64,000 nucleotides of DNA from NCBI RefSeq assembly GCF_003651225.1, contig NZ_RCDB01000002.1, forward strand, positions 124,001 through 188,000, given 5' to 3'. Below the pieces are notes generated by a model. The model ran no database searches. It was given only the letters and a program-made list of their open reading frames with translations, and was not told the DNA's origin. The translations under genes were made by a program, and so were the position numbers. Source of the stretch: Microbacterium telephonicum. GTDB lineage: Bacteria; Actinomycetota; Actinomycetes; Actinomycetales; Microbacteriaceae. Below, piece by piece: positions 1-64,000 of this stretch (positions within the stretch are counted from its first letter, which is position 1; every line of letters begins with the position of its first letter).

Positions 1-1073
1 ATCAGCAGCAGCGCGTGCTTGTGGGGTTCGCCCGAGGCGCGCTTGGCGGCATCCGCGGCGCCGTCCTCGTCGGCGGCGGCCAGGCGCACGATGAGCGCGC
101 GCACCGCGTCGTCGGGCGGGGTGGTTTCGGCCGAGAGGGTGAGACCGCGGGCGATGCGCTCGGTGGAGTGCTCGAGGCCGAGCAGGATGTGCTCGGCGCC
201 GATCGCGGCGGCCTTCTTCGTGATCGACGCGGTGACGAACGGGTTGCCGTCACGGTCGCCGCCGACCCAGGTGCCCAGCCGCACGAACGGCTTCACGACG
301 GGGGCGCGACCGCCGGCGGCGGGGCCCTGCAGGGCGTCGTCGACGCGACGGTAGACGTGCGGCACGGCGGTGTAGAGCGTTTCGTCGAACACGGCCATGA
401 TGGCGCGCACCTCGTCGACGGGGGTCGGCTTCTCGGCGCGCAGCGGAGCCGTGCGCCACAGCGTGTCGATCTCCTCGATCATGCGACGCTCGGCGCGGCG
501 CTCGTCGGCGCCGCCGCGCAGGGCCAGGTCGTGCTCGCCGAGCAGGGTCGCCAGGCGCCGGATGCTGGAGGACACCGCGCGGCGCCGGGCCTCGGTCGGG
601 TGCGCGGTGAAGACCGGGTGGAACCGCATCGCCTGCAGGCGTCGCAGCGCCGTGTCGTCGCCGACCTCCTCGGACAGGCGCACGAAGGCGGCGGCCACCG
701 AGTCGGTGACGTCCTCCTTCTCGGGGCGGCCGTCGCGCTCGCGCAGCACGCGCACGCGCTGGTACTCCTCCGCGAGGTTCACGAGGTGGAAGTAGACGGT
801 GAAGGCGCGGGCGACCTCGTCGGCGCGCTGCACGGAGAACGACTCCGCGATCTGCTCGGCGCGTTCGAACGCCTCCTCGGACTCGAACGTGTACGCCGCG
901 ATCGTCGCCTGACGCAGCCGTTCGACGTCGTCGTACAGGCCGGGGGAGCCGCTCTCGCGCAGGACGCGGCCGAGCAGCGAGCCGAGCAGGCGCACGTCGG
1001 CCCGCATCCGCTCGGGAAGCTCCTGCTCCGCCTCGCCGCGACCGACGAGGTCGATCGCCTCGGTGGGGGTCAT
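1..1073 (-). CDS. ppc: Phosphoenolpyruvate carboxylase, N-terminal part (cut by window edge)
   Basis: Carboxylates phosphoenolpyruvate to oxaloacetate, the cytosolic anaplerotic reaction that feeds the TCA cycle. The first 357 or so residues are visible; the C-terminal part, including the second active-site region, lies beyond base 1. The family signatures FTAHPTEARRR (with the catalytic His) and GTWVGGDRDGNP are both present in the right order. The ATG ending at 1073 was chosen because GGAGGG lies 9 bases upstream; an in-frame ATG at 1082 would sit directly against that ribosome site. It is divergent from nhaA. Nothing suggests disruption. Confidence 0.95.
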   Translation of the reverse strand, partial: MTPTEAIDLVGRGEAEQELPERMRADVRLLGSLLGRVLRESGSPGLYDDVERLRQATIAAYTFESEEAFERAEQIAESFSVQRADEVARAFTVYFHLVNLAEEYQRVRVLRERDGRPEKEDVTDSVAAAFVRLSEEVGDDTALRRLQAMRFHPVFTAHPTEARRRAVSSSIRRLATLLGEHDLALRGGADERRAERRMIEEIDTLWRTAPLRAEKPTPVDEVRAIMAVFDETLYTAVPHVYRRVDDALQGPAAGGRAPVVKPFVRLGTWVGGDRDGNPFVTASITKKAAAIGAEHILLGLEHSTERIARGLTLSAETTPPDDAVRALIVRLAAADEDGAADAAKRASGEPHKHALLL

Positions 1074-1193
1074 TTCACGCATCCCTCCACGCTAGCGCCA
1101 CGGTGTTACGTCTTCGTCACGCGGTAGGGTGGGCTACCGGTGCGCCGGGAAGTCTGGTCGGCAAGTCCCCGTTCGCGTACCCGAAAGGCACGC

Positions 1194-2354
1194 ATGAAGC
1201 TGCTGCGCTCCGACCGCTTCCCCGCTTTCGTCCTCCTGGCCGCCGCCGCGCTGGGTCTCATCGTGGCCAATTCGCCGCTGGGTGCCGCCGCGTTCGATCT
1301 GCAGAACACCTACGTCGGCATCCCAGGGCTGATCGAGCTGTCGGTGGGGCACTGGGTCAAAGACGGCCTGCTGGCGATCTTCTTCTTCGTCGTCGCCGTC
1401 GAGCTGCAGTTCGAGCTGACCAACGGAGAGCTCAACTCGCCACGGAAGGCCCTGCAGCCGGCGATCGCCGCCGCGGGCGGCGTGCTCGTGCCGATCGGCG
1501 TGTTCTTGCTGTTCGCGGGTGGCAGCGATGCGTCCGCCGGCTGGCCGATCCCCACCGCGACCGACATCGCGTTCGCGCTGGGCGTGCTGGCCGTGTTCGG
1601 CAAGGGCCTGCCGTCGGGTCTGCGTATCTTCCTACTGGCCCTGGCGATCCTCGACGACATCGTCGGCATCGTGCTGATCGCGGTGCTGTTCACCTCGGGC
1701 GTGCAGATCGGGATGCTGGCGATCGCGGTCGTGTGCCTCGTCGTTTTCCGGGTGCTCGCGGGCTTCCTCGACACGCGAGGGCGTTCCGTCGTCATGGTGC
1801 TGCTGATCGCGCTGGCCCTGGCGACGTGGTTCTTCGTGCACGAGTCGGGGGTGCACGCCACGATCGCGGGAGTCGCGCTCGGCCTCGTGATGCCGCAGAG
1901 CGCGGCGCTGCGCACCCGCCACGCACTGGAGCCGTGGGTCAACGGCCTCGTGCTGCCGCTGTTCGCCTTCTCCGCCGCCCTCGTCGCGATCCCGCAGGTG
2001 AGTGCCGGGGAGCTGTCGCCCGCGTTCTGGGGTGTGCTCGTGGCGTTGCCGGTCGGGAAGATCGTCGGCATCACGATCGCCGGCTGGATCTCGCAGCGCG
2101 TGGGACCGAAGGGGGCCGCGCCGACTCTCGCGCTCGGCGACCTGCTGGCGGCCGGTGCGCTGGGCGGGATCGGGTTCACTGTCTCGCTGCTGCTGAGCGA
2201 ACTCGCCTTCGACGGTGCTCCCGAGACCCGCGACGAGGCGACCCTCGGCGTGCTCGCCGGGTCGGTCATCGCCCTCGTCCTGTCGGGGATCCTCGTATCG
2301 TGGCGGGCATGGCATCACCGGCGGCTCGCGGCGAGCACCGCGACGACTCCCTGA
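1194..2354 (+). CDS. nhaA: Na+/H+ antiporter NhaA
   Basis: Membrane antiporter exchanging sodium for protons, used for pH and salt homeostasis. The 386-residue product has about 12 hydrophobic segments. It carries the NhaA core TATDIAFALG (residues 121-130) and the paired aspartates of ALAILDDIVGIV (D154, D155) that bind the transported ions in this family. Length matches the short NhaA type. The ATG at 1194 was preferred to an upstream GTG because the protein then begins just before the first membrane helix. Its 3' end overlaps mazG by 46 bases. Confidence 0.95.
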   Translation: MKLLRSDRFPAFVLLAAAALGLIVANSPLGAAAFDLQNTYVGIPGLIELSVGHWVKDGLLAIFFFVVAVELQFELTNGELNSPRKALQPAIAAAGGVLVPIGVFLLFAGGSDASAGWPIPTATDIAFALGVLAVFGKGLPSGLRIFLLALAILDDIVGIVLIAVLFTSGVQIGMLAIAVVCLVVFRVLAGFLDTRGRSVVMVLLIALALATWFFVHESGVHATIAGVALGLVMPQSAALRTRHALEPWVNGLVLPLFAFSAALVAIPQVSAGELSPAFWGVLVALPVGKIVGITIAGWISQRVGPKGAAPTLALGDLLAAGALGGIGFTVSLLLSELAFDGAPETRDEATLGVLAGSVIALVLSGILVSWRAWHHRRLAASTATTP

Positions 2355-3166
2355 CCGATCCGCTGCGGCAGGCGGCCGAGACGATGCGCGCCGTGCGTGC
2401 GCGCTGCGTGTGGTCGCAGCAGATCGACCACGAGGCGCTCGTGCCGTACCTCGTCGAGGAGTCGGCGGAGCTCATCGACGCAGTCGAGGTCGGCTCCCGC
2501 GCCGACCTGCGCGAAGAGCTCGGCGACCTGCTCTGGCAAGTGCTGTTCCACGCCGAGATCGCCGCCGGTGACCCCGACGACCCGTTCGACATCGACGACG
2601 TCGCCGCGGGGCTCGTCGAGAAGATGGTGCGCCGGCATCCGCACGTCTTCGCGGATGCGGTCGCCACGACACCCGAGGAGGTGCTCGTGCACTGGAACGC
2701 GGCGAAGGCAGCCGAGAAGCGCCACCGACGCTCGGTGCTCGACGGCGTCTCGCCCCACATGCCCTCCCTCGCCCTCGCCCAGAAGCTGCTCGGCAAGGCC
2801 GCATCCGTCGGCGCCGCCGCGCCCGCGCTGACGCCTGAGCCCGCGAGACCTCATCGGGTGGCCGAGACCGCGGCGGAACCCCACGGTCTCGTCGTGCAGA
2901 TGAGGTCTCGCGGGCAGTGGGCGTACGTGCCGGGGTCGGAGGCTGAGCTGGGGGAGCGGATGCTGGAGCTCGTCGCGCTCGCGCGGGCGCAGGGGTGGGA
3001 TGCGGAGCGGGCGATGCGCGGGGCGATCCGAGGGCTCGAGCACCGCATCCGTGACACCGAGGCCGATGCCGCCGCCGATGCCGAAGCCGAGGCCGAAGCC
3101 GGAGGGGCCCTCGACGCGGCCCGCACCGACGAGGCGGAGACCGGCGCGACGGATCTGGAAAACTAG
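2309..3166 (+). CDS. mazG: MazG-family nucleoside triphosphate pyrophosphohydrolase with palindrome-encoded insert
   Basis: Hydrolyses (d)NTPs to monophosphates and pyrophosphate, a house-cleaning or stress function. The 285-residue product shows the MazG metal-binding pattern EESAE (E50, E51, E54) followed by EELGDLL (E70, D73). A second helical block, near ERMLELVALARAQGWDAE, closes the fold, and the C-terminal tail is rich in Ala and Glu. Between the halves, residues 177-203 are encoded by a 17-base inverted repeat that adds an in-frame linker (listed separately). The start at ATG 2309 has TATCGT 7 bases upstream, inside the end of nhaA, so the gene may have its own leaderless promoter. 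A GTG at 2300 is the alternative. Confidence 0.9.
   Translation: MASPAARGEHRDDSLTDPLRQAAETMRAVRARCVWSQQIDHEALVPYLVEESAELIDAVEVGSRADLREELGDLLWQVLFHAEIAAGDPDDPFDIDDVAAGLVEKMVRRHPHVFADAVATTPEEVLVHWNAAKAAEKRHRRSVLDGVSPHMPSLALAQKLLGKAASVGAAAPALTPEPARPHRVAETAAEPHGLVVQMRSRGQWAYVPGSEAELGERMLELVALARAQGWDAERAMRGAIRGLEHRIRDTEADAAADAEAEAEAGGALDAARTDEAETGATDLEN
2839..2915. repeat. Palindromic element inside mazG
   Basis: Arms GCCCGCGAGACCTCATC (2839-2855) and its exact reverse complement (2899-2915) enclose 43 bases. That inner stretch contains a second nested pair, CGAGACCG and CGGTCTCG. The whole element is read through in frame within mazG and adds roughly 26 residues at the junction of two helical segments. 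It differs in sequence from the GGTTGAGTAG repeats near 16-18 kb. Confidence 0.8.
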
Positions 3167-3170
3167 TCCG

Positions 3171-4454
3171 GTGCCCACCGTGAACCCGCCGCGCGGCATG
3201 CGCGACTTCCTCCCCGCCGACAAGGCCCGCCGCGAGCGCGTGCTCGCCGTCATCCGCGAACGCTACCGCGCGCACGGCTTCGACGAGATCGAGACCCCCG
3301 TCGTCGAGGACTACGACCGGCTGCACGCCGGGATCGGCGGCGACAACGAGAAGCTCGCCTTCGCGGTGCTCAAGCGCGGGCTCGACGCCGACGCGATCCG
3401 CGCGGCGGCCGAGGCGCCCGCGGGCCTCAGCGACCTGGGGCTGCGCTACGACCTCACCGTGCCGCTCGCCCGGTTCTACGCGAGCCACCGCGCCGACCTG
3501 CCCTCGGTGTTCCGCTCGATCCAGATCGCCCCGGTGTGGCGCGCCGAGCGGCCGCAGAAGGGCCGCTACCGCCAGTTCGTGCAGTGCGACATCGACATCA
3601 TCGGCGACGCGTCGGCGCGCGCCGAGGCGGAGCTCGTCGTCGCGAGCCTCGACACCCTCGACGCGCTGGGCCTGGAGGGCGGCTCGATCCGCATCAACGA
3701 CCGGCGCGTGCTCGACGCGCTGCTCGACGGCTTCGGCTTCAGCGCCGACGAACGCCCGGGCGTGCTCATCACGATCGACAAGCTCGACAAGATCGGCCCC
3801 GACGGTGTCGTCGCCGAACTCGAGGGGCGCGGCGTCACGCCGACGGCGGTCGCCGCGTTCGGCGCGTTCCTGCGCCGGCCGCAGACGCTCGAGTACCTGC
3901 CGTTCGGCGCCGCGCAGATCCGCAAGGCGCTGCCCGACGGCATCGCCGACGAGCTCGTCGGCCACCTCGTCGGCATCGGCGACGCGGTCGCAGCGGCGCG
4001 CGGCGGCGGCGACATCCCGCTCGTCTTCGACCCGTTCCTCGTGCGCGGCATGGGGTACTACACCGGCACGATCTTCGAGCTCGCCCACCCGAGCGTCGAC
4101 TACTCGCTGGGCGGCGGCGGCCGCTACGACGGCATGATCGGCCGCTTCCTCGGCCAGCAGGTGCCGGCCGTCGGCTTCTCGATCGGCTTCGAGCGCATCG
4201 TCGACCTCGTCGCGGCGGCCGAGGATGCCGGGACCCGCGCGCTCGTGCTCGTGCACGACCGGGACGTCCCCGTCGCCGAGCTCGTGGCGCTGAAGACGGC
4301 TCTCATCGCCGACGGCGCCCGTGTGCGCCTCGAGCAGCGCACCAAGAACCTGAAGCCGATGCTCGAGCGCGCGAGCGCCGACGGCTACACGGCGTTCGCG
4401 ACCGTCGCCGCCGGGGCGACCGTCGACGGTCTGGAGTTCAAACCGCTCGCCTGA
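3171..4454 (+). CDS. hisS: Histidine--tRNA ligase
   Basis: Class II aminoacyl-tRNA synthetase that charges tRNA-His in the cytoplasm. The 427-residue product has motif 2 (VWRAERPQKGRYRQFVQCD), the histidine-binding signature LVRGMGYYTGTIFE, GGGGRYDGM, and motif 3 (AVGFSIGFERI). A C-terminal anticodon-binding domain follows. The start GTG 3171 lies four bases after the mazG stop; a second GTG at 3180 is possible. It is co-directional with mazG and probably co-transcribed with it. Confidence 0.96.
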   Translation: MPTVNPPRGMRDFLPADKARRERVLAVIRERYRAHGFDEIETPVVEDYDRLHAGIGGDNEKLAFAVLKRGLDADAIRAAAEAPAGLSDLGLRYDLTVPLARFYASHRADLPSVFRSIQIAPVWRAERPQKGRYRQFVQCDIDIIGDASARAEAELVVASLDTLDALGLEGGSIRINDRRVLDALLDGFGFSADERPGVLITIDKLDKIGPDGVVAELEGRGVTPTAVAAFGAFLRRPQTLEYLPFGAAQIRKALPDGIADELVGHLVGIGDAVAAARGGGDIPLVFDPFLVRGMGYYTGTIFELAHPSVDYSLGGGGRYDGMIGRFLGQQVPAVGFSIGFERIVDLVAAAEDAGTRALVLVHDRDVPVAELVALKTALIADGARVRLEQRTKNLKPMLERASADGYTAFATVAAGATVDGLEFKPLA

Positions 4455-4538
4455 GTCGCCCTGCGCGACGCGGGCGCCGCACCATCTCGCCCCGCGGCGG
4501 TTCACCGACCGTTCACGCCGACCGTGTGCGATCGGGGC

Positions 4539-5348
4539 GTGGGCCGCACGAAGCGCCGCCGCGGCAGCACCCGCAGCGGCATCCTCACCGCCGCCGTGCT
4601 CGCGGGCGCGGCGGGCGCCGCCGTCGTGGCCTCGAGCGTCGCGCTGCGCCATCAGGCGCGCATCGCGCGTCGGCGCATCGGCAAGCCGCTGGGGGAGGAC
4701 GCCCTCGTCGCCGACCGGGTCTGGCGCGGGAAGCTCCCCGGTCAACCGCTGGATCTGCTGCTGCTCGGCGATTCGATCGCCGCCGGGCTCGGCGCCGGTC
4801 ACCGCAAGGAGACGCTCGGCGCCCGTGTCGCCAAGGGGCTCGCGCGCAAGCTCGGCAGGCCCGTACGCCTGCGCACCGCCGCCGTCGTCGGCTCGGAGAC
4901 CTCGGCTCTCGCGGGGCAGCTCGATGCCCTTCCCGACGCCTACACGCCGGATGTCGCGATCGTGATCGTCGGCGGCAACGACGTGACGCACCGCATCCCG
5001 TCGACGCGGTCGGCCGCGCAGCTGTCCGAGGCGATCGACCGCCTGCGCGAGAGGAACGTCGCGGTCGTCGTCGGCACCTGTCCCGACCTCGGCGCCCTGC
5101 GCGCGGTGCCTCAGCCGCTGCGCACGGTCGTCGGGCGGCTGTCACGCCGCCTCGCGGCCGTGCAGACCGAGGCGGCGCTCGCGCACGGCGCGCACCCGGT
5201 GTCGCTGCGGCGCGCCGTGGGCCCGTTCTTCCTCGCCCAGCCCGACGAGATGTTCGCGATCGACCGGTTCCACCCGAGCGCCGCCGGGTACCGCCGCACC
5301 GCCGACGCGCTCGTCCCCGTGGCGCTGAGCGCTCTCGCCGCGCGCTGA
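4539..5348 (+). CDS. SGNH/GDSL-type hydrolase with N-terminal membrane anchor
   Basis: Predicted serine esterase or lipase of the SGNH fold; the substrate is unknown. Block I is LLLLGDSIAAGLG with the nucleophile Ser, block III is IVGGNDVT, and block V is DRFHPSAAGY with the Asp-His pair. An N-terminal Arg/Lys-rich stretch followed by ILTAAVLAGAAGAAVVASSVAL suggests a signal anchor with the enzyme outside the membrane. The start is uncertain: GTG 4524 is in frame and equally poorly supported by a ribosome site. It faces the DUF4442 gene with one base between the stop codons. Confidence 0.8.
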   Translation: MGRTKRRRGSTRSGILTAAVLAGAAGAAVVASSVALRHQARIARRRIGKPLGEDALVADRVWRGKLPGQPLDLLLLGDSIAAGLGAGHRKETLGARVAKGLARKLGRPVRLRTAAVVGSETSALAGQLDALPDAYTPDVAIVIVGGNDVTHRIPSTRSAAQLSEAIDRLRERNVAVVVGTCPDLGALRAVPQPLRTVVGRLSRRLAAVQTEAALAHGAHPVSLRRAVGPFFLAQPDEMFAIDRFHPSAAGYRRTADALVPVALSALAAR

Positions 5349-5349
5349 G

Positions 5350-5820
5350 TCAGGCGGTGGCCTCGGTGACGCGGCGCTTCTCGCGCACGTAGACCTCGCG
5401 CCGCACGCGGGCGACGACGTCGCCGCCGGCATCCGTGATGTCGGTCTCGAACCATTCGAGTACCTTCGCGCCGCCGCGGGCGCGCTCGCGCAGCTCCGCC
5501 GCCTTGGCCGCCGGCACCGCGAAATGCGCGGTCAGCACGCCGCGCCCGGGCTTGACGAATTCGATCTCGCCGCGCGTGTCCCACACCACGTAGTCGCGTC
5601 CGAGCTGGTGCATCACGAGCATGAAGAAGTACGGATCGGTCATCGCCGACATCGACCCGCCGAAGGCCGTCTTGACGTAGTTGCGGGTCAGCAGGTTGAC
5701 GTGCAGCTCGACGGTCGCCTCCGTCCAGTCCTCCGAGAAGCGCCGCACACGGATGCCGGCGCACAGGTTCGGGATCCACAGGCTCATGCCGATCGCGAGT
5801 CGTCGGGGGGTCATGCGCAT
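5350..5820 (-). CDS. DUF4442 hotdog-fold protein (thioesterase-like)
   Basis: The 156-residue protein resembles the DUF4442 family, hotdog-fold proteins related to acyl-CoA thioesterases. Typical elements are the helix region VNLLTRNYVKTAFGGSMSAM and the strand YVVWDTRGEIEFVKPG. No specific substrate can be read from the sequence. ATG 5820 is taken as the start; ATG 5814 is two codons in. It is divergent from the GntR gene, with about 85 bases between the starts that hold the GntR operator and promoter. Confidence 0.75.
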   Translation of the reverse strand: MRMTPRRLAIGMSLWIPNLCAGIRVRRFSEDWTEATVELHVNLLTRNYVKTAFGGSMSAMTDPYFFMLVMHQLGRDYVVWDTRGEIEFVKPGRGVLTAHFAVPAAKAAELRERARGGAKVLEWFETDITDAGGDVVARVRREVYVREKRRVTEATA

Positions 5821-5877
5821 CGCGCCAGTGTGGCCGGGGCAGTCCGCATCCGCACGTCGTTTGTGGACCGGCGCCAA

Positions 5878-5900
5878 CTGTTCTAGTTGTTATAGAATAG
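5878..5900 (+). promoter_or_regulatory. Operator and leaderless promoter of the GntR/DUF1648 pair
   Basis: Arms CTGTTCTA (5878-5885) and TAGAATAG (5893-5900) form an 8-base inverted repeat with one mismatch around a 7-base centre, a typical GntR dimer site. The right arm contains the -10 hexamer TAGAAT, six bases before the GTG start at 5905. Binding should therefore block transcription directly, which suggests negative autoregulation. This is inferred from spacing only. Confidence 0.7.
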
Positions 5901-5904
5901 ACGC

Positions 5905-6318
5905 GTGCTCTTCCGTCTCGATCCGCAGTCTCCGATCCCGCTGTTCACCCAGCTGGCGGACGCGGTGCGCGCCGACCTCGTCGCGGGGCGGATCGTCCCG
6001 GGCGAGCGGCTCCCCTCGGCGCGCGAGGTCGCGGCGGCGCTGGAGGTGAACCTCCACACCGTGCTCCACGCGTACCAGCAGCTGCGTGACGAAGGGCTCG
6101 TGCACATGCACCGCGGCCGGGGCGCCGTGGTCGCCCCGGCGGCCGCGCGTCTGGCAGAGCTGCACGACGACGTCGCGGCCCTCGCCTCCCGCGCCCGCGA
6201 GGCGGGACTCTCGCCTGACGCGTTCGCGGCGCTCGTGCGCCACATCGCGCAGACCTCGGCCGCACTCAGCGCCCCCGCAACACCCACCGCCCCGCATCCC
6301 GAGGAGGATCCGACATGA
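5905..6318 (+). CDS. GntR-family regulator, short YtrA-like type
   Basis: DNA-binding repressor of 137 residues. The winged helix covers about residues 10-75 (PLFTQLADAVRADLVAGRIVPG, then LPSAREVAAALEVNLHTV as the recognition helix region). Only a short helical C-terminal tail follows, as in the YtrA subfamily, so it probably lacks a large effector domain. It overlaps the downstream DUF1648 gene by ATGA, meaning regulator and membrane protein are made together. The ligand is unknown. Confidence 0.9.
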   Translation: MLFRLDPQSPIPLFTQLADAVRADLVAGRIVPGERLPSAREVAAALEVNLHTVLHAYQQLRDEGLVHMHRGRGAVVAPAAARLAELHDDVAALASRAREAGLSPDAFAALVRHIAQTSAALSAPATPTAPHPEEDPT

Positions 6319-7346
6319 CCGCCCGCTCCCCGCTCGCCGTCCGCCGCTTCACGCTGGTCGCCGTCGTGCTGCCGATCATCGTCGTGGCGCTCTCGCTCGT
6401 CGTGCAGCTCGCGGTGTTGCCGTCGCTGCCGGATCCCGTCGCCGTGCATTGGGGCCTCGACGGTTCGCCCGACCGGTTTGCGCCGGCGTGGTCGAGCCTG
6501 CTGCTCACGCTGCTCGCGGGCCTCGGACTGCCGCTGCTGATCGCCGCGTCGGTGCTCGGCGGGCTGCGTCGCGGTGACCGCGGCTTCGCGTACCGGATGC
6601 TGGGGGCGACCGCGCTCGGCCTCGCGACGCTGATGTCGGTGCTCGGCGCCGCGACGCTCGCGATGCAGGCCGGGCTAGCCGACGCCGCCGACGGCCCGGG
6701 TGTGGGCTGGGCGCTCGCGGGCGCCCTCGTCGCGGGGGTCGCTGCGGCCACCGCCGGGTGGATGCTGCAGCCGCACGAGCCGTTCGTGCCGAGCCCGCCG
6801 CTACCCGAGGCACACCTTGCACTCGCCCCGACCGAGCAGGTGGTGTGGCTGCAGCGGGTGCAGATCGCCCGGTCGGGAGCGATCATCCTGGGCGCCGCGG
6901 TCGCGCTCATGGTCGTGATGACGATCGTGACGCTCGTCGCGGTGCCCGATCCGGCGGCCTCCGTCGTGCTGGTCGCCGTGACGCTCGTGCTCGCGGCGCT
7001 CGTCGCGACGACGCTCGCCTTCCACGTGCGCGTCGACGCGACGGGGCTGAGCGTCACCTCGGTCGTCGGATTCCCGCGGGTGCACATCCCGCTGTCCGAG
7101 ATCGAGAAGGTGGCGGCCGTCGACGTGAACCCCTTCGCGGAGTTCGGTGGCTGGGGACTGCGCTGGGTGCCCGGCGGCGGGTTCGGCGTCGTGCTGCGCA
7201 CCGGGCCCGGCATCCGCGTGGAACGCCGTGGAGAGCGCACGTTCACGGTGACCGTCGCCGACGCCGCCACGGGCGCCGCGGTGCTCGAGGCCCTGCGCGC
7301 CCGTGTCGTCGAGGGGGATGCGCGGCCGGCGCCGCCCGCGGCATGA
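6315..7346 (+). CDS. DUF1648 membrane protein
   Basis: A 343-residue integral membrane protein with about six hydrophobic segments. The N-terminal DUF1648 motif is LPDPVAVHWGLDGSPDRF (residues 36-53), between the first two helices. The last third (about 240-335) is a soluble PH-like beta-rich region. Pairing of YtrA-type GntR regulators with DUF1648 proteins is common in Actinobacteria and Firmicutes, where some such pairs respond to cell-envelope stress. That role is inference here. The gene begins inside the GntR stop codon. Confidence 0.85.
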   Translation: MTARSPLAVRRFTLVAVVLPIIVVALSLVVQLAVLPSLPDPVAVHWGLDGSPDRFAPAWSSLLLTLLAGLGLPLLIAASVLGGLRRGDRGFAYRMLGATALGLATLMSVLGAATLAMQAGLADAADGPGVGWALAGALVAGVAAATAGWMLQPHEPFVPSPPLPEAHLALAPTEQVVWLQRVQIARSGAIILGAAVALMVVMTIVTLVAVPDPAASVVLVAVTLVLAALVATTLAFHVRVDATGLSVTSVVGFPRVHIPLSEIEKVAAVDVNPFAEFGGWGLRWVPGGGFGVVLRTGPGIRVERRGERTFTVTVADAATGAAVLEALRARVVEGDARPAPPAA

Positions 7347-7353
7347 TCGGGGC

Positions 7354-7794
7354 ATGAGCCTCCATCTCTCGCGCGCCCTCGTGCCCTTCGGCCCCGCGGC
7401 CGCCCTCGAGCTCACGGATGCCGAGGTCGACGCCCTCGGCGGTGGCAAGCGCGCGGCGGTGCTCGTCACGATCGGCGGGCGCAGCGCCCGACTGCGTCTG
7501 GGCGTCATGGACGGTCGCAACGTCATCGGGCTCTCGAAAGCGGCCCGGGCGCAGCTCGGCGTCGAGATGGACTCCGAGGTCGAAGCCGACGTCGCCCTCG
7601 ACGTCGCCGAACGGGTCGTCGAGGTTCCCGACGACCTCGCCGCCGCTCTCGCCGCCGAGCCGGGCCTGCGCGAGGCGTTCGACGCCCTCGCCTATTCGCA
7701 TCGCAAGGAGCACGCCCGTTCGGTGACCGAGGCCAAGCGGCCCGAGACGCGGGAGCGACGGGTCGCGGCCGTCGTCGAGGCGGTGCGGGCGTGA
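7354..7794 (+). CDS. DUF1905/YdeI-type small protein
   Basis: The 146-residue protein looks like the DUF1905 domain followed by a YdeI/OmpD-associated C-terminal helix pair (PGLREAFDALAYSHRKEHARSVTEAKRPETRERR). Related proteins are annotated as bacteriocin-protection factors, but the function is not established. ATG 7354 was chosen because the fold starts there; a longer frame back to 7303 would add basic residues without similarity. It overlaps the methyltransferase by GTGA. Confidence 0.75.
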   Translation: MSLHLSRALVPFGPAAALELTDAEVDALGGGKRAAVLVTIGGRSARLRLGVMDGRNVIGLSKAARAQLGVEMDSEVEADVALDVAERVVEVPDDLAAALAAEPGLREAFDALAYSHRKEHARSVTEAKRPETRERRVAAVVEAVRA

Positions 7795-8459
7795 CCGATC
7801 CGACCCCCGCCGACTGGCAGCGCCTCGACCGGTGGTTCGCCGACACCCTGGTCGGTCACGACGACGCGCTCGAGCAGGCCGTGCACGACCAGGCCGCCGC
7901 CGGAATGCCGGCGATCGAGGTGGCGCCGGTGAACGGCAAGTTCCTGCATCTGCTGGCCCGCATCGCCGGTGCCCGGCGGGTGCTCGAGATCGGCACTCTC
8001 GGCGGCTACTCGACGATCTGGCTCGCCCGCGCGGTGCCGGAGGGCGGTCGCGTCGTGACGATCGAGGCGGAGCCGGCCAACGCCGCCGTCGCCCGCGCCA
8101 GCATCGACCGGGCCGGTGTGGGGGAGAAGGTCGACATCCGTGTCGGACGCGCCGAGCACGTGCTCCCGACGCTGGAGGGCGAGGCGCCCTTCGACCTCGT
8201 CTTCATCGACGCCGACAAGGAGTCGAACACCCTCTACCTCGATTGGGCGGCGCGGCTGGGCAGGCCCGGGACGGTGGTCGTCGTCGACAACGTCGGACGC
8301 GCCGGATGCGTCGCCGACGAGTCCGACGAGAGCCCTCAGATCGACGGCACCCGCCGCGGACTGCGGATGCTGGCATCCGACCCCCGCTTCGACGCGACGG
8401 CGCTGCAGACACTCGACGCCAAAGGGTGGGACGGCGTGGCCCTCGCGATGGTCGTTTGA
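7791..8459 (+). CDS. O-methyltransferase, family 3
   Basis: S-adenosylmethionine-dependent O-methyltransferase of 222 residues. SAM motif I is VLEIGTLGGYSTIWLA (about residues 65-80), and the acidic metal-binding stretch is FDLVFIDADKESN with Asp/Asn ligands characteristic of the catechol-type family. A further metal ligand region, VVVDNVGR, follows. The methyl acceptor is unknown. It is translationally coupled to the upstream YdeI-like gene. Confidence 0.9.
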   Translation: MTDPTPADWQRLDRWFADTLVGHDDALEQAVHDQAAAGMPAIEVAPVNGKFLHLLARIAGARRVLEIGTLGGYSTIWLARAVPEGGRVVTIEAEPANAAVARASIDRAGVGEKVDIRVGRAEHVLPTLEGEAPFDLVFIDADKESNTLYLDWAARLGRPGTVVVVDNVGRAGCVADESDESPQIDGTRRGLRMLASDPRFDATALQTLDAKGWDGVALAMVV

Positions 8460-8529
8460 TCCGGTCACGACCCTGTGGACGGGGCGGTCGGGTCACTATG
8501 CTCGAACACGGACCGACGATGTTCCCTGA

Positions 8530-9840
<1,311 letters not shown>

Positions 9841-9875
9841 GCGCACGCACACGCTGTAAGGAAGGGGGACCCGCG

Positions 9876-10379
9876 ATGGAATCGACGGGTCCCTCTTCCC
9901 GCTCCCGGGCAGGCGCCGCAGGCCGCACCCGCGCGCCGCGCACCGGCCGTGTCGACGTGCGCGACTGGGTCGGCGGACTGCGCTTCACCGCGTTCACCGG
10001 CATCATGCTCGGACTCGTCGTGCTGGCCGCGTTCGTGCTCGTGCCCACCTTCGGCACCTATCTGGGTCAGCGGCAGCAGATCGCCGCGCTCGAGAACTCC
10101 GTGCAGGTGACCACCGACGAGGTCGCCCAACTCGAGCAGCAGCGCGACCGCTGGGCCGATCCCGCCTACGTCACCTCGCAGGCGCGGGAGCGCCTGTACT
10201 ACGTGCGCCCCGGTGAGGTGGTCTACCTCGTCGACGACGACCTGCCGGTCACCGCCGTTCCCGCCGAGCAGGCACCCGTCAGCGACGAGGTCGAGGAGAC
10301 CCGCAACGACTGGATGTCGCAGTTCGTGCGCTCGCTCACCGTCGCCGGCCTCACCCGCACGGCGACGGATGCCGGCTGA
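9876..10379 (+). CDS. DivIC/FtsB-like septum formation initiator
   Basis: Single-pass membrane protein of the divisome family that links FtsQ/DivIB and FtsL. The 167 residues comprise a basic cytoplasmic tail, a membrane helix (about residues 38-60), an extracytoplasmic coiled coil (QQIAALENSVQVTTDEVAQLEQQRDRW in pieces) and the family motif YVTSQARERLYYVRPGEVVY. The position directly after eno and before DUF501 is the conserved actinobacterial order. The ribosome site is AAGGAAGGGGG. Confidence 0.9.
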   Translation: MESTGPSSRSRAGAAGRTRAPRTGRVDVRDWVGGLRFTAFTGIMLGLVVLAAFVLVPTFGTYLGQRQQIAALENSVQVTTDEVAQLEQQRDRWADPAYVTSQARERLYYVRPGEVVYLVDDDLPVTAVPAEQAPVSDEVEETRNDWMSQFVRSLTVAGLTRTATDAG

Positions 10380-10458
10380 CCCGACCTCCCCGCCGTCACC
10401 GCGGCGACGGTCCACCTCCGTCGAGCGACCCGCACGGCGACCCATCAGGGCGGCCCGG

Positions 10459-10464
10459 TAGCCT
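10459..10464 (+). promoter_or_regulatory. Leaderless -10 hexamer for the DUF501 gene
   Basis: TAGCCT lies six bases before GTG 10471, the spacing seen repeatedly in this window for starts without a ribosome site. Confidence 0.5.
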
Positions 10465-10470
10465 GGAGCG

Positions 10471-11007
10471 GTGTCCACGGTCACCCTCACCCCAGCCACC
10501 GACGACGACCTCGCGGTGATGCGCGAACAGCTCGGACGCCCCATGCGCGGCGTCGTGGGCGTCGCCGCGCGGTGCGCGTGCGGCAACCCGACCGTCGTGG
10601 CCACCGAACCGCGTCTGCCCGACGGCACGCCCTTCCCGACGTTCTACTACCTGACCCATCCCGGCGCGACGGCGGCGATGTCGGCGCTCGAGGCCGGGCA
10701 TGTCATGCCCGAGCTCGCGGCGCTGCTCGACGACGACGACGTGGCGGCCGCCTACCGCGCCGCGCACGAGAGCTACCTCGCCGACCGCGCCGTCTACGGC
10801 GAGGTGCCCGAGATCGACGGCATCTCCGCCGGTGGGATGCCCACCCGCGTGAAGTGCCTGCATGCCCTCGCTGGACACGCCCTCGCCGCCGGTGCGGGAG
10901 TCAACCCGATCGGCGACCTCGCCCTCGAGCGCTCGACCTGGTCGCCCGAGCGGTGCACGTGCGCGAACCCGCGCGGCGCCGCGCCCGCGCCGGAAAGCGA
11001 CGCGTGA
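10471..11007 (+). CDS. DUF501 family protein
   Basis: The 178-residue protein has the conserved DUF501 blocks: LGRPMRGVVGVAARCACGNP, PTFYYLTHPGA, and GGMPTRVKCLHALAGHALA, ending in a CTC-type motif. Invariant Cys and His residues (CACG, KCLHAL, CTC) suggest metal binding, but the function is unknown. It sits between the divIC-like gene and the subtilase, which it overlaps by GTGA. Confidence 0.9.
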   Translation: MSTVTLTPATDDDLAVMREQLGRPMRGVVGVAARCACGNPTVVATEPRLPDGTPFPTFYYLTHPGATAAMSALEAGHVMPELAALLDDDDVAAAYRAAHESYLADRAVYGEVPEIDGISAGGMPTRVKCLHALAGHALAAGAGVNPIGDLALERSTWSPERCTCANPRGAAPAPESDA

Positions 11008-12347
11008 GGCTCGCGCTCACGCGCACCGCGGTCGTCGCCGCGGTCGGCGTCTCGGTGATCCTCGGCGGGTCCGCCGCCGTCGCCGCGCCGCTGCCCGAGA
11101 CCGCCCCGGCCGTCCCCGTCGCGCCGGCCGCCTCGCCCGCACCGGTGACCGTCGACGCCCCCGCCGACCCCGCGCGCGCCGCGGAGTACTGGCTCGACGA
11201 CTACGGCATCCGCACCGCCTGGCAGACCACCCGCGGTGCGGGCACGACGATCGCCGTGATCGACACCGGCATCGCACGCGGACCCGTCGAGTTCGGCGGC
11301 GTCGTGGGCGGCAAGGACTTCTCGGGCACCGGCTCGTCCGACGGTCGCAAGCCGGTCGGCGCGGTCGACGCCAACCACGGATCGTGGGTGGCCTCGCTCG
11401 CCGCCTCACGCGGCACCGGAGTCGACACCGGCATGATCGGCGTCGCGCCGGAGGCGAACTTGCTGTCGGCGTCGATCGGCTTCGGCGCGGCGGCATCCGT
11501 CCCGTTCGTGGAGCAGGTGGCCGACGCGATGCGGTGGGCCGTCGACAACGGCGCCGACGTGATCAACCTGTCGTTCACGACCAACACCCTCACGTGGGAC
11601 CAGAGCTGGGACGAGGCGTTCCTCTACGCGTTCCAGCACGACGTCGTCGTCATCGTCGCCGCGGGCAACAAGGGCAGCGGCACCGACGAGGTCGGCGCGC
11701 CGTCGACCATTCCCGGCGTGCTCACCGTCGCGGGCGTCGACCGCGCGGGCGCCGCGAGCGTCGAGGCCTCGACCCAGGGAATCACGATCGGCGTGAGCGC
11801 GCCGAGCGAGGAACTGCTCGGTGTCTCGGCCGACGGTCAGCTCGTCGTCTGGGAGGGCACCAGCGGCGCGGCGCCGATCGTCGCCGGCATCGCCGCGCTC
11901 GTGCGCTCCGCTCATCCCGACCTCGACGCCGCGAACGTCATCAACCGCATCATCCGCACCGCCAAGCCCGCCGCCGGTCAGACCTCCGTGCCGGGTCCGC
12001 TGTACGGCTACGGACTCGTCGACGCCGCAGCCGCGGTGGGCGCCTCGGTGTCGGCCGTGACGGCGAACCCGATGGGCAGCCTCGAGGAGTGGATCCGTCT
12101 CAACCGTCGCGCGCAGGCGCCGTCGGTGCCGCAGCCGACGGTGACGCCGTACATCCCGCCGCCGCTGCCGGATGCTGCCCCCGCCCCCAAGCCGCAGTCA
12201 CCGCTGCTTCCGACCCGGGAGACCCTGGTGTACGGCACGGTGCCGCTCCTCGGGGGCACGGTCGCGGCTATAATGGTTGCGCTCGGCGTCACTGCAGCTG
12301 CCCGGCGTATCAGATCGACGCGCGCCTCTAGCACGTCGAGTCGTTGA
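11004..12347 (+). CDS. Membrane-anchored S8 serine protease (subtilase, mycosin-like)
   Basis: Secreted and anchored subtilisin-type protease of 447 residues. A signal peptide (VRLALTRTAVVAAVGVSVIL) is followed by the catalytic Asp in IAVIDTGIARG, His in DANHGSWVAS, the oxyanion Asn in VAAGNKGSG and Ser in GTSGAAPIVAG. A Pro-rich stretch leads to a C-terminal membrane helix (VPLLGGTVAAIMVALGV) and a basic tail. This is the architecture of mycosins of type VII secretion, but no ESX genes are nearby. The Ser motif has Gly where Met is usual. Confidence 0.88.
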   Translation: MRLALTRTAVVAAVGVSVILGGSAAVAAPLPETAPAVPVAPAASPAPVTVDAPADPARAAEYWLDDYGIRTAWQTTRGAGTTIAVIDTGIARGPVEFGGVVGGKDFSGTGSSDGRKPVGAVDANHGSWVASLAASRGTGVDTGMIGVAPEANLLSASIGFGAAASVPFVEQVADAMRWAVDNGADVINLSFTTNTLTWDQSWDEAFLYAFQHDVVVIVAAGNKGSGTDEVGAPSTIPGVLTVAGVDRAGAASVEASTQGITIGVSAPSEELLGVSADGQLVVWEGTSGAAPIVAGIAALVRSAHPDLDAANVINRIIRTAKPAAGQTSVPGPLYGYGLVDAAAAVGASVSAVTANPMGSLEEWIRLNRRAQAPSVPQPTVTPYIPPPLPDAAPAPKPQSPLLPTRETLVYGTVPLLGGTVAAIMVALGVTAAARRIRSTRASSTSSR

Positions 12348-12367
12348 ATCAAGGAGCTCTTCCGCCT

Positions 12368-13828
12368 GTGACTGACACCGTGACCGGCACCACCGTGCCC
12401 AAGATCCTCATCGTCGGCGGTGGCTACGCCGGTTTCTACACGGCCTGGAAGCTCGAGAAGCACCTGCGCAAGGGCGAGGCCGAGGTCACCATCGTCGACC
12501 CGCTGCCGTACATGACGTACCAGCCGTTCCTTCCCGAGGTCGCCGCGGGTGAGATCGAGGCCCGCCACGTCATCGTGGGCCTGCGTCGCCACCTGAAGAA
12601 GACCCGCGTCGTCACGGCGAAGGTCACGGGCATCAACCACGCGACGAAGACCGCCACCATCACGCCCGCCGACGGCGAGCCGTGGCAGGAGTCCTACGAC
12701 CAGATCGTCGTCACCGCCGGCGCCGTCTCGCGCACCTTCCCGATCCCGGGCATCGCCGACAACGCGATCGGCCTGAAGACGATCGAAGAGGCCGTCGCGA
12801 TCCGCGACCGCATCCTCACGAACTTCGACCGCGCCGCCAATCTGCCGGCCGGCCCCGAGCGCGACCGTCTGCTGACCGTCGTCGTCGTCGGCGGCGGCTT
12901 CGCCGGCATCGAGGTGTTCGCCGAGATGCGTGCACTCGCCTCGTCGCTGCTGAAGGACTACCCGCAGCTCACGTTCGACGACACGCACTTCCACCTCATC
13001 GAGGCGATGAGCCGCATCATGCCCGAGGTGTCGCTGAAGACGAGCGAGTGGGTGCTCAAGTCGCTCGCCAAGCGCGGCGCGTACGTGCACCTCGACACGC
13101 AGGTCACCGGCGCGATCGACGGCAACGTCGAGCTGTCGACCGGCGAGACCATCCCGAGCGACCTCATCGTCTGGACCGCGGGCGTCATGGCCAACCCCAC
13201 CGTCGTGCGCGGCGGCGACCTTCCCGTCGAGGAGCGCGGCCGCATCCGCACCCGCCCCGACCTGCGCGTCGGCACGGCCGAAGAGGTCGTCGAGGGCGCC
13301 TGGGCCGCCGGTGACGTCTCGGCCGTCCCCGACCTCACCGGTGCCGGCGTCGGCGGATACTGCGTGCCCAACGCGCAGCACGCCGTGCGTCAGGCGAAGC
13401 TGCTGGCGAAGAACCTCGTCGCGGTGCTCCGCGACGAGCTGCCGCGCGAGTACGTGCACCACAACCTGGGCGCCGTGGCCGGCCTCGGCCTGTACAACGG
13501 TGTCTTCCAGTCGGGCAAGCTCTCGATCAAGGGCTTCTTCGCCTGGGTCGCGCACCGCGGCTACCACGGCCTGGCCATGCCGTCGTGGGAGCGCAAGTGG
13601 CGCGTGATCGGCGACTGGTGGCACAACTTCTGGCTGAACCGCGACAACGTGTCGCTGCAGACCGTGCAGAACCCGCGCTACGTGTTCGAGGAGTTCGCCG
13701 CGCGTCCGCGCCCGGCCGCTCCCGCCCCCGAGGCCGCTCCCGCCATCGACCCGAAGAGCGTCGTGGGCGAGAACGCCCCGGTCGCCGGCGCGAAGGCCGA
13801 CAAGGCCGACAAGGTCGCCGCGAACTGA
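12368..13828 (+). CDS. ndh: Type II NADH:quinone oxidoreductase
   Basis: Single-subunit, non-proton-pumping respiratory NADH dehydrogenase on the inner membrane face. The 486-residue product has an FAD-binding Rossmann motif ILIVGGGYAGF, an NAD-binding motif VVVVGGGFAGIE, and the FAD contact WAAGDVSAVPD. A C-terminal amphipathic segment for membrane association (GVFQSGKLSIKGFFAWVAHR) follows. The tail after about residue 440 is Ala/Pro-rich. GTG 12368 is preferred over TTG 12344 because AAGGAG lies 11 bases before it. Confidence 0.92.
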   Translation: MTDTVTGTTVPKILIVGGGYAGFYTAWKLEKHLRKGEAEVTIVDPLPYMTYQPFLPEVAAGEIEARHVIVGLRRHLKKTRVVTAKVTGINHATKTATITPADGEPWQESYDQIVVTAGAVSRTFPIPGIADNAIGLKTIEEAVAIRDRILTNFDRAANLPAGPERDRLLTVVVVGGGFAGIEVFAEMRALASSLLKDYPQLTFDDTHFHLIEAMSRIMPEVSLKTSEWVLKSLAKRGAYVHLDTQVTGAIDGNVELSTGETIPSDLIVWTAGVMANPTVVRGGDLPVEERGRIRTRPDLRVGTAEEVVEGAWAAGDVSAVPDLTGAGVGGYCVPNAQHAVRQAKLLAKNLVAVLRDELPREYVHHNLGAVAGLGLYNGVFQSGKLSIKGFFAWVAHRGYHGLAMPSWERKWRVIGDWWHNFWLNRDNVSLQTVQNPRYVFEEFAARPRPAAPAPEAAPAIDPKSVVGENAPVAGAKADKADKVAAN

Positions 13829-13842
13829 CGCACGCTACGCTG

Positions 13843-13873
13843 GGCCCGGATCCGATCCGTCGGATGCCGGGCC
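13843..13873 (+). terminator. Hairpin terminator after ndh
   Basis: GGCCCGG (13843-13849) pairs with CCGGGCC (13867-13873), with an inner ATCC/GGAT pair, followed by TTCGCG. It lies between the ndh stop and the tRNA. The poor T run is usual for GC-rich actinobacteria. Confidence 0.55.
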
Positions 13874-13884
13874 TTCGCGTATCC

Positions 13885-13960
13885 GCCCCCGTAGCCCAAT
13901 GGCAGAGGCAGGCGACTTAAAATCGCTTCAGTGTCGGTTCGAGTCCGACCGGGGGTACCA
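13885..13960 (+). tRNA. tRNA with UAA anticodon (Leu by codon), class I variable loop
   Basis: A full cloverleaf can be drawn. The acceptor GCCCCCG (13885-13891) pairs with CGGGGGT (13950-13956), with A73 and an encoded CCA. The anticodon stem is GGCGA/TCGCT with loop CTTAAAA, placing TAA at 13918-13920. The variable region is only five bases (TCAGT, 13928-13932), and the T arm is GTCGG-TTCGAGT-CCGAC. By codon it would read UUA (Leu), but bacterial tRNA-Leu normally has a long class II variable arm. The gene is probably expressed from TACGCT near 13837. Confidence 0.9.
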
Positions 13961-14086
13961 GCCGCTTCGCCGGAGCCGTTGACGCACCGCTGCGACCGGG
14001 AGTACCGTCCGAGGCGACACCGGCCGCGACGGGCAGCATCCGTGCCGCGCCGGGCTGCGGGTGACATCGGACGCTGGGGGGCGCGG

Positions 14087-15676
14087 ATGACGTACGACGG
14101 CGACGGACGGCTGCCGATCATCTATGTGCGGGGTTTCGCGGGGAGCGCCTCCCAGATCGACTCCGCCGTCGACGATCCGTTCTACGGCTTCAGTCAGGGG
14201 TCGGTGCACGTGCGGTCCGACCGTACCGGCGAGCCGCGATTCCACCAGTTCGAGTCGCCCATGCTGCGACTCATCTCCGACCACGGCTACACCGTGCCGG
14301 TGCACGGCAGTCAGCAGCTGTTCCTCGAGCGGGCCGCGAGCGGGTCGATCCCCGCCGCGACCGTGTGGATCCACCGGTTCTACGACATCTCGGCATCCAC
14401 GTTCTCGGATCACCGCGAGGCGTTCTCACTCGAGTGCGCCGCCGCCGACCTGTTCGCGCTCATCCGTCTCGTGCTCGACCGCACCGGCGCGCCGCAGGTG
14501 ATGCTCGTCGCGCACTCCATGGGAGGGCTCGTCAGTCGGTGCGCCGTGCAGCGGGTCATCCCCGAGGCCGTGCGCGGCGAGGGCGAGCCCTTCGATCCCG
14601 CGGCGGCGACGCGCTACGTCGCGCGGGTCTTCACCTACGCGACCCCGCACGGCGGCATCGCGTTCGCGATGGGCTTCGGTCTGCTGGAGAAGATCCGCGA
14701 CGCGACCGGCATCCAGGGAGCCGACATCTTCGGACCCGACCGGATGCACGAGTACCTCACGCCCGGAGTCGCCCCGGGGTCCTCGGCGCCCGACGGGTTC
14801 GATGCCACCGAGATGCCGGCGGACGGCTTTCCCGTCGAGCGCATCTTCTGCCTCGTCGGATCCAACCCGCAGGACTACGACGTCGCGATGGGGCTCTCGT
14901 CGAAGCTCGTCGGGGCCCGCAGCGACGGACTCGTGCAGATCGACCGCGCCGCCGTCAAAGACGCCAACCGCGCCGTCGTGCACCGAAGCCACAGCGGCCG
15001 TTACGGCATCGTCAACTCCGAAGAGGGATACCAGAATCTGCAGCGGTTCCTCTTCGGCGACCTCAAGGTGACCGTCGAACTCTGGGGCCTGGACGTCGGA
15101 CGGGGAGCGGATGCCGACGTCGAATTCCAGCTCGACGTCGGCGTCGCGATCCGCGGGTTGCCCGTGCTCGTGCACGAGCAGAGCGCCGCGCACCTGTGCC
15201 CCGTGCTCGTCGAGCGACGCTCGATCGAGGACTCCATCGACACGCCGCAGCCGCTGCTGACGACCTTCCTGTCGTCCCGGGCGCCGCGTCCGACCGTCGG
15301 GGAGACCCTCGTGCCGACGTTGCGCCACGCCTTGCGGCTGCGGCTGCTGTCGATCCGGGAGGAGCCGGGCGGACTGTTCTCGTTCACCGACCATCTCGAG
15401 CAGACCGAGGACTGGCAGGACTCGCTGCTCGTCGACATCCAGCCCGGCGCGGAGGGTCGCGCGCCGCGGGCCTGGGCGACCTGGACGAGCGTGGTGCCCT
15501 CCGCTCTGCGCGACTGGGAGCCGCACGACCAGGACGAACTGCGCGACCTCGCCCCGGACGTCGCGGAAGAGTGGGTGGGGGAGAAGCCGGTGCCCGAGGT
15601 CTCGCGACAGCTGCTCGGCGCCGGTGCCCGCGTGCGGATCACGGTGACACCCCACCGCCTCGGCGCCGAGCGCTGA
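14087..15676 (+). CDS. Large alpha/beta hydrolase with C-terminal extension
   Basis: Predicted serine hydrolase of 529 residues. The nucleophile elbow is LVAHSMGGLVSR (about residues 142-153), after an N-terminal strand IIYVRGFAGS that supplies an oxyanion loop. Residues after about 330 form a beta-rich region of unknown role containing LKVTVELWGLD. No signal peptide is seen, so it is probably cytoplasmic. ATG 14087 follows a GGGGGGCGCGG stretch and begins just before the fold. A lipase-like or esterase activity is inferred; the substrate is unknown. Confidence 0.75.
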   Translation: MTYDGDGRLPIIYVRGFAGSASQIDSAVDDPFYGFSQGSVHVRSDRTGEPRFHQFESPMLRLISDHGYTVPVHGSQQLFLERAASGSIPAATVWIHRFYDISASTFSDHREAFSLECAAADLFALIRLVLDRTGAPQVMLVAHSMGGLVSRCAVQRVIPEAVRGEGEPFDPAAATRYVARVFTYATPHGGIAFAMGFGLLEKIRDATGIQGADIFGPDRMHEYLTPGVAPGSSAPDGFDATEMPADGFPVERIFCLVGSNPQDYDVAMGLSSKLVGARSDGLVQIDRAAVKDANRAVVHRSHSGRYGIVNSEEGYQNLQRFLFGDLKVTVELWGLDVGRGADADVEFQLDVGVAIRGLPVLVHEQSAAHLCPVLVERRSIEDSIDTPQPLLTTFLSSRAPRPTVGETLVPTLRHALRLRLLSIREEPGGLFSFTDHLEQTEDWQDSLLVDIQPGAEGRAPRAWATWTSVVPSALRDWEPHDQDELRDLAPDVAEEWVGEKPVPEVSRQLLGAGARVRITVTPHRLGAER

Positions 15677-15696
15677 CGGCTTCGGTGCCGCGCCCT

Positions 15697-15737
15697 CCGG
15701 TGGTTGAGTAGCCGGCGAAGCCGGCGTATCGAAACCC
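15697..15737 (+). repeat. REP-like palindrome, copy 1
   Basis: A 41-base element running from CCGGTGGTTGAGTAGC through an inner palindrome (GCCGGC-GAA-GCCGGC) to GTATCGAAACCC. It lies between the convergent hydrolase and VOC genes and could act as a terminator as well as a repeat. Confidence 0.85.
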
Positions 15738-15749
15738 GTCGACCCCTGC

Positions 15750-16118
15750 TCAGGCGCGGTCGTGCAGGGTGATCCGGTACCCATCGGGGTCGACGAGTGT
15801 GAACGTGCGGCCGAACGGGCCGTCGATCGGGTCCATCGCGATCGTGTGGCCGTCGGCGACGAGCGTGTCGTGGATCTGCTGCACGTCGGTCGCGTGCATC
15901 CAGACGGCAGCGCCGACTCCGGGATGCTGAGCCGAGGCGAGTTCGGTACCCGCGACGATCTCGCGCAACGCGAAGGAGATCGGTGTCGTGGTGAACACGA
16001 CGGCGTGGGGCGGTCCGGCGGGGGAGCAGACGAGTCCGAGATAGCGCTCGTAGAACGCCTGGGAGGCGTCGAGATCGCGCACCTGGAGAGAGATGAAGTC
16101 GGGGCCGGTGACGGGCAT
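15750..16118 (-). CDS. VOC (glyoxalase-fold) family protein
   Basis: A 122-residue single VOC domain with the paired beta-alpha-beta-beta-beta repeats: FISLQVRDLDASQAFYERYLGL at the start and VDPDGYRITLHD at the end. The substrate is unknown; members include dioxygenases, glyoxalases and antibiotic-binding proteins. It is divergent from a MarR gene with two shared operators between them, so it is probably the regulator's target. GAGGAG stands before the ATG. Confidence 0.85.
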   Translation of the reverse strand: MPVTGPDFISLQVRDLDASQAFYERYLGLVCSPAGPPHAVVFTTTPISFALREIVAGTELASAQHPGVGAAVWMHATDVQQIHDTLVADGHTIAMDPIDGPFGRTFTLVDPDGYRITLHDRA

Positions 16119-16136
16119 GGGGTCTCCTCGGATGAA

Positions 16137-16179
16137 TGTCAGTTATCTGACAACAATCAGTATGTCAGAATACTGACAT
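16137..16179. promoter_or_regulatory. Twin MarR operators in the VOC/marR divergent promoter
   Basis: Two palindromes of the same type are present: TGTCAG-TTAT-CTGACA (16137-16152) and ATGTCAG-AATA-CTGACAT (16162-16179). The second covers the marR start codon at 16178 and a CAGAAT -10 hexamer six bases before it. Both share the TGTCAG-N4-CTGACA core. Their centres are 26 bases apart, so two dimers could bind and repress both genes. Confidence 0.8.
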
Positions 16180-16627
16180 GGGTCAAGATGAGCAGATCGA
16201 CCTGCCGACGTCATTGGGATATCTCCTCAAGGAGGCATCGAGCGCGCTGCGCCTGGCGATGGAGGAGGCGCTGCATCCGTTCGGGATGACGATCACGCAC
16301 TACTCGTGCCTCGAATTGCTCGCGCAGCGGGCGGGACTGTCCAACTCCGAGCTTGCGCGCGGGGCGTTCGTGACGCGCCAGTCGATGAACGTGCTGCTGC
16401 ACAGCCTTGAGCGCGACGGATTCGTCGCGCGTGACAAGGAGGCGGCGACTGGGCGGTCGCTGCCCACGCGATTGACGCCGCGTGGGCGTCGGAGCTTGGA
16501 TGATGCGAGTCGCGCGGTCCGCGCCATCGAGGTGCGGATGCTGGCCGGCCTGTCGCCGGAGGATCAGGCATCGGTGCGCACGGCCCTCCGCGGGATGATC
16601 ACCGCCCTCCGCGCCCCCGCCCGCTGA
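16178..16627 (+). CDS. MarR-family transcriptional regulator
   Basis: A 149-residue winged-helix repressor. The dimerisation helices flank a DNA-binding region with recognition helix LSNSELARGAFVTRQSMNVLLHSL and wing DKEAATGRSLPTRLTPRG. The ligand is unknown. It is divergent from the VOC gene, and the two palindromes between them imply autoregulation and control of that gene. The start is probably leaderless, with a -10 hexamer at six bases and no ribosome site. Confidence 0.9.
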   Translation: MGQDEQIDLPTSLGYLLKEASSALRLAMEEALHPFGMTITHYSCLELLAQRAGLSNSELARGAFVTRQSMNVLLHSLERDGFVARDKEAATGRSLPTRLTPRGRRSLDDASRAVRAIEVRMLAGLSPEDQASVRTALRGMITALRAPAR

Positions 16628-16643
16628 GCGGCGGTAGTCCCCT

Positions 16644-16672
16644 CCCGTTGGTTGAGTAGCGGATGCAACGGG
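16644..16672 (+). repeat. Degenerate REP-like element, copy 2
   Basis: Contains the 5' half GTTGGTTGAGTAGCGG but not the GTATCGAAACCC half. Its ends CCCGTT and AACGGG are themselves an inverted repeat. It lies just after marR. Confidence 0.6.
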
Positions 16673-16683
16673 CGGTGCCCATT

Positions 16684-16724
16684 CCGGTGGTTGAGTAGCG
16701 CGCGCAGCGCGCGTATCGAAACCC
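16684..16724 (+). repeat. REP-like palindrome, copy 3 (upstream of DUF222 gene)
   Basis: A 41-base copy with inner palindrome GCGCGC-A-GCGCGC. It differs from the copy at 18150-18190 by one base and has the same orientation, so the two form direct repeats around the DUF222-HNH gene. Confidence 0.85.
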
Positions 16725-16825
16725 GCCGAACCCGGCATCGGATGCTGGCGCGCGACGCCGTCGAGTTCTCCACGACCCTCTCGAACATTCGAATCAATGT
16801 CCGAGGGTGGTGGGAGAATCAGAGC

Positions 16826-18136
16826 ATGTCGAAGTTCACGAAGATCACCACCCTGGAGGACGATCTCACTGTCCTGGGCGCGATCATCGCGGGCTTCGAA
16901 ACGAACGCGGTCGAGCTTCGTCAGGCACAGATCGCGGAGGTACGCCTACTGGCCCGTGCCGGTCAGCTCGCCGACGCCCAGACTGCCGGTTCCCCTCTGC
17001 GGGTGCGGGAACACGACATGGCGCTGCGGTCCATCGCCGCCGAGATCGGTGGCGTGCTGCACGTGACGGATCGCACCGTGCAGGCGAGGATCGGGGACGC
17101 CCGGACCCTGGTCGAGATGTACCCGGCGACGCTTACTGCGTGGGAGTCGGGTGCAATCACGAAGGGTCAGGTGCAGGTGATCACGGATGCCGGTGACGTC
17201 GTGCCCGCGTCTCGCCGCCCGGAGTTCGAGGCCGAAGCGATCACCCAGTGCGAGGGCCGTACGCCGAACCGTCTCCGCCCAATCCTGCAGCTCCTCGCGG
17301 AACGGTTCACCGACCGCACGTTCACCGAACGTCACCAAGACGCCGCCGCGGCCCGGTGCGTGCGGGTGTTCCCGGGACGTGACGGGATGTGCGACGTGGT
17401 CGCCACCGTCCCCACGGTGATCGGTGACGGGATCCTCGACCGGCTGACTCAGCAGGCGCAGGCCGTGGTCGATGCCCGCGACCCGGGTGATGGTGACGAG
17501 CGCGGGATCGACGCCGTCCGCGCCGACGTGCTCACCGACCTGCTCCTCGCCGGGACGCCGGCTTTGGATCCGACGGCGACCGGTGACCAGCCCGGGACGT
17601 TGGGTGCGATTCGCGCGCAGGTGCAGGTGGTCGTCCCGGCGCTCACGTTGGTGGGTGTGGATGAGGGTCCGGCTGATCTGGTGGGGCGTTCTCCGATCGA
17701 TGCGGACACGGCTCGGTGTCTTGCCGCGCGGTCCCCGTCGTTGACGAGGTTGTTGACGGATCCGGTGCGTGGGTCGGTGGTCGCGATCGACGCGTACCGT
17801 CCCGCTTGGTCCCAGCGCCGGTTCCTTCGGGCGAGGGATCAGCATTGCCGGTTCCCGGGGTGCCGGAGGGCGGCGATCCGTTGCGAGATCGACCACACCA
17901 TCGACCACGCCCTCGGCGGCCCCACCACCCTCGGCAACCTCGCTCACCTGTGCCAACGGCATCACTCGATGAAGCAGTTCACCCGGTGGCGGGTCCGACA
18001 ACACCCGGGTGGCGTCCTGGAATGGACCTCACCCCTCGGCAGAACCTACCGCGAAGACGCCCCCATGCCTCCCGTGACCTTCACCCCTGCCACCCCACCC
18101 GCCAGCGCCGAATCCCTCGAGCCGGCACCCTTCTGA
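16826..18136 (+). CDS. DUF222 protein with C-terminal HNH endonuclease domain
   Basis: A 436-residue member of the DUF222/HNH family (the 13E12 repeat family of mycobacteria). The N-terminal two thirds is the DUF222 helical domain. The HNH domain lies near residues 340-390 with the paired Cys motif CRFPGC, the core EIDHTIDHALGG, and LAHLCQRHHSMK. HNH proteins cut DNA, but no target or role is proven for this family; a selfish or homing element is often suspected. It is bracketed by REP-like copies. GAGAAT six bases before ATG 16826 suggests a leaderless start. Confidence 0.88.
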   Translation: MSKFTKITTLEDDLTVLGAIIAGFETNAVELRQAQIAEVRLLARAGQLADAQTAGSPLRVREHDMALRSIAAEIGGVLHVTDRTVQARIGDARTLVEMYPATLTAWESGAITKGQVQVITDAGDVVPASRRPEFEAEAITQCEGRTPNRLRPILQLLAERFTDRTFTERHQDAAAARCVRVFPGRDGMCDVVATVPTVIGDGILDRLTQQAQAVVDARDPGDGDERGIDAVRADVLTDLLLAGTPALDPTATGDQPGTLGAIRAQVQVVVPALTLVGVDEGPADLVGRSPIDADTARCLAARSPSLTRLLTDPVRGSVVAIDAYRPAWSQRRFLRARDQHCRFPGCRRAAIRCEIDHTIDHALGGPTTLGNLAHLCQRHHSMKQFTRWRVRQHPGGVLEWTSPLGRTYREDAPMPPVTFTPATPPASAESLEPAPF

Positions 18137-18149
18137 CGCCCCGCACCCA

Positions 18150-18556
18150 CCGGTGGTTGAGTAGCGCGCACAGCGCGCGTATCGAAACCCGCGCACCCAC
18201 CAACACCGTCGAGGTCTGGGGCGTTTCGACTCGTCGCTGCGCTCCTCGCTCAACGACCGGGGGGTCTTCGCCTTCCGGTGGTTGAAGCGCGCGCAGCGCG
18301 CGTATCGAAACCCGCGCACCCACCAACACCGCCGAGGTCCGGGGCGTTTCGACTCGTCGCTGTGCTCCTCGCTCAACGACCGGAAGGGGACGCCCCGGCC
18401 TCCGGTGGTTGAGTAGCGCGCGCAGCGCGCGTATCGAAACCCGCGCACCCACCAACACCGTCGAGGTCTGGGGCGTTTCGACTCGTCGCTGCGCTCCTCA
18501 CTCAACGACCGGAACTTCCGGTCGACTCGTCGCGAAGCTCGTCGCTCAACGACCGG
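18150..18556. repeat. Tandem array of composite REP units
   Basis: Three units of about 110 bases recur with a period of 125-127. Each has a forward GGTTGAGTAG palindrome (18150-18190, 18275-18313, 18402-18442), a 32-base spacer (18191-18222, 18314-18345, 18443-18474), and a reverse relative running GTTTCGACTCG to CAACGACCGG (18223-18260, 18346-18383, 18475-18512). Spacers 1 and 3 are identical, and spacer 2 differs at two positions. A partial reverse copy closes the array at 18521-18556. This fills most of the 511-base gap before the ABC operon; no gene is seen in it. Confidence 0.9.
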
Positions 18557-18647
18557 GCGGGTGCTCGACGGTGCACGGTCGGGGGTCGCATAGGCTGGCG
18601 TCGGCGGTGCATCGTGCCCGTCCACTCACCGGCGGAGGATCGCGCGC

Positions 18648-21005
18648 ATGCACCCACGCCGGCCGGCGACGCCCGAGTCCGGGCTCGCCACCGCGACGCT
18701 GGTCTGGAAACGCGCGCGCCTGCGCCTCGGGCTGCTCGCCGCCGCATCCGCGACCGTCGCGGTCGCCGTCGCCACTGTCATCCTCGTGCAGGCGGCACTC
18801 GGCGCGGCTGTCGCCGCAGCCTCCGCCGACCCGCCGGCCGGAGTGCCCGCCGACGAGTTCGCCGCAGGTCTCGCCCAGGGGGAGCGCGCCCTCGCCGCCT
18901 CAGCGCCGGCGCTCTGGCTGCTCGTCGCCCTGCTCGGCGGCACCGCCGTCGCACAGATCGCCCGGCTCCTGACGGCCGCCCGCGAGCACGAGACACTCAC
19001 CCTCCGCGCACGCGGCGCCTCCCGCTCGCAAGCCTGGGGCCTGGACGGCGCCGAGTCCCTCGCCGTCGGCGTCGTCGGCGCCCTCCTCGGCATCCCGCTC
19101 GGTGCTCTCGTCGCGCCCCTCACCGGCGCGACTCCTCTCACGGCCCTCGCCTCCTGGCCGATCGGCATCGGCACGGCGACCGCGCTCGCGCTCATCCTGC
19201 TTCTCGCCCTACGCCGCGCCGCGCGCGCGTCCGCCACGGCGCGCGGGGCGCGCCTCACGACCGGCGCCCTCGTCATCGTGGTGCTCGCCGCCGCCGCGCT
19301 CGTGATCTGGCAACTCCCCGCCGCCCGCCCCGGCGGTGCCGACCCCGTCGTCGCGTTCGCCCCCGCCGTCGTCCTCGCCGCCGCGGCCGTCCTCGCCCTC
19401 GCCGTCGTCGGCGCCGCCGCACCCGTCGCCGCTCTGATCGCCGGGCGAGCCCGAGGTGTCGTGCCGGCGCTGCCCGCCCGTCAGATCGCACGTCGCATCG
19501 GCACCTCCGCCGTCGCGGTGCTGCTCGTCTCCCTCGTCGCCGCGCAGGTCGCCTTCGCCGCCTCCTACACCGCCACCTGGCGGGGCGCCGCGACGGCATC
19601 CGCCGCGCTCCGTTCCGGCTCCGACCTGCGCGTCGACCTCGCCCCGCAGCCCGCACGCCCGCGCGACCTCACCGCAGCGGCCGGCGTCCCCGGAATCGAC
19701 GCCGCCGTCCCCGCGCTCGTCGCGCAGACCGAGATCGGCACGATCGCCGCCGAACTCGTCGCCCCGACCACGTCACCGGATGCGGGGCCCGCATCCGTGG
19801 ATGAGGCCACGGCCTCGGCGACCCCGGTACCGCTCGGCGACGGCGCCACCGGCATCGGCGTCGCCGCGACGCTGTCGGATCCGTCCACCGCCGACGGCAG
19901 CGCTCCCATCTTCCCCTCGGTGACGCTCTCGGCACTCCTGCTCGACGGCGTCGGCACCCCGATCAGCGTCACCCTCGACGGCGCCGTCGCCATCGTCCCC
20001 GACGGCACGCTCACCGTCACCGCGACCGCGCCCCTTCCCGAGGGAGACGGCCCTTGGTCGCTGCTGGCGATCGCCGCAGCCGCGCCGACGAACTACCTCG
20101 GCCGCACCGTCGACATCGCGCTCACCGACGTCACCGCGGTCGGCGCGACTGCGCTGGCCGTCGACGGTTCCACCACGATCGGCGGTGCTCACCCCGACGC
20201 CGCGCTCGCGTGGTCCGCCGTAGACGACCCCGACGCCGGAGCGCTCCCCGTCGCGGCGACCGTCTCGACCGTGCTCGCCCAGCGCCTCGGACTCAGCGTG
20301 GGCGACGTCTTCGAATTCCGCTACGAAGGCACCGGCCGACGTGGTGCGGTCGTCATCGCCGCGCTCGTCGACGACGTCCCCGGCGCGGCGGGACCCCTCG
20401 CCTTCACCACGGGGCTCGACAGCCTGTTGGCATCGCAGCTCCAGCGCGACCCGACGATCACCCCCGCGAACTCCGTCTGGGCAACCGGCGATCCGGCCGC
20501 GGCCCCGCAGCTGAGCGCGGCGCTCGGCGACCGGCCCGTCTTGACGGCGACCCCGTCCACCGCGGCCGCCGTCGTCGGCGCTATGGTGCCCGCCTGGCAG
20601 ATCGCGACCGCCGGCGCCGTGCTGCTCGCCCTCCTCGCCGCCCTCGCGATCGTGCGCACCCTCGCCGGTGCCCGCCGAGCCGAGCTGGGGGTGCTGCGCG
20701 CCCTCGGGCTCACCGCCGGCACGCAGGCGCGGATGCGGGCGGCCGAACTGTCGGCGCTGTTCGCCGCCGCCCTCGTGCTCGGCGCGGGCGTGGGCCTGCT
20801 CACCGCCGCGCTCGTCGTTCCGAACCTCGTCCGTGCCACCACGCCCGGTGTCCTCGCCTCCGCAACCACGTGGGCGATCGACGGCGTCGCGATGCTCACG
20901 ACCCTCGGGGTGCTCGCCGCGGGTCTCGCGGCCGTCGTCGTGCTCTCCGCCTTCGCCGTCGGCCGCTCGAGCCGCGCGGCGCTCGTGGGGGAGGAGAGCC
21001 GATGA
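18648..21005 (+). CDS. FtsX-type ABC transporter permease 1
   Basis: A 785-residue membrane subunit of a MacB/Lol-like exporter. N-terminal helices at about 30-55 and 85-110 and a cluster near 140-290 are followed by a large extracytoplasmic domain (about 310-640). A C-terminal FtsX domain follows, with the conserved RRAELGVLRALGLT loop at the cytoplasmic side. It overlaps permease 2 by ATGA. The substrate is unknown. A TAGGCT -10 near 18594 and GGAGG before the ATG suggest the operon promoter just after the REP array. Confidence 0.88.
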   Translation: MHPRRPATPESGLATATLVWKRARLRLGLLAAASATVAVAVATVILVQAALGAAVAAASADPPAGVPADEFAAGLAQGERALAASAPALWLLVALLGGTAVAQIARLLTAAREHETLTLRARGASRSQAWGLDGAESLAVGVVGALLGIPLGALVAPLTGATPLTALASWPIGIGTATALALILLLALRRAARASATARGARLTTGALVIVVLAAAALVIWQLPAARPGGADPVVAFAPAVVLAAAAVLALAVVGAAAPVAALIAGRARGVVPALPARQIARRIGTSAVAVLLVSLVAAQVAFAASYTATWRGAATASAALRSGSDLRVDLAPQPARPRDLTAAAGVPGIDAAVPALVAQTEIGTIAAELVAPTTSPDAGPASVDEATASATPVPLGDGATGIGVAATLSDPSTADGSAPIFPSVTLSALLLDGVGTPISVTLDGAVAIVPDGTLTVTATAPLPEGDGPWSLLAIAAAAPTNYLGRTVDIALTDVTAVGATALAVDGSTTIGGAHPDAALAWSAVDDPDAGALPVAATVSTVLAQRLGLSVGDVFEFRYEGTGRRGAVVIAALVDDVPGAAGPLAFTTGLDSLLASQLQRDPTITPANSVWATGDPAAAPQLSAALGDRPVLTATPSTAAAVVGAMVPAWQIATAGAVLLALLAALAIVRTLAGARRAELGVLRALGLTAGTQARMRAAELSALFAAALVLGAGVGLLTAALVVPNLVRATTPGVLASATTWAIDGVAMLTTLGVLAAGLAAVVVLSAFAVGRSSRAALVGEESR

Positions 21006-23707
21006 CCTCCCGCGTCTCGACAGGCTCGCTCGTCGCCCACCACCTGCGCTCCCGCAGCGGGGCGGTCGGGATCGTCGCCGCGCTCGTGCTCGTCCTGTCG
21101 CTGCTGGCGACGGCCGCGCCGCTCGCGCTCGGCGTGCTCGCCGACGCGGCGATGCGCGACCGTCTCGCCTCGCTGGCCGTCACGGAGCGCGACGTGGTCG
21201 CCGATCCCGCCGGAGGACCGCAGACGGTCGGCGTGACGAGCACGCCGGAAACCGACGTCGTCTGGGCGCGCTGGAACGACCAGATCGACGGCATCCGCGA
21301 CTCCGCCGAGGCGCCTCTTCCCGACCTTCTCGGTCCCGCGCAGACGGTCACCCGCACCGGGATGATGTATCTCGCGCCGACGCGGGAGATCGCCTTGGCG
21401 TTCTCGCCGGATGCCGAGCGCCACGTCGAGATCGTCGAGGGCAGCGTGCCCTCCACCCCGCCCGCGATGTCGGAAGTGTCGGCGGAGGTGCCACCCATTC
21501 AGATCATGCTCTCGGAGCAGTCCGCCGACGAACTCGGCTGGACGGTCGGCGAAACCCGCACCGTCGCCGCCTATGGCGCCGTCGTCTCCCTCACCCTCAG
21601 TGGCATCTTCCGCGCGACCGATCCAGCAGAGGGCTTCTGGCAGCATGCGCCGTCGATCATCGACCCGCAGATCGACGACGACGGCAACCGTGCGCGCGCT
21701 GTGAAGGCCACCGCCTTTGCACATCCCGGCGCTCTCGCCTTCGCCAACTACATCAACCAAGAGCTCGCCACGACCGTCTGGTTCCCGCTCGACGCCGACG
21801 CGATCGACGCCGCCGACGCGGCCGAGGTCGCCGCCAGCCTGCGCGGGCTCACCGCGGTCTCCCACACGATCGGCACGCAGGCCGACGGGTGGGGCATCCT
21901 CGGACTGCGCTTCGAAGCCGACATCGCCGGTCAGATCGAGACCGCCCTCGCCCAGCAGACTGCCACCAACGCTCTGCTCGCCATGCTCGTGGCAGGACCG
22001 GCGGGCGTCGCCGTCGCCGTGGTCGTGCTCGGCTGCCGACTCATCCTCGAAGGCCGCCGGCCGGCGCTACGCCTGCTGTCGGCCCGGGGTGCCTCGATCG
22101 CGCAGCTGCGCGGGCTGCTGGCCGCCGAGGGGGTGATCGTCGGTCCCGTCGCCGCGATCGTCGGCGCCGCCGTCGCGATCGTCCTCGGTGCCGCGTGGGC
22201 GAGCGCCGTCCCTACGGCCGGTACCCTCGCGGCCGCCCTCGTACCCACGGCGCTGCTCGCCTTCGCCCCGCTGGTCATCCTGTGGGTGCTCGCGCCGACC
22301 GCCGCCGAGCGGCTGCCGCGCGCCGACCTCGGCCGCCGCCGCTCCCGCCTGCGTACGATCCTCGAGGGTGCCGTCTGCGTGCTCGCGGCCGTCGCCGTCG
22401 CGCTGCTGTTGCTGCGCGGCTACAGCGACGGCGTCGACGTTCTGCTCGCGGCGACGCCGCTGCTGATCGCCCTCGCCGCCTGCCTGCTCACGCTGCGCCT
22501 CTACCCGCTGCCGCTGCGCGCGCTCTGGCGACGCGCCCGGGCCGGCGCGGGGCTGAACGCCTTCCTCGGCGCTGCGCGCGCCCTCCGCGAGCCGGCGATC
22601 GGGCTCACCCCCGTGCTCGCGCTCACCGTCGGCGTCTCGGTCGCCGTCTCGGCCGGCGTACTGCTGTCGGTCGTCGACCGGGGCACTGCGGATGCCGCCC
22701 GCGCGCAGGTCGGGGCGGACATGCGCGTGACGGGTGGCTCCTTCTCGCCCGACACGCTGGTGCAGGTCGGCGAACTCCCCGGCGTCGCGGCGGCGACCGG
22801 CATCTCCGGGCTCGTCTCGGCGACCGTCGACGTCGCCGGGGTGCGCAAAGCCACGTCCGTGTTCGTCGTCGACGCCGCCGCGCTGCGGGGCGTCCAGGGC
22901 GACGGACCCGGAATGCTGCCGCCCGGCACCGCTCTCGCCCCCGGTGACGACCCCGTCGAGATGATCGTCTCGGATGCCCTCGCCGACACGATCGACGGCG
23001 AGACCGACCTCCACCTCGACGGCGCCGACGCGCGCGTGAGCGGCATCACGCGCGGGCCGGTCCCGATCGGCTCCCGCGAGAACTGGGCCGCGATCGACGT
23101 GTCGGCCGCCGACACGGTGCTCGGCCGCGATCCCAGCGATCGCGTCCTGCTGCTGCGTCTCGACGAGACCGCGGATGCCGACACGGTGCGCGCCGGACTG
23201 CTCGACCTGCTCGGCCCCACCGTCCGCGTCGACACCGCCACCGACGTCGCCTCCCGCCTTTCCGGCGGTCCTGCGGCGCAGGGTGTGCGCGTCGCACTGC
23301 TGGCGGCGACGGCATCCGCGGCGCTGCTGGGCGCTCTCGCGCTGGCGATGACCCTGACCCTCGCCGCCGGCGCCCGAGCCCGCACGGTCGCCCTGCTGCG
23401 CACCCTCGGAGCGCCGCGCCGCGCCGGCACCGCCCTCACCCTGTGGGAGGTGTGCCCACCGGTCGTGGCGGCGCTGGTCACCGGCACCGTGTTCGGTGCA
23501 CTCGTCCCCCTCGTCATGATGGCCGCCGTCGACCTGCGGCCGTTCACGGGGTCGTCCATCGCGCCGGCCTACGTCATCGACCCCGCCGTGCTCGCAGTCA
23601 CCCTGGGTGGGTTCCTCGCCCTTTCGGCTCTGAGCACCACGCTCGCTCTGTTCGTGTCCCGCCGTGTGCGCGCCGCCGGTGCGTTGCGGACGGTCGAGGA
23701 AGGATAG
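21002..23707 (+). CDS. FtsX-type ABC transporter permease 2
   Basis: A 901-residue partner permease with an N-terminal membrane anchor (VAALVLVLSLLATAAPLALGV), a first extracytoplasmic domain, a central membrane cluster (about 320-520), a second extracytoplasmic domain and a C-terminal FtsX region with RTVALLRTLGAPRRAG. The two-domain layout is typical of actinobacterial exporters of this class. It starts within the stop of permease 1 and is followed by two ATPase genes. Confidence 0.88.
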   Translation: MTSRVSTGSLVAHHLRSRSGAVGIVAALVLVLSLLATAAPLALGVLADAAMRDRLASLAVTERDVVADPAGGPQTVGVTSTPETDVVWARWNDQIDGIRDSAEAPLPDLLGPAQTVTRTGMMYLAPTREIALAFSPDAERHVEIVEGSVPSTPPAMSEVSAEVPPIQIMLSEQSADELGWTVGETRTVAAYGAVVSLTLSGIFRATDPAEGFWQHAPSIIDPQIDDDGNRARAVKATAFAHPGALAFANYINQELATTVWFPLDADAIDAADAAEVAASLRGLTAVSHTIGTQADGWGILGLRFEADIAGQIETALAQQTATNALLAMLVAGPAGVAVAVVVLGCRLILEGRRPALRLLSARGASIAQLRGLLAAEGVIVGPVAAIVGAAVAIVLGAAWASAVPTAGTLAAALVPTALLAFAPLVILWVLAPTAAERLPRADLGRRRSRLRTILEGAVCVLAAVAVALLLLRGYSDGVDVLLAATPLLIALAACLLTLRLYPLPLRALWRRARAGAGLNAFLGAARALREPAIGLTPVLALTVGVSVAVSAGVLLSVVDRGTADAARAQVGADMRVTGGSFSPDTLVQVGELPGVAAATGISGLVSATVDVAGVRKATSVFVVDAAALRGVQGDGPGMLPPGTALAPGDDPVEMIVSDALADTIDGETDLHLDGADARVSGITRGPVPIGSRENWAAIDVSAADTVLGRDPSDRVLLLRLDETADADTVRAGLLDLLGPTVRVDTATDVASRLSGGPAAQGVRVALLAATASAALLGALALAMTLTLAAGARARTVALLRTLGAPRRAGTALTLWEVCPPVVAALVTGTVFGALVPLVMMAAVDLRPFTGSSIAPAYVIDPAVLAVTLGGFLALSALSTTLALFVSRRVRAAGALRTVEEG

Positions 23708-23711
23708 ATCC

Positions 23712-24662
23712 ATGGCATCCGCCGCATCCGACGCCGACATCCTCTGCACCGACCTGGTGCGCATCTTCCGCGTAGCCACCGGCACCGGACCCGACGTGGA
23801 GGTGCAGGCACTGCAGGGCCTGAACCTCCGGGTCGAGCCGGGGGAGCTCGTGGCCGTCGTCGGTGCGTCGGGCTCGGGCAAGTCGACGCTGCTGTCGATC
23901 CTGTCGAGCCTCGACAAACCGACGGCCGGCGTCGCGCGCGTGGCGGGACACGACCTGCTCACGATGAAGGAGAAGGAGCGCGTGGCCTTCCGCCGCCGCA
24001 GCGTCGGATTCGTCTGGCAGCAGACCTCGCGCAACCTTCTGCCGTACTTCTCGGCCGCCGAGAACGTCGCGGCCACCCTCGCCGTCGCGGGGCGCACACG
24101 GGGCACCCCCGCTCGCCGCGCGCGCGTGGCAGAGCTCCTCGACCTGCTCGAGGTCGCACACTGCGCCGACCGCCGGCCGGGCGAGATGTCCGGCGGTGAG
24201 CAGCAGCGGGTGGCCATCGCCGTCGCCATCGCGAACGAGCCTCGCGTCCTGCTCGCCGACGAGCCCACGGGGGAACTCGACGAGACCACGAGCGCCCACG
24301 TGCTCGAGGCGCTGCGCGCCGTCAACCACGCACTCGGCGTGACGACGCTCATCGTCACGCACGATCCCGGCGTCTCCGAGCACGTCGCCCGCACCGTGCA
24401 GATCCGCGACGGGCGCACCTCCACCGAGGTGCTGCGCTCGACGCGCACCGACGAGCACGGCGCCGAGCACCACGTCGCCGAGGAGTACGCCGTGCTCGAC
24501 CGCGTCGGGCGCCTGCAACTGCCCGACGAGTTCGTCGCCGCCCTCGACCTGCGCGACCGTGTGCGCCTCTCGCTCGAACCCGACCGCGTCGAGGTGCGGC
24601 CGGGGCGCATTCAGGAGGGCCGTCCCTCGGATGCCGGGCCCGACGCGGAGGGGGAGCGATGA
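23712..24662 (+). CDS. ABC transporter ATPase 1 with C-terminal extension
   Basis: A 316-residue MacB/LolD-type ATPase. Walker A is VGASGSGKST, the Q-loop FVWQQTSRN, the signature MSGGEQQRVAIAVA, Walker B VLLADEPTGELDE and the switch His IVTHDPG. About 80 extra residues after the ATPase core (VAEEYAVLDRVGRLQLPDEF and onward) resemble the added C-terminal domain found on some actinobacterial paralogues; its role is unknown. The ribosome site is AAGGA. It overlaps ATPase 2 by ATGA. Confidence 0.9.
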   Translation: MASAASDADILCTDLVRIFRVATGTGPDVEVQALQGLNLRVEPGELVAVVGASGSGKSTLLSILSSLDKPTAGVARVAGHDLLTMKEKERVAFRRRSVGFVWQQTSRNLLPYFSAAENVAATLAVAGRTRGTPARRARVAELLDLLEVAHCADRRPGEMSGGEQQRVAIAVAIANEPRVLLADEPTGELDETTSAHVLEALRAVNHALGVTTLIVTHDPGVSEHVARTVQIRDGRTSTEVLRSTRTDEHGAEHHVAEEYAVLDRVGRLQLPDEFVAALDLRDRVRLSLEPDRVEVRPGRIQEGRPSDAGPDAEGER

Positions 24663-25357
24663 GCGCGCTGCGCGGCCGCGGCCTCACCCGCGTCTATCCC
24701 TCGACCGCCGGCGATGTCACGGCGATCGCCGACATCGACATCGACATCGACGCCGGCGAGCTCGTCGTCGTGCGCGGTGCCTCCGGCGCGGGGAAGACCA
24801 CGCTGCTCAACCTGCTCGGCGCCCTCGACCGCCCCACCGCCGGGACCGTCTGGTTCGACGACGTCGAGGCGACGGAGCTCGACGAAGACACCCTCGCCCG
24901 GGTGCGTCGGGAGCGGCTCGGCTTCGTCTTCCAGTCCTTCGGACTCATCCCGGTGCTCTCGGCCGCCGAGAACGTCGAGTTGCCGTTGCGGATCGCGCGC
25001 GTCCCCGCGGCCGAACGCGACGCGCGGGTCACCGATGCGTTGCGGCTCGTCGGCCTCGCCGGTCATGCCCAGCAGCGACCCGGCGAGCTCTCCGGCGGGC
25101 AGCAGCAACGCGTCGGCATCGCGCGCGCGATCGTGGGCCGCCCGCGCGTGCTCATCGCCGACGAGCCCACCGCCCAGCTCGATTCGCGCACCGCGGCATC
25201 CGTCATCGAGCTGATCGGCGAGCTCGTGCACGGGGAGGGGATCGCCGCGATCGTCGCGACGCACGACCCTCTCGTCGTGCAGCGCGCAGACCGCATCGTC
25301 GAGCTCCATGACGGCCGTGCCGCACCGACGACCGTGATCGAGTCCGCCACCACCTGA
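24659..25357 (+). CDS. ABC transporter ATPase 2
   Basis: A 232-residue ATPase of the MacB/LolD type without the C-terminal extension. Walker A is RGASGAGKTT, the signature LSGGQQQRVGIARA, Walker B VLIADEPTAQLDS and the switch His IVATHDP. Two ATPases with two large FtsX permeases suggest either a heteromeric exporter or two exporters made from one operon. It is the last gene of that operon. Confidence 0.9.
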   Translation: MSALRGRGLTRVYPSTAGDVTAIADIDIDIDAGELVVVRGASGAGKTTLLNLLGALDRPTAGTVWFDDVEATELDEDTLARVRRERLGFVFQSFGLIPVLSAAENVELPLRIARVPAAERDARVTDALRLVGLAGHAQQRPGELSGGQQQRVGIARAIVGRPRVLIADEPTAQLDSRTAASVIELIGELVHGEGIAAIVATHDPLVVQRADRIVELHDGRAAPTTVIESATT

Positions 25358-25461
25358 CCTCCGGTCCCAACGCCGTGCGACGCGGCCTCTCATCGCGTCG
25401 CCGCGGCCCTAGGCTGGAGCCCCGCCCACCTCCCGAGTGGGCCCCGTGGAAGGCCGCGTCC

Positions 25462-26691
25462 ATGAGCCTCGATCTGCTCACCGACACCCGCACGAGCGCG
25501 TCCGATCCGACGTCGCCGCAGCAGTGGGAGGCGCGTACCGCCGCCATCGCGCATCTGTCGGGGCCGGTCGCGACGATCGACGTCGACGCCCTCCGGCACA
25601 ACGCCCTCGACATGATCGTGCGCTCGGCCGGGGTGCCGATCCGGGTGGCGAGCAAGTCGATCCGGGTGCGTGAGGTGCTCGACGCGGCGCTCGCGCTGCC
25701 GGGCTATCGTGGGATCCTCGCCTTCACCCTCCCCGAGGCGCTGTGGCTCGCCGAAGACCACGACGACATCGTGCTCGGCTACCCGACCGCCGACCGGGCG
25801 GCCCTCGCTGCCCTCGCCGCCGACGAGCGGGCGGCCGCGCGCATCACGCTCATGGTCGACGACCTCGCCCAGCTCGATCTGCTCGACGTCGTCGCGCCGC
25901 CGGCGGCGCGGCCCGTCATCCGTGTCGCGATCGACGCCGACGCGTCGTGGCGCGCGCCCGTGCTCGGACACCTCGGGGTGCGTCGCTCTCCCGTCCACGA
26001 GCCCGCGGAGGTCGCCGCCCTCGGGCGTGCGATCGCCGCACGGCCCGGATACGCGCTGGTCGGCCTCATGATGTACGAGGCGCAGATCGCGGGCCAGCCC
26101 GACGACACCGGATCGGGCGACGGCGTCGTCCGCTGGATGCAGCGGCGTTCGGGCGACGAGCTGCGGGAGCGTCGCGGCGCGATCGTCGCGGCGCTGCGCG
26201 AGGTCGCCGACCTCGAGTTCGTCAACGGCGGCGGCACCGGATCGCTGGAGTACACCTCGGCCGACACCGCCGTGACCGAGACCACCGCCGGCTCCGGCCT
26301 GCTCGCCGGGCATCTCTTCGACGGCTACCGCGCGTTCACGCTCGCCCCGGCCGCGGCGTTCGCGCTCGAGGTCGTGCGCCGTCCGGCCCCCGACATCGTC
26401 ACGGTGCTCGGCGGCGGCTGGATCGCATCCGGCCCGGCGCTGGACTCCCGTCAGCCGCTGCCGGCGTGGCCGGAAGGGCTGCGCACCCTCGACCGCGAGG
26501 GCGCCGGCGAGGTGCAGACGCCGCTGCAGGGCGCGGCCGCCCGGGCGCTTTCGATCGGCGACCGCGTCTGGTTCCGCCACTCCAAGAGCGGGGAGCTCGC
26601 TGAGCGGGTCGACCGCTACCACCTCGTCTCCGGCGACCGGGTGGTGGGGGAGAGTCCCACCTATCGCGGCGAGGGGAAGTCGTTCCTGTGA
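25462..26691 (+). CDS. Alanine-racemase-fold PLP enzyme (amino acid deaminase/aldolase type)
   Basis: A 409-residue PLP enzyme with the N-terminal alanine-racemase TIM barrel. The Schiff-base lysine is in IRVASKSIRVREV (about residue 60), and the C-terminal beta domain is like that of D-threonine aldolase/D-serine dehydratase-like proteins. The actual substrate is unknown. GGAAGG precedes ATG 25462, and TAGGCT at 25410-25415 gives a short leader. It overlaps the lactone oxidase gene by GTGA, a pairing that suggests a shared pathway. Confidence 0.82.
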   Translation: MSLDLLTDTRTSASDPTSPQQWEARTAAIAHLSGPVATIDVDALRHNALDMIVRSAGVPIRVASKSIRVREVLDAALALPGYRGILAFTLPEALWLAEDHDDIVLGYPTADRAALAALAADERAAARITLMVDDLAQLDLLDVVAPPAARPVIRVAIDADASWRAPVLGHLGVRRSPVHEPAEVAALGRAIAARPGYALVGLMMYEAQIAGQPDDTGSGDGVVRWMQRRSGDELRERRGAIVAALREVADLEFVNGGGTGSLEYTSADTAVTETTAGSGLLAGHLFDGYRAFTLAPAAAFALEVVRRPAPDIVTVLGGGWIASGPALDSRQPLPAWPEGLRTLDREGAGEVQTPLQGAAARALSIGDRVWFRHSKSGELAERVDRYHLVSGDRVVGESPTYRGEGKSFL

Positions 26692-28001
26692 CGCGTCCCG
26701 GCGGTGTGTGGCAGAACTGGGCGCGCACCGAGAGGGTGCGCCCGCAGCGCGTGGAGTATCCGACCACCGTCGAGGCGGTGCGCCGGTCTGTGCGGGCGGC
26801 GGCCGCCCGCGGGATCCCGGTCAAGGCGGTCGGCGCGGGGCACTCCTTCACCGGCATCGCCGTCGCGCCGGGCGTGCTGCTCGAACTCGACGACCTGTCG
26901 GGGATCGTCGCCGTCGACCGGGAGCGCTCCCGCGTGCGGATGCTGGCCGGCACCCGTCTGCACCAAGTTCCGGCGCTCCTGGCGCCGTTCGGTCTCGCGA
27001 TGGCGAACCTCGGCGACATCGACCGGCAGTCGATCGCGGGAGCGATCTCGACGGGCACCCACGGCACCGGCCTGCGCTTCGGCGGCATCGCGACGCAGGT
27101 CGTCGGTGCGGTGCTCGTCACCGCCGACGGCGAGCTGCTGCGGATCGCCGACGACGAGAATCCGGAACTGCTCCCCGCCGTCGCGGTGGGGCTCGGCGCG
27201 CTCGGCATCCTCGTCGAGGTGACGCTGCAGTGCGTCCCCGCCTTCGTGCTGTCGGCGCTCGAGCGCCCCGAGCCGCTCGACGACGTCGTCGCCGACCTCG
27301 ATGCTCGCGGCGCGGACGCCGACCATTTCGAGTTCTACTGGTTCCCTCACACAGACGTCGCCCTCACGAAGACCAACACGCGGCTGGCGGCCGACGCCAC
27401 GACGTCGCCGCTGTCGCTGCTCACGCGCGTCGTCGACGACCACCTCGTCGGTAACGGCGTGCACCAGGCGGTCTGCAGCCTCGGCCGTGCCGCGCCGCCG
27501 CTCGTCCCGACCGTCAACCGGCTGTCGGCGAAGGTCTGGGGCGACCGCGCGTTCTCCGACGCGTCGCACCGCGTGTTCGCCACGAGCCGCGGCGTGCGCT
27601 TCCGCGAGATGGAGTACGCCGTCCCGCGGGAGCACCTGGCGGATGCCTTCCGCGGCATGCAGCGCGTCGTCGACGAGAACGGGTGGCGCGTGGAGTTCCC
27701 CGTCGAGGTGCGCGTCGCCGCCGGTGACGACCTGTGGATGTCGACCGCCCACGGTCGGACGACGGGCTACATCGCGGTGCACCGCTACTGGCGCGCGCCG
27801 CACGAGGAGTATTTCGCGGCCGTGGAGGAGGTCATGCTCGATTTCGGCGGCCGACCGCACTGGGGCAAGCTCCACACCCTCGACGCCGCCGCCCTGCGTC
27901 CCCGCTATCCCCGCTTCGACGACTTCACCGCGCTGCGCGACCGGCTCGACCCCGACCGGCTGTTCCGCAACCCGTACCTCGATCGGGTGCTGGGGGAGTA
28001 G
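26688..28001 (+). CDS. D-arabinono-1,4-lactone oxidase-type FAD oxidoreductase
   Basis: A 437-residue oxidase of the vanillyl-alcohol-oxidase/aldonolactone-oxidase class. The FAD-binding (PCMH) region has AVGAGHSFTGIAV, where His is in the position used for covalent flavin linkage in this family, and GAISTGTHGTG. The C-terminal ALO domain ends GGRPHWGKLHTLDAAALRPRYPRF with the conserved HWGK. It oxidises a sugar lactone or polyol in the cytoplasm; the exact substrate is not readable. It is translationally coupled to the PLP enzyme upstream. Confidence 0.88.
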   Translation: MTRPGGVWQNWARTERVRPQRVEYPTTVEAVRRSVRAAAARGIPVKAVGAGHSFTGIAVAPGVLLELDDLSGIVAVDRERSRVRMLAGTRLHQVPALLAPFGLAMANLGDIDRQSIAGAISTGTHGTGLRFGGIATQVVGAVLVTADGELLRIADDENPELLPAVAVGLGALGILVEVTLQCVPAFVLSALERPEPLDDVVADLDARGADADHFEFYWFPHTDVALTKTNTRLAADATTSPLSLLTRVVDDHLVGNGVHQAVCSLGRAAPPLVPTVNRLSAKVWGDRAFSDASHRVFATSRGVRFREMEYAVPREHLADAFRGMQRVVDENGWRVEFPVEVRVAAGDDLWMSTAHGRTTGYIAVHRYWRAPHEEYFAAVEEVMLDFGGRPHWGKLHTLDAAALRPRYPRFDDFTALRDRLDPDRLFRNPYLDRVLGE

Positions 28002-28099
28002 CGCGGACGGTCTACGTGGGGAACGGCTGAAAGTGTCGGCCGTGGCCGGAGGCACGGCATCCGGCGCCGATAGGATGGGCAGGATCTCGAGGAGAACTC

Positions 28100-28672
28100 A
28101 TGGAATGGCAGTGGCTGATCCCGGTCCTCATCGTCGTGGCCCTGATCGTGGTCATCGGCATCTACCTGTGGGCCACCTACAACTCCCTCGTCGCACTGCA
28201 CGTGCGTGTGGAGGAAGCGTGGAGCGACATCACGGTCCAGCTCAAACGCCGTACCGACCTGCTGCCGAACCTCATCGAGACCGTGAAGGGCTACGCCGCG
28301 CACGAGAAGGCCGTGTTCGAGAACGTCACGACCGCCCGCGCCGAGACGCTCGCGGCGTCGGGCCCCGCCGATGCGGGGGTCGCGGAGGGACACATGCAGC
28401 AGGCGCTGCGGTCGCTGTTCGCCGTCGCCGAGGCGTATCCGGCGCTGCAGGCGAGTCAGAACTTCCTGCAGCTGCAGCAGTCCGTCGTCGACACCGAGGA
28501 CAAGATCCAGGCCTCGCGCCGGTTCTACAACGGCGGCGTGCGGGAGCTGAACACGAAGATCAAGGTGTTTCCCAACAACCTTTTCGCCCGGCGCTTGGGC
28601 TTCACGGAGCGCGAGTTCTTCGAGGTCACCGGCGGTGTCGCGATCTCGGAGCCGCCCCGCATCCAGTTCTAG
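28100..28672 (+). CDS. lemA: LemA family protein
   Basis: A 190-residue protein with one N-terminal membrane helix (LIPVLIVVALIVVIGIYLWA) and a long helical bundle. The LemA core includes TDLLPNLIETVKGYAAHEKAVFENV and YPALQASQNFLQLQ. Function is unknown; LemA proteins are found near membrane proteases and stress genes. GAGGAG lies before ATG 28100. Its stop codon TAG doubles as the start of the next gene's -10 hexamer. Confidence 0.93.
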   Translation: MEWQWLIPVLIVVALIVVIGIYLWATYNSLVALHVRVEEAWSDITVQLKRRTDLLPNLIETVKGYAAHEKAVFENVTTARAETLAASGPADAGVAEGHMQQALRSLFAVAEAYPALQASQNFLQLQQSVVDTEDKIQASRRFYNGGVRELNTKIKVFPNNLFARRLGFTEREFFEVTGGVAISEPPRIQF

Positions 28673-28675
28673 ACT
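28670..28675 (+). promoter_or_regulatory. Leaderless -10 hexamer overlapping the lemA stop
   Basis: TAGACT begins with the lemA stop codon and stands six bases before ATG 28682. The transporter gene is therefore probably also transcribed on its own without a leader. Confidence 0.55.
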
Positions 28676-28681
28676 GAACCG

Positions 28682-29878
28682 ATGAGCGACACCGACCCCC
28701 GGCAGGACAAGCCGCGCGGATCGTTCTTCGACGCCCTGCGCGGCCGCACCGTCTCGACCGAGATCGGCGACTCGCTCCCGCACGGGCTGCGCGTCGCGAC
28801 CGCGTACGCGTGGCGGTTCGTCGTCATCGCGGCGGCCGTCGCCATCGCGATCTGGCTCGTCATCCAGCTGAAGCTGCTCGTCGTCCCGTTCCTGGTGGCG
28901 CTGTTGGTCACGGCGCTCGTCTGGCCGGCGTTCACCTTCCTGCTACGTCATCGCGTTCCGCGCTGGCTCGCCATCGTCATCAGTGTGCTCGGCACGCTCG
29001 CCGTCGTCGGTGGCCTGCTGTACCTCGCGATCTGGCAGATCACGCGGGAGTGGTCGTCGGTGCGCACCCGCACCGTCGAGGCCGTGGAGCAGTTCCGCCA
29101 GTACCTCATCGACGGTCCGCTGCACCTCACCTCGGCGCAGATCGACGACATGCTCGCGCAGGCATGGGCCTTCGCGCAGCAGCAGGTGGAGCTCCTGTGG
29201 TCGGGTGCACTGGCGATCGGATCCACCGTCGGACACGTCGCGACCGGCACCCTGCTCGCCCTGTTCATCCTGCTGTGCACGCTCGCCGACGGCGGCGGCA
29301 TCTGGCGCTGGGTCGTGCGGCTGTTCCCGTCCCGTTCCCGCGCCGCCGTCGACGGTGCCGGCCGCGCCGGGTGGGTGACGGTCATCAACTACGCGCGCAC
29401 CCAGTTGCTCGTGGCGACCATCGACGCGATCGGCATCGCGGCGGCCGCCTTCTTCCTCGGCGTGCCGCTGGCCATCCCCATCGGCGTGCTGGTCTTCCTC
29501 GGTGCGTTCATCCCGTTCGTCGGCGCCGTCGTCACCGGTGCCCTCGCCGTCTTCCTCGCCCTCGTCTACAACGGCCCGTGGATCGCGTTGTGGATGCTGG
29601 TGGCGGTCCTCGCCGTGCAGCAGCTCGAGGGCCATGTGCTCCAGCCGCTCCTCATGGGATCGGCCGTCAAGGTGCACCCGTTGGCGGTCGTGCTCGTCGT
29701 GGCCGGCGGGGCGATGATCGCCGGCATCCCCGGAGCCCTGTTCGCGGTGCCGCTGGCGGCGTTCGTCAACGTCGTGACCGTCTACCTCTCCCGGCGACAG
29801 TGGCAGACCGGCCGTCGCCCCGAACCCGAAGACCTGATCTGGAGCACCGTGCCCCGCACCCGGAGGACCCCCGCGTGA
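28682..29878 (+). CDS. AI-2E family transporter
   Basis: A 398-residue membrane protein of the AI-2 exporter superfamily (TqsA/PerM type) with about eight helices. Conserved stretches include LVVPFLVALLVTALVWP, VNYARTQL-like helix [35 protein letters not shown] and VQQLEGHVLQPLLMG. The substrate is not known; the family name does not prove autoinducer export, and related proteins act as Na+/H+ antiporters. It overlaps ilvA by GTGA. Confidence 0.92.
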   Translation: MSDTDPRQDKPRGSFFDALRGRTVSTEIGDSLPHGLRVATAYAWRFVVIAAAVAIAIWLVIQLKLLVVPFLVALLVTALVWPAFTFLLRHRVPRWLAIVISVLGTLAVVGGLLYLAIWQITREWSSVRTRTVEAVEQFRQYLIDGPLHLTSAQIDDMLAQAWAFAQQQVELLWSGALAIGSTVGHVATGTLLALFILLCTLADGGGIWRWVVRLFPSRSRAAVDGAGRAGWVTVINYARTQLLVATIDAIGIAAAAFFLGVPLAIPIGVLVFLGAFIPFVGAVVTGALAVFLALVYNGPWIALWMLVAVLAVQQLEGHVLQPLLMGSAVKVHPLAVVLVVAGGAMIAGIPGALFAVPLAAFVNVVTVYLSRRQWQTGRRPEPEDLIWSTVPRTRRTPA

Positions 29879-31101
29879 CCATCCCCACCCTGGCGGAGTT
29901 CGAAGACGCCGCCGCCTTCCTCGGCGACGTCATCACGACGACCCCCGTCGACGTCTCCGACCACCTCAGCGCCGTCCTCGGCGCGCCCGTGCACCTGAAG
30001 TTCGAGCACCTGCAGCGCACCGGCTCGTTCAAGATCCGCGGCGCCGCGTATCGGCTGTCACGGCTCAGTGCCGAGGAGCGCGCCCGCGGCGTCGTCGCGG
30101 CATCCGCGGGCAACCACGCCCAGGGCGTGGCCCTGGCCGCCCAGAAGCTCGGCATCCCGGCGACGATCTTCATGCCCCTCGGCGTGCCGGTGCCCAAGCT
30201 CCTCGCGACCCGCGGCTACGGCGCCGACGTCGTGCTGGAGGGGGCGACGTTCGAGACGCCGCTGAAGCTCGCGATCGAGTTCGCCGAGCGCACCGGCGCG
30301 GTGCTCATCCACCCGTACGACCACCGCGACGTCATCATCGGCCAGGGCACCCTCGGCCTCGAGGTCTGGGATGCCGTGCCCGACGTCGAGACGGTGCTCG
30401 TCGGCATCGGCGGCGGCGGACTCATCGCCGGCGTCGCCGCCGCGATCAAGGCGCGCGCCGCCGCCGAGGGGCGCTCCGTGCGCATCATCGGCGTGCAGGC
30501 CGAGAACTCCGCCGCCTACCCGGCCTCCCTGCAGGCCCACGAGCCGCTCACCGTGAAGACGACACCGACCATCGCCGACGGCATCGCCGTCGCGCGCCCG
30601 GGCGACGTGCCGTTCGAGATCATCAGTGAGCTCGTCGACGAGGTCGTCACCGTCACCGACGACGACATCGCCCGTGCCCTGCTCGTGCTGCTCGAGCGCG
30701 CCAAGCAGGTCGTCGAGCCCGCCGGCGCCGTCGGTGTGGCGGCCATCCTGGCCGGAAAGGTCACCGCGACGGGGCCGACCGTGTCGATCCTGTCGGGCGG
30801 CAACATCGACCCGCTGCTCATGCAGCGCGTCGTCGCGCACGGACTGGCCGCATCCGGCCGCTACATGACCCTGCAGATCCCGCTGCCGGACCGGCCGGGC
30901 CAGCTCGCGCGCGTGTCGGAGCTGCTGGCGATCGTCGGCGCCAACGTCATCGAGGTGCACCACACCCGTCACGGGCAGGGTCTGCAGATCAGCGAGGTGA
31001 TCCTGCAGCTGAGCGTCGAGACGCGCGGTGAGGAGCACCGTCGTCAGGTCATCGACACGCTCGAGCGCGCCGGGTTCGCCCCGCGCCTGCTCGAGGACTG
31101 A
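29875..31101 (+). CDS. ilvA: Threonine ammonia-lyase with ACT domain
   Basis: Deaminates threonine to 2-oxobutanoate, the first step to isoleucine. The 408-residue product is a type II PLP fold: the lysine is K53 in LQRTGSFKIRGA, the phosphate-binding loop is VGIGGGGLIAG, and the site motif is ASAGNHAQGVA. A C-terminal ACT-like domain (YMTLQIPLPDRPGQLARVSELL) probably mediates regulation by amino acids. The short form could be catabolic (TdcB-like) or biosynthetic. It is convergent with greA. Confidence 0.93.
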   Translation: MTIPTLAEFEDAAAFLGDVITTTPVDVSDHLSAVLGAPVHLKFEHLQRTGSFKIRGAAYRLSRLSAEERARGVVAASAGNHAQGVALAAQKLGIPATIFMPLGVPVPKLLATRGYGADVVLEGATFETPLKLAIEFAERTGAVLIHPYDHRDVIIGQGTLGLEVWDAVPDVETVLVGIGGGGLIAGVAAAIKARAAAEGRSVRIIGVQAENSAAYPASLQAHEPLTVKTTPTIADGIAVARPGDVPFEIISELVDEVVTVTDDDIARALLVLLERAKQVVEPAGAVGVAAILAGKVTATGPTVSILSGGNIDPLLMQRVVAHGLAASGRYMTLQIPLPDRPGQLARVSELLAIVGANVIEVHHTRHGQGLQISEVILQLSVETRGEEHRRQVIDTLERAGFAPRLLED

Positions 31102-31125
31102 CCTCGGCGGCGCGGGGCCTGCGGG

Positions 31126-31614
31126 TCACTGGCCCGCGTAGGTCTCGACCTTCACGATCTCCACGGCGATCTCGCGCCCGTTGGGGGCGGTGTACGACGT
31201 CTTCGCTCCCTCGGTGAGGCCCAGGATGGCAGCGCCCAGCGGCGACGCCTCGCTGTACACGTCGAGCTCGGAGTTCGCGGCGATCTCGCGGTTGCCGAGC
31301 AGGAACTTCTCCTCGCCGCCGGCGACGAGCGCCGTCACGACGGTACCCGAGAGCACGGTGCCGTCGGATTCGGGGGCGGTGCCCACCTTGGCGTCCTTCA
31401 GCAGGGCCTGCAGCGTGCGGATGCGCGCCTCCTGCTTGCCCTGCTCGTCCTTGGCGGCGTGGTAGCCGCCGTTCTCCTTCAGGTCGCCCTCTTCGCGGGC
31501 GGCCTCGATGCGCTTGGCGATCTCCTCGCGACCCACCGTCGAGAGGTGCTCGAGCTCGGCGGCGAGGCGGTCGTACGCCTCCTGCGTGAGGAAGGTCTCG
31601 GTGGTGTCGGACAC
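31126..31614 (-). CDS. greA: Transcription elongation factor GreA
   Basis: Binds RNA polymerase and stimulates cleavage of backtracked RNA. The 162-residue product has the N-terminal coiled coil with the acidic tip (EEIAKRIEAAREEGDLKENGGYHAAKDEQ) and the C-terminal globular domain (SPLGAAILGLTEGAKTSY). The GTG ending at 31614 is chosen because AAGGAG stands five bases upstream; an ATG further out lacks such a site. It is the first gene of a block syntenic with mycobacterial Rv1080c onward. Confidence 0.96.
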   Translation of the reverse strand: MSDTTETFLTQEAYDRLAAELEHLSTVGREEIAKRIEAAREEGDLKENGGYHAAKDEQGKQEARIRTLQALLKDAKVGTAPESDGTVLSGTVVTALVAGGEEKFLLGNREIAANSELDVYSEASPLGAAILGLTEGAKTSYTAPNGREIAVEIVKVETYAGQ

Positions 31615-31692
31615 GTCGTCTCCTTGGTCGTCCGGCACGACACGTCCCTGCACGCGGGCAGGGCGACGGTGGATGCCGGGGGCTAAACCGAA

Positions 31693-31715
31693 CGCCCCGG
31701 CGTCGTGCCGGGGCG
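31693..31715 (-). terminator. Terminator after the DUF4307 gene
   Basis: A perfect 9-base stem, CGCCCCGGC/GCCGGGGCG, with a 5-base loop. Read on the minus strand it is followed by TTCGGTTT, as expected for an intrinsic terminator separating DUF4307 from greA. Confidence 0.75.
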
Positions 31716-31734
31716 CGGATGTGTGCAGGCCAGC

Positions 31735-32142
31735 CTACGGGATCCAGCAGGAGGTGACCAAACCGGTCGTCGCCTCCGCCGTGGTGGGGATCGTCTCGCT
31801 GAACGACCGTGTCGCCGACGGGTCGGCCGGGTACTGCACGATGCGCCAGCCGACCACGCCGTGCTCGACGTCCTGGGCCTCGAGTGCGCACGCGATGGGC
31901 ACGTTCGCGCGGCCGGTCGTCTGGAAGTCGACCGTGACGGTGCGCTCGTCGACGACCGCGAATCCGGTGGCGTCGGTGTCGATCGCGTCGAGCGACGTCG
32001 ACACGGTCGACCAGCCGTACCAGCCCACGATCCCGAGCACGACCGCGCCGAAGACGATCCACGGCCAGCGGCGGCGTCGGGTGCGACCGTAACGGTCGTC
32101 GAGGGCGGCGGGCGAGGTCATGGGCGCAGTGGGGGAGGACAT
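31735..32142 (-). CDS. DUF4307 membrane protein
   Basis: A 135-residue protein. A cytoplasmic basic stretch (RYGRTRRRRWP) is followed by one membrane helix (WIVFGAVVLGIVGWYGW) and an extracytoplasmic beta domain ending in TSCWIP. The same family member lies next to greA in mycobacteria. ATG 32142 has GGAG nine bases upstream; ATG 32121 is an alternative. Function is unknown. Confidence 0.88.
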   Translation of the reverse strand: MSSPTAPMTSPAALDDRYGRTRRRRWPWIVFGAVVLGIVGWYGWSTVSTSLDAIDTDATGFAVVDERTVTVDFQTTGRANVPIACALEAQDVEHGVVGWRIVQYPADPSATRSFSETIPTTAEATTGLVTSCWIP

Positions 32143-32187
32143 AGGCTGGAACTCCAGGCTAGGCGCTCGCGCGCAGAACGGGGAATC

Positions 32188-32448
32188 ATGCACCTGCCCA
32201 CGTGGCTGCTCGCCGATGCGACACCGCTGCCGACACCGTCGATGACAGTGAACCCCGACCAGGTGTCTCCCGGTTTCATCGGCTTCGTGGGCATCGCGGT
32301 CGTCGCGATCGCGGTCGTGTTCCTTCTCGCCGACATGCTGCGCCGCATCCGCCGCGCCGGTTACCGCGCCGACATCCGCGACGAGCTCGACGCCGAGCAG
32401 GCCGCCGATGCCGGCGAGGTCACGCCGGAACGCCCAGCGAAGGACTGA
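32188..32448 (+). CDS. Small single-pass membrane protein (Rv1083-like position)
   Basis: The 86-residue product has one membrane helix (FIGFVGIAVVAIAVVFLLADML) followed by a charged tail (RRIRRAGYRADIRDELDAEQ). Size, topology and location match the small membrane protein that follows mca in mycobacteria. No mca gene is present here. Its last 29 bases overlap the convergent trhA gene. Function is unknown. Confidence 0.75.
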   Translation: MHLPTWLLADATPLPTPSMTVNPDQVSPGFIGFVGIAVVAIAVVFLLADMLRRIRRAGYRADIRDELDAEQAADAGEVTPERPAKD

Positions 32449-33160
32449 GCGGGTCCAGCGCGATCAGCAGGCACGCCGTCCAGTGGCAGAGGAAGGCGAG
32501 CACGGTGCACACGTGGAAGATCTCGTGGAAGCCGAAATGGCCCGGCCACGGGTTGGGGCGCTTGAGCGCGTACACCACGGCGCCACCGGTGTAGAGCAGG
32601 CCGCCGACGATGACGAGGACCATCATCGCGAGGTTCGCCTGCAGCAGGTCGACGATGTACATCACCGCCGCCCAGCCCAGCAGCAGATACAACGCGACGT
32701 AGAGCCAGCGCGGCGCGTGGATCCAGAACACGCGGAACAGGATGCCCAGCAGCGCGCCGCTCCACACGAGGATCAGCAGCAGGGTGCCCTTCTCGGGCGG
32801 CAGCGCGAGCACCGCGATCGGCGTGTAGGTGCCGGCGATCAGCAGCAGGATGTTGGCGTGGTCGATGCGCTTGAGTACGGCCTTCGTCGTCGGACCCCAG
32901 TTGAACCGGTGGTACAGCGCGGAGTTGCCGAACAGCAGCAGCGACGTCGCCATGAACATCGCGCACGCCCACTTCGCCGGTGCGGAGTCGTAGGCGAGCG
33001 CGATGAGGACGATGCCGGCGGCGATCGCGACCGGGAAGGTGCCGGCGTGGATCCAGCCGCGCCACGACGGCTTCAGCTCGACGTGCGCGCTGACGGCGGC
33101 GGCATCCAGGAGGGGGAGCTGGGGCATCTCTGCGCCGTCGTCGGGCGTGGGTCGGGTCAC
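32420..33160 (-). CDS. trhA: Hemolysin III / TrhA family membrane protein
   Basis: A 246-residue protein with seven predicted membrane helices, a member of the PAQR-type hemolysin III family. It keeps the metal-site residues in the SALYHRFNW and IDHANILLLIAGTYTP helices and the final pair in FGFHEIFHVCTVLAFLCHW. Members affect membrane energetics and lipids; hemolysis is not implied. GTG 33160 is supported by TAGGCT six bases upstream on the minus strand. The alternative is ATG 33127. Confidence 0.9.
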   Translation of the reverse strand: MTRPTPDDGAEMPQLPLLDAAAVSAHVELKPSWRGWIHAGTFPVAIAAGIVLIALAYDSAPAKWACAMFMATSLLLFGNSALYHRFNWGPTTKAVLKRIDHANILLLIAGTYTPIAVLALPPEKGTLLLILVWSGALLGILFRVFWIHAPRWLYVALYLLLGWAAVMYIVDLLQANLAMMVLVIVGGLLYTGGAVVYALKRPNPWPGHFGFHEIFHVCTVLAFLCHWTACLLIALDPLSPSLGVPA

Positions 33161-33166
33161 GCTCCG

Positions 33167-33172
33167 AGCCTA
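33167..33172 (-). promoter_or_regulatory. Leaderless -10 hexamer for trhA
   Basis: TAGGCT on the minus strand, six bases (CGGAGC) before GTG 33160. It supports the longer trhA start. Confidence 0.6.
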
Positions 33173-33235
33173 GACCGGCGGGTATTCCGGCGGACACATA
33201 CGCGGGCCGGGAAACCAGCGCGATAGCGTAGGGGA

Positions 33236-34021
33236 GTGGCGACGCACGGATCGGGTGAGGGCAGCGGGCTGCTCTACCGCCTCTACAGCTCGCGGCTCAA
33301 GCGCCGCCTCACTCCGCAGACCGTTCCGCACCACGTCGCGATGATGATCGACGGCAACCGTCGGTGGGCGCGCCAGGCGGGCTATCCGACGGTCGCCGAG
33401 GGCCACCGCGCCGGTGCGGCGAAGATGCACGAGTTCCTCCGCTGGTGCGATGAACTCGGCATCGCCGTCGTCTCGCTCTACCTGCTCTCCACCGACAACC
33501 TCACCAAGCGCGACAGCGCCGAACTCGCCGACCTCATCGAGATCATCGCCGAGCTCGCCGACGCGCTCTCCCACGAGCCCGGCTGGCGCGTCAAGCACGT
33601 CGGTCGCGCCGAGCTGCTGCCCCCCGAGCTCGCGCGGGTGCTGCGCACGGCAGAGGAGCGCACGGCCGGCAACACAGGGCTGCACGTCAACCTGGCCGTC
33701 GGCTACGGCGGCCGCAGTGAGATCGTCGACGCCGTGCGCAGCATCATCGCCGCCCACGACGAGCAGGGCGGGTCGCTCGAGGAACTCGCCGCGAGCCTCA
33801 CCCCGGAGCAGATCGGCGAGCACCTGTACACCGGCGGGCAGGCCGACCCTGACCTCGTCATCCGCACGTCGGGCGAACAGCGCCTCAGCGACTTCCTCCT
33901 GTGGCAGTCGGCGCACAGCGAGTTCTACTTCGTCGAGGCGCTCGGGCCCGACCTCCGTGAGGTCGACTTCCTGCGCGCCATCCGCGACTACGCGACGCGC
34001 GACCGTCGCTACGGGAGCTGA
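33236..34021 (+). CDS. Short-chain cis-prenyltransferase (Z-farnesyl diphosphate synthase-like)
   Basis: UppS-family enzyme that condenses isopentenyl diphosphate in cis, supplying the polyprenyl carrier for cell-wall synthesis. The 261-residue product has the catalytic Asp in MMIDGNRRWAR (D39), VSLYLLSTDNL, and the C-terminal signature LVIRTSGEQRLSDFLLWQSAHSEF split over the active site. Its position beside trhA matches mycobacterial Rv1086, which makes Z,E-farnesyl diphosphate; the chain length here is inferred. TAGCGT lies six bases before GTG 33236. Confidence 0.9.
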   Translation: MATHGSGEGSGLLYRLYSSRLKRRLTPQTVPHHVAMMIDGNRRWARQAGYPTVAEGHRAGAAKMHEFLRWCDELGIAVVSLYLLSTDNLTKRDSAELADLIEIIAELADALSHEPGWRVKHVGRAELLPPELARVLRTAEERTAGNTGLHVNLAVGYGGRSEIVDAVRSIIAAHDEQGGSLEELAASLTPEQIGEHLYTGGQADPDLVIRTSGEQRLSDFLLWQSAHSEFYFVEALGPDLREVDFLRAIRDYATRDRRYGS

Positions 34022-34075
34022 CGGCATTCGCCGACCACCCGATCCCGTGCAGGTGCACGTGAGAGGATGGAGGAC

Positions 34076-35272
34076 GTGTCCGCTCTGGAGTCGTATCTCG
34101 ATTCGTTCGACGCCGAACCCGGCTACCTGAACTGGGCGTCCTTCGGCCCGCTCTCGCCCGCCGTGCGCGACGAAGTGCACGCGGATGCCGAATTGCTGGG
34201 TTCGGGCCGCCACACCGGCATCGGGCTCGTCGCGAGCCACTCCGACGAGGCGAAAGACCTGCTCGCGGAGCTGCTGGACTGCCCGCGCGACGAGATCACG
34301 CTGCAGCCGTCGACGACGTACGGCCTCATGCACGCCTTCTACGGTCTCGCCGGTGAACTGCTGCTCTCGCCGCACGAGTTCCCGTCGCTCACCGTCGCCG
34401 CCCAGCGCGCGCAGGACGCGATCGGCGAGCTGCGGGTCCGCCCTCTCGACACGCCCGACGGGATCGTCACGGTCGACGCCGTCCGCGCGCAGCTGAGCGA
34501 CGAGACCACCGCCGTCGCCGTCAGCCTCGTCGATTACCGCACCGGCGCCGTCTCCGACCTGGGCGCGCTGCGCGACGTCATCGGCGACCGCCTGCTCATC
34601 GTCGACGCGGTGCAGGGCTTCGGCGTGGTCGACGCCGACTACGACGCCGCCGACGTCGTGTGCGGCAACGGCTACAAGTGGCTGCGCGCCGGTCGGGGCA
34701 CCGGCTTCGCGCGGTTCTCCGCGATCGCACGCGACCGCATCCGCCCCGTGCTGTCGGGGTTCGCGGGGTCGCTGTCCGAGTACGGCGTCCCCGGCGTCGG
34801 TGCGCCGCGGCCCGGGGCCGACGCGTTCGTCATCGCCCCCGAGGACACCCTCGCCGCCGCGCGACTGGCCTCGTCGCTGCAGGAGCTGCGCGACGTGGGA
34901 GTCGGCGCCGTCGCCGCCGAGGTCGCCGACCGGGCGCGGCACATCTTCGCCCTCGCTGACCGCTACGAGGTCCCCGTGCTGACGCCGCGCGACGCCCACG
35001 CCGGCATCGTCTCCCTCGTCCCCGAGGCGCAGGATGCCGGCGTCCTCGCCGCGGCGCTGGCCAACCACGGCGTGACCGCGACGGCGCGCGGCGGCGTCAT
35101 CCGCCTGAGCGCCCACGCCGGCACCGGAGCCGACACGCTGCACCTGCTCGGCGACGCCCTCGCCGAGACGGCGGGCGCCCGGGCGTTGGCCGCCCCCGTC
35201 ATCTTCGAGCCCGGCATCGTGCTCGAACCGGATGCGGGCATCGTCGACCCCGACCACGTCATCGAGAGTTAA
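34076..35272 (+). CDS. Class V aminotransferase (selenocysteine lyase/isopenicillin epimerase-like)
   Basis: A PLP enzyme of 398 residues with the class V fold. The Schiff-base lysine is K201 in [18 protein letters not shown], and the PLP Asp stretch is [15 protein letters not shown]. The family covers cysteine desulfurases, kynureninases and epimerases, so the substrate is open. GTG 34076 has a GAGGAT/GGAGG context and is preferred; ATG 34067, three codons earlier, is the other option. Confidence 0.85.
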
Positions 35273-35327
35273 CGTCCGCGACACAGGACGCGGCGTGTCG
35301 TGATCGCGCGCCGACATCCGCGGGACG

Positions 35328-35439
35328 TAGCTTGGCCCCATCGGGCAAGGCGCCCGGTCGAGTCGGCCGTCCACTGACTCGTGGCCCACGGTCGACTCGA
35401 GACTGCCGGGTGGGTGTCCACCCGGGGCGGGAGTGGGTT
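35328..35439 (+). promoter_or_regulatory. Promoter and structured 5' leader of phoH2
   Basis: TAGCTT at 35328-35333 would start transcription near 35340, giving a leader of about 100 bases. It contains GGGC/GCCC, then a 12-base stem (35359-35370 with 35388-35399, one G-U) capped by CCAC/GTGG. A perfect 8-base stem CCGGGTGG/CCACCCGG with a GTGT loop (35406-35413, 35418-35425) ends just before the GGGAG ribosome site. Such a chain of hairpins suggests control at the RNA level. Confidence 0.6.
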
Positions 35440-36810
35440 GTGACCACACGAGCAGCACAGCACCAGCGTCACGTCGGAGCGACCGGGCAGGCGGCCGGCG
35501 ATCCTCAGCACCTCGACCAGGACCTCCGCACATACGTGCTGGACACGTCGGTCCTGCTGAGCGATCCACGGGCGTTCTTCCGATTCGCCGAGCACTCGGT
35601 CGTCGTCCCGGTGGTGGTCGTCACCGAACTCGAGGGCAAGCGCCACGACCCCGAGATCGGCTACTTCGCCCGCCAGGCGTTGCGTCACCTCGACGAGCTC
35701 CGCGTCGAGCACGGTCGCCTCGACTTCCCGGTGCCGGTCGGCGACGGCGGCACCCTGCGCGTCGAGCTGACCAACACCGACCCGAGCGTGCTGCCGGCGG
35801 GCATGCGCCTGGGCGACAACGACACCCGCATCCTGGCGGTCGCGATGCACCTGGCCCAGGAGGGGCAGGAGGTCGTCGTCGTCTCGAAGGACCTGCCGAT
35901 GCGCGTCAAGGCCGCCTCCCTCGGCATTCCGGCGGAGGAGTACCTCGCCGAGCAGGCCGTCGACAGCGGCTGGACCGGAATCGCCGACATCCACGTCTCC
36001 GGCGACGAGATGAGCGACCTGTACGAGAGCGAAGTCGCCACGAGCGACGCGGTGCGCGGCTTCCCGATCAACACCGGACTCGTCATCCACTCCGAGCGCG
36101 GATCCGCGCTCGGACGCGTCACCGGCGACGGTGGCTTCCGACTCGTGCGCGGCGACCGCGACGTCTTCGGCCTGCACGGCCGCTCGGCCGAGCAGCGCAT
36201 CGCGATCGACCTGCTGCTCGACCCCGAGGTCGGCATCGTGTCCCTCGGCGGTCGCGCCGGCACCGGCAAGTCCGCGCTCGCGCTGTGCGCGGGCCTGGAG
36301 GCGGTGCTGGAGCGTCAGCAGCAGAAGAAGATCATCGTCTTCCGGCCGCTGTTCGCCGTCGGCGGGCAGGAGCTCGGCTACCTCCCCGGCGACCAGAACG
36401 AGAAGATGGGCCCGTGGGGACAGGCCGTGTTCGACACCCTCGGCTCGGTCGTCTCGGGCAACGTGCTCGAAGAGGTCGTCGCCCGCGGGATGCTCGAGGT
36501 GCTGCCGCTGACCCACATCCGGGGTCGCTCGCTGCACGACGCGTTCGTGATCGTCGACGAGGCGCAGTCACTCGAGCGCAACGTGCTGCTGACGGTGCTC
36601 AGCCGCATGGGTCAGAACTCGCGCGTCGTGCTCACCCACGACGTCGGGCAGCGCGACAACCTGCGCGTGGGCCGTCACGACGGCGTCGCCTCGGTCATCG
36701 AGACGCTCAAGGGTCACGGGCTCTTCGGCCACGTGACGCTGCAGCGCTCCGAGCGCTCCGCGATCGCGGCGCTCGTCACCGAGCTGCTGGAGGCCGGCGA
36801 GCTCAGCTGA
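35440..36810 (+). CDS. phoH2: PIN-PhoH fusion protein (PhoH2 RNA helicase/RNase type)
   Basis: A 456-residue fusion. The N-terminal PIN domain (about residues 30-165) has the metal Asp in [12 protein letters not shown] (D35) and [14 protein letters not shown]. The C-terminal PhoH ATPase (about 250-450) has Walker [14 protein letters not shown] near residue 272 and Walker [12 protein letters not shown] near 370. Mycobacterial PhoH2 unwinds and cuts RNA and pairs with an upstream PhoAT antitoxin. No comparable antitoxin gene was found here; a structured leader occupies that place. Confidence 0.92.
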
Positions 36811-36822
36811 CCGGCATCCTCC

Positions 36823-36858
36823 CGCGCGGCGGCGATCCTCCGGGGTCGTCGCCGCGCG
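36823..36858. terminator. Bidirectional hairpin between phoH2 and the response regulator
   Basis: A 13-base stem (36823-36835 with 36846-36858, one G-T pair) with a 10-base loop lies between the convergent stops and could end both transcripts. Confidence 0.65.
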
Positions 36859-36861
36859 AGG

Positions 36862-37515
36862 TCAATCCCAGCGGTAGCCCTCGCCGCGCACCGTGGTGAT
36901 GTTGTCGGGGCCGAGCTTGGCCCGCAGGTACCGCACGTACACGTCGACGACGTTCGATCCGGGATCGAAGTCGAGGCCCCACACGCGGCTCAGCAGCACA
37001 TCGCGCGTGAGCACCTGGCCGGGGTGGCGCAGGAACTGCTCGGCCAGGGCGAACTCGCGCGCCGACAGGTCGACCTCGCGCCCGTCCACGGTCGCCCGCC
37101 GCCCCAGCACGTCCAGGCTCACCGCCCCGCGCGTCAGCAGCACCGGCGTGGCGCTGCGCTCGCGCAGCCGGGAGCGCACCCGCGCCAGCAGCTCCGCGAC
37201 CGCGAACGGCTTGGGCATGTAGTCGCTGGCCCCGGCATCCAGACCTTCGATCGTGTCGGAGGTCCCGCTGCGTGCGGTGAGCATGATGACGGGCACCGCG
37301 CTGCCGCGCGCGCGCAGCATCCGCAGCACTTCGAACCCGTCCATCGTCGGCAGGCCGACGTCGAGCACGACGAGGTCGATGTCGTCCTCGAGGGCGCGCT
37401 CCAGCGCCTCGGCACCGTCCTCGGCGACCGCGGTCTCGTACCCTTCGGAATGGAGCCCGCGGGTGACGAGCGAGACGATGTGGGGTTCGTCGTCGACGAC
37501 GAGGATGCGGGTCAT
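36862..37515 (-). CDS. OmpR-family response regulator
   Basis: A 217-residue two-component regulator. The receiver domain carries DDE at the start, the phosphoacceptor D52 in LVVLDVGLPTMDG, the switch Thr in MLTARSG and Lys in YMPKPF. The C-terminal winged helix (about 125-217) includes LSAREFALAEQFLRHPGQVLTR and VDVYVRYLRAKL. It is the second gene of an ATGA-coupled pair with the kinase. The regulon is unknown. Confidence 0.95.
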   Translation of the reverse strand: MTRILVVDDEPHIVSLVTRGLHSEGYETAVAEDGAEALERALEDDIDLVVLDVGLPTMDGFEVLRMLRARGSAVPVIMLTARSGTSDTIEGLDAGASDYMPKPFAVAELLARVRSRLRERSATPVLLTRGAVSLDVLGRRATVDGREVDLSAREFALAEQFLRHPGQVLTRDVLLSRVWGLDFDPGSNVVDVYVRYLRAKLGPDNITTVRGEGYRWD

Positions 37516-38489
37516 CCGGTGGCCTCTCGCTGCAGCAGGACGTCGCCGGCACGCACGGGGGAGGGAAGCTCCGCCCGCGTGCCGATGGGGATCTCGATCG
37601 TGAAGGTGGCCCCGCCTCCCGGCGTGTCGCCGATGGCGCAGTGGCCGCGATGGGCTTTCGCGATCGTGTCGACGATCGCGAGTCCGAGCCCGGAGCCGCC
37701 GACGGTGCGTTTGCCGGCGCCGCGGTCGAACCGGCGGAAGATGCGGTGTCGCATCGCCGGTGGGATGCCCGGGCCGTGGTCGCGCACCCACAGCTGCGCG
37801 CCGGCGGCGTGCACGGCGCTGCCGAGCTGGATCGGGGAGCCGGCCGGCGTGTATTTGGCGGCGTTGTCGGCCAGCTGCAGCCACGCCTGCAGCAACCGGT
37901 CGCCGTCGCCGCGGACGACGGCATCCGCGGTGTGCTCGATGCTCCACTCGTGGCCGGGGATCACGGCGACGAGCTCGCCGACTCTGCGCGTGAGTTCTGC
38001 GAGGTCGACCTCGCCGAAGGACAACTTGTCGGTCTCCACGGCCGCCAGCAGGTCGATGTCGCCGATGAGGCGCGTCATGCGGTCGAGCTCTGCCATGCCG
38101 AGTTCGCGCGTCTGGGCGGCGTCTTCGGGATCGCGCGGGTCCATCATCTCGAGGTGACCGCGCACGATGGTGATCGGTGTCTTCAACTCGTGCCGCACAT
38201 CGTCCAGCAGGCGTCGCTGCACGTCGAACGCGCTCTCGGCGGAATCGGCGGGCAGGTTCTCGAGAGGGTCGGGCGGGAAGACGGCCCATCCCACCAGCGC
38301 CACGACGCCGACCGTCACGATCGCCACGAGCAGATAGACGACGATCGCCGCCCACGGCAGCGGCTGGTCGGCCGCCAGGTGCACGACGAGCACCCCCAGC
38401 GCAGCGAGGGCGAAGCCCAGCGCGGCCACCCCGGCGATCAGCGCGAGAGCGCGGACCCGCCGGGTGCGCGAGGGCGACGTGCGGTTCAC
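37512..38489 (-). CDS. Two-component sensor histidine kinase
   Basis: A 325-residue inner-membrane kinase with two N-terminal helices (about 13-38 and 45-70) and only a few residues outside the membrane, so it probably senses an intramembrane or cell-envelope cue. The H box is DDVRHELKTPITIVRGH (H100), the N box QLADNAAKYTP, G1 DHGPGIPP and G2 VGGSGLGLAIVD. On the minus strand GATAAT stands six bases before GTG 38489 and overlaps the fumC stop, giving the pair its own promoter inside the longer gene string. Confidence 0.93.
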   Translation of the reverse strand: MNRTSPSRTRRVRALALIAGVAALGFALAALGVLVVHLAADQPLPWAAIVVYLLVAIVTVGVVALVGWAVFPPDPLENLPADSAESAFDVQRRLLDDVRHELKTPITIVRGHLEMMDPRDPEDAAQTRELGMAELDRMTRLIGDIDLLAAVETDKLSFGEVDLAELTRRVGELVAVIPGHEWSIEHTADAVVRGDGDRLLQAWLQLADNAAKYTPAGSPIQLGSAVHAAGAQLWVRDHGPGIPPAMRHRIFRRFDRGAGKRTVGGSGLGLAIVDTIAKAHRGHCAIGDTPGGGATFTIEIPIGTRAELPSPVRAGDVLLQREATG

Positions 38490-38499
38490 GCTCCGATTA

Positions 38500-39897
<1,398 letters not shown>

Positions 39898-39941
39898 GGT
39901 CACGTCCTTGTTTCCGTGTGGTGGTGGGTGTCCGGTGGTGC

Positions 39942-40577
39942 TCAGAGGGTGACGGCGCCGACGACGACGTCGGGCACGGCGGTGCCCTCGGCGAGCCGGT
40001 AGTTCGCGCCCACGATCGCCAGGCGCCCCTCGGCGATGGCCTGACTGATGACCTCGGAGGAGTGGACGAGTTCGGCGACGGTGTCACGCAGGTGCTCGCG
40101 GCCGACCTGCTCGGCGTCGACCGTCTCGGCCGTCGTTCCCGGGGTCGCGCGCAGCACGCGGCGCACGGCGGGAACGATCGGGGCGATCTGATGCCAGATG
40201 TGCGGCGGAAGCGCCGGGGCGTCGATCGAGGTCGACTCGATCGCCGCGCCGACGGCGCCGCACGCGTCGTGGCCGAGCACGACGATCAGCGGCACGCCGA
40301 GCACCGCGACGGCGTACTCGAGGCTGCCGATGACCGAGTCGGAGTTGACCTGTCCCGCGTTGCGGACGACGAACAGGTCGCCGAGACCCTGGTCGAAGAT
40401 GATCTCCGCCGCCAGCCGCGAGTCGGCACAGCCGAACAGTGCCGCGTGCGGGGTCTGACCGGCCGCGAGCTCGTGGCGGCGGTCGACGTCCTGGTGCGGA
40501 TGCTGCGGGCTGCCGGCGACGAAACGCTCGTTCCCCGAGCGCATCTCGTCCCAGATCTGCTGCGGCGTGGACGTCAT
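39942..40577 (-). CDS. Beta-class carbonic anhydrase
   Basis: Zinc enzyme hydrating CO2 to bicarbonate, here next to fumC and in the same window as ppc, which consumes bicarbonate. The 211-residue product has Zn ligands C50 in FGCADSR with the D52-R54 dyad, and H103 and C106 in [13 protein letters not shown]. It is coupled by ATGA to the DUF4245 gene upstream, an arrangement that is also seen in relatives. Confidence 0.95.
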
Positions 40578-41203
40578 CGGGTCTCCTCGAGGTCGCGGAT
40601 GGGGTCGGTCAGCGCGGCGGCCGCCGTCTGGGCGGTCTCCGGGGAGAACTGGCCGTAGACGAGCACGGTGTCGCCGGCGGCGCGGGTCGCGAGGGCGTAG
40701 GTCACGTTGTCGTCGCGGTTCCCGCGCTGCAGGTCGTAGACGTCCCACGTGATGCCGTCGACCACGCTCTGCCCGGTCGGCGCGACGCCGTCCAGACGCG
40801 CGCTGACCCACGTGTCGTCGGTGTCGAAGCCCTGGGCGACGTTGATGAACTCCGTCGACGACTCCGGGGCGTAGACGATCGTCCACACGCCGCCGTCGAG
40901 TCCGGCGCGGTTCGCGCGCCAGTCCTCGGGGACATCCGGCACGACGACGGGTCGGCCTGCGGATGCGGCGACGTCCTCCGCTGCGGCGGCGACGTCGATC
41001 GGCGCGGGCTCCGGAGGTGTGCCGCGCGGCACGCCGAAGTAGACCACGGCGACGACGGCGACCGTGATCAGCAGTGCGGCGACGAGGTTGCGGACGGTTT
41101 TGCTGGACCGGTACGCCTGCGACGACGCGGCCTTGCGGGCGGCGGCCTCGTCCGCGGTCTCGGGGCGCCCGAGTTCGGCGACGACGCGGGGAGCGCGGGC
41201 CAT
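40574..41203 (-). CDS. DUF4245 membrane-anchored protein
   Basis: A 209-residue protein. A cytoplasmic N-terminus (about 40 residues) precedes one membrane helix (NLVAALLITVAVVAVVYFGV) and an extracytoplasmic domain with the DUF4245 pattern WRANRAGLDGGVWTIVY and WDVYDLQRGNRD. Function is unknown. The mycobacterial counterpart also neighbours glpX and fum. It overlaps xseB by one base and carbonic anhydrase by four. Confidence 0.88.
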   Translation of the reverse strand: MARAPRVVAELGRPETADEAAARKAASSQAYRSSKTVRNLVAALLITVAVVAVVYFGVPRGTPPEPAPIDVAAAAEDVAASAGRPVVVPDVPEDWRANRAGLDGGVWTIVYAPESSTEFINVAQGFDTDDTWVSARLDGVAPTGQSVVDGITWDVYDLQRGNRDDNVTYALATRAAGDTVLVYGQFSPETAQTAAAALTDPIRDLEETR

Positions 41204-41421
41204 CACGCCTCGCCGCCGGGACGGGCTTCGTCGAGGCGGCGCTTGGCGCCCAGCAGCCACTGCTCGCAGCGGGCAGCGAGGGCCTCACCGCGCGTCCACA
41301 GCTCGAGCGAGTGCTCGAGCGTCGGCGCGCCCTGCTCGAGTTCGGCGACGACGCGCATCAGCTCGTCCCGAGCCTGCTCGAACGAGAGGGTCTGGACGTC
41401 GGGCCCGGCGTCGCTGGTCAT
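41203..41421 (-). CDS. xseB: Exodeoxyribonuclease VII small subunit
   Basis: A 72-residue helical small subunit that assembles around XseA for single-stranded DNA degradation. The typical core is LSFEQARDELMRVVAELEQGAPTLEHSLELW and the C-terminal helix LAARCEQWL. ATG 41421 has GGAG five bases upstream; ATG 41430 is the other choice. It follows xseA by 23 bases in the same direction. Confidence 0.95.
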   Translation of the reverse strand: MTSDAGPDVQTLSFEQARDELMRVVAELEQGAPTLEHSLELWTRGEALAARCEQWLLGAKRRLDEARPGGEA

Positions 41422-41444
41422 GGTCTCCATTCTAGGCCGCGAGG

Positions 41445-42716
41445 TCAGTCCGCCTCGGCGACCTCCCCCTCCGAAAGGGCGGCGAACGAACCGCGCGCCA
41501 CCGTCACGGTGACCGTCGCGCCCGGGGCCGCCTGCGTGGCGTCGCGGATGATGACGCCCTCGCCGAGATGGGCGATCGCGTAGCCGCGCGCGAGCGTCGC
41601 TCCGGGGGAGAGGGCGCGCAGCGACGCGCTGAGCTCCGCGGACGAGCGCGCGGCCGCATCCAGCCGTCGCGTCATCACCTCCCGTCCCCGGGAGGCGAGC
41701 GTCCACACCTCCTGCGCGCGGCCGGTCAGCAGCGACTCCGGATCGCGCAGCACGGGGCGCGAGCGCACCTGCTCGAGGTGATGCAGCTCGGTCTGCACCC
41801 GCTGCGTCACGCGCGTGCGGGCGCGGCTGCGCAGCTGCTGCACGAGCGCACGCTGCTCAGCGACGTCGGGCACCACCTTCTTGGCGGCGTCGGTCGGTGT
41901 CGACGCACGGAGGTCGGCGACGTCGTCGAGCAGGGGATGGTCGTTCTCGTGTCCGATCGCCGAGACGACGGGCGTGCGGGCCGCCGCGACCGCGCGCACG
42001 AGCCGCTCGTCGGAGAATCCCAGCAGCGTCTGCGGGTCGCCGCCGCCGCGGGCGATGATGATGACGTCGACTTCGGGGTCGGCATCCAGCGTCTTCAGGG
42101 CCGCGAGGGTCTCGGGCACGCACCGGTCGCCCTGCACGGCTGCGTGCACGGTGCGGAAGCGCACCTCGGGCCAGCGCAGCTCGGCGTTGCGGTGCACGTC
42201 CTTCTCGGCGTCGCTGCGTTCGCCCGTGATGAGGCCCACGACGTGCGGCAGGAACGGGAGCGGCTGCTTGCGGGCGGGGTCGAACAGCCCCTCGCCGCGC
42301 AGTTGCGCCCGCAGGCGCTCCAGGCGCTCCAGCTGGTCGCCGAGTCCCGTCGGACGCATCGCCGACGCGGTGAAGGAGAACTCGCCCGACTTCACGAAGA
42401 AGTCGGCCTTGACGCAGGCGACGACCCGGTCGCCGACCTTGAGCTGCTCGGGCAGGCGCTGCAGCGTCGACGACCACAGCTTGAAGCTGAGTGAGGCGGC
42501 GCCGTCGGCATCCTTGAGCCGGCCGAACACGTGCCCGCCGCGCAGATTCCAGGCGGTGATCTCGCCGTCGACCCACACACTGTTCCAGCGCTGCACGAAG
42601 TCGCGGATCGTCTCGTTCAACCTCGACACCGACGTCGGTGTGTCGGCCGACGAGTCGCGCGGGTGCACGGCATCCGGCGGGGGCGTCTGCCCGGGCGCAG
42701 GCTCGAACGAGGTCAT
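41445..42716 (-). CDS. xseA: Exodeoxyribonuclease VII large subunit
   Basis: Catalytic subunit of exonuclease VII, a cytoplasmic single-strand DNA exonuclease. The 423-residue product has the N-terminal OB fold (SVWVDGEITAWNLRGGHVFGRLKD), the family motif IIIARGGGD and the catalytic region VVSAIGHENDHPLLDDVADLRASTPTDAA, then a coiled coil and a C-terminal domain. It is divergent from ispH with 46 bases between the starts. Confidence 0.96.
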   Translation of the reverse strand: MTSFEPAPGQTPPPDAVHPRDSSADTPTSVSRLNETIRDFVQRWNSVWVDGEITAWNLRGGHVFGRLKDADGAASLSFKLWSSTLQRLPEQLKVGDRVVACVKADFFVKSGEFSFTASAMRPTGLGDQLERLERLRAQLRGEGLFDPARKQPLPFLPHVVGLITGERSDAEKDVHRNAELRWPEVRFRTVHAAVQGDRCVPETLAALKTLDADPEVDVIIIARGGGDPQTLLGFSDERLVRAVAAARTPVVSAIGHENDHPLLDDVADLRASTPTDAAKKVVPDVAEQRALVQQLRSRARTRVTQRVQTELHHLEQVRSRPVLRDPESLLTGRAQEVWTLASRGREVMTRRLDAAARSSAELSASLRALSPGATLARGYAIAHLGEGVIIRDATQAAPGATVTVTVARGSFAALSEGEVAEAD

Positions 42717-42750
42717 GGGTCCCTTCCGGCCCGCGTCCAGGCGGGACTCC

Positions 42751-42756
42751 TAGAAT
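42751..42756 (+). promoter_or_regulatory. Leaderless -10 hexamer for ispH
   Basis: TAGAAT, six bases before GTG 42763. The intervening CGAGGA could also serve as a weak ribosome site, so a leaderless start is likely but not certain. Confidence 0.5.
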
Positions 42757-42762
42757 CGAGGA

Positions 42763-43833
42763 GTGAGCGCTACCGCCGTCCGTCTTCCCGTGCCCCACAT
42801 CCCGGGGCCGCGCGGGCGGCTTCAGGATATCCCGGTCGCAGGGGCCAAGCGCGTCCTGCTGGCTTCGCCCCGCGGCTACTGCGCCGGTGTCGATCGCGCC
42901 GTCATCGCCGTCGAGAAGGCGCTCGAGCGTTACGGCGCCCCGGTCTACGTGCGCAAGCAGATCGTGCACAACATCCACGTCGTGACCGAACTGGAGAAGA
43001 AGGGCGCCGTCTTCGTCGAGGAGGTCGACGAGGTCCCCGAGGGGGCGCATGTCGTCTTCAGCGCGCACGGGGTGTCCCCGGCCGTCGTGGGCGCCGCATC
43101 CGACCGCGGCCTGCACGCGATCGACGCGACCTGCCCGCTCGTGACGAAGGTGCACCGCGAGGCCGTGCGCTTCGCGCGCGACGACTTCGAGATCCTGCTG
43201 ATCGGTCACGACGGTCACGAAGAGGTCGAGGGCACGGCCGGCGAGGCGCCCGACCATGTCACGGTGGTCAACTCGCCCGAGGATGCCGACCGCGTCGTCG
43301 TGAAGGACCCGTCGAAGGTCGTGTGGCTGTCTCAGACGACGCTGTCGGTCGACGAGACGATGGAGACGGTGCGCCGACTGCGCGAGCGCTTCCCCGAACT
43401 GAACGATCCGCCCTCCGACGACATCTGCTACGCCACGCAGAACCGGCAGGTCGCGATCAAGAAGGTCGCGAAGGATGCCGACGTCGTCATCGTCGTCGGC
43501 TCCGCGAACTCGTCCAACTCGGTGCGCCTGGTCGAGGTCGCCCTCGAGTACGGCGCGGACCGGGCGTACCGGGTCGACTACGCGCACGAGATCCAGCAGG
43601 AGTGGATCGCGGATGCCGCCACGGTCGGCGTCACCAGCGGCGCCTCGGTGCCCGAAGTGCTCGTGCAGGAGGTGCTCGAGGAGCTCGCCGGCGCCGGGTA
43701 CCGAGACGTCGAGCAGGTGCGCACCGCAGAGGAGGACCTCATCTTCTCGCTGCCGAAGGAGCTGCGACAGGACGCGAGCGGCAAGCGCGACGACCGCGCC
43801 CTCGGCGGTCGCCAGGCGGGCGGCCGGGCGTGA
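42763..43833 (+). CDS. ispH: 4-hydroxy-3-methylbut-2-enyl diphosphate reductase
   Basis: Last step of the MEP isoprenoid pathway, producing IPP and DMAPP with a [4Fe-4S] cluster. The 356-residue product has the three cluster cysteines C40 ([12 protein letters not shown]), about C124 ([12 protein letters not shown]) and about C222 ([12 protein letters not shown]), plus the active-site Glu/His segments HNIHVV and SAHGVSP. About 25 N-terminal and 35 C-terminal residues extend beyond the core. It overlaps the next gene by GTGA. Confidence 0.97.
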
Positions 43834-44465
43834 GCGCCACCGAGCCCGCCGAGCGCTCAGAGTCCCCGCGCCCCGCCCCGCTGTACGGCGAGTACGCGAC
43901 GCCCGAGCAGCAGCGCGAGAGCATCATCCGCGGCCGCGGCACGCTCCCCGACGTCGACGCGACTCCGCTGGAGGCGTCGGCGACGTCCGCCCCGCCCGCA
44001 GCCGTGACGTCGGCTCCGGTGCCGCCCGACGCGCCCCCGCCGGTCGGGATGCCCGCCGTCTCCTCCGACGACGCACCGCCCGCCCGTCCCGCGCCGTCGC
44101 TGCGCGGCGACCGCATCGTCACGATCGCGCTCCTCGTCTACGGCCTCTACACGGTCGTGACGACCATCCCGCAGCTGCTCGACGTCGCCGGATTCGCCGA
44201 GACGTGGATGCAGATGGCCGGCGTCGACGCGGAGTTCACGAACTACGAGTCCGGCACCCTGTGGGGCCGCATCGCCGCGATCGTCTTCGCGGTGGGCTGG
44301 CTGCTGACGGCGCTGTGGGCGTGGCACTGGAGCACGAAGGGGCGCCGCGCGGTGTGGATCCCCTTCGTCGGCGCCGTCGTCTCCTTCATTCTGGTGAGCG
44401 CATGCCTCACGGTGCCGATCCTCGGCGATCCCGCCCTCGTCGCGGCCGTCGTGGGGGCGCAGTGA
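43830..44465 (+). CDS. Uncharacterised membrane protein (DUF6264-like)
   Basis: A 211-residue protein. A Pro/Ala-rich cytoplasmic half (about 1-85) contains [20 protein letters not shown], a motif seen in Microbacteriaceae membrane proteins of the DUF6264 type. Three membrane helices follow ([54 protein letters not shown]). The family call is from memory of that motif. It is coupled to ispH upstream and the MOSC gene downstream by GTGA overlaps. Confidence 0.7.
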
Positions 44466-45016
44466 CCGCGCGGCTGCTCGCCGTCTGCACCGTGAGCGCG
44501 CTGCGCCCGGATGCCGGCACGGTCGGCATCACGGCGATCGACAAGACGCCGGTGGCCGGCCCCGTCAAGGTCGGGCCCTACGGCGTCTACGCCGACGTGC
44601 AGGCCGACCGCAAGCATCACGGCGGACTCGACAAGGCGCTGTACGCCTACGCGCAGGAGGACGCGCGATTCTGGGAGCAGGAGCTCGGACGCGCGCTCCC
44701 GCCGGGGTTCTTCGGCGAGAACCTGCGCACCGAGGGCATCGACGTCAACGCGGCGCGGATCGGCGAGATCTGGCGCATCGGCGACAGCGTCGAGGTCGAG
44801 GTCACGATGCCGCGCACGCCGTGTCAGACGTTCGCCCGCTGGGTGGGCGGTGACGACGAACGCGGCTGGGTCAAGCGGTTCTCCGCCGAGCGGCGGCTCG
44901 GGCCGTACCTGAAGGTGCTCCGGCCGGGCCGGGTCGCCGCGGGTGACGAGATCACGATCGTGGATCGTCCCGACGGCGCGCCCAGCATCCTCGACGTCTT
45001 CCGCGCCCCGGCCTGA
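44462..45016 (+). CDS. MOSC domain protein (YiiM-like)
   Basis: A 184-residue MOSC-domain protein. The family handles sulfur or molybdenum-cofactor chemistry, and YiiM relatives reduce N-hydroxylated bases with Moco. Conserved parts are HHGGLDKALYAYAQEDARFWEQEL split around the loop, GFFGENLRTEGID and the Cys in MPRTPCQTFARWVG. The partner reductase is not nearby. It ends before a strong terminator shared with fba. Confidence 0.88.
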   Translation: MTARLLAVCTVSALRPDAGTVGITAIDKTPVAGPVKVGPYGVYADVQADRKHHGGLDKALYAYAQEDARFWEQELGRALPPGFFGENLRTEGIDVNAARIGEIWRIGDSVEVEVTMPRTPCQTFARWVGGDDERGWVKRFSAERRLGPYLKVLRPGRVAAGDEITIVDRPDGAPSILDVFRAPA

Positions 45017-45040
45017 CCGGCGACGCGGACTGGGAACGCA

Positions 45041-45071
45041 CGAACGCCCCGGCGCGTGGCCGGGGCGTTCG
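45041..45071. terminator. Bidirectional terminator between MOSC gene and fba
   Basis: A perfect 13-base stem (45041-45053 with 45059-45071) and a five-base GCGTG loop separate the two convergent genes. Confidence 0.85.
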
Positions 45072-45086
45072 CGGGCGGGAGCCGGA

Positions 45087-46118
<1,032 letters not shown>

Positions 46119-46298
46119 GTCAGCTCCTAGCGTGTGCCGTTCAGTTGTTCACCGTCACTCTAGCGAAGCACCACCGCGCGGGCGACGGAACCGACCGGGC
46201 AAAAGCGGGCTTCGGCCCGCGGATGCCGTGGGTGAAAGAATCGGGATTCCTTCGCTCCTCCGGTGCCGAAAACTCCGATCTCGGCAGGGCTGCCGCCC

Positions 46299-46304
46299 TA
46301 GGCT
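46299..46304 (+). promoter_or_regulatory. Leaderless -10 hexamer for glpX
   Basis: TAGGCT, six bases (GGCGCC) before ATG 46311, with no ribosome site in between. Confidence 0.6.
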
Positions 46305-46310
46305 GGCGCC

Positions 46311-47303
46311 ATGGTGAGTCTGACAGCCGACATGAGCCCCCTCCACCCCGATCGCAACCTCGCCCTCGAACTGGTGCGCGCGACGGAGGCTGCGGCGATC
46401 CGCTCCGTGCCGTTCATCGGCCGCGGGCAGAAGGAACTCGCCGACGGCGCGGCGGTCGATGCGATGCGCGCCTTCTTGTCGACGGTGAACTTCGACGGCG
46501 TCATCGTCATCGGCGAGGGGGAGAAGGACAACGCCCCCATGCTCTTCAACGGCGAGCACGTCGGCACCGGCCGAGGGCCGCACTGCGACATCGCCGTCGA
46601 CCCCATCGACGGGACGACCCTCACCGCGGAGGGACGCAACAACGCGCTGTCGGTGCTGGCCGTGTCCGACCGCGGCACGATGCTCGACGCGTCGAGCGTC
46701 TTCTACATGGACAAGATCGTCACCGGTCCCGCCGGCGTCGGCGTCGTCGACATCCGCCTCCCCGTCGGTGAGAACATCCGGCGCCTCGCCAAGGCGCTCG
46801 ACAAGCCGGTCGACGAGCTGGTCGTCTCGGTGCTGAACCGGCCGCGGCACGCGCGGCTGATCGAGGAGATCCGCGAGGCCGGTGCGGGCACCCGTCTCAT
46901 GAGCGACGGCGACGTCGCCGGCGGCATCAACGCCGCCCGGTACAACGCCCGCACCGACATGTGCATCGGGATCGGCGGCAGCCCCGAGGGCATCGTGACG
47001 GCGGCGGCGATCAAGGCGCTCGGCGGGCACATCCAGGGACGACTGTGGCCGCGCGACGACGACGAGAAGCAGAAGGGCATCGACGCCGGACTCAAGCTCG
47101 ACGACCACGTGTACGAGGCCGACGAGATGGTCAAGGGCCGCAACACGATCTTCGTCGCGACCGGTGTGACCAACGGCGAGCTCGTCAGCGGTGTGCGCCG
47201 CTCGGGACCGGACTACATCATCACCGAGAGCGTCGTGCTGCGCGGCGTCTCGGGGACCCTCCGCCGCATCACCTCGGAGCACCTCGCCTCGAAGTGGCTG
47301 TGA
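46311..47303 (+). CDS. glpX: Class II fructose-1,6-bisphosphatase
   Basis: Gluconeogenic phosphatase removing the 1-phosphate of fructose 1,6-bisphosphate. The 330-residue product has the metal-site motifs VIGEGEKDNAPML and DIAVDPIDGTT (D97, D100) and the GDVAGGI loop of the GlpX family. It is divergent from fba with 192 bases between. The -10 hexamer six bases away supports the ATG at 46311. Confidence 0.97.
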   Translation: MVSLTADMSPLHPDRNLALELVRATEAAAIRSVPFIGRGQKELADGAAVDAMRAFLSTVNFDGVIVIGEGEKDNAPMLFNGEHVGTGRGPHCDIAVDPIDGTTLTAEGRNNALSVLAVSDRGTMLDASSVFYMDKIVTGPAGVGVVDIRLPVGENIRRLAKALDKPVDELVVSVLNRPRHARLIEEIREAGAGTRLMSDGDVAGGINAARYNARTDMCIGIGGSPEGIVTAAAIKALGGHIQGRLWPRDDDEKQKGIDAGLKLDDHVYEADEMVKGRNTIFVATGVTNGELVSGVRRSGPDYIITESVVLRGVSGTLRRITSEHLASKWL

Positions 47304-47473
47304 TGGGCTGATCCGTCCGCCACCGTTCGCCGCCCGTCGCGGTGGTGACGCCGGGATGCGGGGCCGTTCTGTCAACCCCGCGGGTCGGGGAGGTGCTTCC
47401 CAGGTGCCCTCTGGCACAATGGGTGCCGGTGTCACCGGCGACACGTTCGCCGTTCAACGACCCCGGGAGTGAA

Positions 47474-47677
47474 ATGAGCACTGCATCATCCGGCCACAGC
47501 ACCGGTCGCCCTGCCACGGGGACGATCGCCGTGCCGGTCGACCCGTCGCGTCGACCCGACGTGCTGTTGCGACGCCGCATGCCCGACGGCCACCAGATGA
47601 GCCCCTGGTGGATGATCGGCTCGTTCGTCGTCGTCTCGGGCGGCGTGCTCATGCTGCTGAACCTGTTCCCGTTCTGA
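47474..47677 (+). CDS. Small single-pass membrane protein
   Basis: A 67-residue protein. A Pro/Arg-rich N-terminus (PVDPSRRPDVLLRRRMPDGH) leads to one C-terminal membrane helix (WWMIGSFVVVSGGVLMLLNLF). GGGAG lies before ATG 47474. No family is recognised. It is convergent with rmuC, nine bases apart. The 170 bases upstream hold only probable promoter sequence. Confidence 0.65.
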   Translation: MSTASSGHSTGRPATGTIAVPVDPSRRPDVLLRRRMPDGHQMSPWWMIGSFVVVSGGVLMLLNLFPF

Positions 47678-47686
47678 TCCCACCGG

Positions 47687-48967
47687 TCAGTCGAGTCGCC
47701 CGCGGAGTTCTCCCACATCGGCGCGCAGGTCGCCTTCGGACTCTGCGATCCCCGTGAACTCGGGAGCGGTGAGCTTGCGCGGCGCCTTCTCGATCGTGGC
47801 CGGCGCTGCTGTGGCGTCGAGGCGTGTCTCGTCGATGCCGGGGAACCGGCGCGCGCTCACCAGCACACGTGATTCCAGCGCACCCGCGAAGCGGTTGTAG
47901 CTGTCGACGGTGCGCTCGATCGCGCGCCGCAGGTCGTCGGCGTGCGTGGCGAGTGTGCCGAGGCGCTGGTACAGCTCGGTACCCAGATCGAACAGGCGGC
48001 GGGCCTCGTCGCTGACGTCCTGCTGCGTCCAGGTGTAGGCGACCGTCTTCAGCACCGCCCACAGGTTCACCGGCGACGCGAGCGCGACGCGGCGTCCGAA
48101 CGCGTAGTCCAGGAGCGCCGGATCCTCCTCGAGGGCGGCCGCGAGCAGTGACTCGCTCGGGATGAAGCAGACGACGAACTCGGGGCTCGACGGCAGCCCC
48201 GCCCAGTACGCCTTCTTCGCGAGCGCGTCGATGTGCGCCCGGACGGCTTTCACGTGCTTCTCGAGCAGCTGACGGCGACGCGCCCCCTCGGCCCCTTGCG
48301 CCGTCACCGGGATCTCGCTCGCCTCGAGATAGGCATCCAACGGCACCTTCGCGTCGACAGCCAGCGCCTTGTCGCCCGGCAGCCGCACGATGAGGTCGGG
48401 GCGCCCTGCGCCGGCATCGGACCCGATCGAGGTCTGCAGTTCGAAGTCGACATACCGGGTGAGACCGGCCGATTCGACGATGCGGCGCAGCTGCGTCTCA
48501 CCCCACACGCCGCGCGCGGATGTGGAGCGCAACGCGCCGGCGAGCGACTCGGTCGTCGCCCGTAGTGCCTCGCCGGACTCGTGCGCCCGCCGCAACTGTT
48601 CGGCGACCGAGCCGAACTGGGCGTGGCGGTCGCGCTCGAGGTCGTCGACCTTCTGCTGCATCGCCTGCAGCGACTCCTGCACGGGCGCGAGCGCACGCAG
48701 CACCTGCTGCTCGCGTCGCTCGCGCTCCTGCTGGGCGGCGAGGTCGGCGCGCGATTGGGCGCCGAGCTCGCGCGTCAGTGTGCGCTGCTGTTCGAGTTGG
48801 GCGGCGAGGGCGTCGGCTTCCGCTTCGGCCGCCGCCAGCCGCGCCGTCAGTCCCGTGCGCGCCTCGGCTGCACGCGTCGCCGCACGGGCGGCGCCGGCGA
48901 ACCAGCCGGCGAGCAGACCCGCGAGCAGGAAGACGACGGCGAACACGATCGGCAGGAGATCATCCAT
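47687..48967 (-). CDS. rmuC: RmuC-family DNA recombination protein
   Basis: A 426-residue member of the RmuC family, predicted nucleases said to limit recombination at inverted repeats. An N-terminal membrane helix (LLPIVFAVVFLLAGLLAGWFAG) precedes a long coiled coil (about 25-150) and the endonuclease-like core (VDAKVPLDAYLEA and ARGVWGETQLRRIVE). ATG 48967 starts directly before the helix; the longer frame to 49111 adds unrelated sequence. Confidence 0.92.
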   Translation of the reverse strand: MDDLLPIVFAVVFLLAGLLAGWFAGAARAATRAAEARTGLTARLAAAEAEADALAAQLEQQRTLTRELGAQSRADLAAQQERERREQQVLRALAPVQESLQAMQQKVDDLERDRHAQFGSVAEQLRRAHESGEALRATTESLAGALRSTSARGVWGETQLRRIVESAGLTRYVDFELQTSIGSDAGAGRPDLIVRLPGDKALAVDAKVPLDAYLEASEIPVTAQGAEGARRRQLLEKHVKAVRAHIDALAKKAYWAGLPSSPEFVVCFIPSESLLAAALEEDPALLDYAFGRRVALASPVNLWAVLKTVAYTWTQQDVSDEARRLFDLGTELYQRLGTLATHADDLRRAIERTVDSYNRFAGALESRVLVSARRFPGIDETRLDATAAPATIEKAPRKLTAPEFTGIAESEGDLRADVGELRGRLD

Positions 48968-49022
48968 GGGGCAAGGATGCCCGGGGCCTCCGACATCGGG
49001 CGCGCGGCGCGCGCGAGCGGCC

Positions 49023-49625
49023 TCAGCTTCCGGTGACCGCCGCCTCGACGCGCTCCGGAACGGGCAGCTGCGGGATGCGCACGCCCAGCAGCATCGCGAG
49101 CTCGACGACATCGTGGGCTCCCGCGCGTGCGGCGGCGTCGATCACGATCTGCGCGCACGCCAGGGCGTCGGCGGTCGCGTCGTGGTGCGCGAAGTCGAGG
49201 TGACCGGCGGCGGCAGCCGCCATCGGCAGGCGGTACGAGTCGAGGGTGTACGTCTTGCGCGCCACCTGCAGACTGCACAGGTAGCGGTGCGCCGCGTACG
49301 CGTCGCCTGTCGCCTCGCACGCCGAGCGCAGCACCCGCATGTCGAATCCGGCGTTGTGCGCGACGAGGACGTCGTCGCCGGCGAACGCTGTGAGGCGGGG
49401 GAGCTGCGCACTCCAGCCCGCGGCGTCGACGACGTCGTCCGGGCGGATGCCGTGGATGCCGATGTTGAGCTCGAAGAAGCGGTCGTGACCGGGCGGTGGC
49501 TGGATCAGCCATCCCTCCGAGGCGACGACCCGGCCGTCGCGCACGCGCGCGAGTCCGACCGCGCAGGCCGAAGCGGAGGAGGAGTTCGCCGTCTCGAAGT
49601 CGATCGCGGTGAAATCCAGGGGCAC
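49023..49625 (-). CDS. DnaQ-like DEDDh 3'-5' exonuclease
   Basis: A 200-residue exonuclease-domain protein. Exo I is FTAIDFETANSS (Asp, Glu), Exo II is VAHNAGFDMRVL, and Exo III is HHDATADALACAQI with the final His-Asp. It resembles stand-alone epsilon-like or RNase T-like enzymes acting on DNA or RNA ends. GTG 49625 is chosen because the fold begins at once there and GGAGAC lies before it. It is co-directional with rmuC and divergent from ychF. Confidence 0.88.
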   Translation of the reverse strand: MPLDFTAIDFETANSSSASACAVGLARVRDGRVVASEGWLIQPPPGHDRFFELNIGIHGIRPDDVVDAAGWSAQLPRLTAFAGDDVLVAHNAGFDMRVLRSACEATGDAYAAHRYLCSLQVARKTYTLDSYRLPMAAAAAGHLDFAHHDATADALACAQIVIDAAARAGAHDVVELAMLLGVRIPQLPVPERVEAAVTGS

Positions 49626-49707
49626 GTCTCCACTCTCGCCGCGACCTCCGACGTCGGCGGCCAGGCGCGCCGGGCGGCGCATGATGCGCCACGTAGACTG
49701 GACTCCC

Positions 49708-50781
49708 GTGGCTCTCACCATCGGAATCGTCGGACTCCCGAACGTCGGCAAGTCGACCCTCTTCAACGCCCTGACCAAGAACCAGGTGCTCGCGGCGAAC
49801 TACCCGTTCGCGACGATCGAGCCGAACGTCGGCGTGGTGAACCTGCCCGACTCGCGCCTGGAGACCCTCGCCGGCATCTTCGGCTCCGAGCGGATCCTTC
49901 CCGCCGCCGTGTCGTTCGTCGACATCGCCGGCATCGTCCGTGGTGCGAGCGAAGGAGAGGGCCTGGGCAACAAGTTCCTCGCCAACATCCGCGAGGCCGA
50001 CGCGATCGCGCAGGTCGTGCGCGGGTTCGCCGACGGCGACGTGGTGCACGTCGACGGAAAGGTCGACCCGGCATCCGATATGGAGACCATCAACGCGGAG
50101 CTGCAGCTGGCCGATCTCGAGACCCTCGAGAGGGCGATCACGCGATACGAGAAGGAGGTGCGCGGCAAGAAGCTCGACCCGTCAGTGCTCGATGCGGCCG
50201 TCGCGGCACGCGACGCCCTGCAGCGCGGCGAGCTGCTCTCGGGGACGAGCATCGACCTCGCGCCCATCCGCGAACTCGGCCTGCTCACCGCGAAGCCCTT
50301 CATCTTCGTCTTCAACGTCGACGAGGCCGTGCTGACGGATGCCGGCCGCAAGGCCGAGCTGGCGGGGCTCGTCGCGCCGGCGCAGGCGGTGTTCCTCGAC
50401 GCGAAGATCGAGTCGGAGCTCATCGACCTCGACCCGGAAGACGCGGCGGAGCTGCTGGCCTCGACCGGTCAGGATGAGTCCGGCCTCGACCAGCTCGCGC
50501 GCATCGGCTTCGACACGCTGGGGCTGCAGACCTACCTCACGGCGGGTCCGAAGGAGTCGCGCGCCTGGACGATCGGCAAGGGCTGGAAGGCTCCGCAGGC
50601 GGCCGGCGTGATCCACACCGACTTCGAGAAGGGCTTCATCAAGGCCGAGGTCATCTCGTTCGACGATCTCGTCGCGACCGGCTCGGTCGCTGAGGCCCGC
50701 GCGAAGGGCAAGGCCCGTCTCGAAGGCAAGGACTACGTCATGCAGGACGGCGACGTCGTGGAGTTCCGCTTCAACGTGTGA
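49708..50781 (+). CDS. ychF: Redox-regulated ATPase/GTPase YchF
   Basis: Universally conserved Obg-related P-loop protein that binds ATP and associates with ribosomes. The 357-residue product is standard length: G1 GLPNVGKSTLFN, switch region YPFATIEPNVG, G3 VDIAGIVRGA, a coiled-coil insert and the C-terminal TGS domain (HTDFEKGFIKAEVI). TAGACT lies eight bases before GTG 49708. It ends the conserved block; the arsenic genes follow. Confidence 0.97.
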   Translation: MALTIGIVGLPNVGKSTLFNALTKNQVLAANYPFATIEPNVGVVNLPDSRLETLAGIFGSERILPAAVSFVDIAGIVRGASEGEGLGNKFLANIREADAIAQVVRGFADGDVVHVDGKVDPASDMETINAELQLADLETLERAITRYEKEVRGKKLDPSVLDAAVAARDALQRGELLSGTSIDLAPIRELGLLTAKPFIFVFNVDEAVLTDAGRKAELAGLVAPAQAVFLDAKIESELIDLDPEDAAELLASTGQDESGLDQLARIGFDTLGLQTYLTAGPKESRAWTIGKGWKAPQAAGVIHTDFEKGFIKAEVISFDDLVATGSVAEARAKGKARLEGKDYVMQDGDVVEFRFNV

Positions 50782-50885
50782 CCCGCCGCGGTGTCGGCGA
50801 CCAGCCGTCACCGCCGGCCGTGCGCGACGTCCGGCCGGCGTTCCTGCAGGGCGCGACCTCTCCGCCCCACGAGTCGTTGTGCGCG

Positions 50886-51242
50886 TCAGATGGTGAGGAA
50901 GTCCGCGACACCGGTCAGAGCGTCCGGTGCCAGGCGGTAATAGGCCCACGTTCCTCGCTTCGAGCGAGAGAGGAACCCTGCTTCGGTGAGCACTTTCAGG
51001 TGATGGGACACCGTCGGCTGGGACAGGCCGACGGGTGCGATCAGGTCGCACACGCACGCCTCTTGGCCTTCGGAGGAGGCCACGATGGACAGCAGCCGGA
51101 GCCTGGCCGGGTCGGCGAGAGCTTTCAGAGTCACGGCGAGCTTATCGGCTTCCGCCTGGCCGATGGGCTCCCTCACGAGTGGCGCGCAGCACACCTCGCC
51201 CACGGACGCGGTGATGTCGGTGACCTCAAGCAGCGTGACCAT
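50886..51242 (-). CDS. arsR: Arsenical-responsive ArsR repressor
   Basis: A 118-residue ArsR/SmtB winged-helix repressor. Candidate As(III) ligands are C18-C19 (GEVCCAPL) and C63/C65 (ACVCDL), a pattern like that of Corynebacterium glutamicum ArsR, which uses an N-terminal CC pair with a Cys in the DNA-binding domain. The recognition helix is LSQPTVSHHLKVL. It is divergent from the arsO-like gene. TACCAT six bases before the start lies in a TATCGA palindrome, so autorepression is likely. Confidence 0.93.
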   Translation of the reverse strand: MVTLLEVTDITASVGEVCCAPLVREPIGQAEADKLAVTLKALADPARLRLLSIVASSEGQEACVCDLIAPVGLSQPTVSHHLKVLTEAGFLSRSKRGTWAYYRLAPDALTGVADFLTI

Positions 51243-51243
51243 G

Positions 51244-51318
51244 TATCGATGGTAGTCGATATTGACAGTCTTCGATAGGCAGGGTCATGCTTGGCATCGA
51301 TGTTCATCGATATCCGTT
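51244..51318. promoter_or_regulatory. ArsR operators and divergent ars promoters
   Basis: TATCGA-N6-TCGATA (51244-51261) covers the arsR -10 hexamer. TTGACA (51262-51267) with CATGCT 18 bases later (51286-51291) would serve the arsO direction. A half site TTCGATAG follows the -35, and two CATCGAT boxes in direct order lie at about 51294-51318. The repeated ATCGAT core suggests several ArsR dimers controlling both directions. Confidence 0.75.
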
Positions 51319-51331
51319 GTCGGAGGCCCTC

Positions 51332-52651
51332 ATGACTCTGCAAGACCTGACATCGCGTGCGGCGATCAGCGACGATCACACGTCGTTGCCGGTGCTGATC
51401 ATCGGGGCCGGTCCGATCGGACTGGCGGCCGCGGCGAACCTTCTCGAGCGGGGAATCGACTTCACGGTGATCGAGGCCGGCGACCTCCCGGCCTCGGCCA
51501 TCCGGTTGTGGGGTCACACGCGCCTCTTCTCGCCTTGGCGACACTTGATCGACCCCGTGTCGCGGCGGCTGCTGGAGTCCTCAGGGTGGAGGGCGCCTGC
51601 CGATGAGAGCCGTGCTCCCACGGGCACGGAAATGGTCGACGGGTACCTCGCGCCGCTCGCACGGATCGAAGGGATCCGCTCGCGGATCCGCTACGGCGCT
51701 CGTGTGGTCGCCGTCACCCGGCAGGGCATGGACCGCACTCGCTCCGCGGGCCGGGAGAAGGCGCCCTTCGTCGTCCGGCTCGAGACCGGCGACGGGGAGA
51801 CCCTGGAGCTTGCCGGGCGAGCGGTCATCGACGCGTCCGGCACGTACGGCACGCCCAATCCACTCAGCTCCTCCGGGCTTGACCCGGCCGGTGTGACCGA
51901 GGTGTCCGACCTCGTGCTCCACGCGCTACCGGATGTGCGGGGCGCCGACCGGGCGCGGTTCGCCGGTCGCCACACCACCGTGGTCGGCGCGGGGCATTCC
52001 GCCGCGAACACGCTCATCGCCCTCGCGGCGTTGGCCGAAAGCGAGCCGGGCACCCGGGTGACGTGGCTGATCCGCAACGCCGCGGCGGTCCGGGTGTCCC
52101 CATCCGCCGACGATGAGCTCGCTGACCGCGCGCGTCTGGGCTTTCGCGTCGAGCAGCTCGTCGACGACGGCGCGGTCGAGAGGATCGACTCATTCGAGAT
52201 CTCTGCCGTGCGCCGTCGCGGCGACGGCATCCGACTCATCGGATCACGGCGCGGCGAGGCCGTCAGTCACGACACCGACCTCGTGGTCGGTGCCACCGGG
52301 TTCCGCCCCGACCTGACGATGCTGCGGGAGGTCCGGCTGCAGCTGGACGACATCGTCGAAGCGCCGGTTCGGCTCGCCCCGCTGATCGACCCGAACCTGC
52401 ACTCGTGCGGCACGGTCGCCCCTCACGGGGTCGACGAACTGCGCCACCCCGAGCCCGGGTTCTTCCTCGTCGGAATGAAGTCGTACGGTCGTGCCCCGAC
52501 GTTCCTGCTGGCCACCGGCTACGAGCAGGTCCGTTCCGTGGTCGCCTGGCTCGACGGGGACGTGCGCGCGGCCACCGTCGTCCAGCTCACGCTGCCCGCC
52601 ACGGGGGTGTGTTCCACGGACTTCGGCAGCGGGAGCGGCTGCTGCGCGTGA
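51332..52651 (+). CDS. ArsO-like flavin-dependent oxidoreductase
   Basis: A 439-residue FAD/NAD(P)-binding protein of the kind found in ars operons and called ArsO. The FAD motif is LIIGAGPIGLAAAANLL, the NAD(P) motif TTVVGAGHSAANTLIAL, and the closing motif VVGATGFRPD. The C-terminus ends GVCSTDFGSGSGCCA, with three cysteines that could bind As(III). The proposed role is oxidation of an arsenical; the chemistry is unproven. ATG 51332 has GGAGG six bases upstream, so the ATG at 51287, inside the operator, was rejected. Confidence 0.82.
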   Translation: MTLQDLTSRAAISDDHTSLPVLIIGAGPIGLAAAANLLERGIDFTVIEAGDLPASAIRLWGHTRLFSPWRHLIDPVSRRLLESSGWRAPADESRAPTGTEMVDGYLAPLARIEGIRSRIRYGARVVAVTRQGMDRTRSAGREKAPFVVRLETGDGETLELAGRAVIDASGTYGTPNPLSSSGLDPAGVTEVSDLVLHALPDVRGADRARFAGRHTTVVGAGHSAANTLIALAALAESEPGTRVTWLIRNAAAVRVSPSADDELADRARLGFRVEQLVDDGAVERIDSFEISAVRRRGDGIRLIGSRRGEAVSHDTDLVVGATGFRPDLTMLREVRLQLDDIVEAPVRLAPLIDPNLHSCGTVAPHGVDELRHPEPGFFLVGMKSYGRAPTFLLATGYEQVRSVVAWLDGDVRAATVVQLTLPATGVCSTDFGSGSGCCA

Positions 52652-53169
52652 CCGCCATCCGACCGATGGCCGCGGCAGACTGGCCGCAGGTCGAGGCGAT
52701 ATTCGCCGCCGGGATCGCCGGCGGCGAGGCCACCTTCGAGACGTCCGTGCCGAGCTGGGAGCACTTCGACAGCGGCAAGATCGACGAGGCCCGGTTGGTG
52801 GCCGTCGATGACGCCGGCATCGTGATCGGCTGGGCCGCCGCTGCCCCGGTCTCGACCCGCGCCGTCTACCGCGGCGTGATCGAGCACTCCGTCTACATCC
52901 ACCCCGCCCACCGCGCGCAGGGCGTGGGACGGCTCCTGCTGACGGCATTCATCGATGCCGCCGAAGCGGCCGGGTACTGGATGGTTCAGGCGAGCATCTT
53001 CCCCGAGAACACCACCAGTCTTCGCTTGCATGAGCGCGCGGGGTTCCGCGTCGTCGGCAGACGCGAGCGGATCGCCCGCTCGCAGCTCGGCGCGCACGCC
53101 GGATGCTGGCGAGACACCATCATCGTCGAACGACGCTCCACCAGAAACGGAAACGAGACTCCCGCATGA
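52648..53169 (+). CDS. GNAT acetyltransferase, ArsN-like
   Basis: A 173-residue N-acetyltransferase related to phosphinothricin acetyltransferase; ArsN members in ars operons acetylate organoarsenicals such as arsinothricin. The acetyl-CoA loop is HRAQGVGRLLLTAFID, the substrate side IEHSVYIHPAHR, and the closing motif SLRLHERAGFRVVG. It is coupled to the arsO-like gene (GTGA) and arsC (ATGA). Membership in the ars operon is the main argument for this subtype. Confidence 0.8.
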   Translation: MTAIRPMAAADWPQVEAIFAAGIAGGEATFETSVPSWEHFDSGKIDEARLVAVDDAGIVIGWAAAAPVSTRAVYRGVIEHSVYIHPAHRAQGVGRLLLTAFIDAAEAAGYWMVQASIFPENTTSLRLHERAGFRVVGRRERIARSQLGAHAGCWRDTIIVERRSTRNGNETPA

Positions 53170-53570
53170 GCAACCCCACCGTCCTGTTCGTCTGCGTCCA
53201 CAACGCGGGCCGCTCCCAGATGGCCGCCGGCTATCTGCAGGCCCTTGCCGGCGATCGCATCGATGTCCTCTCCGCCGGGTCGCAGCCCAAAGACCAGGTC
53301 AACCCGGTCGCCGTCGACGCCATGCGCGAGGAAGGAATCGACATCGCGGACAACGCCCCCAAGCTGCTCACCGTCGACGCCGTCATGGAGTCGGACGTCG
53401 TGATCACGATGGGCTGCGGTGACGCCTGCCCCATCTTCCCCGGCAAGCGCTACGAGGATTGGCAGCTCGACGACCCCGCCGGCCAGGATGCCGCGACGGT
53501 TCGCCGTATCCGCGACGAGATCCGCCACCGGGTCGAGATCCTCATCGGCGAGCTGACCCCGCCCGCGTGA
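53166..53570 (+). CDS. arsC: Arsenate reductase, low-molecular-weight phosphatase type
   Basis: Reduces arsenate to arsenite in the cytoplasm. The 134-residue product has the P-loop VCVHNAGRSQMA with the nucleophile Cys, and a second Cys pair in ITMGCGDACPIFPGK where thioredoxin-linked enzymes place their shuttle cysteines. The electron donor (thioredoxin, mycothiol or other) cannot be decided from the sequence. It is coupled to the acetyltransferase and the aquaporin. Confidence 0.93.
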   Translation: MSNPTVLFVCVHNAGRSQMAAGYLQALAGDRIDVLSAGSQPKDQVNPVAVDAMREEGIDIADNAPKLLTVDAVMESDVVITMGCGDACPIFPGKRYEDWQLDDPAGQDAATVRRIRDEIRHRVEILIGELTPPA

Positions 53571-54343
53571 GCGTGGACACGTCCGCCCTCGCGCGACACC
53601 CGCTGTGGCGGCGGGCGCTGGCGGAGTTCCTCGGCACCGGCCTGCTCGTGACGGTGATCGTCGGGTCCGGAATCGCCGCGCAGACACTGTCCACCGACCC
53701 GGGCCTGCAGCTGCTCGAGAACGCTGTGGCCACTGCACTCGGCCTCGGCGTGCTCATCGTGCTGTTCGCGCCGATCTCCCGCGCCCACTTCAATCCGGTG
53801 GTCTCCCTTGTCGACAGGGCGCTCGAACGGCCCCTCACCGGGCGGGGTGTGCGGGATCTGGTCGCCTACCTCAGCGCGCAAGTGGTCGGCGCGATCGGCG
53901 GCGCGATCCTCGCCAACGCGATGTTCGCCACACCTACGCGCATCGCCGGTATCGACCGCGCCACTGCGGCGACGATCCTCGCCGAATGCGTCGCCACCGC
54001 CGGCCTCGTCCTTCTCGTGTTCGGCCTGTCGCGCACCGGACGAAGTATCCCGGTCGTCGCGACCGGGGTCGGCGCGTACATCGGCGCGGCGTACTGGTTC
54101 ACCAGCTCCACCTCGTTCGCCAATCCCGCCGTCACGATCGGGCGCATCTTCACCGACACGTTCGCCGGCATCGCGCCCGCATCCGCGGTCGCCTTCCTCG
54201 GCGCGCAACTGCTCGGCGCCGCCATCGGCGCGGCACTCACCGTCGCGCTCTTCCCGAGGAGCGGAGTTCTCGGAGGCCCGCCATCCGCACCTCCGTCGAC
54301 AGAAGACGACGACCGCATTCCCGTTCGGCGCGACCGGAGTTAA
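53567..54343 (+). CDS. Aquaporin/glycerol-channel family protein in ars operon (AqpS-like)
   Basis: A 258-residue MIP channel with six membrane helices. The two half-helix motifs are HFNPVV (NPV replaces the usual NPA) and SFANPAVTIGR. In Sinorhizobium meliloti, AqpS in an ars operon lets arsenite leave the cell after ArsC action; the same role is inferred here because no ArsB or Acr3 gene is present. The C-terminal tail is charged. It starts in the arsC stop by GTGA. Confidence 0.85.
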   Translation: MSVDTSALARHPLWRRALAEFLGTGLLVTVIVGSGIAAQTLSTDPGLQLLENAVATALGLGVLIVLFAPISRAHFNPVVSLVDRALERPLTGRGVRDLVAYLSAQVVGAIGGAILANAMFATPTRIAGIDRATAATILAECVATAGLVLLVFGLSRTGRSIPVVATGVGAYIGAAYWFTSSTSFANPAVTIGRIFTDTFAGIAPASAVAFLGAQLLGAAIGAALTVALFPRSGVLGGPPSAPPSTEDDDRIPVRRDRS

Positions 54344-54370
54344 TATCTGCGTATGCATGCAGACACTAAC
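54339..54370. promoter_or_regulatory. Operator and leaderless promoter of the second ArsR-family gene
   Basis: Two 12-base arms (54339-54350 and 54359-54370) match at 10 of 12 positions around an 8-base centre, with inner TCTGC and GCAGA perfect. The left arm contains TAATAT (54341-54346), six bases before ATG 54353, and the right arm lies in the first codons. Binding would block both RNA polymerase and the start codon. Confidence 0.7.
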
Positions 54371-54703
54371 GAGCAGAGCTTCGGCGTCGACTCGGAGTAC
54401 ATCGGAGTCGCCGTCGAGGTGTTCCGCCTTCTCGCCGATCAGACCCGTGTGCGGATACTGCTGGCGCTGCGCGACGGCGAGCTGTCGGTCAATCACATCG
54501 CCGATGTCGTCCAACGGCCGGGGCCCGCGATCTCACAGCACCTTGCCAAGCTGCGCTGGGCGCGGATGGTGACCGTGCGAAACGACGGCAACCGGGCGTT
54601 CTACTCACTCACGGACGAACACGCGATCCGCGTGGTCCGCGAAGCGATCCTGCAGGCCGAGCACGCCGTCGACGCGCACCCGCCTCACCACGGCGCATCC
54701 TGA
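54353..54703 (+). CDS. SmtB/NmtR-type ArsR-family metal sensor
   Basis: A 116-residue winged-helix repressor distinct from the arsenic sensor. It has no cysteines, but its last helix has acidic and His residues (LTDEHAIRVVREAILQAEHAVDAHPPHH) in the place of the alpha5 Zn/Ni/Co site of SmtB, CzrA and NmtR. The recognition helix is RPGPAISQHLAKLRWA. One base separates its stop from the MFS gene, its probable target. The metal is not determined. Confidence 0.87.
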   Translation: MHADTNEQSFGVDSEYIGVAVEVFRLLADQTRVRILLALRDGELSVNHIADVVQRPGPAISQHLAKLRWARMVTVRNDGNRAFYSLTDEHAIRVVREAILQAEHAVDAHPPHHGAS

Positions 54704-54704
54704 G

Positions 54705-55931
54705 GTGGACATCTTCTCGGTCCTGTGCGACGGCGCATACCGGAAGCTGTTCACCGCTCAGGTGATCGCGTTGCTCGGGACCGGCATGCTGACCGTCGCG
54801 CTGGGACTTCTCGCGTTCGACCTCGCCGGCGAGAACGCGGGTGCGGTGGTGGGCACAGCTCTGACCATCAAGATGGTCGCCTACGTCGGTCTCGCACCGA
54901 TCCTCGCGGCCGCCGTCGACCGGCTGCCACGCAAGACGGTCATGGTCGGCGCGGATGTCGTCCGTGCGCTCACGGCTCTGGGTTTGCCGTTGGTCACCGA
55001 CGTCTGGCAGATCTATGTGCTGATCTTCTTGCTGCAGGCCGCGTCGGCGACCTTCACGCCCACCTTCCAGTCCACCATCCCCAGCATCCTCACCGAGGAG
55101 CGGGACTACACGAGAGCGCTCTCGCTGTCCCGACTCGCCTACGACCTGGAGGCGATCGTGAGCCCCATCGCCGCCGCAGCGCTCCTGGCGATCGTCACCT
55201 ACAACAGCCTCTTCGCGGCTACCGTCATCGGCTTCCTCGGGTCAGCGACGCTCGTGCTGGTGACCAAGGTCCCCGCACGCGCTGTCGATGGCGTCACCGT
55301 GAACTTCTGGCGACGCGCCACCGAAGGAATCCGCGTCTTCGCGCGCACGAGAAGCCTCCGCTTGCTGATGCTCATGAACGTCGTCGTCGCGGCCGGCACC
55401 GCGCTCGTCCTCGTCGACAGCGTGGTCTACGTCAAGAGCGTGTTCGCCCTCGACGACAGCGCTCTGGCCATCGCCTACGCCGCGTTCGGGGTCGGGTCGC
55501 TGCTCATCGCCCTCAACACCCCCCGACTCGTCGCGAAGCGCGGGGTTGCGCGCACCATGCGGGGCGGCGCGGCTGTCGTCCTCATCGGGCTCGTCGCCGC
55601 CCTGGCCTTCACGATCACGGTCGACCCGACCGGGAACTGGTGGCCGTTGCTGCTGATCTGGGCGACCTTGGGCGCAGGGACCTCACTGGTCAACACCCCG
55701 TCCGCGCGCCTCCTTCTTGCCGCATCCGACGAGGGCAACCGCACCCTGGTCTACACGGCGCAGTTCTCGCTCTCGCACGCCTGCTTCCTGGTCAGCTACC
55801 CGATCGCCGGATGGGTCGGCGCATGGAACCTCTCCGCAGCCGTGCTCGTGCTCCTCGCGGGCGGCGCACTCGCGGCCGGCGCGGGATGGCGGGTGTCGCG
55901 CCCGACGCGCCCCGCAGAGCCACGCGGCTGA
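54705..55931 (+). CDS. MFS transporter linked to metal-sensing ArsR regulator
   Basis: A 408-residue major facilitator protein with about twelve helices, of the MFS_3/enterobactin-exporter-like type (AAAVDRLPRKTVMVGADVVRAL is the conserved loop 2-3). The location behind an ArsR-family sensor suggests metal or metalloid efflux. It carries no obvious His-rich metal tail, and no GAPDH gene is adjacent, which argues against ArsJ. It starts at GTG 54705. The substrate is open. Confidence 0.83.
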   Translation: MDIFSVLCDGAYRKLFTAQVIALLGTGMLTVALGLLAFDLAGENAGAVVGTALTIKMVAYVGLAPILAAAVDRLPRKTVMVGADVVRALTALGLPLVTDVWQIYVLIFLLQAASATFTPTFQSTIPSILTEERDYTRALSLSRLAYDLEAIVSPIAAAALLAIVTYNSLFAATVIGFLGSATLVLVTKVPARAVDGVTVNFWRRATEGIRVFARTRSLRLLMLMNVVVAAGTALVLVDSVVYVKSVFALDDSALAIAYAAFGVGSLLIALNTPRLVAKRGVARTMRGGAAVVLIGLVAALAFTITVDPTGNWWPLLLIWATLGAGTSLVNTPSARLLLAASDEGNRTLVYTAQFSLSHACFLVSYPIAGWVGAWNLSAAVLVLLAGGALAAGAGWRVSRPTRPAEPRG

Positions 55932-56046
55932 TCGCGGGCGTCCGATCGGTTCGGCTCCCGGCATGTCGTGTACGCGGCCCAGATCCTCCTCGACCCGGCC
56001 GACCCGGCTGCTGCGTCGGAGGCGCAGGATCGCGACGACGACGCCG

Positions 56047-56052
56047 TAGAGT
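56047..56052 (+). promoter_or_regulatory. Leaderless -10 hexamer for the shortened P-loop gene
   Basis: TAGAGT, six bases before ATG 56059. Confidence 0.45.
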
Positions 56053-56058
56053 CGCGCC

Positions 56059-56313
56059 ATGCGGATCGTCGTTTCCGGGACCCATGCCAGCGGGAAGAGC
56101 ACGCTCGTGTCCGACTTCGCTGTTCGCCATCCGGACTTCGTCGTGCTCCCGGACCTTCCGCTGCGCCAGGTGATGAACGACGTCCTGCTGGATTTCGTCG
56201 CAGATGACGAGATCGTCGGCGCAGGCCGGAACGTCGTCGAGATCGCAGGCAGCCGGACCGAAAGGCTCGCAGCCCTCGAAGCGCTCCTCATTCCTGCGCC
56301 CCGTCACCCCTGA
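56059..56313 (+). pseudogene. Shortened P-loop (AAA/kinase-like) protein, probably internally deleted
   Basis: Only 84 residues. The start MRIVVSGTHASGKSTLVSDF is a complete Walker A region of the AAA/kinase-like proteins that are normally about 170-200 residues long. The second half (VEIAGSRTERLAALEALL) looks like the usual C-terminal segment of such proteins. Walker B and the lid are missing, so the middle seems to have been lost in frame. It may be non-functional or a retained mini-protein. The 127 bases before it hold no clear gene. Confidence 0.55.
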
Positions 56314-56473
56314 GATCCCTGCGGCCCTTCCGCGGTGGGGCGTCCTGCTCAGGGGGCGCTGCCGCCAGGGCCGCCCCCTATGTCGCCGGCCGATCCGGTC
56401 TCTGCTTGGAGTGCGACGTAGACGTCGGGCGACCCGCAGGGTGATAGGTTCGCGGCAACGGACGGGAGACCCG

Positions 56474-56650
56474 ATGGCTGAGAAGAAGACGTCGATCTGG
56501 ACCCGCCTCGTGCGCCTCGTGCGACCCGAGGTGCAGACCTACGAGACCCGAAGCGCCGGCGGCATGGAGACCGAGCAGCTCGGCAGCCAGCTCTATCAGG
56601 CGACCGACGGCCGCCGCCACGGCGGCACGAGCCAAATCGGCGGCCACTGA
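56474..56650 (+). CDS. Small basic hypothetical protein
   Basis: A 58-residue product starting MAEKKTSIWTRLVRLVRPEV and ending in Gly/His/Arg-rich sequence. GGGAG is well placed before ATG 56474, and TAGGTT near 56445 could be its -10 hexamer. No family is recognised, and no membrane helix is evident. Support rests on the start signals and codon use. Confidence 0.5.
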   Translation: MAEKKTSIWTRLVRLVRPEVQTYETRSAGGMETEQLGSQLYQATDGRRHGGTSQIGGH

Positions 56651-56694
56651 CCGCCAGGCCTCCGCCGCGCCGCGCGCCCGATCGCGGGCGCGCT

Positions 56695-57036
56695 TCAGGA
56701 GGCAGGGTCGAAGCCGAACGCGCGCAACTCCTGCGCGCAACGGCAGGCCGTCGCGATCTTCGCGGCCCACTCGATCGCCGCCTCGCGTGTCGGCAGGTTC
56801 AGCACCGTGTATCCGCCCTCGATGGTGCGCGTCTGCGGGTACGTGCCCTCGGTGACGATTCCCTGGCCCGAGACCATGACCGGAGCCACGGTCTCGTCGA
56901 TGCCGCCGCCGAAGACGTACACGCCCGCCTGCTTGGCCTCCTCGATCACCGCGTGCGAGTCGGCGACCACCTGGTCGAACTCGCCCTCGGGGATGACCAT
57001 GGCCGAACTCGGGAACGAGATCAGGTAATGGGTCAT
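56695..57036 (-). CDS. YciI-like (YCII domain) protein
   Basis: A 113-residue YCII-domain protein, a ferredoxin-like fold often linked to sigma-factor operons. Visible elements are HYLISFPSSAMV, DQVVADSHAVIEEAKQAGVYVFGGGI and the IEGGYTVLNLPTREAAIEWAAKIA segment. Enzymatic activity is unproven. TAGGCT seven bases before ATG 57036 on the minus strand supports that start over the longer frame. Confidence 0.83.
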   Translation of the reverse strand: MTHYLISFPSSAMVIPEGEFDQVVADSHAVIEEAKQAGVYVFGGGIDETVAPVMVSGQGIVTEGTYPQTRTIEGGYTVLNLPTREAAIEWAAKIATACRCAQELRAFGFDPAS

Positions 57037-57085
57037 GCTGCGGAGCCTACGCCCGCCGTCGTGCCTGCGGGCTACCATGGAGCGC

Positions 57086-57205
57086 ATGGCCACCTCGAAC
57101 CTGCCCACCCCCACGCTCCAGCCCGTCACCGACGAGAAGAACCTCATCGTCGTCGCCGACGAGGGCGCCTCGTGCTGTGGCGGGGGCTGCTGCTCCACCA
57201 ACTGA
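57086..57205 (+). CDS. Cys-rich 39-residue peptide
   Basis: A short gene with a strong actinobacterial start context: TACCAT seven bases before ATG 57086. The product is a mostly polar 28-residue stretch followed by GASCCGGGCCSTN, with four cysteines in nine residues at the C-terminus. It could bind metal or be a modified peptide; no processing enzyme lies next to it. An in-frame ATG at 57077 is possible. It is divergent from the YciI gene. Confidence 0.55.
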   Translation: MATSNLPTPTLQPVTDEKNLIVVADEGASCCGGGCCSTN

Positions 57206-57228
57206 GCGCACCCCACGCGGACGCGGCG

Positions 57229-57609
57229 TCACGCCGTCGAGTCCGCCCAGGCTGCGAGATCCACACCGTGATTGTCGGGTGACGCGAGCGTCCACCACTT
57301 CGGCGCCGCCGAATCGTCGGCGATCCGCCCGCCCGCGGCGACCGCGGCGGCGACACGCGTCTCGGCCACGTCGGCGGGGACCGAGATGTCGACATGGGTG
57401 CGCCCCCGTCCGGGCCGTGGCGGCGTGAGCTCGTGGAACCACAGATGTGGACCGCGTCGCTGCGGGTCGACACCGGCTTCCTGCGCGACGGCGATGCCGA
57501 TGACGGCGAGCTGCGACGGATCGCTCTCCAGCCCCAGCGCCTTCGCCTCGGCGCTCACCGCCGCCGCGAGGTCGGCATCCGCCCTGCTCGCTCGGTAGCG
57601 TGGACGCAT
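57229..57609 (-). CDS. VOC-like protein, possibly internally shortened
   Basis: About 126 residues. The second half is a clear VOC domain (RRGPHLWFHELTPPRPGRGRTH, then AAPKWWTLASPDNHGVDLAAW). The N-terminal part (RYRASRADADLAAAVSAEAKALGL) resembles the helix that precedes such domains in longer proteins. The first beta-alpha-beta unit normally between them seems to be missing, so an in-frame deletion is suspected. The start is uncertain: ATG 57609 overlaps the divergent AKR start. Confidence 0.6.
   Translation of the reverse strand: MRPRYRASRADADLAAAVSAEAKALGLESDPSQLAVIGIAVAQEAGVDPQRRGPHLWFHELTPPRPGRGRTHVDISVPADVAETRVAAAVAAGGRIADDSAAPKWWTLASPDNHGVDLAAWADSTA
57596..57601 (+). promoter_or_regulatory. 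Leaderless -10 hexamer for the AKR gene
   Basis: TAGCGT, six bases before ATG 57608; it also lies inside the first codons of the divergent VOC gene. Confidence 0.55.
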
Positions 57610-58483
57610 GCACGCCATCCCGCTCACCCCGGTGCTGCTCGGCGCCTCGTCTCTCGGAACCCGCGACGGCGCCGACACCCTCGCCGACGCGCTGCTGCAT
57701 TCGCGGCTCGGCGGGGTCGACACGTCGAACAACTACGCCCAGGGACGCAGTGAGGCGCTGCTCGGCGACGCCGTACGTCGCGCCGGCGGCCTGCCGGCGG
57801 GCACGCTCGTCTACAGCAAAGCGGATGCCGACCCCGACGGGGTGTTCGACGGCGACCGCGTGCGCCGCTCGCTCGAGGAGTCGCTGACCCGGCTCGGACT
57901 CGACCGGCTGCCGCTCTACCACCTGCACGACCCGTACTCCCTGAGCCTGTCGGAGGCCATGGCGCCCGGCGGTGCGGTCGAGGCGCTGCTGCAAGCACGG
58001 GACGAGGGCGTGATCGGCGCGATCGGCATCGCGTCGGGCACGATGGCGCAGGTGCACGGCTACGTCGAGACCGGCGCGTTCGACGCCGTGCTCTCGCACA
58101 ACCGGTACACCCTCGTCGACCGGATGGCGGAGGAGACCTTCCGGCTGGCTCGCGAGCTGCGGATGACGGTCATCAACGCCGCACCGTTCGGCGGCGGAAC
58201 GCTCGCGAACGGATCGTCGAGCTACGGGTACCGCGAGATGCCGGCCGCCTTCGCCGCGCACCTCGACCGAGTGCGCGCCCTCGCACGCGGGAACGGCGTC
58301 GACCTCGCCGCCGCGGCGCTGCAGTTCTCGCTGCGCAGCCCGCTGGTCGACGCGACCGTCGTCGGCATCACCAGCACCGCCCGACTCGACGCCCTGGGCA
58401 CCCTGCTCGAGCGGACGGTGCCCGACGAGTTCTTCGACGCCGTCGACGCCCTCGGCGCAGCGCCCGCCAGCGGCAACGACTGA
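57608..58483 (+). CDS. Aldo/keto reductase
   Basis: A 291-residue NAD(P)H-dependent reductase of the AKR barrel fold. Catalytic residues appear as Asp/Tyr in GVDTSNNYAQGRSE, Lys in TLVYSKADAD and His in LYHLHDPYSL. This subtype is often called an L-fucose or D-threo-aldose dehydrogenase-like protein, but the substrate is unknown. It is convergent with the ybdK-like gene, four bases between the stops. Confidence 0.88.
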   Translation: MHAIPLTPVLLGASSLGTRDGADTLADALLHSRLGGVDTSNNYAQGRSEALLGDAVRRAGGLPAGTLVYSKADADPDGVFDGDRVRRSLEESLTRLGLDRLPLYHLHDPYSLSLSEAMAPGGAVEALLQARDEGVIGAIGIASGTMAQVHGYVETGAFDAVLSHNRYTLVDRMAEETFRLARELRMTVINAAPFGGGTLANGSSSYGYREMPAAFAAHLDRVRALARGNGVDLAAAALQFSLRSPLVDATVVGITSTARLDALGTLLERTVPDEFFDAVDALGAAPASGND

Positions 58484-58487
58484 CGGT

Positions 58488-59600
58488 TCACGGCACCCGG
58501 GCCGACGCCGTTCGTCGCGCCTCATGCTGCGGGTGAGCCATCGCGTCGCGATACAGCTGCGCGAGGGCGGGCACGCCGTGCCGGCGGGCGTCCCACTGGC
58601 GCCTCGCCCCCGTGCCGAAGCGCAGGATCCGTCCGAGGAATCCCTCGACGAGGTCGAGGTCGCCGTGTGCGGTAAGCGCCGGACCCGCCGCAGCGAGCAG
58701 CGAGCGCACCGCGTGCCGCGCCGGGCCCACCGTCGCGCTCACGGGGTCCAGGAGGGTGCCCGACAGGCCATGCCGCGCGGCATGCCAGAGAGCGGCGTCC
58801 CAGACGCCGGCGGCCGGTTCGACGGGACGCACATCGCGCGTGCGCCCGTCGACGAGTGCGCGGATGAGCGCAGCGAGGGGCACGGCGTCGTCGGCAGACA
58901 GCTGCGCGTCGCACACGCGCACTTCGACGGTGGAATGCGTCGCCGACACGCGCACGTTCCAGTTGACGGTGCCCGCGTCGCTCGTCGCGCCGAGTCCGCC
59001 GTGCGCCGAGACGGTGCGGTCGAGGTCGGCGGCATCCGCGAACAGCGGCGGGATGCCGTGGGTCGTCCAGCGCCGGCCGTGCAGGGCGCGCCAGCTGGCG
59101 AAACCGGTATCGCGGCCGCGCCAGAACGGTGAGTCCGCCGACAGGGCCAGCAGCAGCGGAAGCCACGGGCGGAGGGCGTTCGAGGCATCGACACCGTCGT
59201 CACGGTCGGTGCGCGCCACGTGCACATGCAACCCGTTGATCTGGTGCTCGTCGGCGAGTCCGGCGATGTCGTCGGCGATCCGCTCGTAACGGGCGTCGGC
59301 ATGCACACGCGATCCCGCACCGATGTCGTACGGAGTGCCCGCGCCGCACGCGAGCACGCCGTGCGCGCGCGACCAGTCATACAGGTGCCGCCGGAAGACC
59401 GTCAGCTCCGCGAGAGCCTCGGCGGCACGGGTGAGTACGGGGGAGACGTATTCGACCTGTGACGCGCGGAACTCGTGCGTCACGCCCGCTCCCGCGGCCC
59501 GCAGCTCGGCGACCGCCTGTGCGCCGACGTCGACGGTCGCGAGCGACGACGGGTCCAGGAGCACGAACTCCTCTTCGATCCCGAACGTCAGCGTCGACAT
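58488..59600 (-). CDS. YbdK-type carboxylate-amine ligase (GCS2 family)
   Basis: A 370-residue ATP-dependent ligase of the glutamate-cysteine ligase 2 family. Conserved parts are LTFGIEEEFVLLDP at the start, INGLHVHVARTD and TVNWNVRVSATHSTVEVRVCD. YbdK has weak glutamate-cysteine ligase activity; the true substrate is unsettled. TAGCGT lies six bases before ATG 59600 on the minus strand, supporting a leaderless start. Confidence 0.9.
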   Translation of the reverse strand: MSTLTFGIEEEFVLLDPSSLATVDVGAQAVAELRAAGAGVTHEFRASQVEYVSPVLTRAAEALAELTVFRRHLYDWSRAHGVLACGAGTPYDIGAGSRVHADARYERIADDIAGLADEHQINGLHVHVARTDRDDGVDASNALRPWLPLLLALSADSPFWRGRDTGFASWRALHGRRWTTHGIPPLFADAADLDRTVSAHGGLGATSDAGTVNWNVRVSATHSTVEVRVCDAQLSADDAVPLAALIRALVDGRTRDVRPVEPAAGVWDAALWHAARHGLSGTLLDPVSATVGPARHAVRSLLAAAGPALTAHGDLDLVEGFLGRILRFGTGARRQWDARRHGVPALAQLYRDAMAHPQHEARRTASARVP

Positions 59601-59606
59601 GCTCCG

Positions 59607-59612
59607 ACGCTA
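59607..59612 (-). promoter_or_regulatory. Leaderless -10 hexamer for the ybdK-like gene
   Basis: TAGCGT on the minus strand, followed by CGGAGC and the ATG at 59600. Confidence 0.6.
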
Positions 59613-59674
59613 GGGCGACCGTTGCGGTGCGGGAGCGGGGTTGCGCGCCGCACCCGGGTGTGCATCATCCGGGC

Positions 59675-60007
59675 TCAGAGGTCGGCCGTTCCGGCGTCGG
59701 CGTCCACCCCGGCTTCGGGCTCCTCGACCAGCTGCAACCCCGCGGGGGAGTTGGCCTCCTCGGAGAGGAGCTCGATCCAGGCGAGGGACAGCGCGCCGGA
59801 CCGCCTGCGCCGGTACGAGAACTGCAGTGACGCGTCGGGATGCAGCCACATGACGCTGCGGCCGCTGCCCTCGTGCGGCGGCTGCGACCAGGAGAAGTAG
59901 AAGGACTCGCCGCGTCGCAGCTTCTCGGCGATGACGACCTGCAGATGCGCGAGGGTGCGATCGTCGATCTCCAGTCTCACCGACTGCTCGTACACCAGAC
60001 GTCCCAC
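59675..60007 (-). CDS. DUF7882-type small protein
   Basis: A 110-residue protein matching the small Microbacteriaceae family sometimes mislabelled as an ATP-dependent DNA ligase: MGRLVYEQSVRLEIDDRTLAHL split as the N-terminal beta-helix unit, then VVIAEKLRRGESFYFSW, a WLHP strand and a C-terminal acidic tail (VEEPEAGVDADAGTADL). No ligase motif is present. GGGAGG lies before GTG 60007. Function is unknown. Confidence 0.75.
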   Translation of the reverse strand: MGRLVYEQSVRLEIDDRTLAHLQVVIAEKLRRGESFYFSWSQPPHEGSGRSVMWLHPDASLQFSYRRRRSGALSLAWIELLSEEANSPAGLQLVEEPEAGVDADAGTADL

Positions 60008-60099
60008 GCGGCGGCCTCCCGGACGCCATCGTCACCCGGAGGGGACCACCGGGCCGACGGCGGGTCCGCCACGCGAAACGGATGTGCGATCCGCGAACG

Positions 60100-61038
60100 T
60101 CAGCGGTGCGCGCGACGGGTCTGCGCCGGGTTGACCCCGTAGGCCGCGCGGTACAGCGCGGCGAAACGGGCACCGTGGCCGAAGCCCCAGCGTGCGGCGA
60201 TCTCGCCGACGCTCCCGGCATGCGGGTCGCACAGGTCGGCGTGTGCTCCCGAGAGGCGCACCTGGCGCAGTCGGTCGCGCGGGGACGTGCCGAGCGCGCG
60301 ACGGAACGCGTACTGCAGCCCGCGCGGTGTGATGCCCGCGGCCCGGGCGATGTCGTCGACCGTGATCGGCTCGTGCGCGTGCGCGTCGATGAAAGCGAGT
60401 GCGCGTCGCACGGTCGCCGGCGCCGCGGATCGCTGCGTCGCCCCGTCGACGGCGGTGGCGAATGCGGGGGAGAAGGCGCTGAGTGTCACGTGCAGCGCAT
60501 GCCGTGCCACCTCCGTGTGCAGCAGTGGTGCGGGATCGGATGCCGGATCACGGAGCGTCTGGGCCGCGTAGCGGAAGGCGCGTTGCCACGCTCCGCCGAC
60601 CGCCGGGTCGGGACGCGCGTCGGCGATGCCCAGCACGAAGGCGTCGTCTCCCGTCATCCGCCGCGCTTGCCGCTGCGCCTCGGCACGATCGAAGACGAAC
60701 GCCTGCACCCGTGCCCGCCCGTCCCAGCGGGCCTCGACCGGACGCTCCGTGGTGGCCCAGGGCAGCCGGGAGACGAGGGGGCCGTGCGTGTCCCAGGCGC
60801 CGCCGTCGTCGGCGACCAGACGGCAGACCATGAGCTGCTCGTCGGGGGCCACGCGCGAGTGCACGGCGGCGTTCAGCTCGTACTCGATGACCGCCAGACC
60901 GTCGACGGTGGCCGAGTCCCAGGCGAACGCGAACCGGTGGGGGACGACGCCGTGCAGGCGCGCCGAGGGGACGAATCGCTGCCAGACGTCCTCGACGGCC
61001 GCGGTGCCCGTCGTGCGCAGGCGTAGTCGGTCGATCAT
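60100..61038 (-). CDS. AraC-family transcriptional regulator
   Basis: A 312-residue regulator with a variable N-terminal sensing region (about 1-200) and a C-terminal double helix-turn-helix (about 210-310): ITVDDIARAAGITPRGLQYAFRRALG and GSVGEIAARWGFGHGARFAALYRAAYG. The effector is unknown. The ribosome site GAGGAG stands before the ATG. It is downstream of and co-directional with the DHA2 exporter gene, with 87 bases between them. Confidence 0.9.
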   Translation of the reverse strand: MIDRLRLRTTGTAAVEDVWQRFVPSARLHGVVPHRFAFAWDSATVDGLAVIEYELNAAVHSRVAPDEQLMVCRLVADDGGAWDTHGPLVSRLPWATTERPVEARWDGRARVQAFVFDRAEAQRQARRMTGDDAFVLGIADARPDPAVGGAWQRAFRYAAQTLRDPASDPAPLLHTEVARHALHVTLSAFSPAFATAVDGATQRSAAPATVRRALAFIDAHAHEPITVDDIARAAGITPRGLQYAFRRALGTSPRDRLRQVRLSGAHADLCDPHAGSVGEIAARWGFGHGARFAALYRAAYGVNPAQTRRAHR

Positions 61039-61125
61039 CGGGCTCTCCTCACCGCTTCGATCCTCACACGGCGCCGCGGGTGCGCTGCGCCGTGCGCGGG
61101 ATGCGAGTCGGCCGTGCTGCGCCGG

Positions 61126-62634
61126 TCAGTGACCGGCGGGCATGCCCTCCGGCGCGTCGGCGGGCTTGCGGATGAAGAACGCGCTGATCAGCAGCGGGGT
61201 GCCGATGATCGCCGCGAGCAGGAACGCCGCCCGGGCTCCGGCGGCGCCGGCGGCCGCCTCGGCAGCCCCGGCCGCGGCCTGCGACGCGCTCACCGAGGAC
61301 ATGACCGTGATGAGCAGGGCGATGCCGGCCGCTCCGGCGACCTGCTGGATCGTCGAGACCGTCGCGGAGCCGTAGGAGTAGTACTTCGGCTCGAGCGAGC
61401 CCAGCGACGCGGTGAACAGCGGCGTGAACGACATCGCGAGCCCCACCGACAGCAGGGTCTGCGTGACCACGAGTGCCCACACCGGCGTGGACTCGGTGAG
61501 CGTCGTGAACCACCACAGGATGGCGAGCACGATCACGGTGCCCGGCAGCAGCAGCACGCGCGTGCCCCAGCGGTCGTAGATGCGGCCGATGACGGGTCCG
61601 AGCAGGCCCATCGCGAGGGCGCCCGGCAGCACGACGAGCCCGGCATCCGTGGCCGACATGCCCATCGGGCCCTGCATGAACAGCGGCAGGGCCGTGATCG
61701 TGCCGAAGAACGCGAGCGACATGACCGCGAAGTGGGCCACCGAGAGCGAGAAGTTGGCGGAGCGGAAGATGCGCAGATCGAGCAGCGCGTCGTCGACCTT
61801 CTGCAGCACGAGCTGACGCCACACGAACAGGCCGAGGGCGACGACGCCGATCGACAGCGACACGACGAGCGTGACGGTCGCCAGCCCCGAGGCGGCCTGG
61901 GCGGCCGCGTCGGTCGCCCCACCGTGACCGCCGCCGCCGATCTGGCTGAGGCCGAACACGAGACCGCCGAATCCGAGGGCCGACAGCAACACCGAGAGGA
62001 TGTCGAGGGGGGCGTGGCTGGTCTCGCCGAGGTTCTGGATCCACTTGACCCCGACCGCGAGGGCGAGGACGGCGATCGGCAGGACGATCGCGAAGATCCA
62101 GCGCCAGCTGAGGTTGTCGAGCACGAGGCCCGACATCGTCGGCCCGATCGCGGGGGCGAGCGAGATGACGACGCTCACGCGGCCCATCATCCGACCGCGC
62201 AGGTGCGCGGGGACCACCGTCATGAGGGTCGTCATCAGCAGCGGCATCATGACCGCGGTGCCGGATGCCTGCACGACGCGGCCGACGAGCAGCACCTCGA
62301 AGCCCGGAGCGACGAGCGCGATGAGGGTGCCGGTGGAGAACAGTCCCATCGCGGTGGCGAACATCGCACGCGTCGAGAAGCGGCGCAGCAGGAACCCGGT
62401 GGTGGGGATGACGACGGCCATCGTCAGCATGAACGCGGTGGTGAGCCACTGCGCGGTGACCTCGGTGATGTCGAGGTCGTGCACGAGGTGGGGGATCGCG
62501 ACGCCCATCGTCGTCTCGTTGAGGATCGCGACGAATGCGGCGGCGAGCAGCAGCCAGATGACCCGGTTCTCCTTCGCGCCCACGGTGGTGGGCGGCGTGG
62601 CCGGAACGGTGCGGACGGTGTCGGTGGTAGCCAA
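61126..62634 (-). CDS. DHA2-type MFS drug exporter (EmrB/QacA-like)
   Basis: A 502-residue, 14-helix proton-driven efflux protein. Motif A-like loops (TTGFLLRRFSTRAMF), motif C-like GPTMSGLVLDNLSWRWIF and the N-terminal FVAILNETTMGVAIPHL helix fit the DHA2 family. A TTG start at 62634 is proposed because GAGGAG lies seven bases upstream and no ATG or GTG is near; longer frames add unrelated sequence. It is divergent from the ABC exporter. Confidence 0.88.
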   Translation of the reverse strand: MATTDTVRTVPATPPTTVGAKENRVIWLLLAAAFVAILNETTMGVAIPHLVHDLDITEVTAQWLTTAFMLTMAVVIPTTGFLLRRFSTRAMFATAMGLFSTGTLIALVAPGFEVLLVGRVVQASGTAVMMPLLMTTLMTVVPAHLRGRMMGRVSVVISLAPAIGPTMSGLVLDNLSWRWIFAIVLPIAVLALAVGVKWIQNLGETSHAPLDILSVLLSALGFGGLVFGLSQIGGGGHGGATDAAAQAASGLATVTLVVSLSIGVVALGLFVWRQLVLQKVDDALLDLRIFRSANFSLSVAHFAVMSLAFFGTITALPLFMQGPMGMSATDAGLVVLPGALAMGLLGPVIGRIYDRWGTRVLLLPGTVIVLAILWWFTTLTESTPVWALVVTQTLLSVGLAMSFTPLFTASLGSLEPKYYSYGSATVSTIQQVAGAAGIALLITVMSSVSASQAAAGAAEAAAGAAGARAAFLLAAIIGTPLLISAFFIRKPADAPEGMPAGH

Positions 62635-62746
62635 AGGGGGACTCCTCGTGGATGAGCGCGGGAAGTCGACCCGAGAGCCGGGACGAACTCTCACCCTAAC
62701 GGCGCGGTCCGACACGGCATTCCCGATCCGGTGACACGATTTGGTC

Positions 62747-64000
62747 ATGAGTATGGGTGGGCCAGGCGGCGGACATCCCGGCGGGCGACCCGGGTTCCGC
62801 GGCGTGGACGAGGCGGCGCAGCGTCGGCAGAACGCCGATGCCCCCCACATCGAGGGACTGGGACGCCGAGTGGTGGCGCTCTTCCGCCCCTACACGGGTC
62901 GCCTCGTCGTCACCGGCGCGCTGGTCGTGCTGGGCGCGGCGATCGCGGTCATCCCGCCGCTGATCGTGCAGCGCATCTTCGACGAGGCGCTCTTCCCGGT
63001 CGACGGTGGCGCCCCCGACCTGCCCTTGCTGGCACAGCTCGTCGCGGCCACCATCGGGCTGTACCTGCTGTCGGCGGCCATCGGGGTCGTGCAGACCTGG
63101 CTGACCTCGACGGTGGGCAACCGGGTGACCGGAGATCTGCGGGTGCGGCTGTTCGAACACCTGCAGTCGATGGAACTCGCCTTCTTCACCCGCACCAAGA
63201 CGGGTGTCATCCAATCGCGCCTCCAGAACGACGTGGGCGCGGTGTCGGGTGTGCTCACGAACACGCTCACCAGCATCCTGGGCAACGCCGTGACGGTCGT
63301 CTCGGCGCTGGTGGCCATGATCATCATCGACTGGCGGCTGACGCTCATCTCGGTCGCCCTCATGCCCGTGCTGGTGCTCGTGCAGCGGCGCGTCGGTCAG
63401 GTGCGCGCGCGGATCGCCGGGCAGACGCAGGAGTCGCTGTCGGAGCTCACCTCGATCACGCAGGAGACCCTGAGCGTGTCCGGCGTGCTCCTGTCGAAGG
63501 CGTTCAACCGGCAGGGCGCAGAATCGGCGCGATACCAGGACGAGAACCGCAACCAGGTCGCCCTGCAGATCAAACGCGCCATGAGCGGTCAGGGATTCTT
63601 CGCCGTCGTGCAGGTGATCATGGCGTCGGTCCCGGCACTCATCTACCTCGTCGCGGGGTGGCTCATCGGCGCCGGCACCGACGCGATCACCGCGGGGACG
63701 ATCGTCGCGTTCACGACCGTGCAGGCGCGGCTGCTGCAGCCGCTCATGGGGCTGCTGCGCGTCTCGCTCGACCTGCAGACCTCGGCGGCGATCTTCGCGC
63801 GCATCTTCGAGTACCTCGATCTGCGACCCGCGATCGCCGACCCCCCGCGCGCCGCCCGGGTGGACGACGCTCCCGGTCCCGTCGGACGCATCGAGTTCCG
63901 CGATGTCGTCTTCCGGTATCCGGATGCCGCGCCCTCGACGCGGCCGTCGCTGGACGGCGTGTCCTTCGTCGCCGAGCCGGGTCAGCACGTCGCGTTCGTC
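62747..64000 (+). CDS. ABC exporter, fused membrane and ATPase domains (cut by window edge)
   Basis: The first 418 codons of an ABC-type multidrug/lipid exporter half-transporter. A Gly/Pro-rich N-terminus precedes the six-helix membrane domain (about 45-345), with ELAFFTRTKTGVIQSRLQNDVGAVSG as the coupling region. The start of the nucleotide-binding domain (IEFRDVVFRYPDA) follows; Walker A falls beyond base 64000. CACGAT six bases before ATG 62747 supports the start; ATG 62753 is also in frame. Confidence 0.9.
   Translation, partial: MSMGGPGGGHPGGRPGFRGVDEAAQRRQNADAPHIEGLGRRVVALFRPYTGRLVVTGALVVLGAAIAVIPPLIVQRIFDEALFPVDGGAPDLPLLAQLVAATIGLYLLSAAIGVVQTWLTSTVGNRVTGDLRVRLFEHLQSMELAFFTRTKTGVIQSRLQNDVGAVSGVLTNTLTSILGNAVTVVSALVAMIIIDWRLTLISVALMPVLVLVQRRVGQVRARIAGQTQESLSELTSITQETLSVSGVLLSKAFNRQGAESARYQDENRNQVALQIKRAMSGQGFFAVVQVIMASVPALIYLVAGWLIGAGTDAITAGTIVAFTTVQARLLQPLMGLLRVSLDLQTSAAIFARIFEYLDLRPAIADPPRAARVDDAPGPVGRIEFRDVVFRYPDAAPSTRPSLDGVSFVAEPGQHVAFV

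Follow-up and report, generated by a model that had tools for sequence, protein, structure and literature searches.

The REP, BIME and REPIN repeats that accompany RAYT transposase genes (Nunvar 2010, PMC2817692; Bertels and Rainey 2011, PMC3116915) are, in the available passages of those papers, short extragenic palindromes of high copy number that form inverted doublets with a spacer, fold into a single hairpin and build alternating tandem arrays, and their arrays sit at a gene encoding a DNA-processing enzyme. The repeats described here resemble them in all these respects, yet the gene at which they sit encodes a DUF222-HNH protein and not a Y1 transposase. A second known kind of repeat, 13E12 or REP13E12 of mycobacteria, is the DUF222 family itself (PMC10589994, PMC13061034, PMC5005354); in the passages available, one of these three papers terms the DUF222/13E12 family mobile-element-like and LexA-regulated, and a 2026 preprint (PMC13061034) still describes it as lacking a defined biological function. 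As in mycobacteria, the DUF222-HNH gene occurs here as dispersed repeats, and SOS-like motifs lie near it in the present genomes, whereas the available portions of the three papers mention no REP palindromes at the mycobacterial genes. Both kinds of repeat are known; for their pairing, searches of the open-licence literature gave no DUF222-palindrome link (most subscription papers lie outside that scope). The words 'DUF222' and 'palindromic' co-occur in the available text of PMC10589994 and PMC8477406, and a term search of the available text of PMC3733652 returned no occurrence of Microbacterium, Clavibacter, Actinobacteria, HNH, Leifsonia or Mycobacterium.

The window, that is, the whole stretch of 64,000 nt that was analysed, corresponds to positions 124001-188000 of contig C2 in its own genome (G000; 3,118,122 bases). 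Its features, in window coordinates, are as follows.

15697..15737, + strand: full A palindrome standing alone between two genes that converge (from sequence; core 15703-15735)
16644..16671, + strand: degenerate A palindrome, left half only (from sequence; family D5)
16684..16724, + strand: upstream A palindrome, at the left edge of the sequence common to the window copy, L071 and L072
16789..16804, + strand: SOS-box-like motif, 3 of 14 positions mismatched to the consensus (motif scan, promoter alignment)
16826..18136, + strand: DUF222-HNH gene, 436 aa (profile matches)
16913..17323, + strand: predicted ParB/Noc-like helix-turn-helix region, residues 30-166 (AlphaFold2 model, VIA-align rows 1-12)
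17843..17965, + strand: HNH motif, residues 340-380 (profile matches, alignment)
18150..18260, + strand: array unit 1, with A(+) at 18150-18190, spacer and B(-) core at 18223-18254
18275..18383, + strand: array unit 2, with imperfect A(+), spacer and B(-) core at 18346-18377
18402..18512, + strand: array unit 3, with A(+), spacer and B(-) core at 18475-18506
18519..18557, - strand: degenerate fourth B-like piece that closes the array on its right (from sequence; family D6)

The anatomy given in a preliminary description of the locus was confirmed at the stated coordinates. The 41-mers at 16684-16724 and 18150-18190 share one orientation and differ by a single mismatch, and the downstream array consists of three units starting at 18150, 18275 and 18402 (spacing of 125 and 127 nt), each made of an A palindrome in forward orientation, a spacer of ~32 nt and a related palindrome, B, in the opposite orientation; GTA is missing from the GAGTAG of the middle A. 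Two outlying copies had also been reported, of which that at 15697 is a full A, while that at 16644 proved to be a left half and no full copy. Folded as single-stranded DNA, units 1 and 3 were each predicted to form one long hairpin (−27.8 kcal mol−1, z −2.1, and −31.1 kcal mol−1, z −3.6, respectively, versus dinucleotide shuffles), and the fold of a single 41-mer was not significant against such shuffles (z −1.4).

Genome-wide, the motif GGTTGAGN{6,36}TCGAAAC has 58 matches in G000 versus 0 for its reversed control, and the loose motif GTTGAGN{8,30}TCGAAAC has 178 copies versus 1 for the reversed pattern; the window repeats are not a product of chance. At the subset of copies inspected the repeats are intergenic, and among close neighbours (<120 nt apart) in the fetched G000 loci 59 of 66 are inverted. 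The G000 repeats show the anatomy of the REPIN/BIME class, being high-copy, largely intergenic palindromes that form inverted doublets with a predicted hairpin. The GTAG-type head of REPtrons is not general among the repeats: it is present in the G000 A variant (GTAG followed by a GC palindrome) but is lacking in the G000 B variant as well as in the genomes G008 and G130.

A DUF222 profile finds seven genes in G000, a lower bound because contigs C1 and C4 end inside palindrome-bearing DUF222 copies: the start of C1 cuts a further copy (L075), again with an array downstream, and the end of C4 (L085) holds a palindrome plus the first residues of a DUF222 copy. Five of the seven, DUF222-HNH genes of one subfamily, are followed by a tandem A(+)-spacer-B(-) array whose first palindrome core lies 18-20 nt past the stop codon, the longest such array comprising seven A-B units; the remaining two, which belong to other subfamilies, have none.

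Across the genus, taken to be Microbacterium from its nearest named relatives, DUF222 is present in 117 of 119 genomes, with up to 19 genes per genome. In its exact form the A variant is almost private, occurring in 4 of 38 genomes, which excluded it as a genus-wide mark and led to the use of looser motifs; one of these, GTTGAGN{3,30}WCGAAAC, has from 0 to 311 copies per genome in the 119 genomes. A sample of 87 of 303 DUF222 copies from 27 genomes was examined, consisting of 7 of 7 in G000, 7 of 7 in G008, 4 of 12 in G013, 9 of 11 in G015, plus 60 of 266 from 23 repeat-rich genomes; these 60 come from the places listed by best Pfam score and were not picked by adjacency to repeats. The sample covers 25 of the 30 genomes that have 30 motifs or more. 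Within 1 kb of the 87 sampled ORFs 104 repeats were found versus 4.9 expected from genome density, and at 1-4 kb 15 versus 13.7 (genome sizes partly rounded). The proposed link between gene and repeat is supported: repeats concentrate near DUF222 genes and fall to background 1-4 kb away, and an even spread, which would have spoken against it, was not observed. Genomes with many repeats and no DUF222 gene, the other pattern that would have done so, numbered 0 of 30 (at least 30 repeats each), a weak test because 117 of the 119 genomes have DUF222.

The same association emerged from a comparison with other genes. Repeat-rich genomes account for 74 of the 87 loci, and 71 were kept after three with a contig end <400 bp away had been dropped. 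A half-motif within 400 bp was present at 24 of these 71 loci but at only 1 of 119 control ORFs (Fisher test, P=5.6e-11; 25 repeat-rich genomes), and two or more at 22 of 71 versus 0 of 119, the controls being taken mechanically (at least 250 aa) from the same loci, 54 of them from G000. When within-genome paralogs (at least 60% identity) were grouped, 10 of 46 groups had a repeat (P=1.1e-5; controls not collapsed). A quick tree built from 85 proteins requires at least ten changes of the repeat trait (gains or losses), and repeats accompany all seven DUF222 genes of G008, which fall into two distant clades. The repeat copies of G008 end in ACGAAAC and not TCGAAAC, and the notion of no link outside G000 was rejected with them. 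Strict motifs miss variants; near four of five DUF222 genes of G115 a variant repeat is visible to the broad motif only. Repeat count and DUF222 count per genome correlate at rho 0.32 (119 genomes, uncorrected for relatedness). At 59 of the 87 sampled genes there is no repeat within 400 bp.

The window protein matches the DUF222 profile (E 4.5e-15; 56.2 bits versus a cut-off of 24.4) and, towards its C terminus, HNH PF01844 at 21.0 bits, slightly below the cut-off of 21.4; C341, H357, N371 and C376 are invariant among 79 aligned relatives and H380 is nearly so. This architecture, together with several dispersed copies per genome, is that of the DUF222/13E12 family. Phage HNH families (PHROG) are also matched, at best with E 1.4e-7. 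Two models, of the window protein and of a protein ~20-22% identical to it (P0121), are predicted to resemble the DNA-binding domains of ParB, Noc and KorB, followed by HNH: domains of this type occupy VIA rows 1-12 for the window model (residues 30-166) and rows 1-11 for P0121 (residues ~43-188), a similarity of predicted structures only, from a fold search whose coverage was mainly of the ParB-like and HNH stretches. Unlike ParB, Noc or KorB, the predicted domain is here joined to HNH, and a PDB sequence search gave no solved relative at E up to 1. The protein also differs from IscB and from McrA/TagI-type HNH nucleases; its only NCBIfam match (residues 331-384) is to RNA-guided IscB, at 11.9 bits versus a cut-off of 175. 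An Rfam scan gave no match at gathering score and a search with anti-phage models none at all. Carriage by plasmids or phages was considered and rejected, all matches, on 7 plasmid and 8 phage records, being <60% identical.

For the promoters, the motif scan used TCGAACANNTGTTCGA as the SOS-box consensus. A motif with at most 3 of 14 mismatches to it lies near 31 of 85 DUF222 starts versus ~0.5 in shuffles, and is identical in the five full G000 copies of the window subfamily. These motifs, and one paper on mycobacterial relatives in the passages available, suggest that DNA damage may induce DUF222-HNH genes. The SOS-box-like motif overlaps a promoter block, ATGTCGG...AGAAT, that is common to distant DUF222 clades. 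Directly upstream of the promoter a DnaA-box-like TTNTCCACA is present at 24 of 85 DUF222 genes versus 2 of 2284 background windows (at about −70 in L120, for example), and the window copy has a one-base variant of it.

No Y1/RAYT gene (PF01797) was detected in G000 or in any of 16 repeat-rich genomes, positive controls having worked in five named genomes, and RAYT as a hidden engine was rejected on this account. The best reading of the data, which covers most of the evidence, is a REP-type system with a palindrome-reading HNH nuclease as its engine. Sequence comparison itself shows that gene and repeat are associated and that this recurs across several species and gene clades; it also gives the unit edges and the one empty site described below, and no detected Y1/RAYT gene. 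The hairpin, the HNH activity and the ParB-like fold are predictions, and binding, cutting and copying are inferred. The DUF222-HNH protein would bind the palindromes through its predicted ParB-like domain and its predicted HNH nuclease would cut at them; this activity would drive growth and spread of the repeats and would also copy the protein's own gene into new intergenic sites. That the multi-copy gene shares a dispersed unit with REPIN/BIME-like palindromes, and that its protein binds, cuts and spreads both them and itself, is put forward tentatively, at somewhat under an even chance. The wider proposal, that DUF222-HNH proteins are SOS-inducible mobilisers of actinobacterial REP/BIME/REPIN-like repeats, with a ParB-like palindrome-reading domain and HNH, is possible but should be held with reserve. 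If true, REP systems would have a second origin that does not depend on RAYT, and the DUF222/13E12 family would have a function. The genus presents REP-like repeats with no detected Y1 transposase as well as DUF222/13E12 in multiple copies, and a specific pairing of gene and repeat, with defined unit edges and a domain predicted to read palindromes, would open both questions to direct tests in common laboratory strains.

Against a nuclease engine stand the repeat-free DUF222 genes, multiplication of the gene without repeats and the many repeats far from DUF222. The strongest rival, which we regard as doubtful although it retains considerable weight, is that DUF222-HNH is a selfish, self-moving IS-like unit reaching from promoter to stop codon, with the palindromes having settled at it or been captured by it and not serving as its substrate. 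In 20 of 25 pairs of copies (G015, G079, G115, G130) homology stops no more than 5 nt from the stop codon, and the left edge is ~50-110 nt upstream in repeat-free pairs (G079, G115, L118/L122), as for a gene that moves without repeats in units of the G015, G079 and G115 type with edges near promoter and stop; in G015, where the gene has multiplied, all nine sampled loci are repeat-free. Some repeat-rich genomes likewise have repeat-free DUF222 genes (0 of 3 with repeats in G060, 0 of 2 in G114), and the majority of repeats, ~80%, are located elsewhere, in G000 partly as arrays without DUF222 (for example, C1:558532 and C4:120620; C1:110104-111507 holds 11 palindromes of other stem types, also without DUF222). 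By eye, neither terminal inverted repeats nor target site duplications were seen at the promoter-to-stop units, no strain being close enough to show a duplication. Against this rival, a half-motif was present at only 2 of 30 rve-transposase loci (30 of 35 places), which are mobile and intergenic too, and at 1 of 119 other ORFs; the nearest upstream palindrome has one orientation at 20 of 21 loci (paralogs counted singly), and capture would need to recur in many clades.

The unit itself differs between genomes. In G008 pairs homology stops 27-76 nt before the stop codon, and in G000 pairs it extends into the arrays. Repeats lie inside the shared unit in four G130 copies, three G000 copies and the pair G067 L120/G116 L122, in which array and gene are 90% identical and the flanks unrelated; at G064 L118, the same locus as L120, the palindromes are ~3 kb off across an insert. 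For the L107 pairs of G130, and for the window, L071 and L072 copies of G000, the left edge coincides with a palindrome; the G000 copies share an edge at −58/−59 from 16742, that is, at 16684. Such edges, and the precedent of ISPpu9, an IS inserting into REPs (PMC8450116, in its available passages), favour a target preference, whereby the gene inserts into or beside existing palindromes that act as landing sites.

A site that bears on this is the gap that separates ndk from a convergent VKOR-family gene, where the L071 copy sits in G000. A search for ndk gave matches in 117 of the 119 genomes and 30 loci were retrieved, one being that of G000; in all 29 relatives ~2-493 nt separate ndk from the VKOR gene that follows it, and no DUF222 match lies between them. 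The upstream palindrome of L071 has a changed base and went uncounted, and neither motif matches the G000 locus itself (L199), so that the 29 gaps were also read by eye; by the two motifs and by eye (L216 gap to 420 of 493 nt) none of the 29 contains a repeat. The expectation of an empty site holding a single repeat copy thus failed at the one site tested. The proposal that gene and repeats form a mobile unit fared better in part, since the whole unit, gene plus array, was gained in this gap, but the gene also multiplies without the repeat. Among sampled loci, 2 of 12 flank-sharing cross-genome pairs share both flanks, a small number that, judged on flanking sequence, would be expected of a moving gene. 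Landing on pre-existing palindromes is improbable given the repeat-free ndk-VKOR site in 29 of 29 relatives and the membership of the repeat in the shared unit at different loci, and it leaves unexplained why tandem arrays start 18-20 nt past the stop codon in five copies. A permease search for the empty site of the window copy gave two loci only, with another gene order, and was uninformative. In G082 (L226) the ndk-VKOR gap, again without DUF222, is occupied by copies of a different short unit, CGAGTGAGTATTCGTGC, arrayed first in tandem and then inverted.

The position of the repeats relative to the gene is variable, and bracketing by direct copies, which the preliminary description had noted at this gene, is not general. 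All seven DUF222 genes of G008 have repeats upstream and none downstream; G000 and G089 L139 have arrays downstream; G014 L160-L162 are flanked on both sides by inverted repeats. RAYT genes are described, in the available passages on REP/RAYT systems, as always lying between two inverted REPs, an arrangement found here at some loci only (G014 L160-L162), since G008 has upstream repeats alone and the G000 copies are followed by a forward palindrome first. In G130 (L109-L111) the upstream arrays are tandem copies of the 24-nt left half of the palindrome, of a length that differs per copy. As GC-rich intergenic hairpins near a promoter or stop codon, the palindromes could pass for terminators, insulators or operators kept by selection on gene expression, but with one to fourteen palindromes per DUF222 copy, a side that differs between species and many copies repeat-free, such a role is very unlikely to account for the link. 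In G008 the DUF222 frame of L092 stops after 163 aa and its five upstream palindromes are still present.

That the link is a mere by-product of recent segmental duplication within G000, as the L069 and L070 proteins (93% and 92% identical to the window protein, array in common) might suggest, is hardly credible and is contradicted as a full explanation by recurrence of the link in other species and distant clades, though duplication may explain copy number inside G000. A different kind of array was seen in G012 (L063, ~2758-3048), where a DUF222 gene is followed by tandem copies of an unrelated unit of ~30-34 nt.
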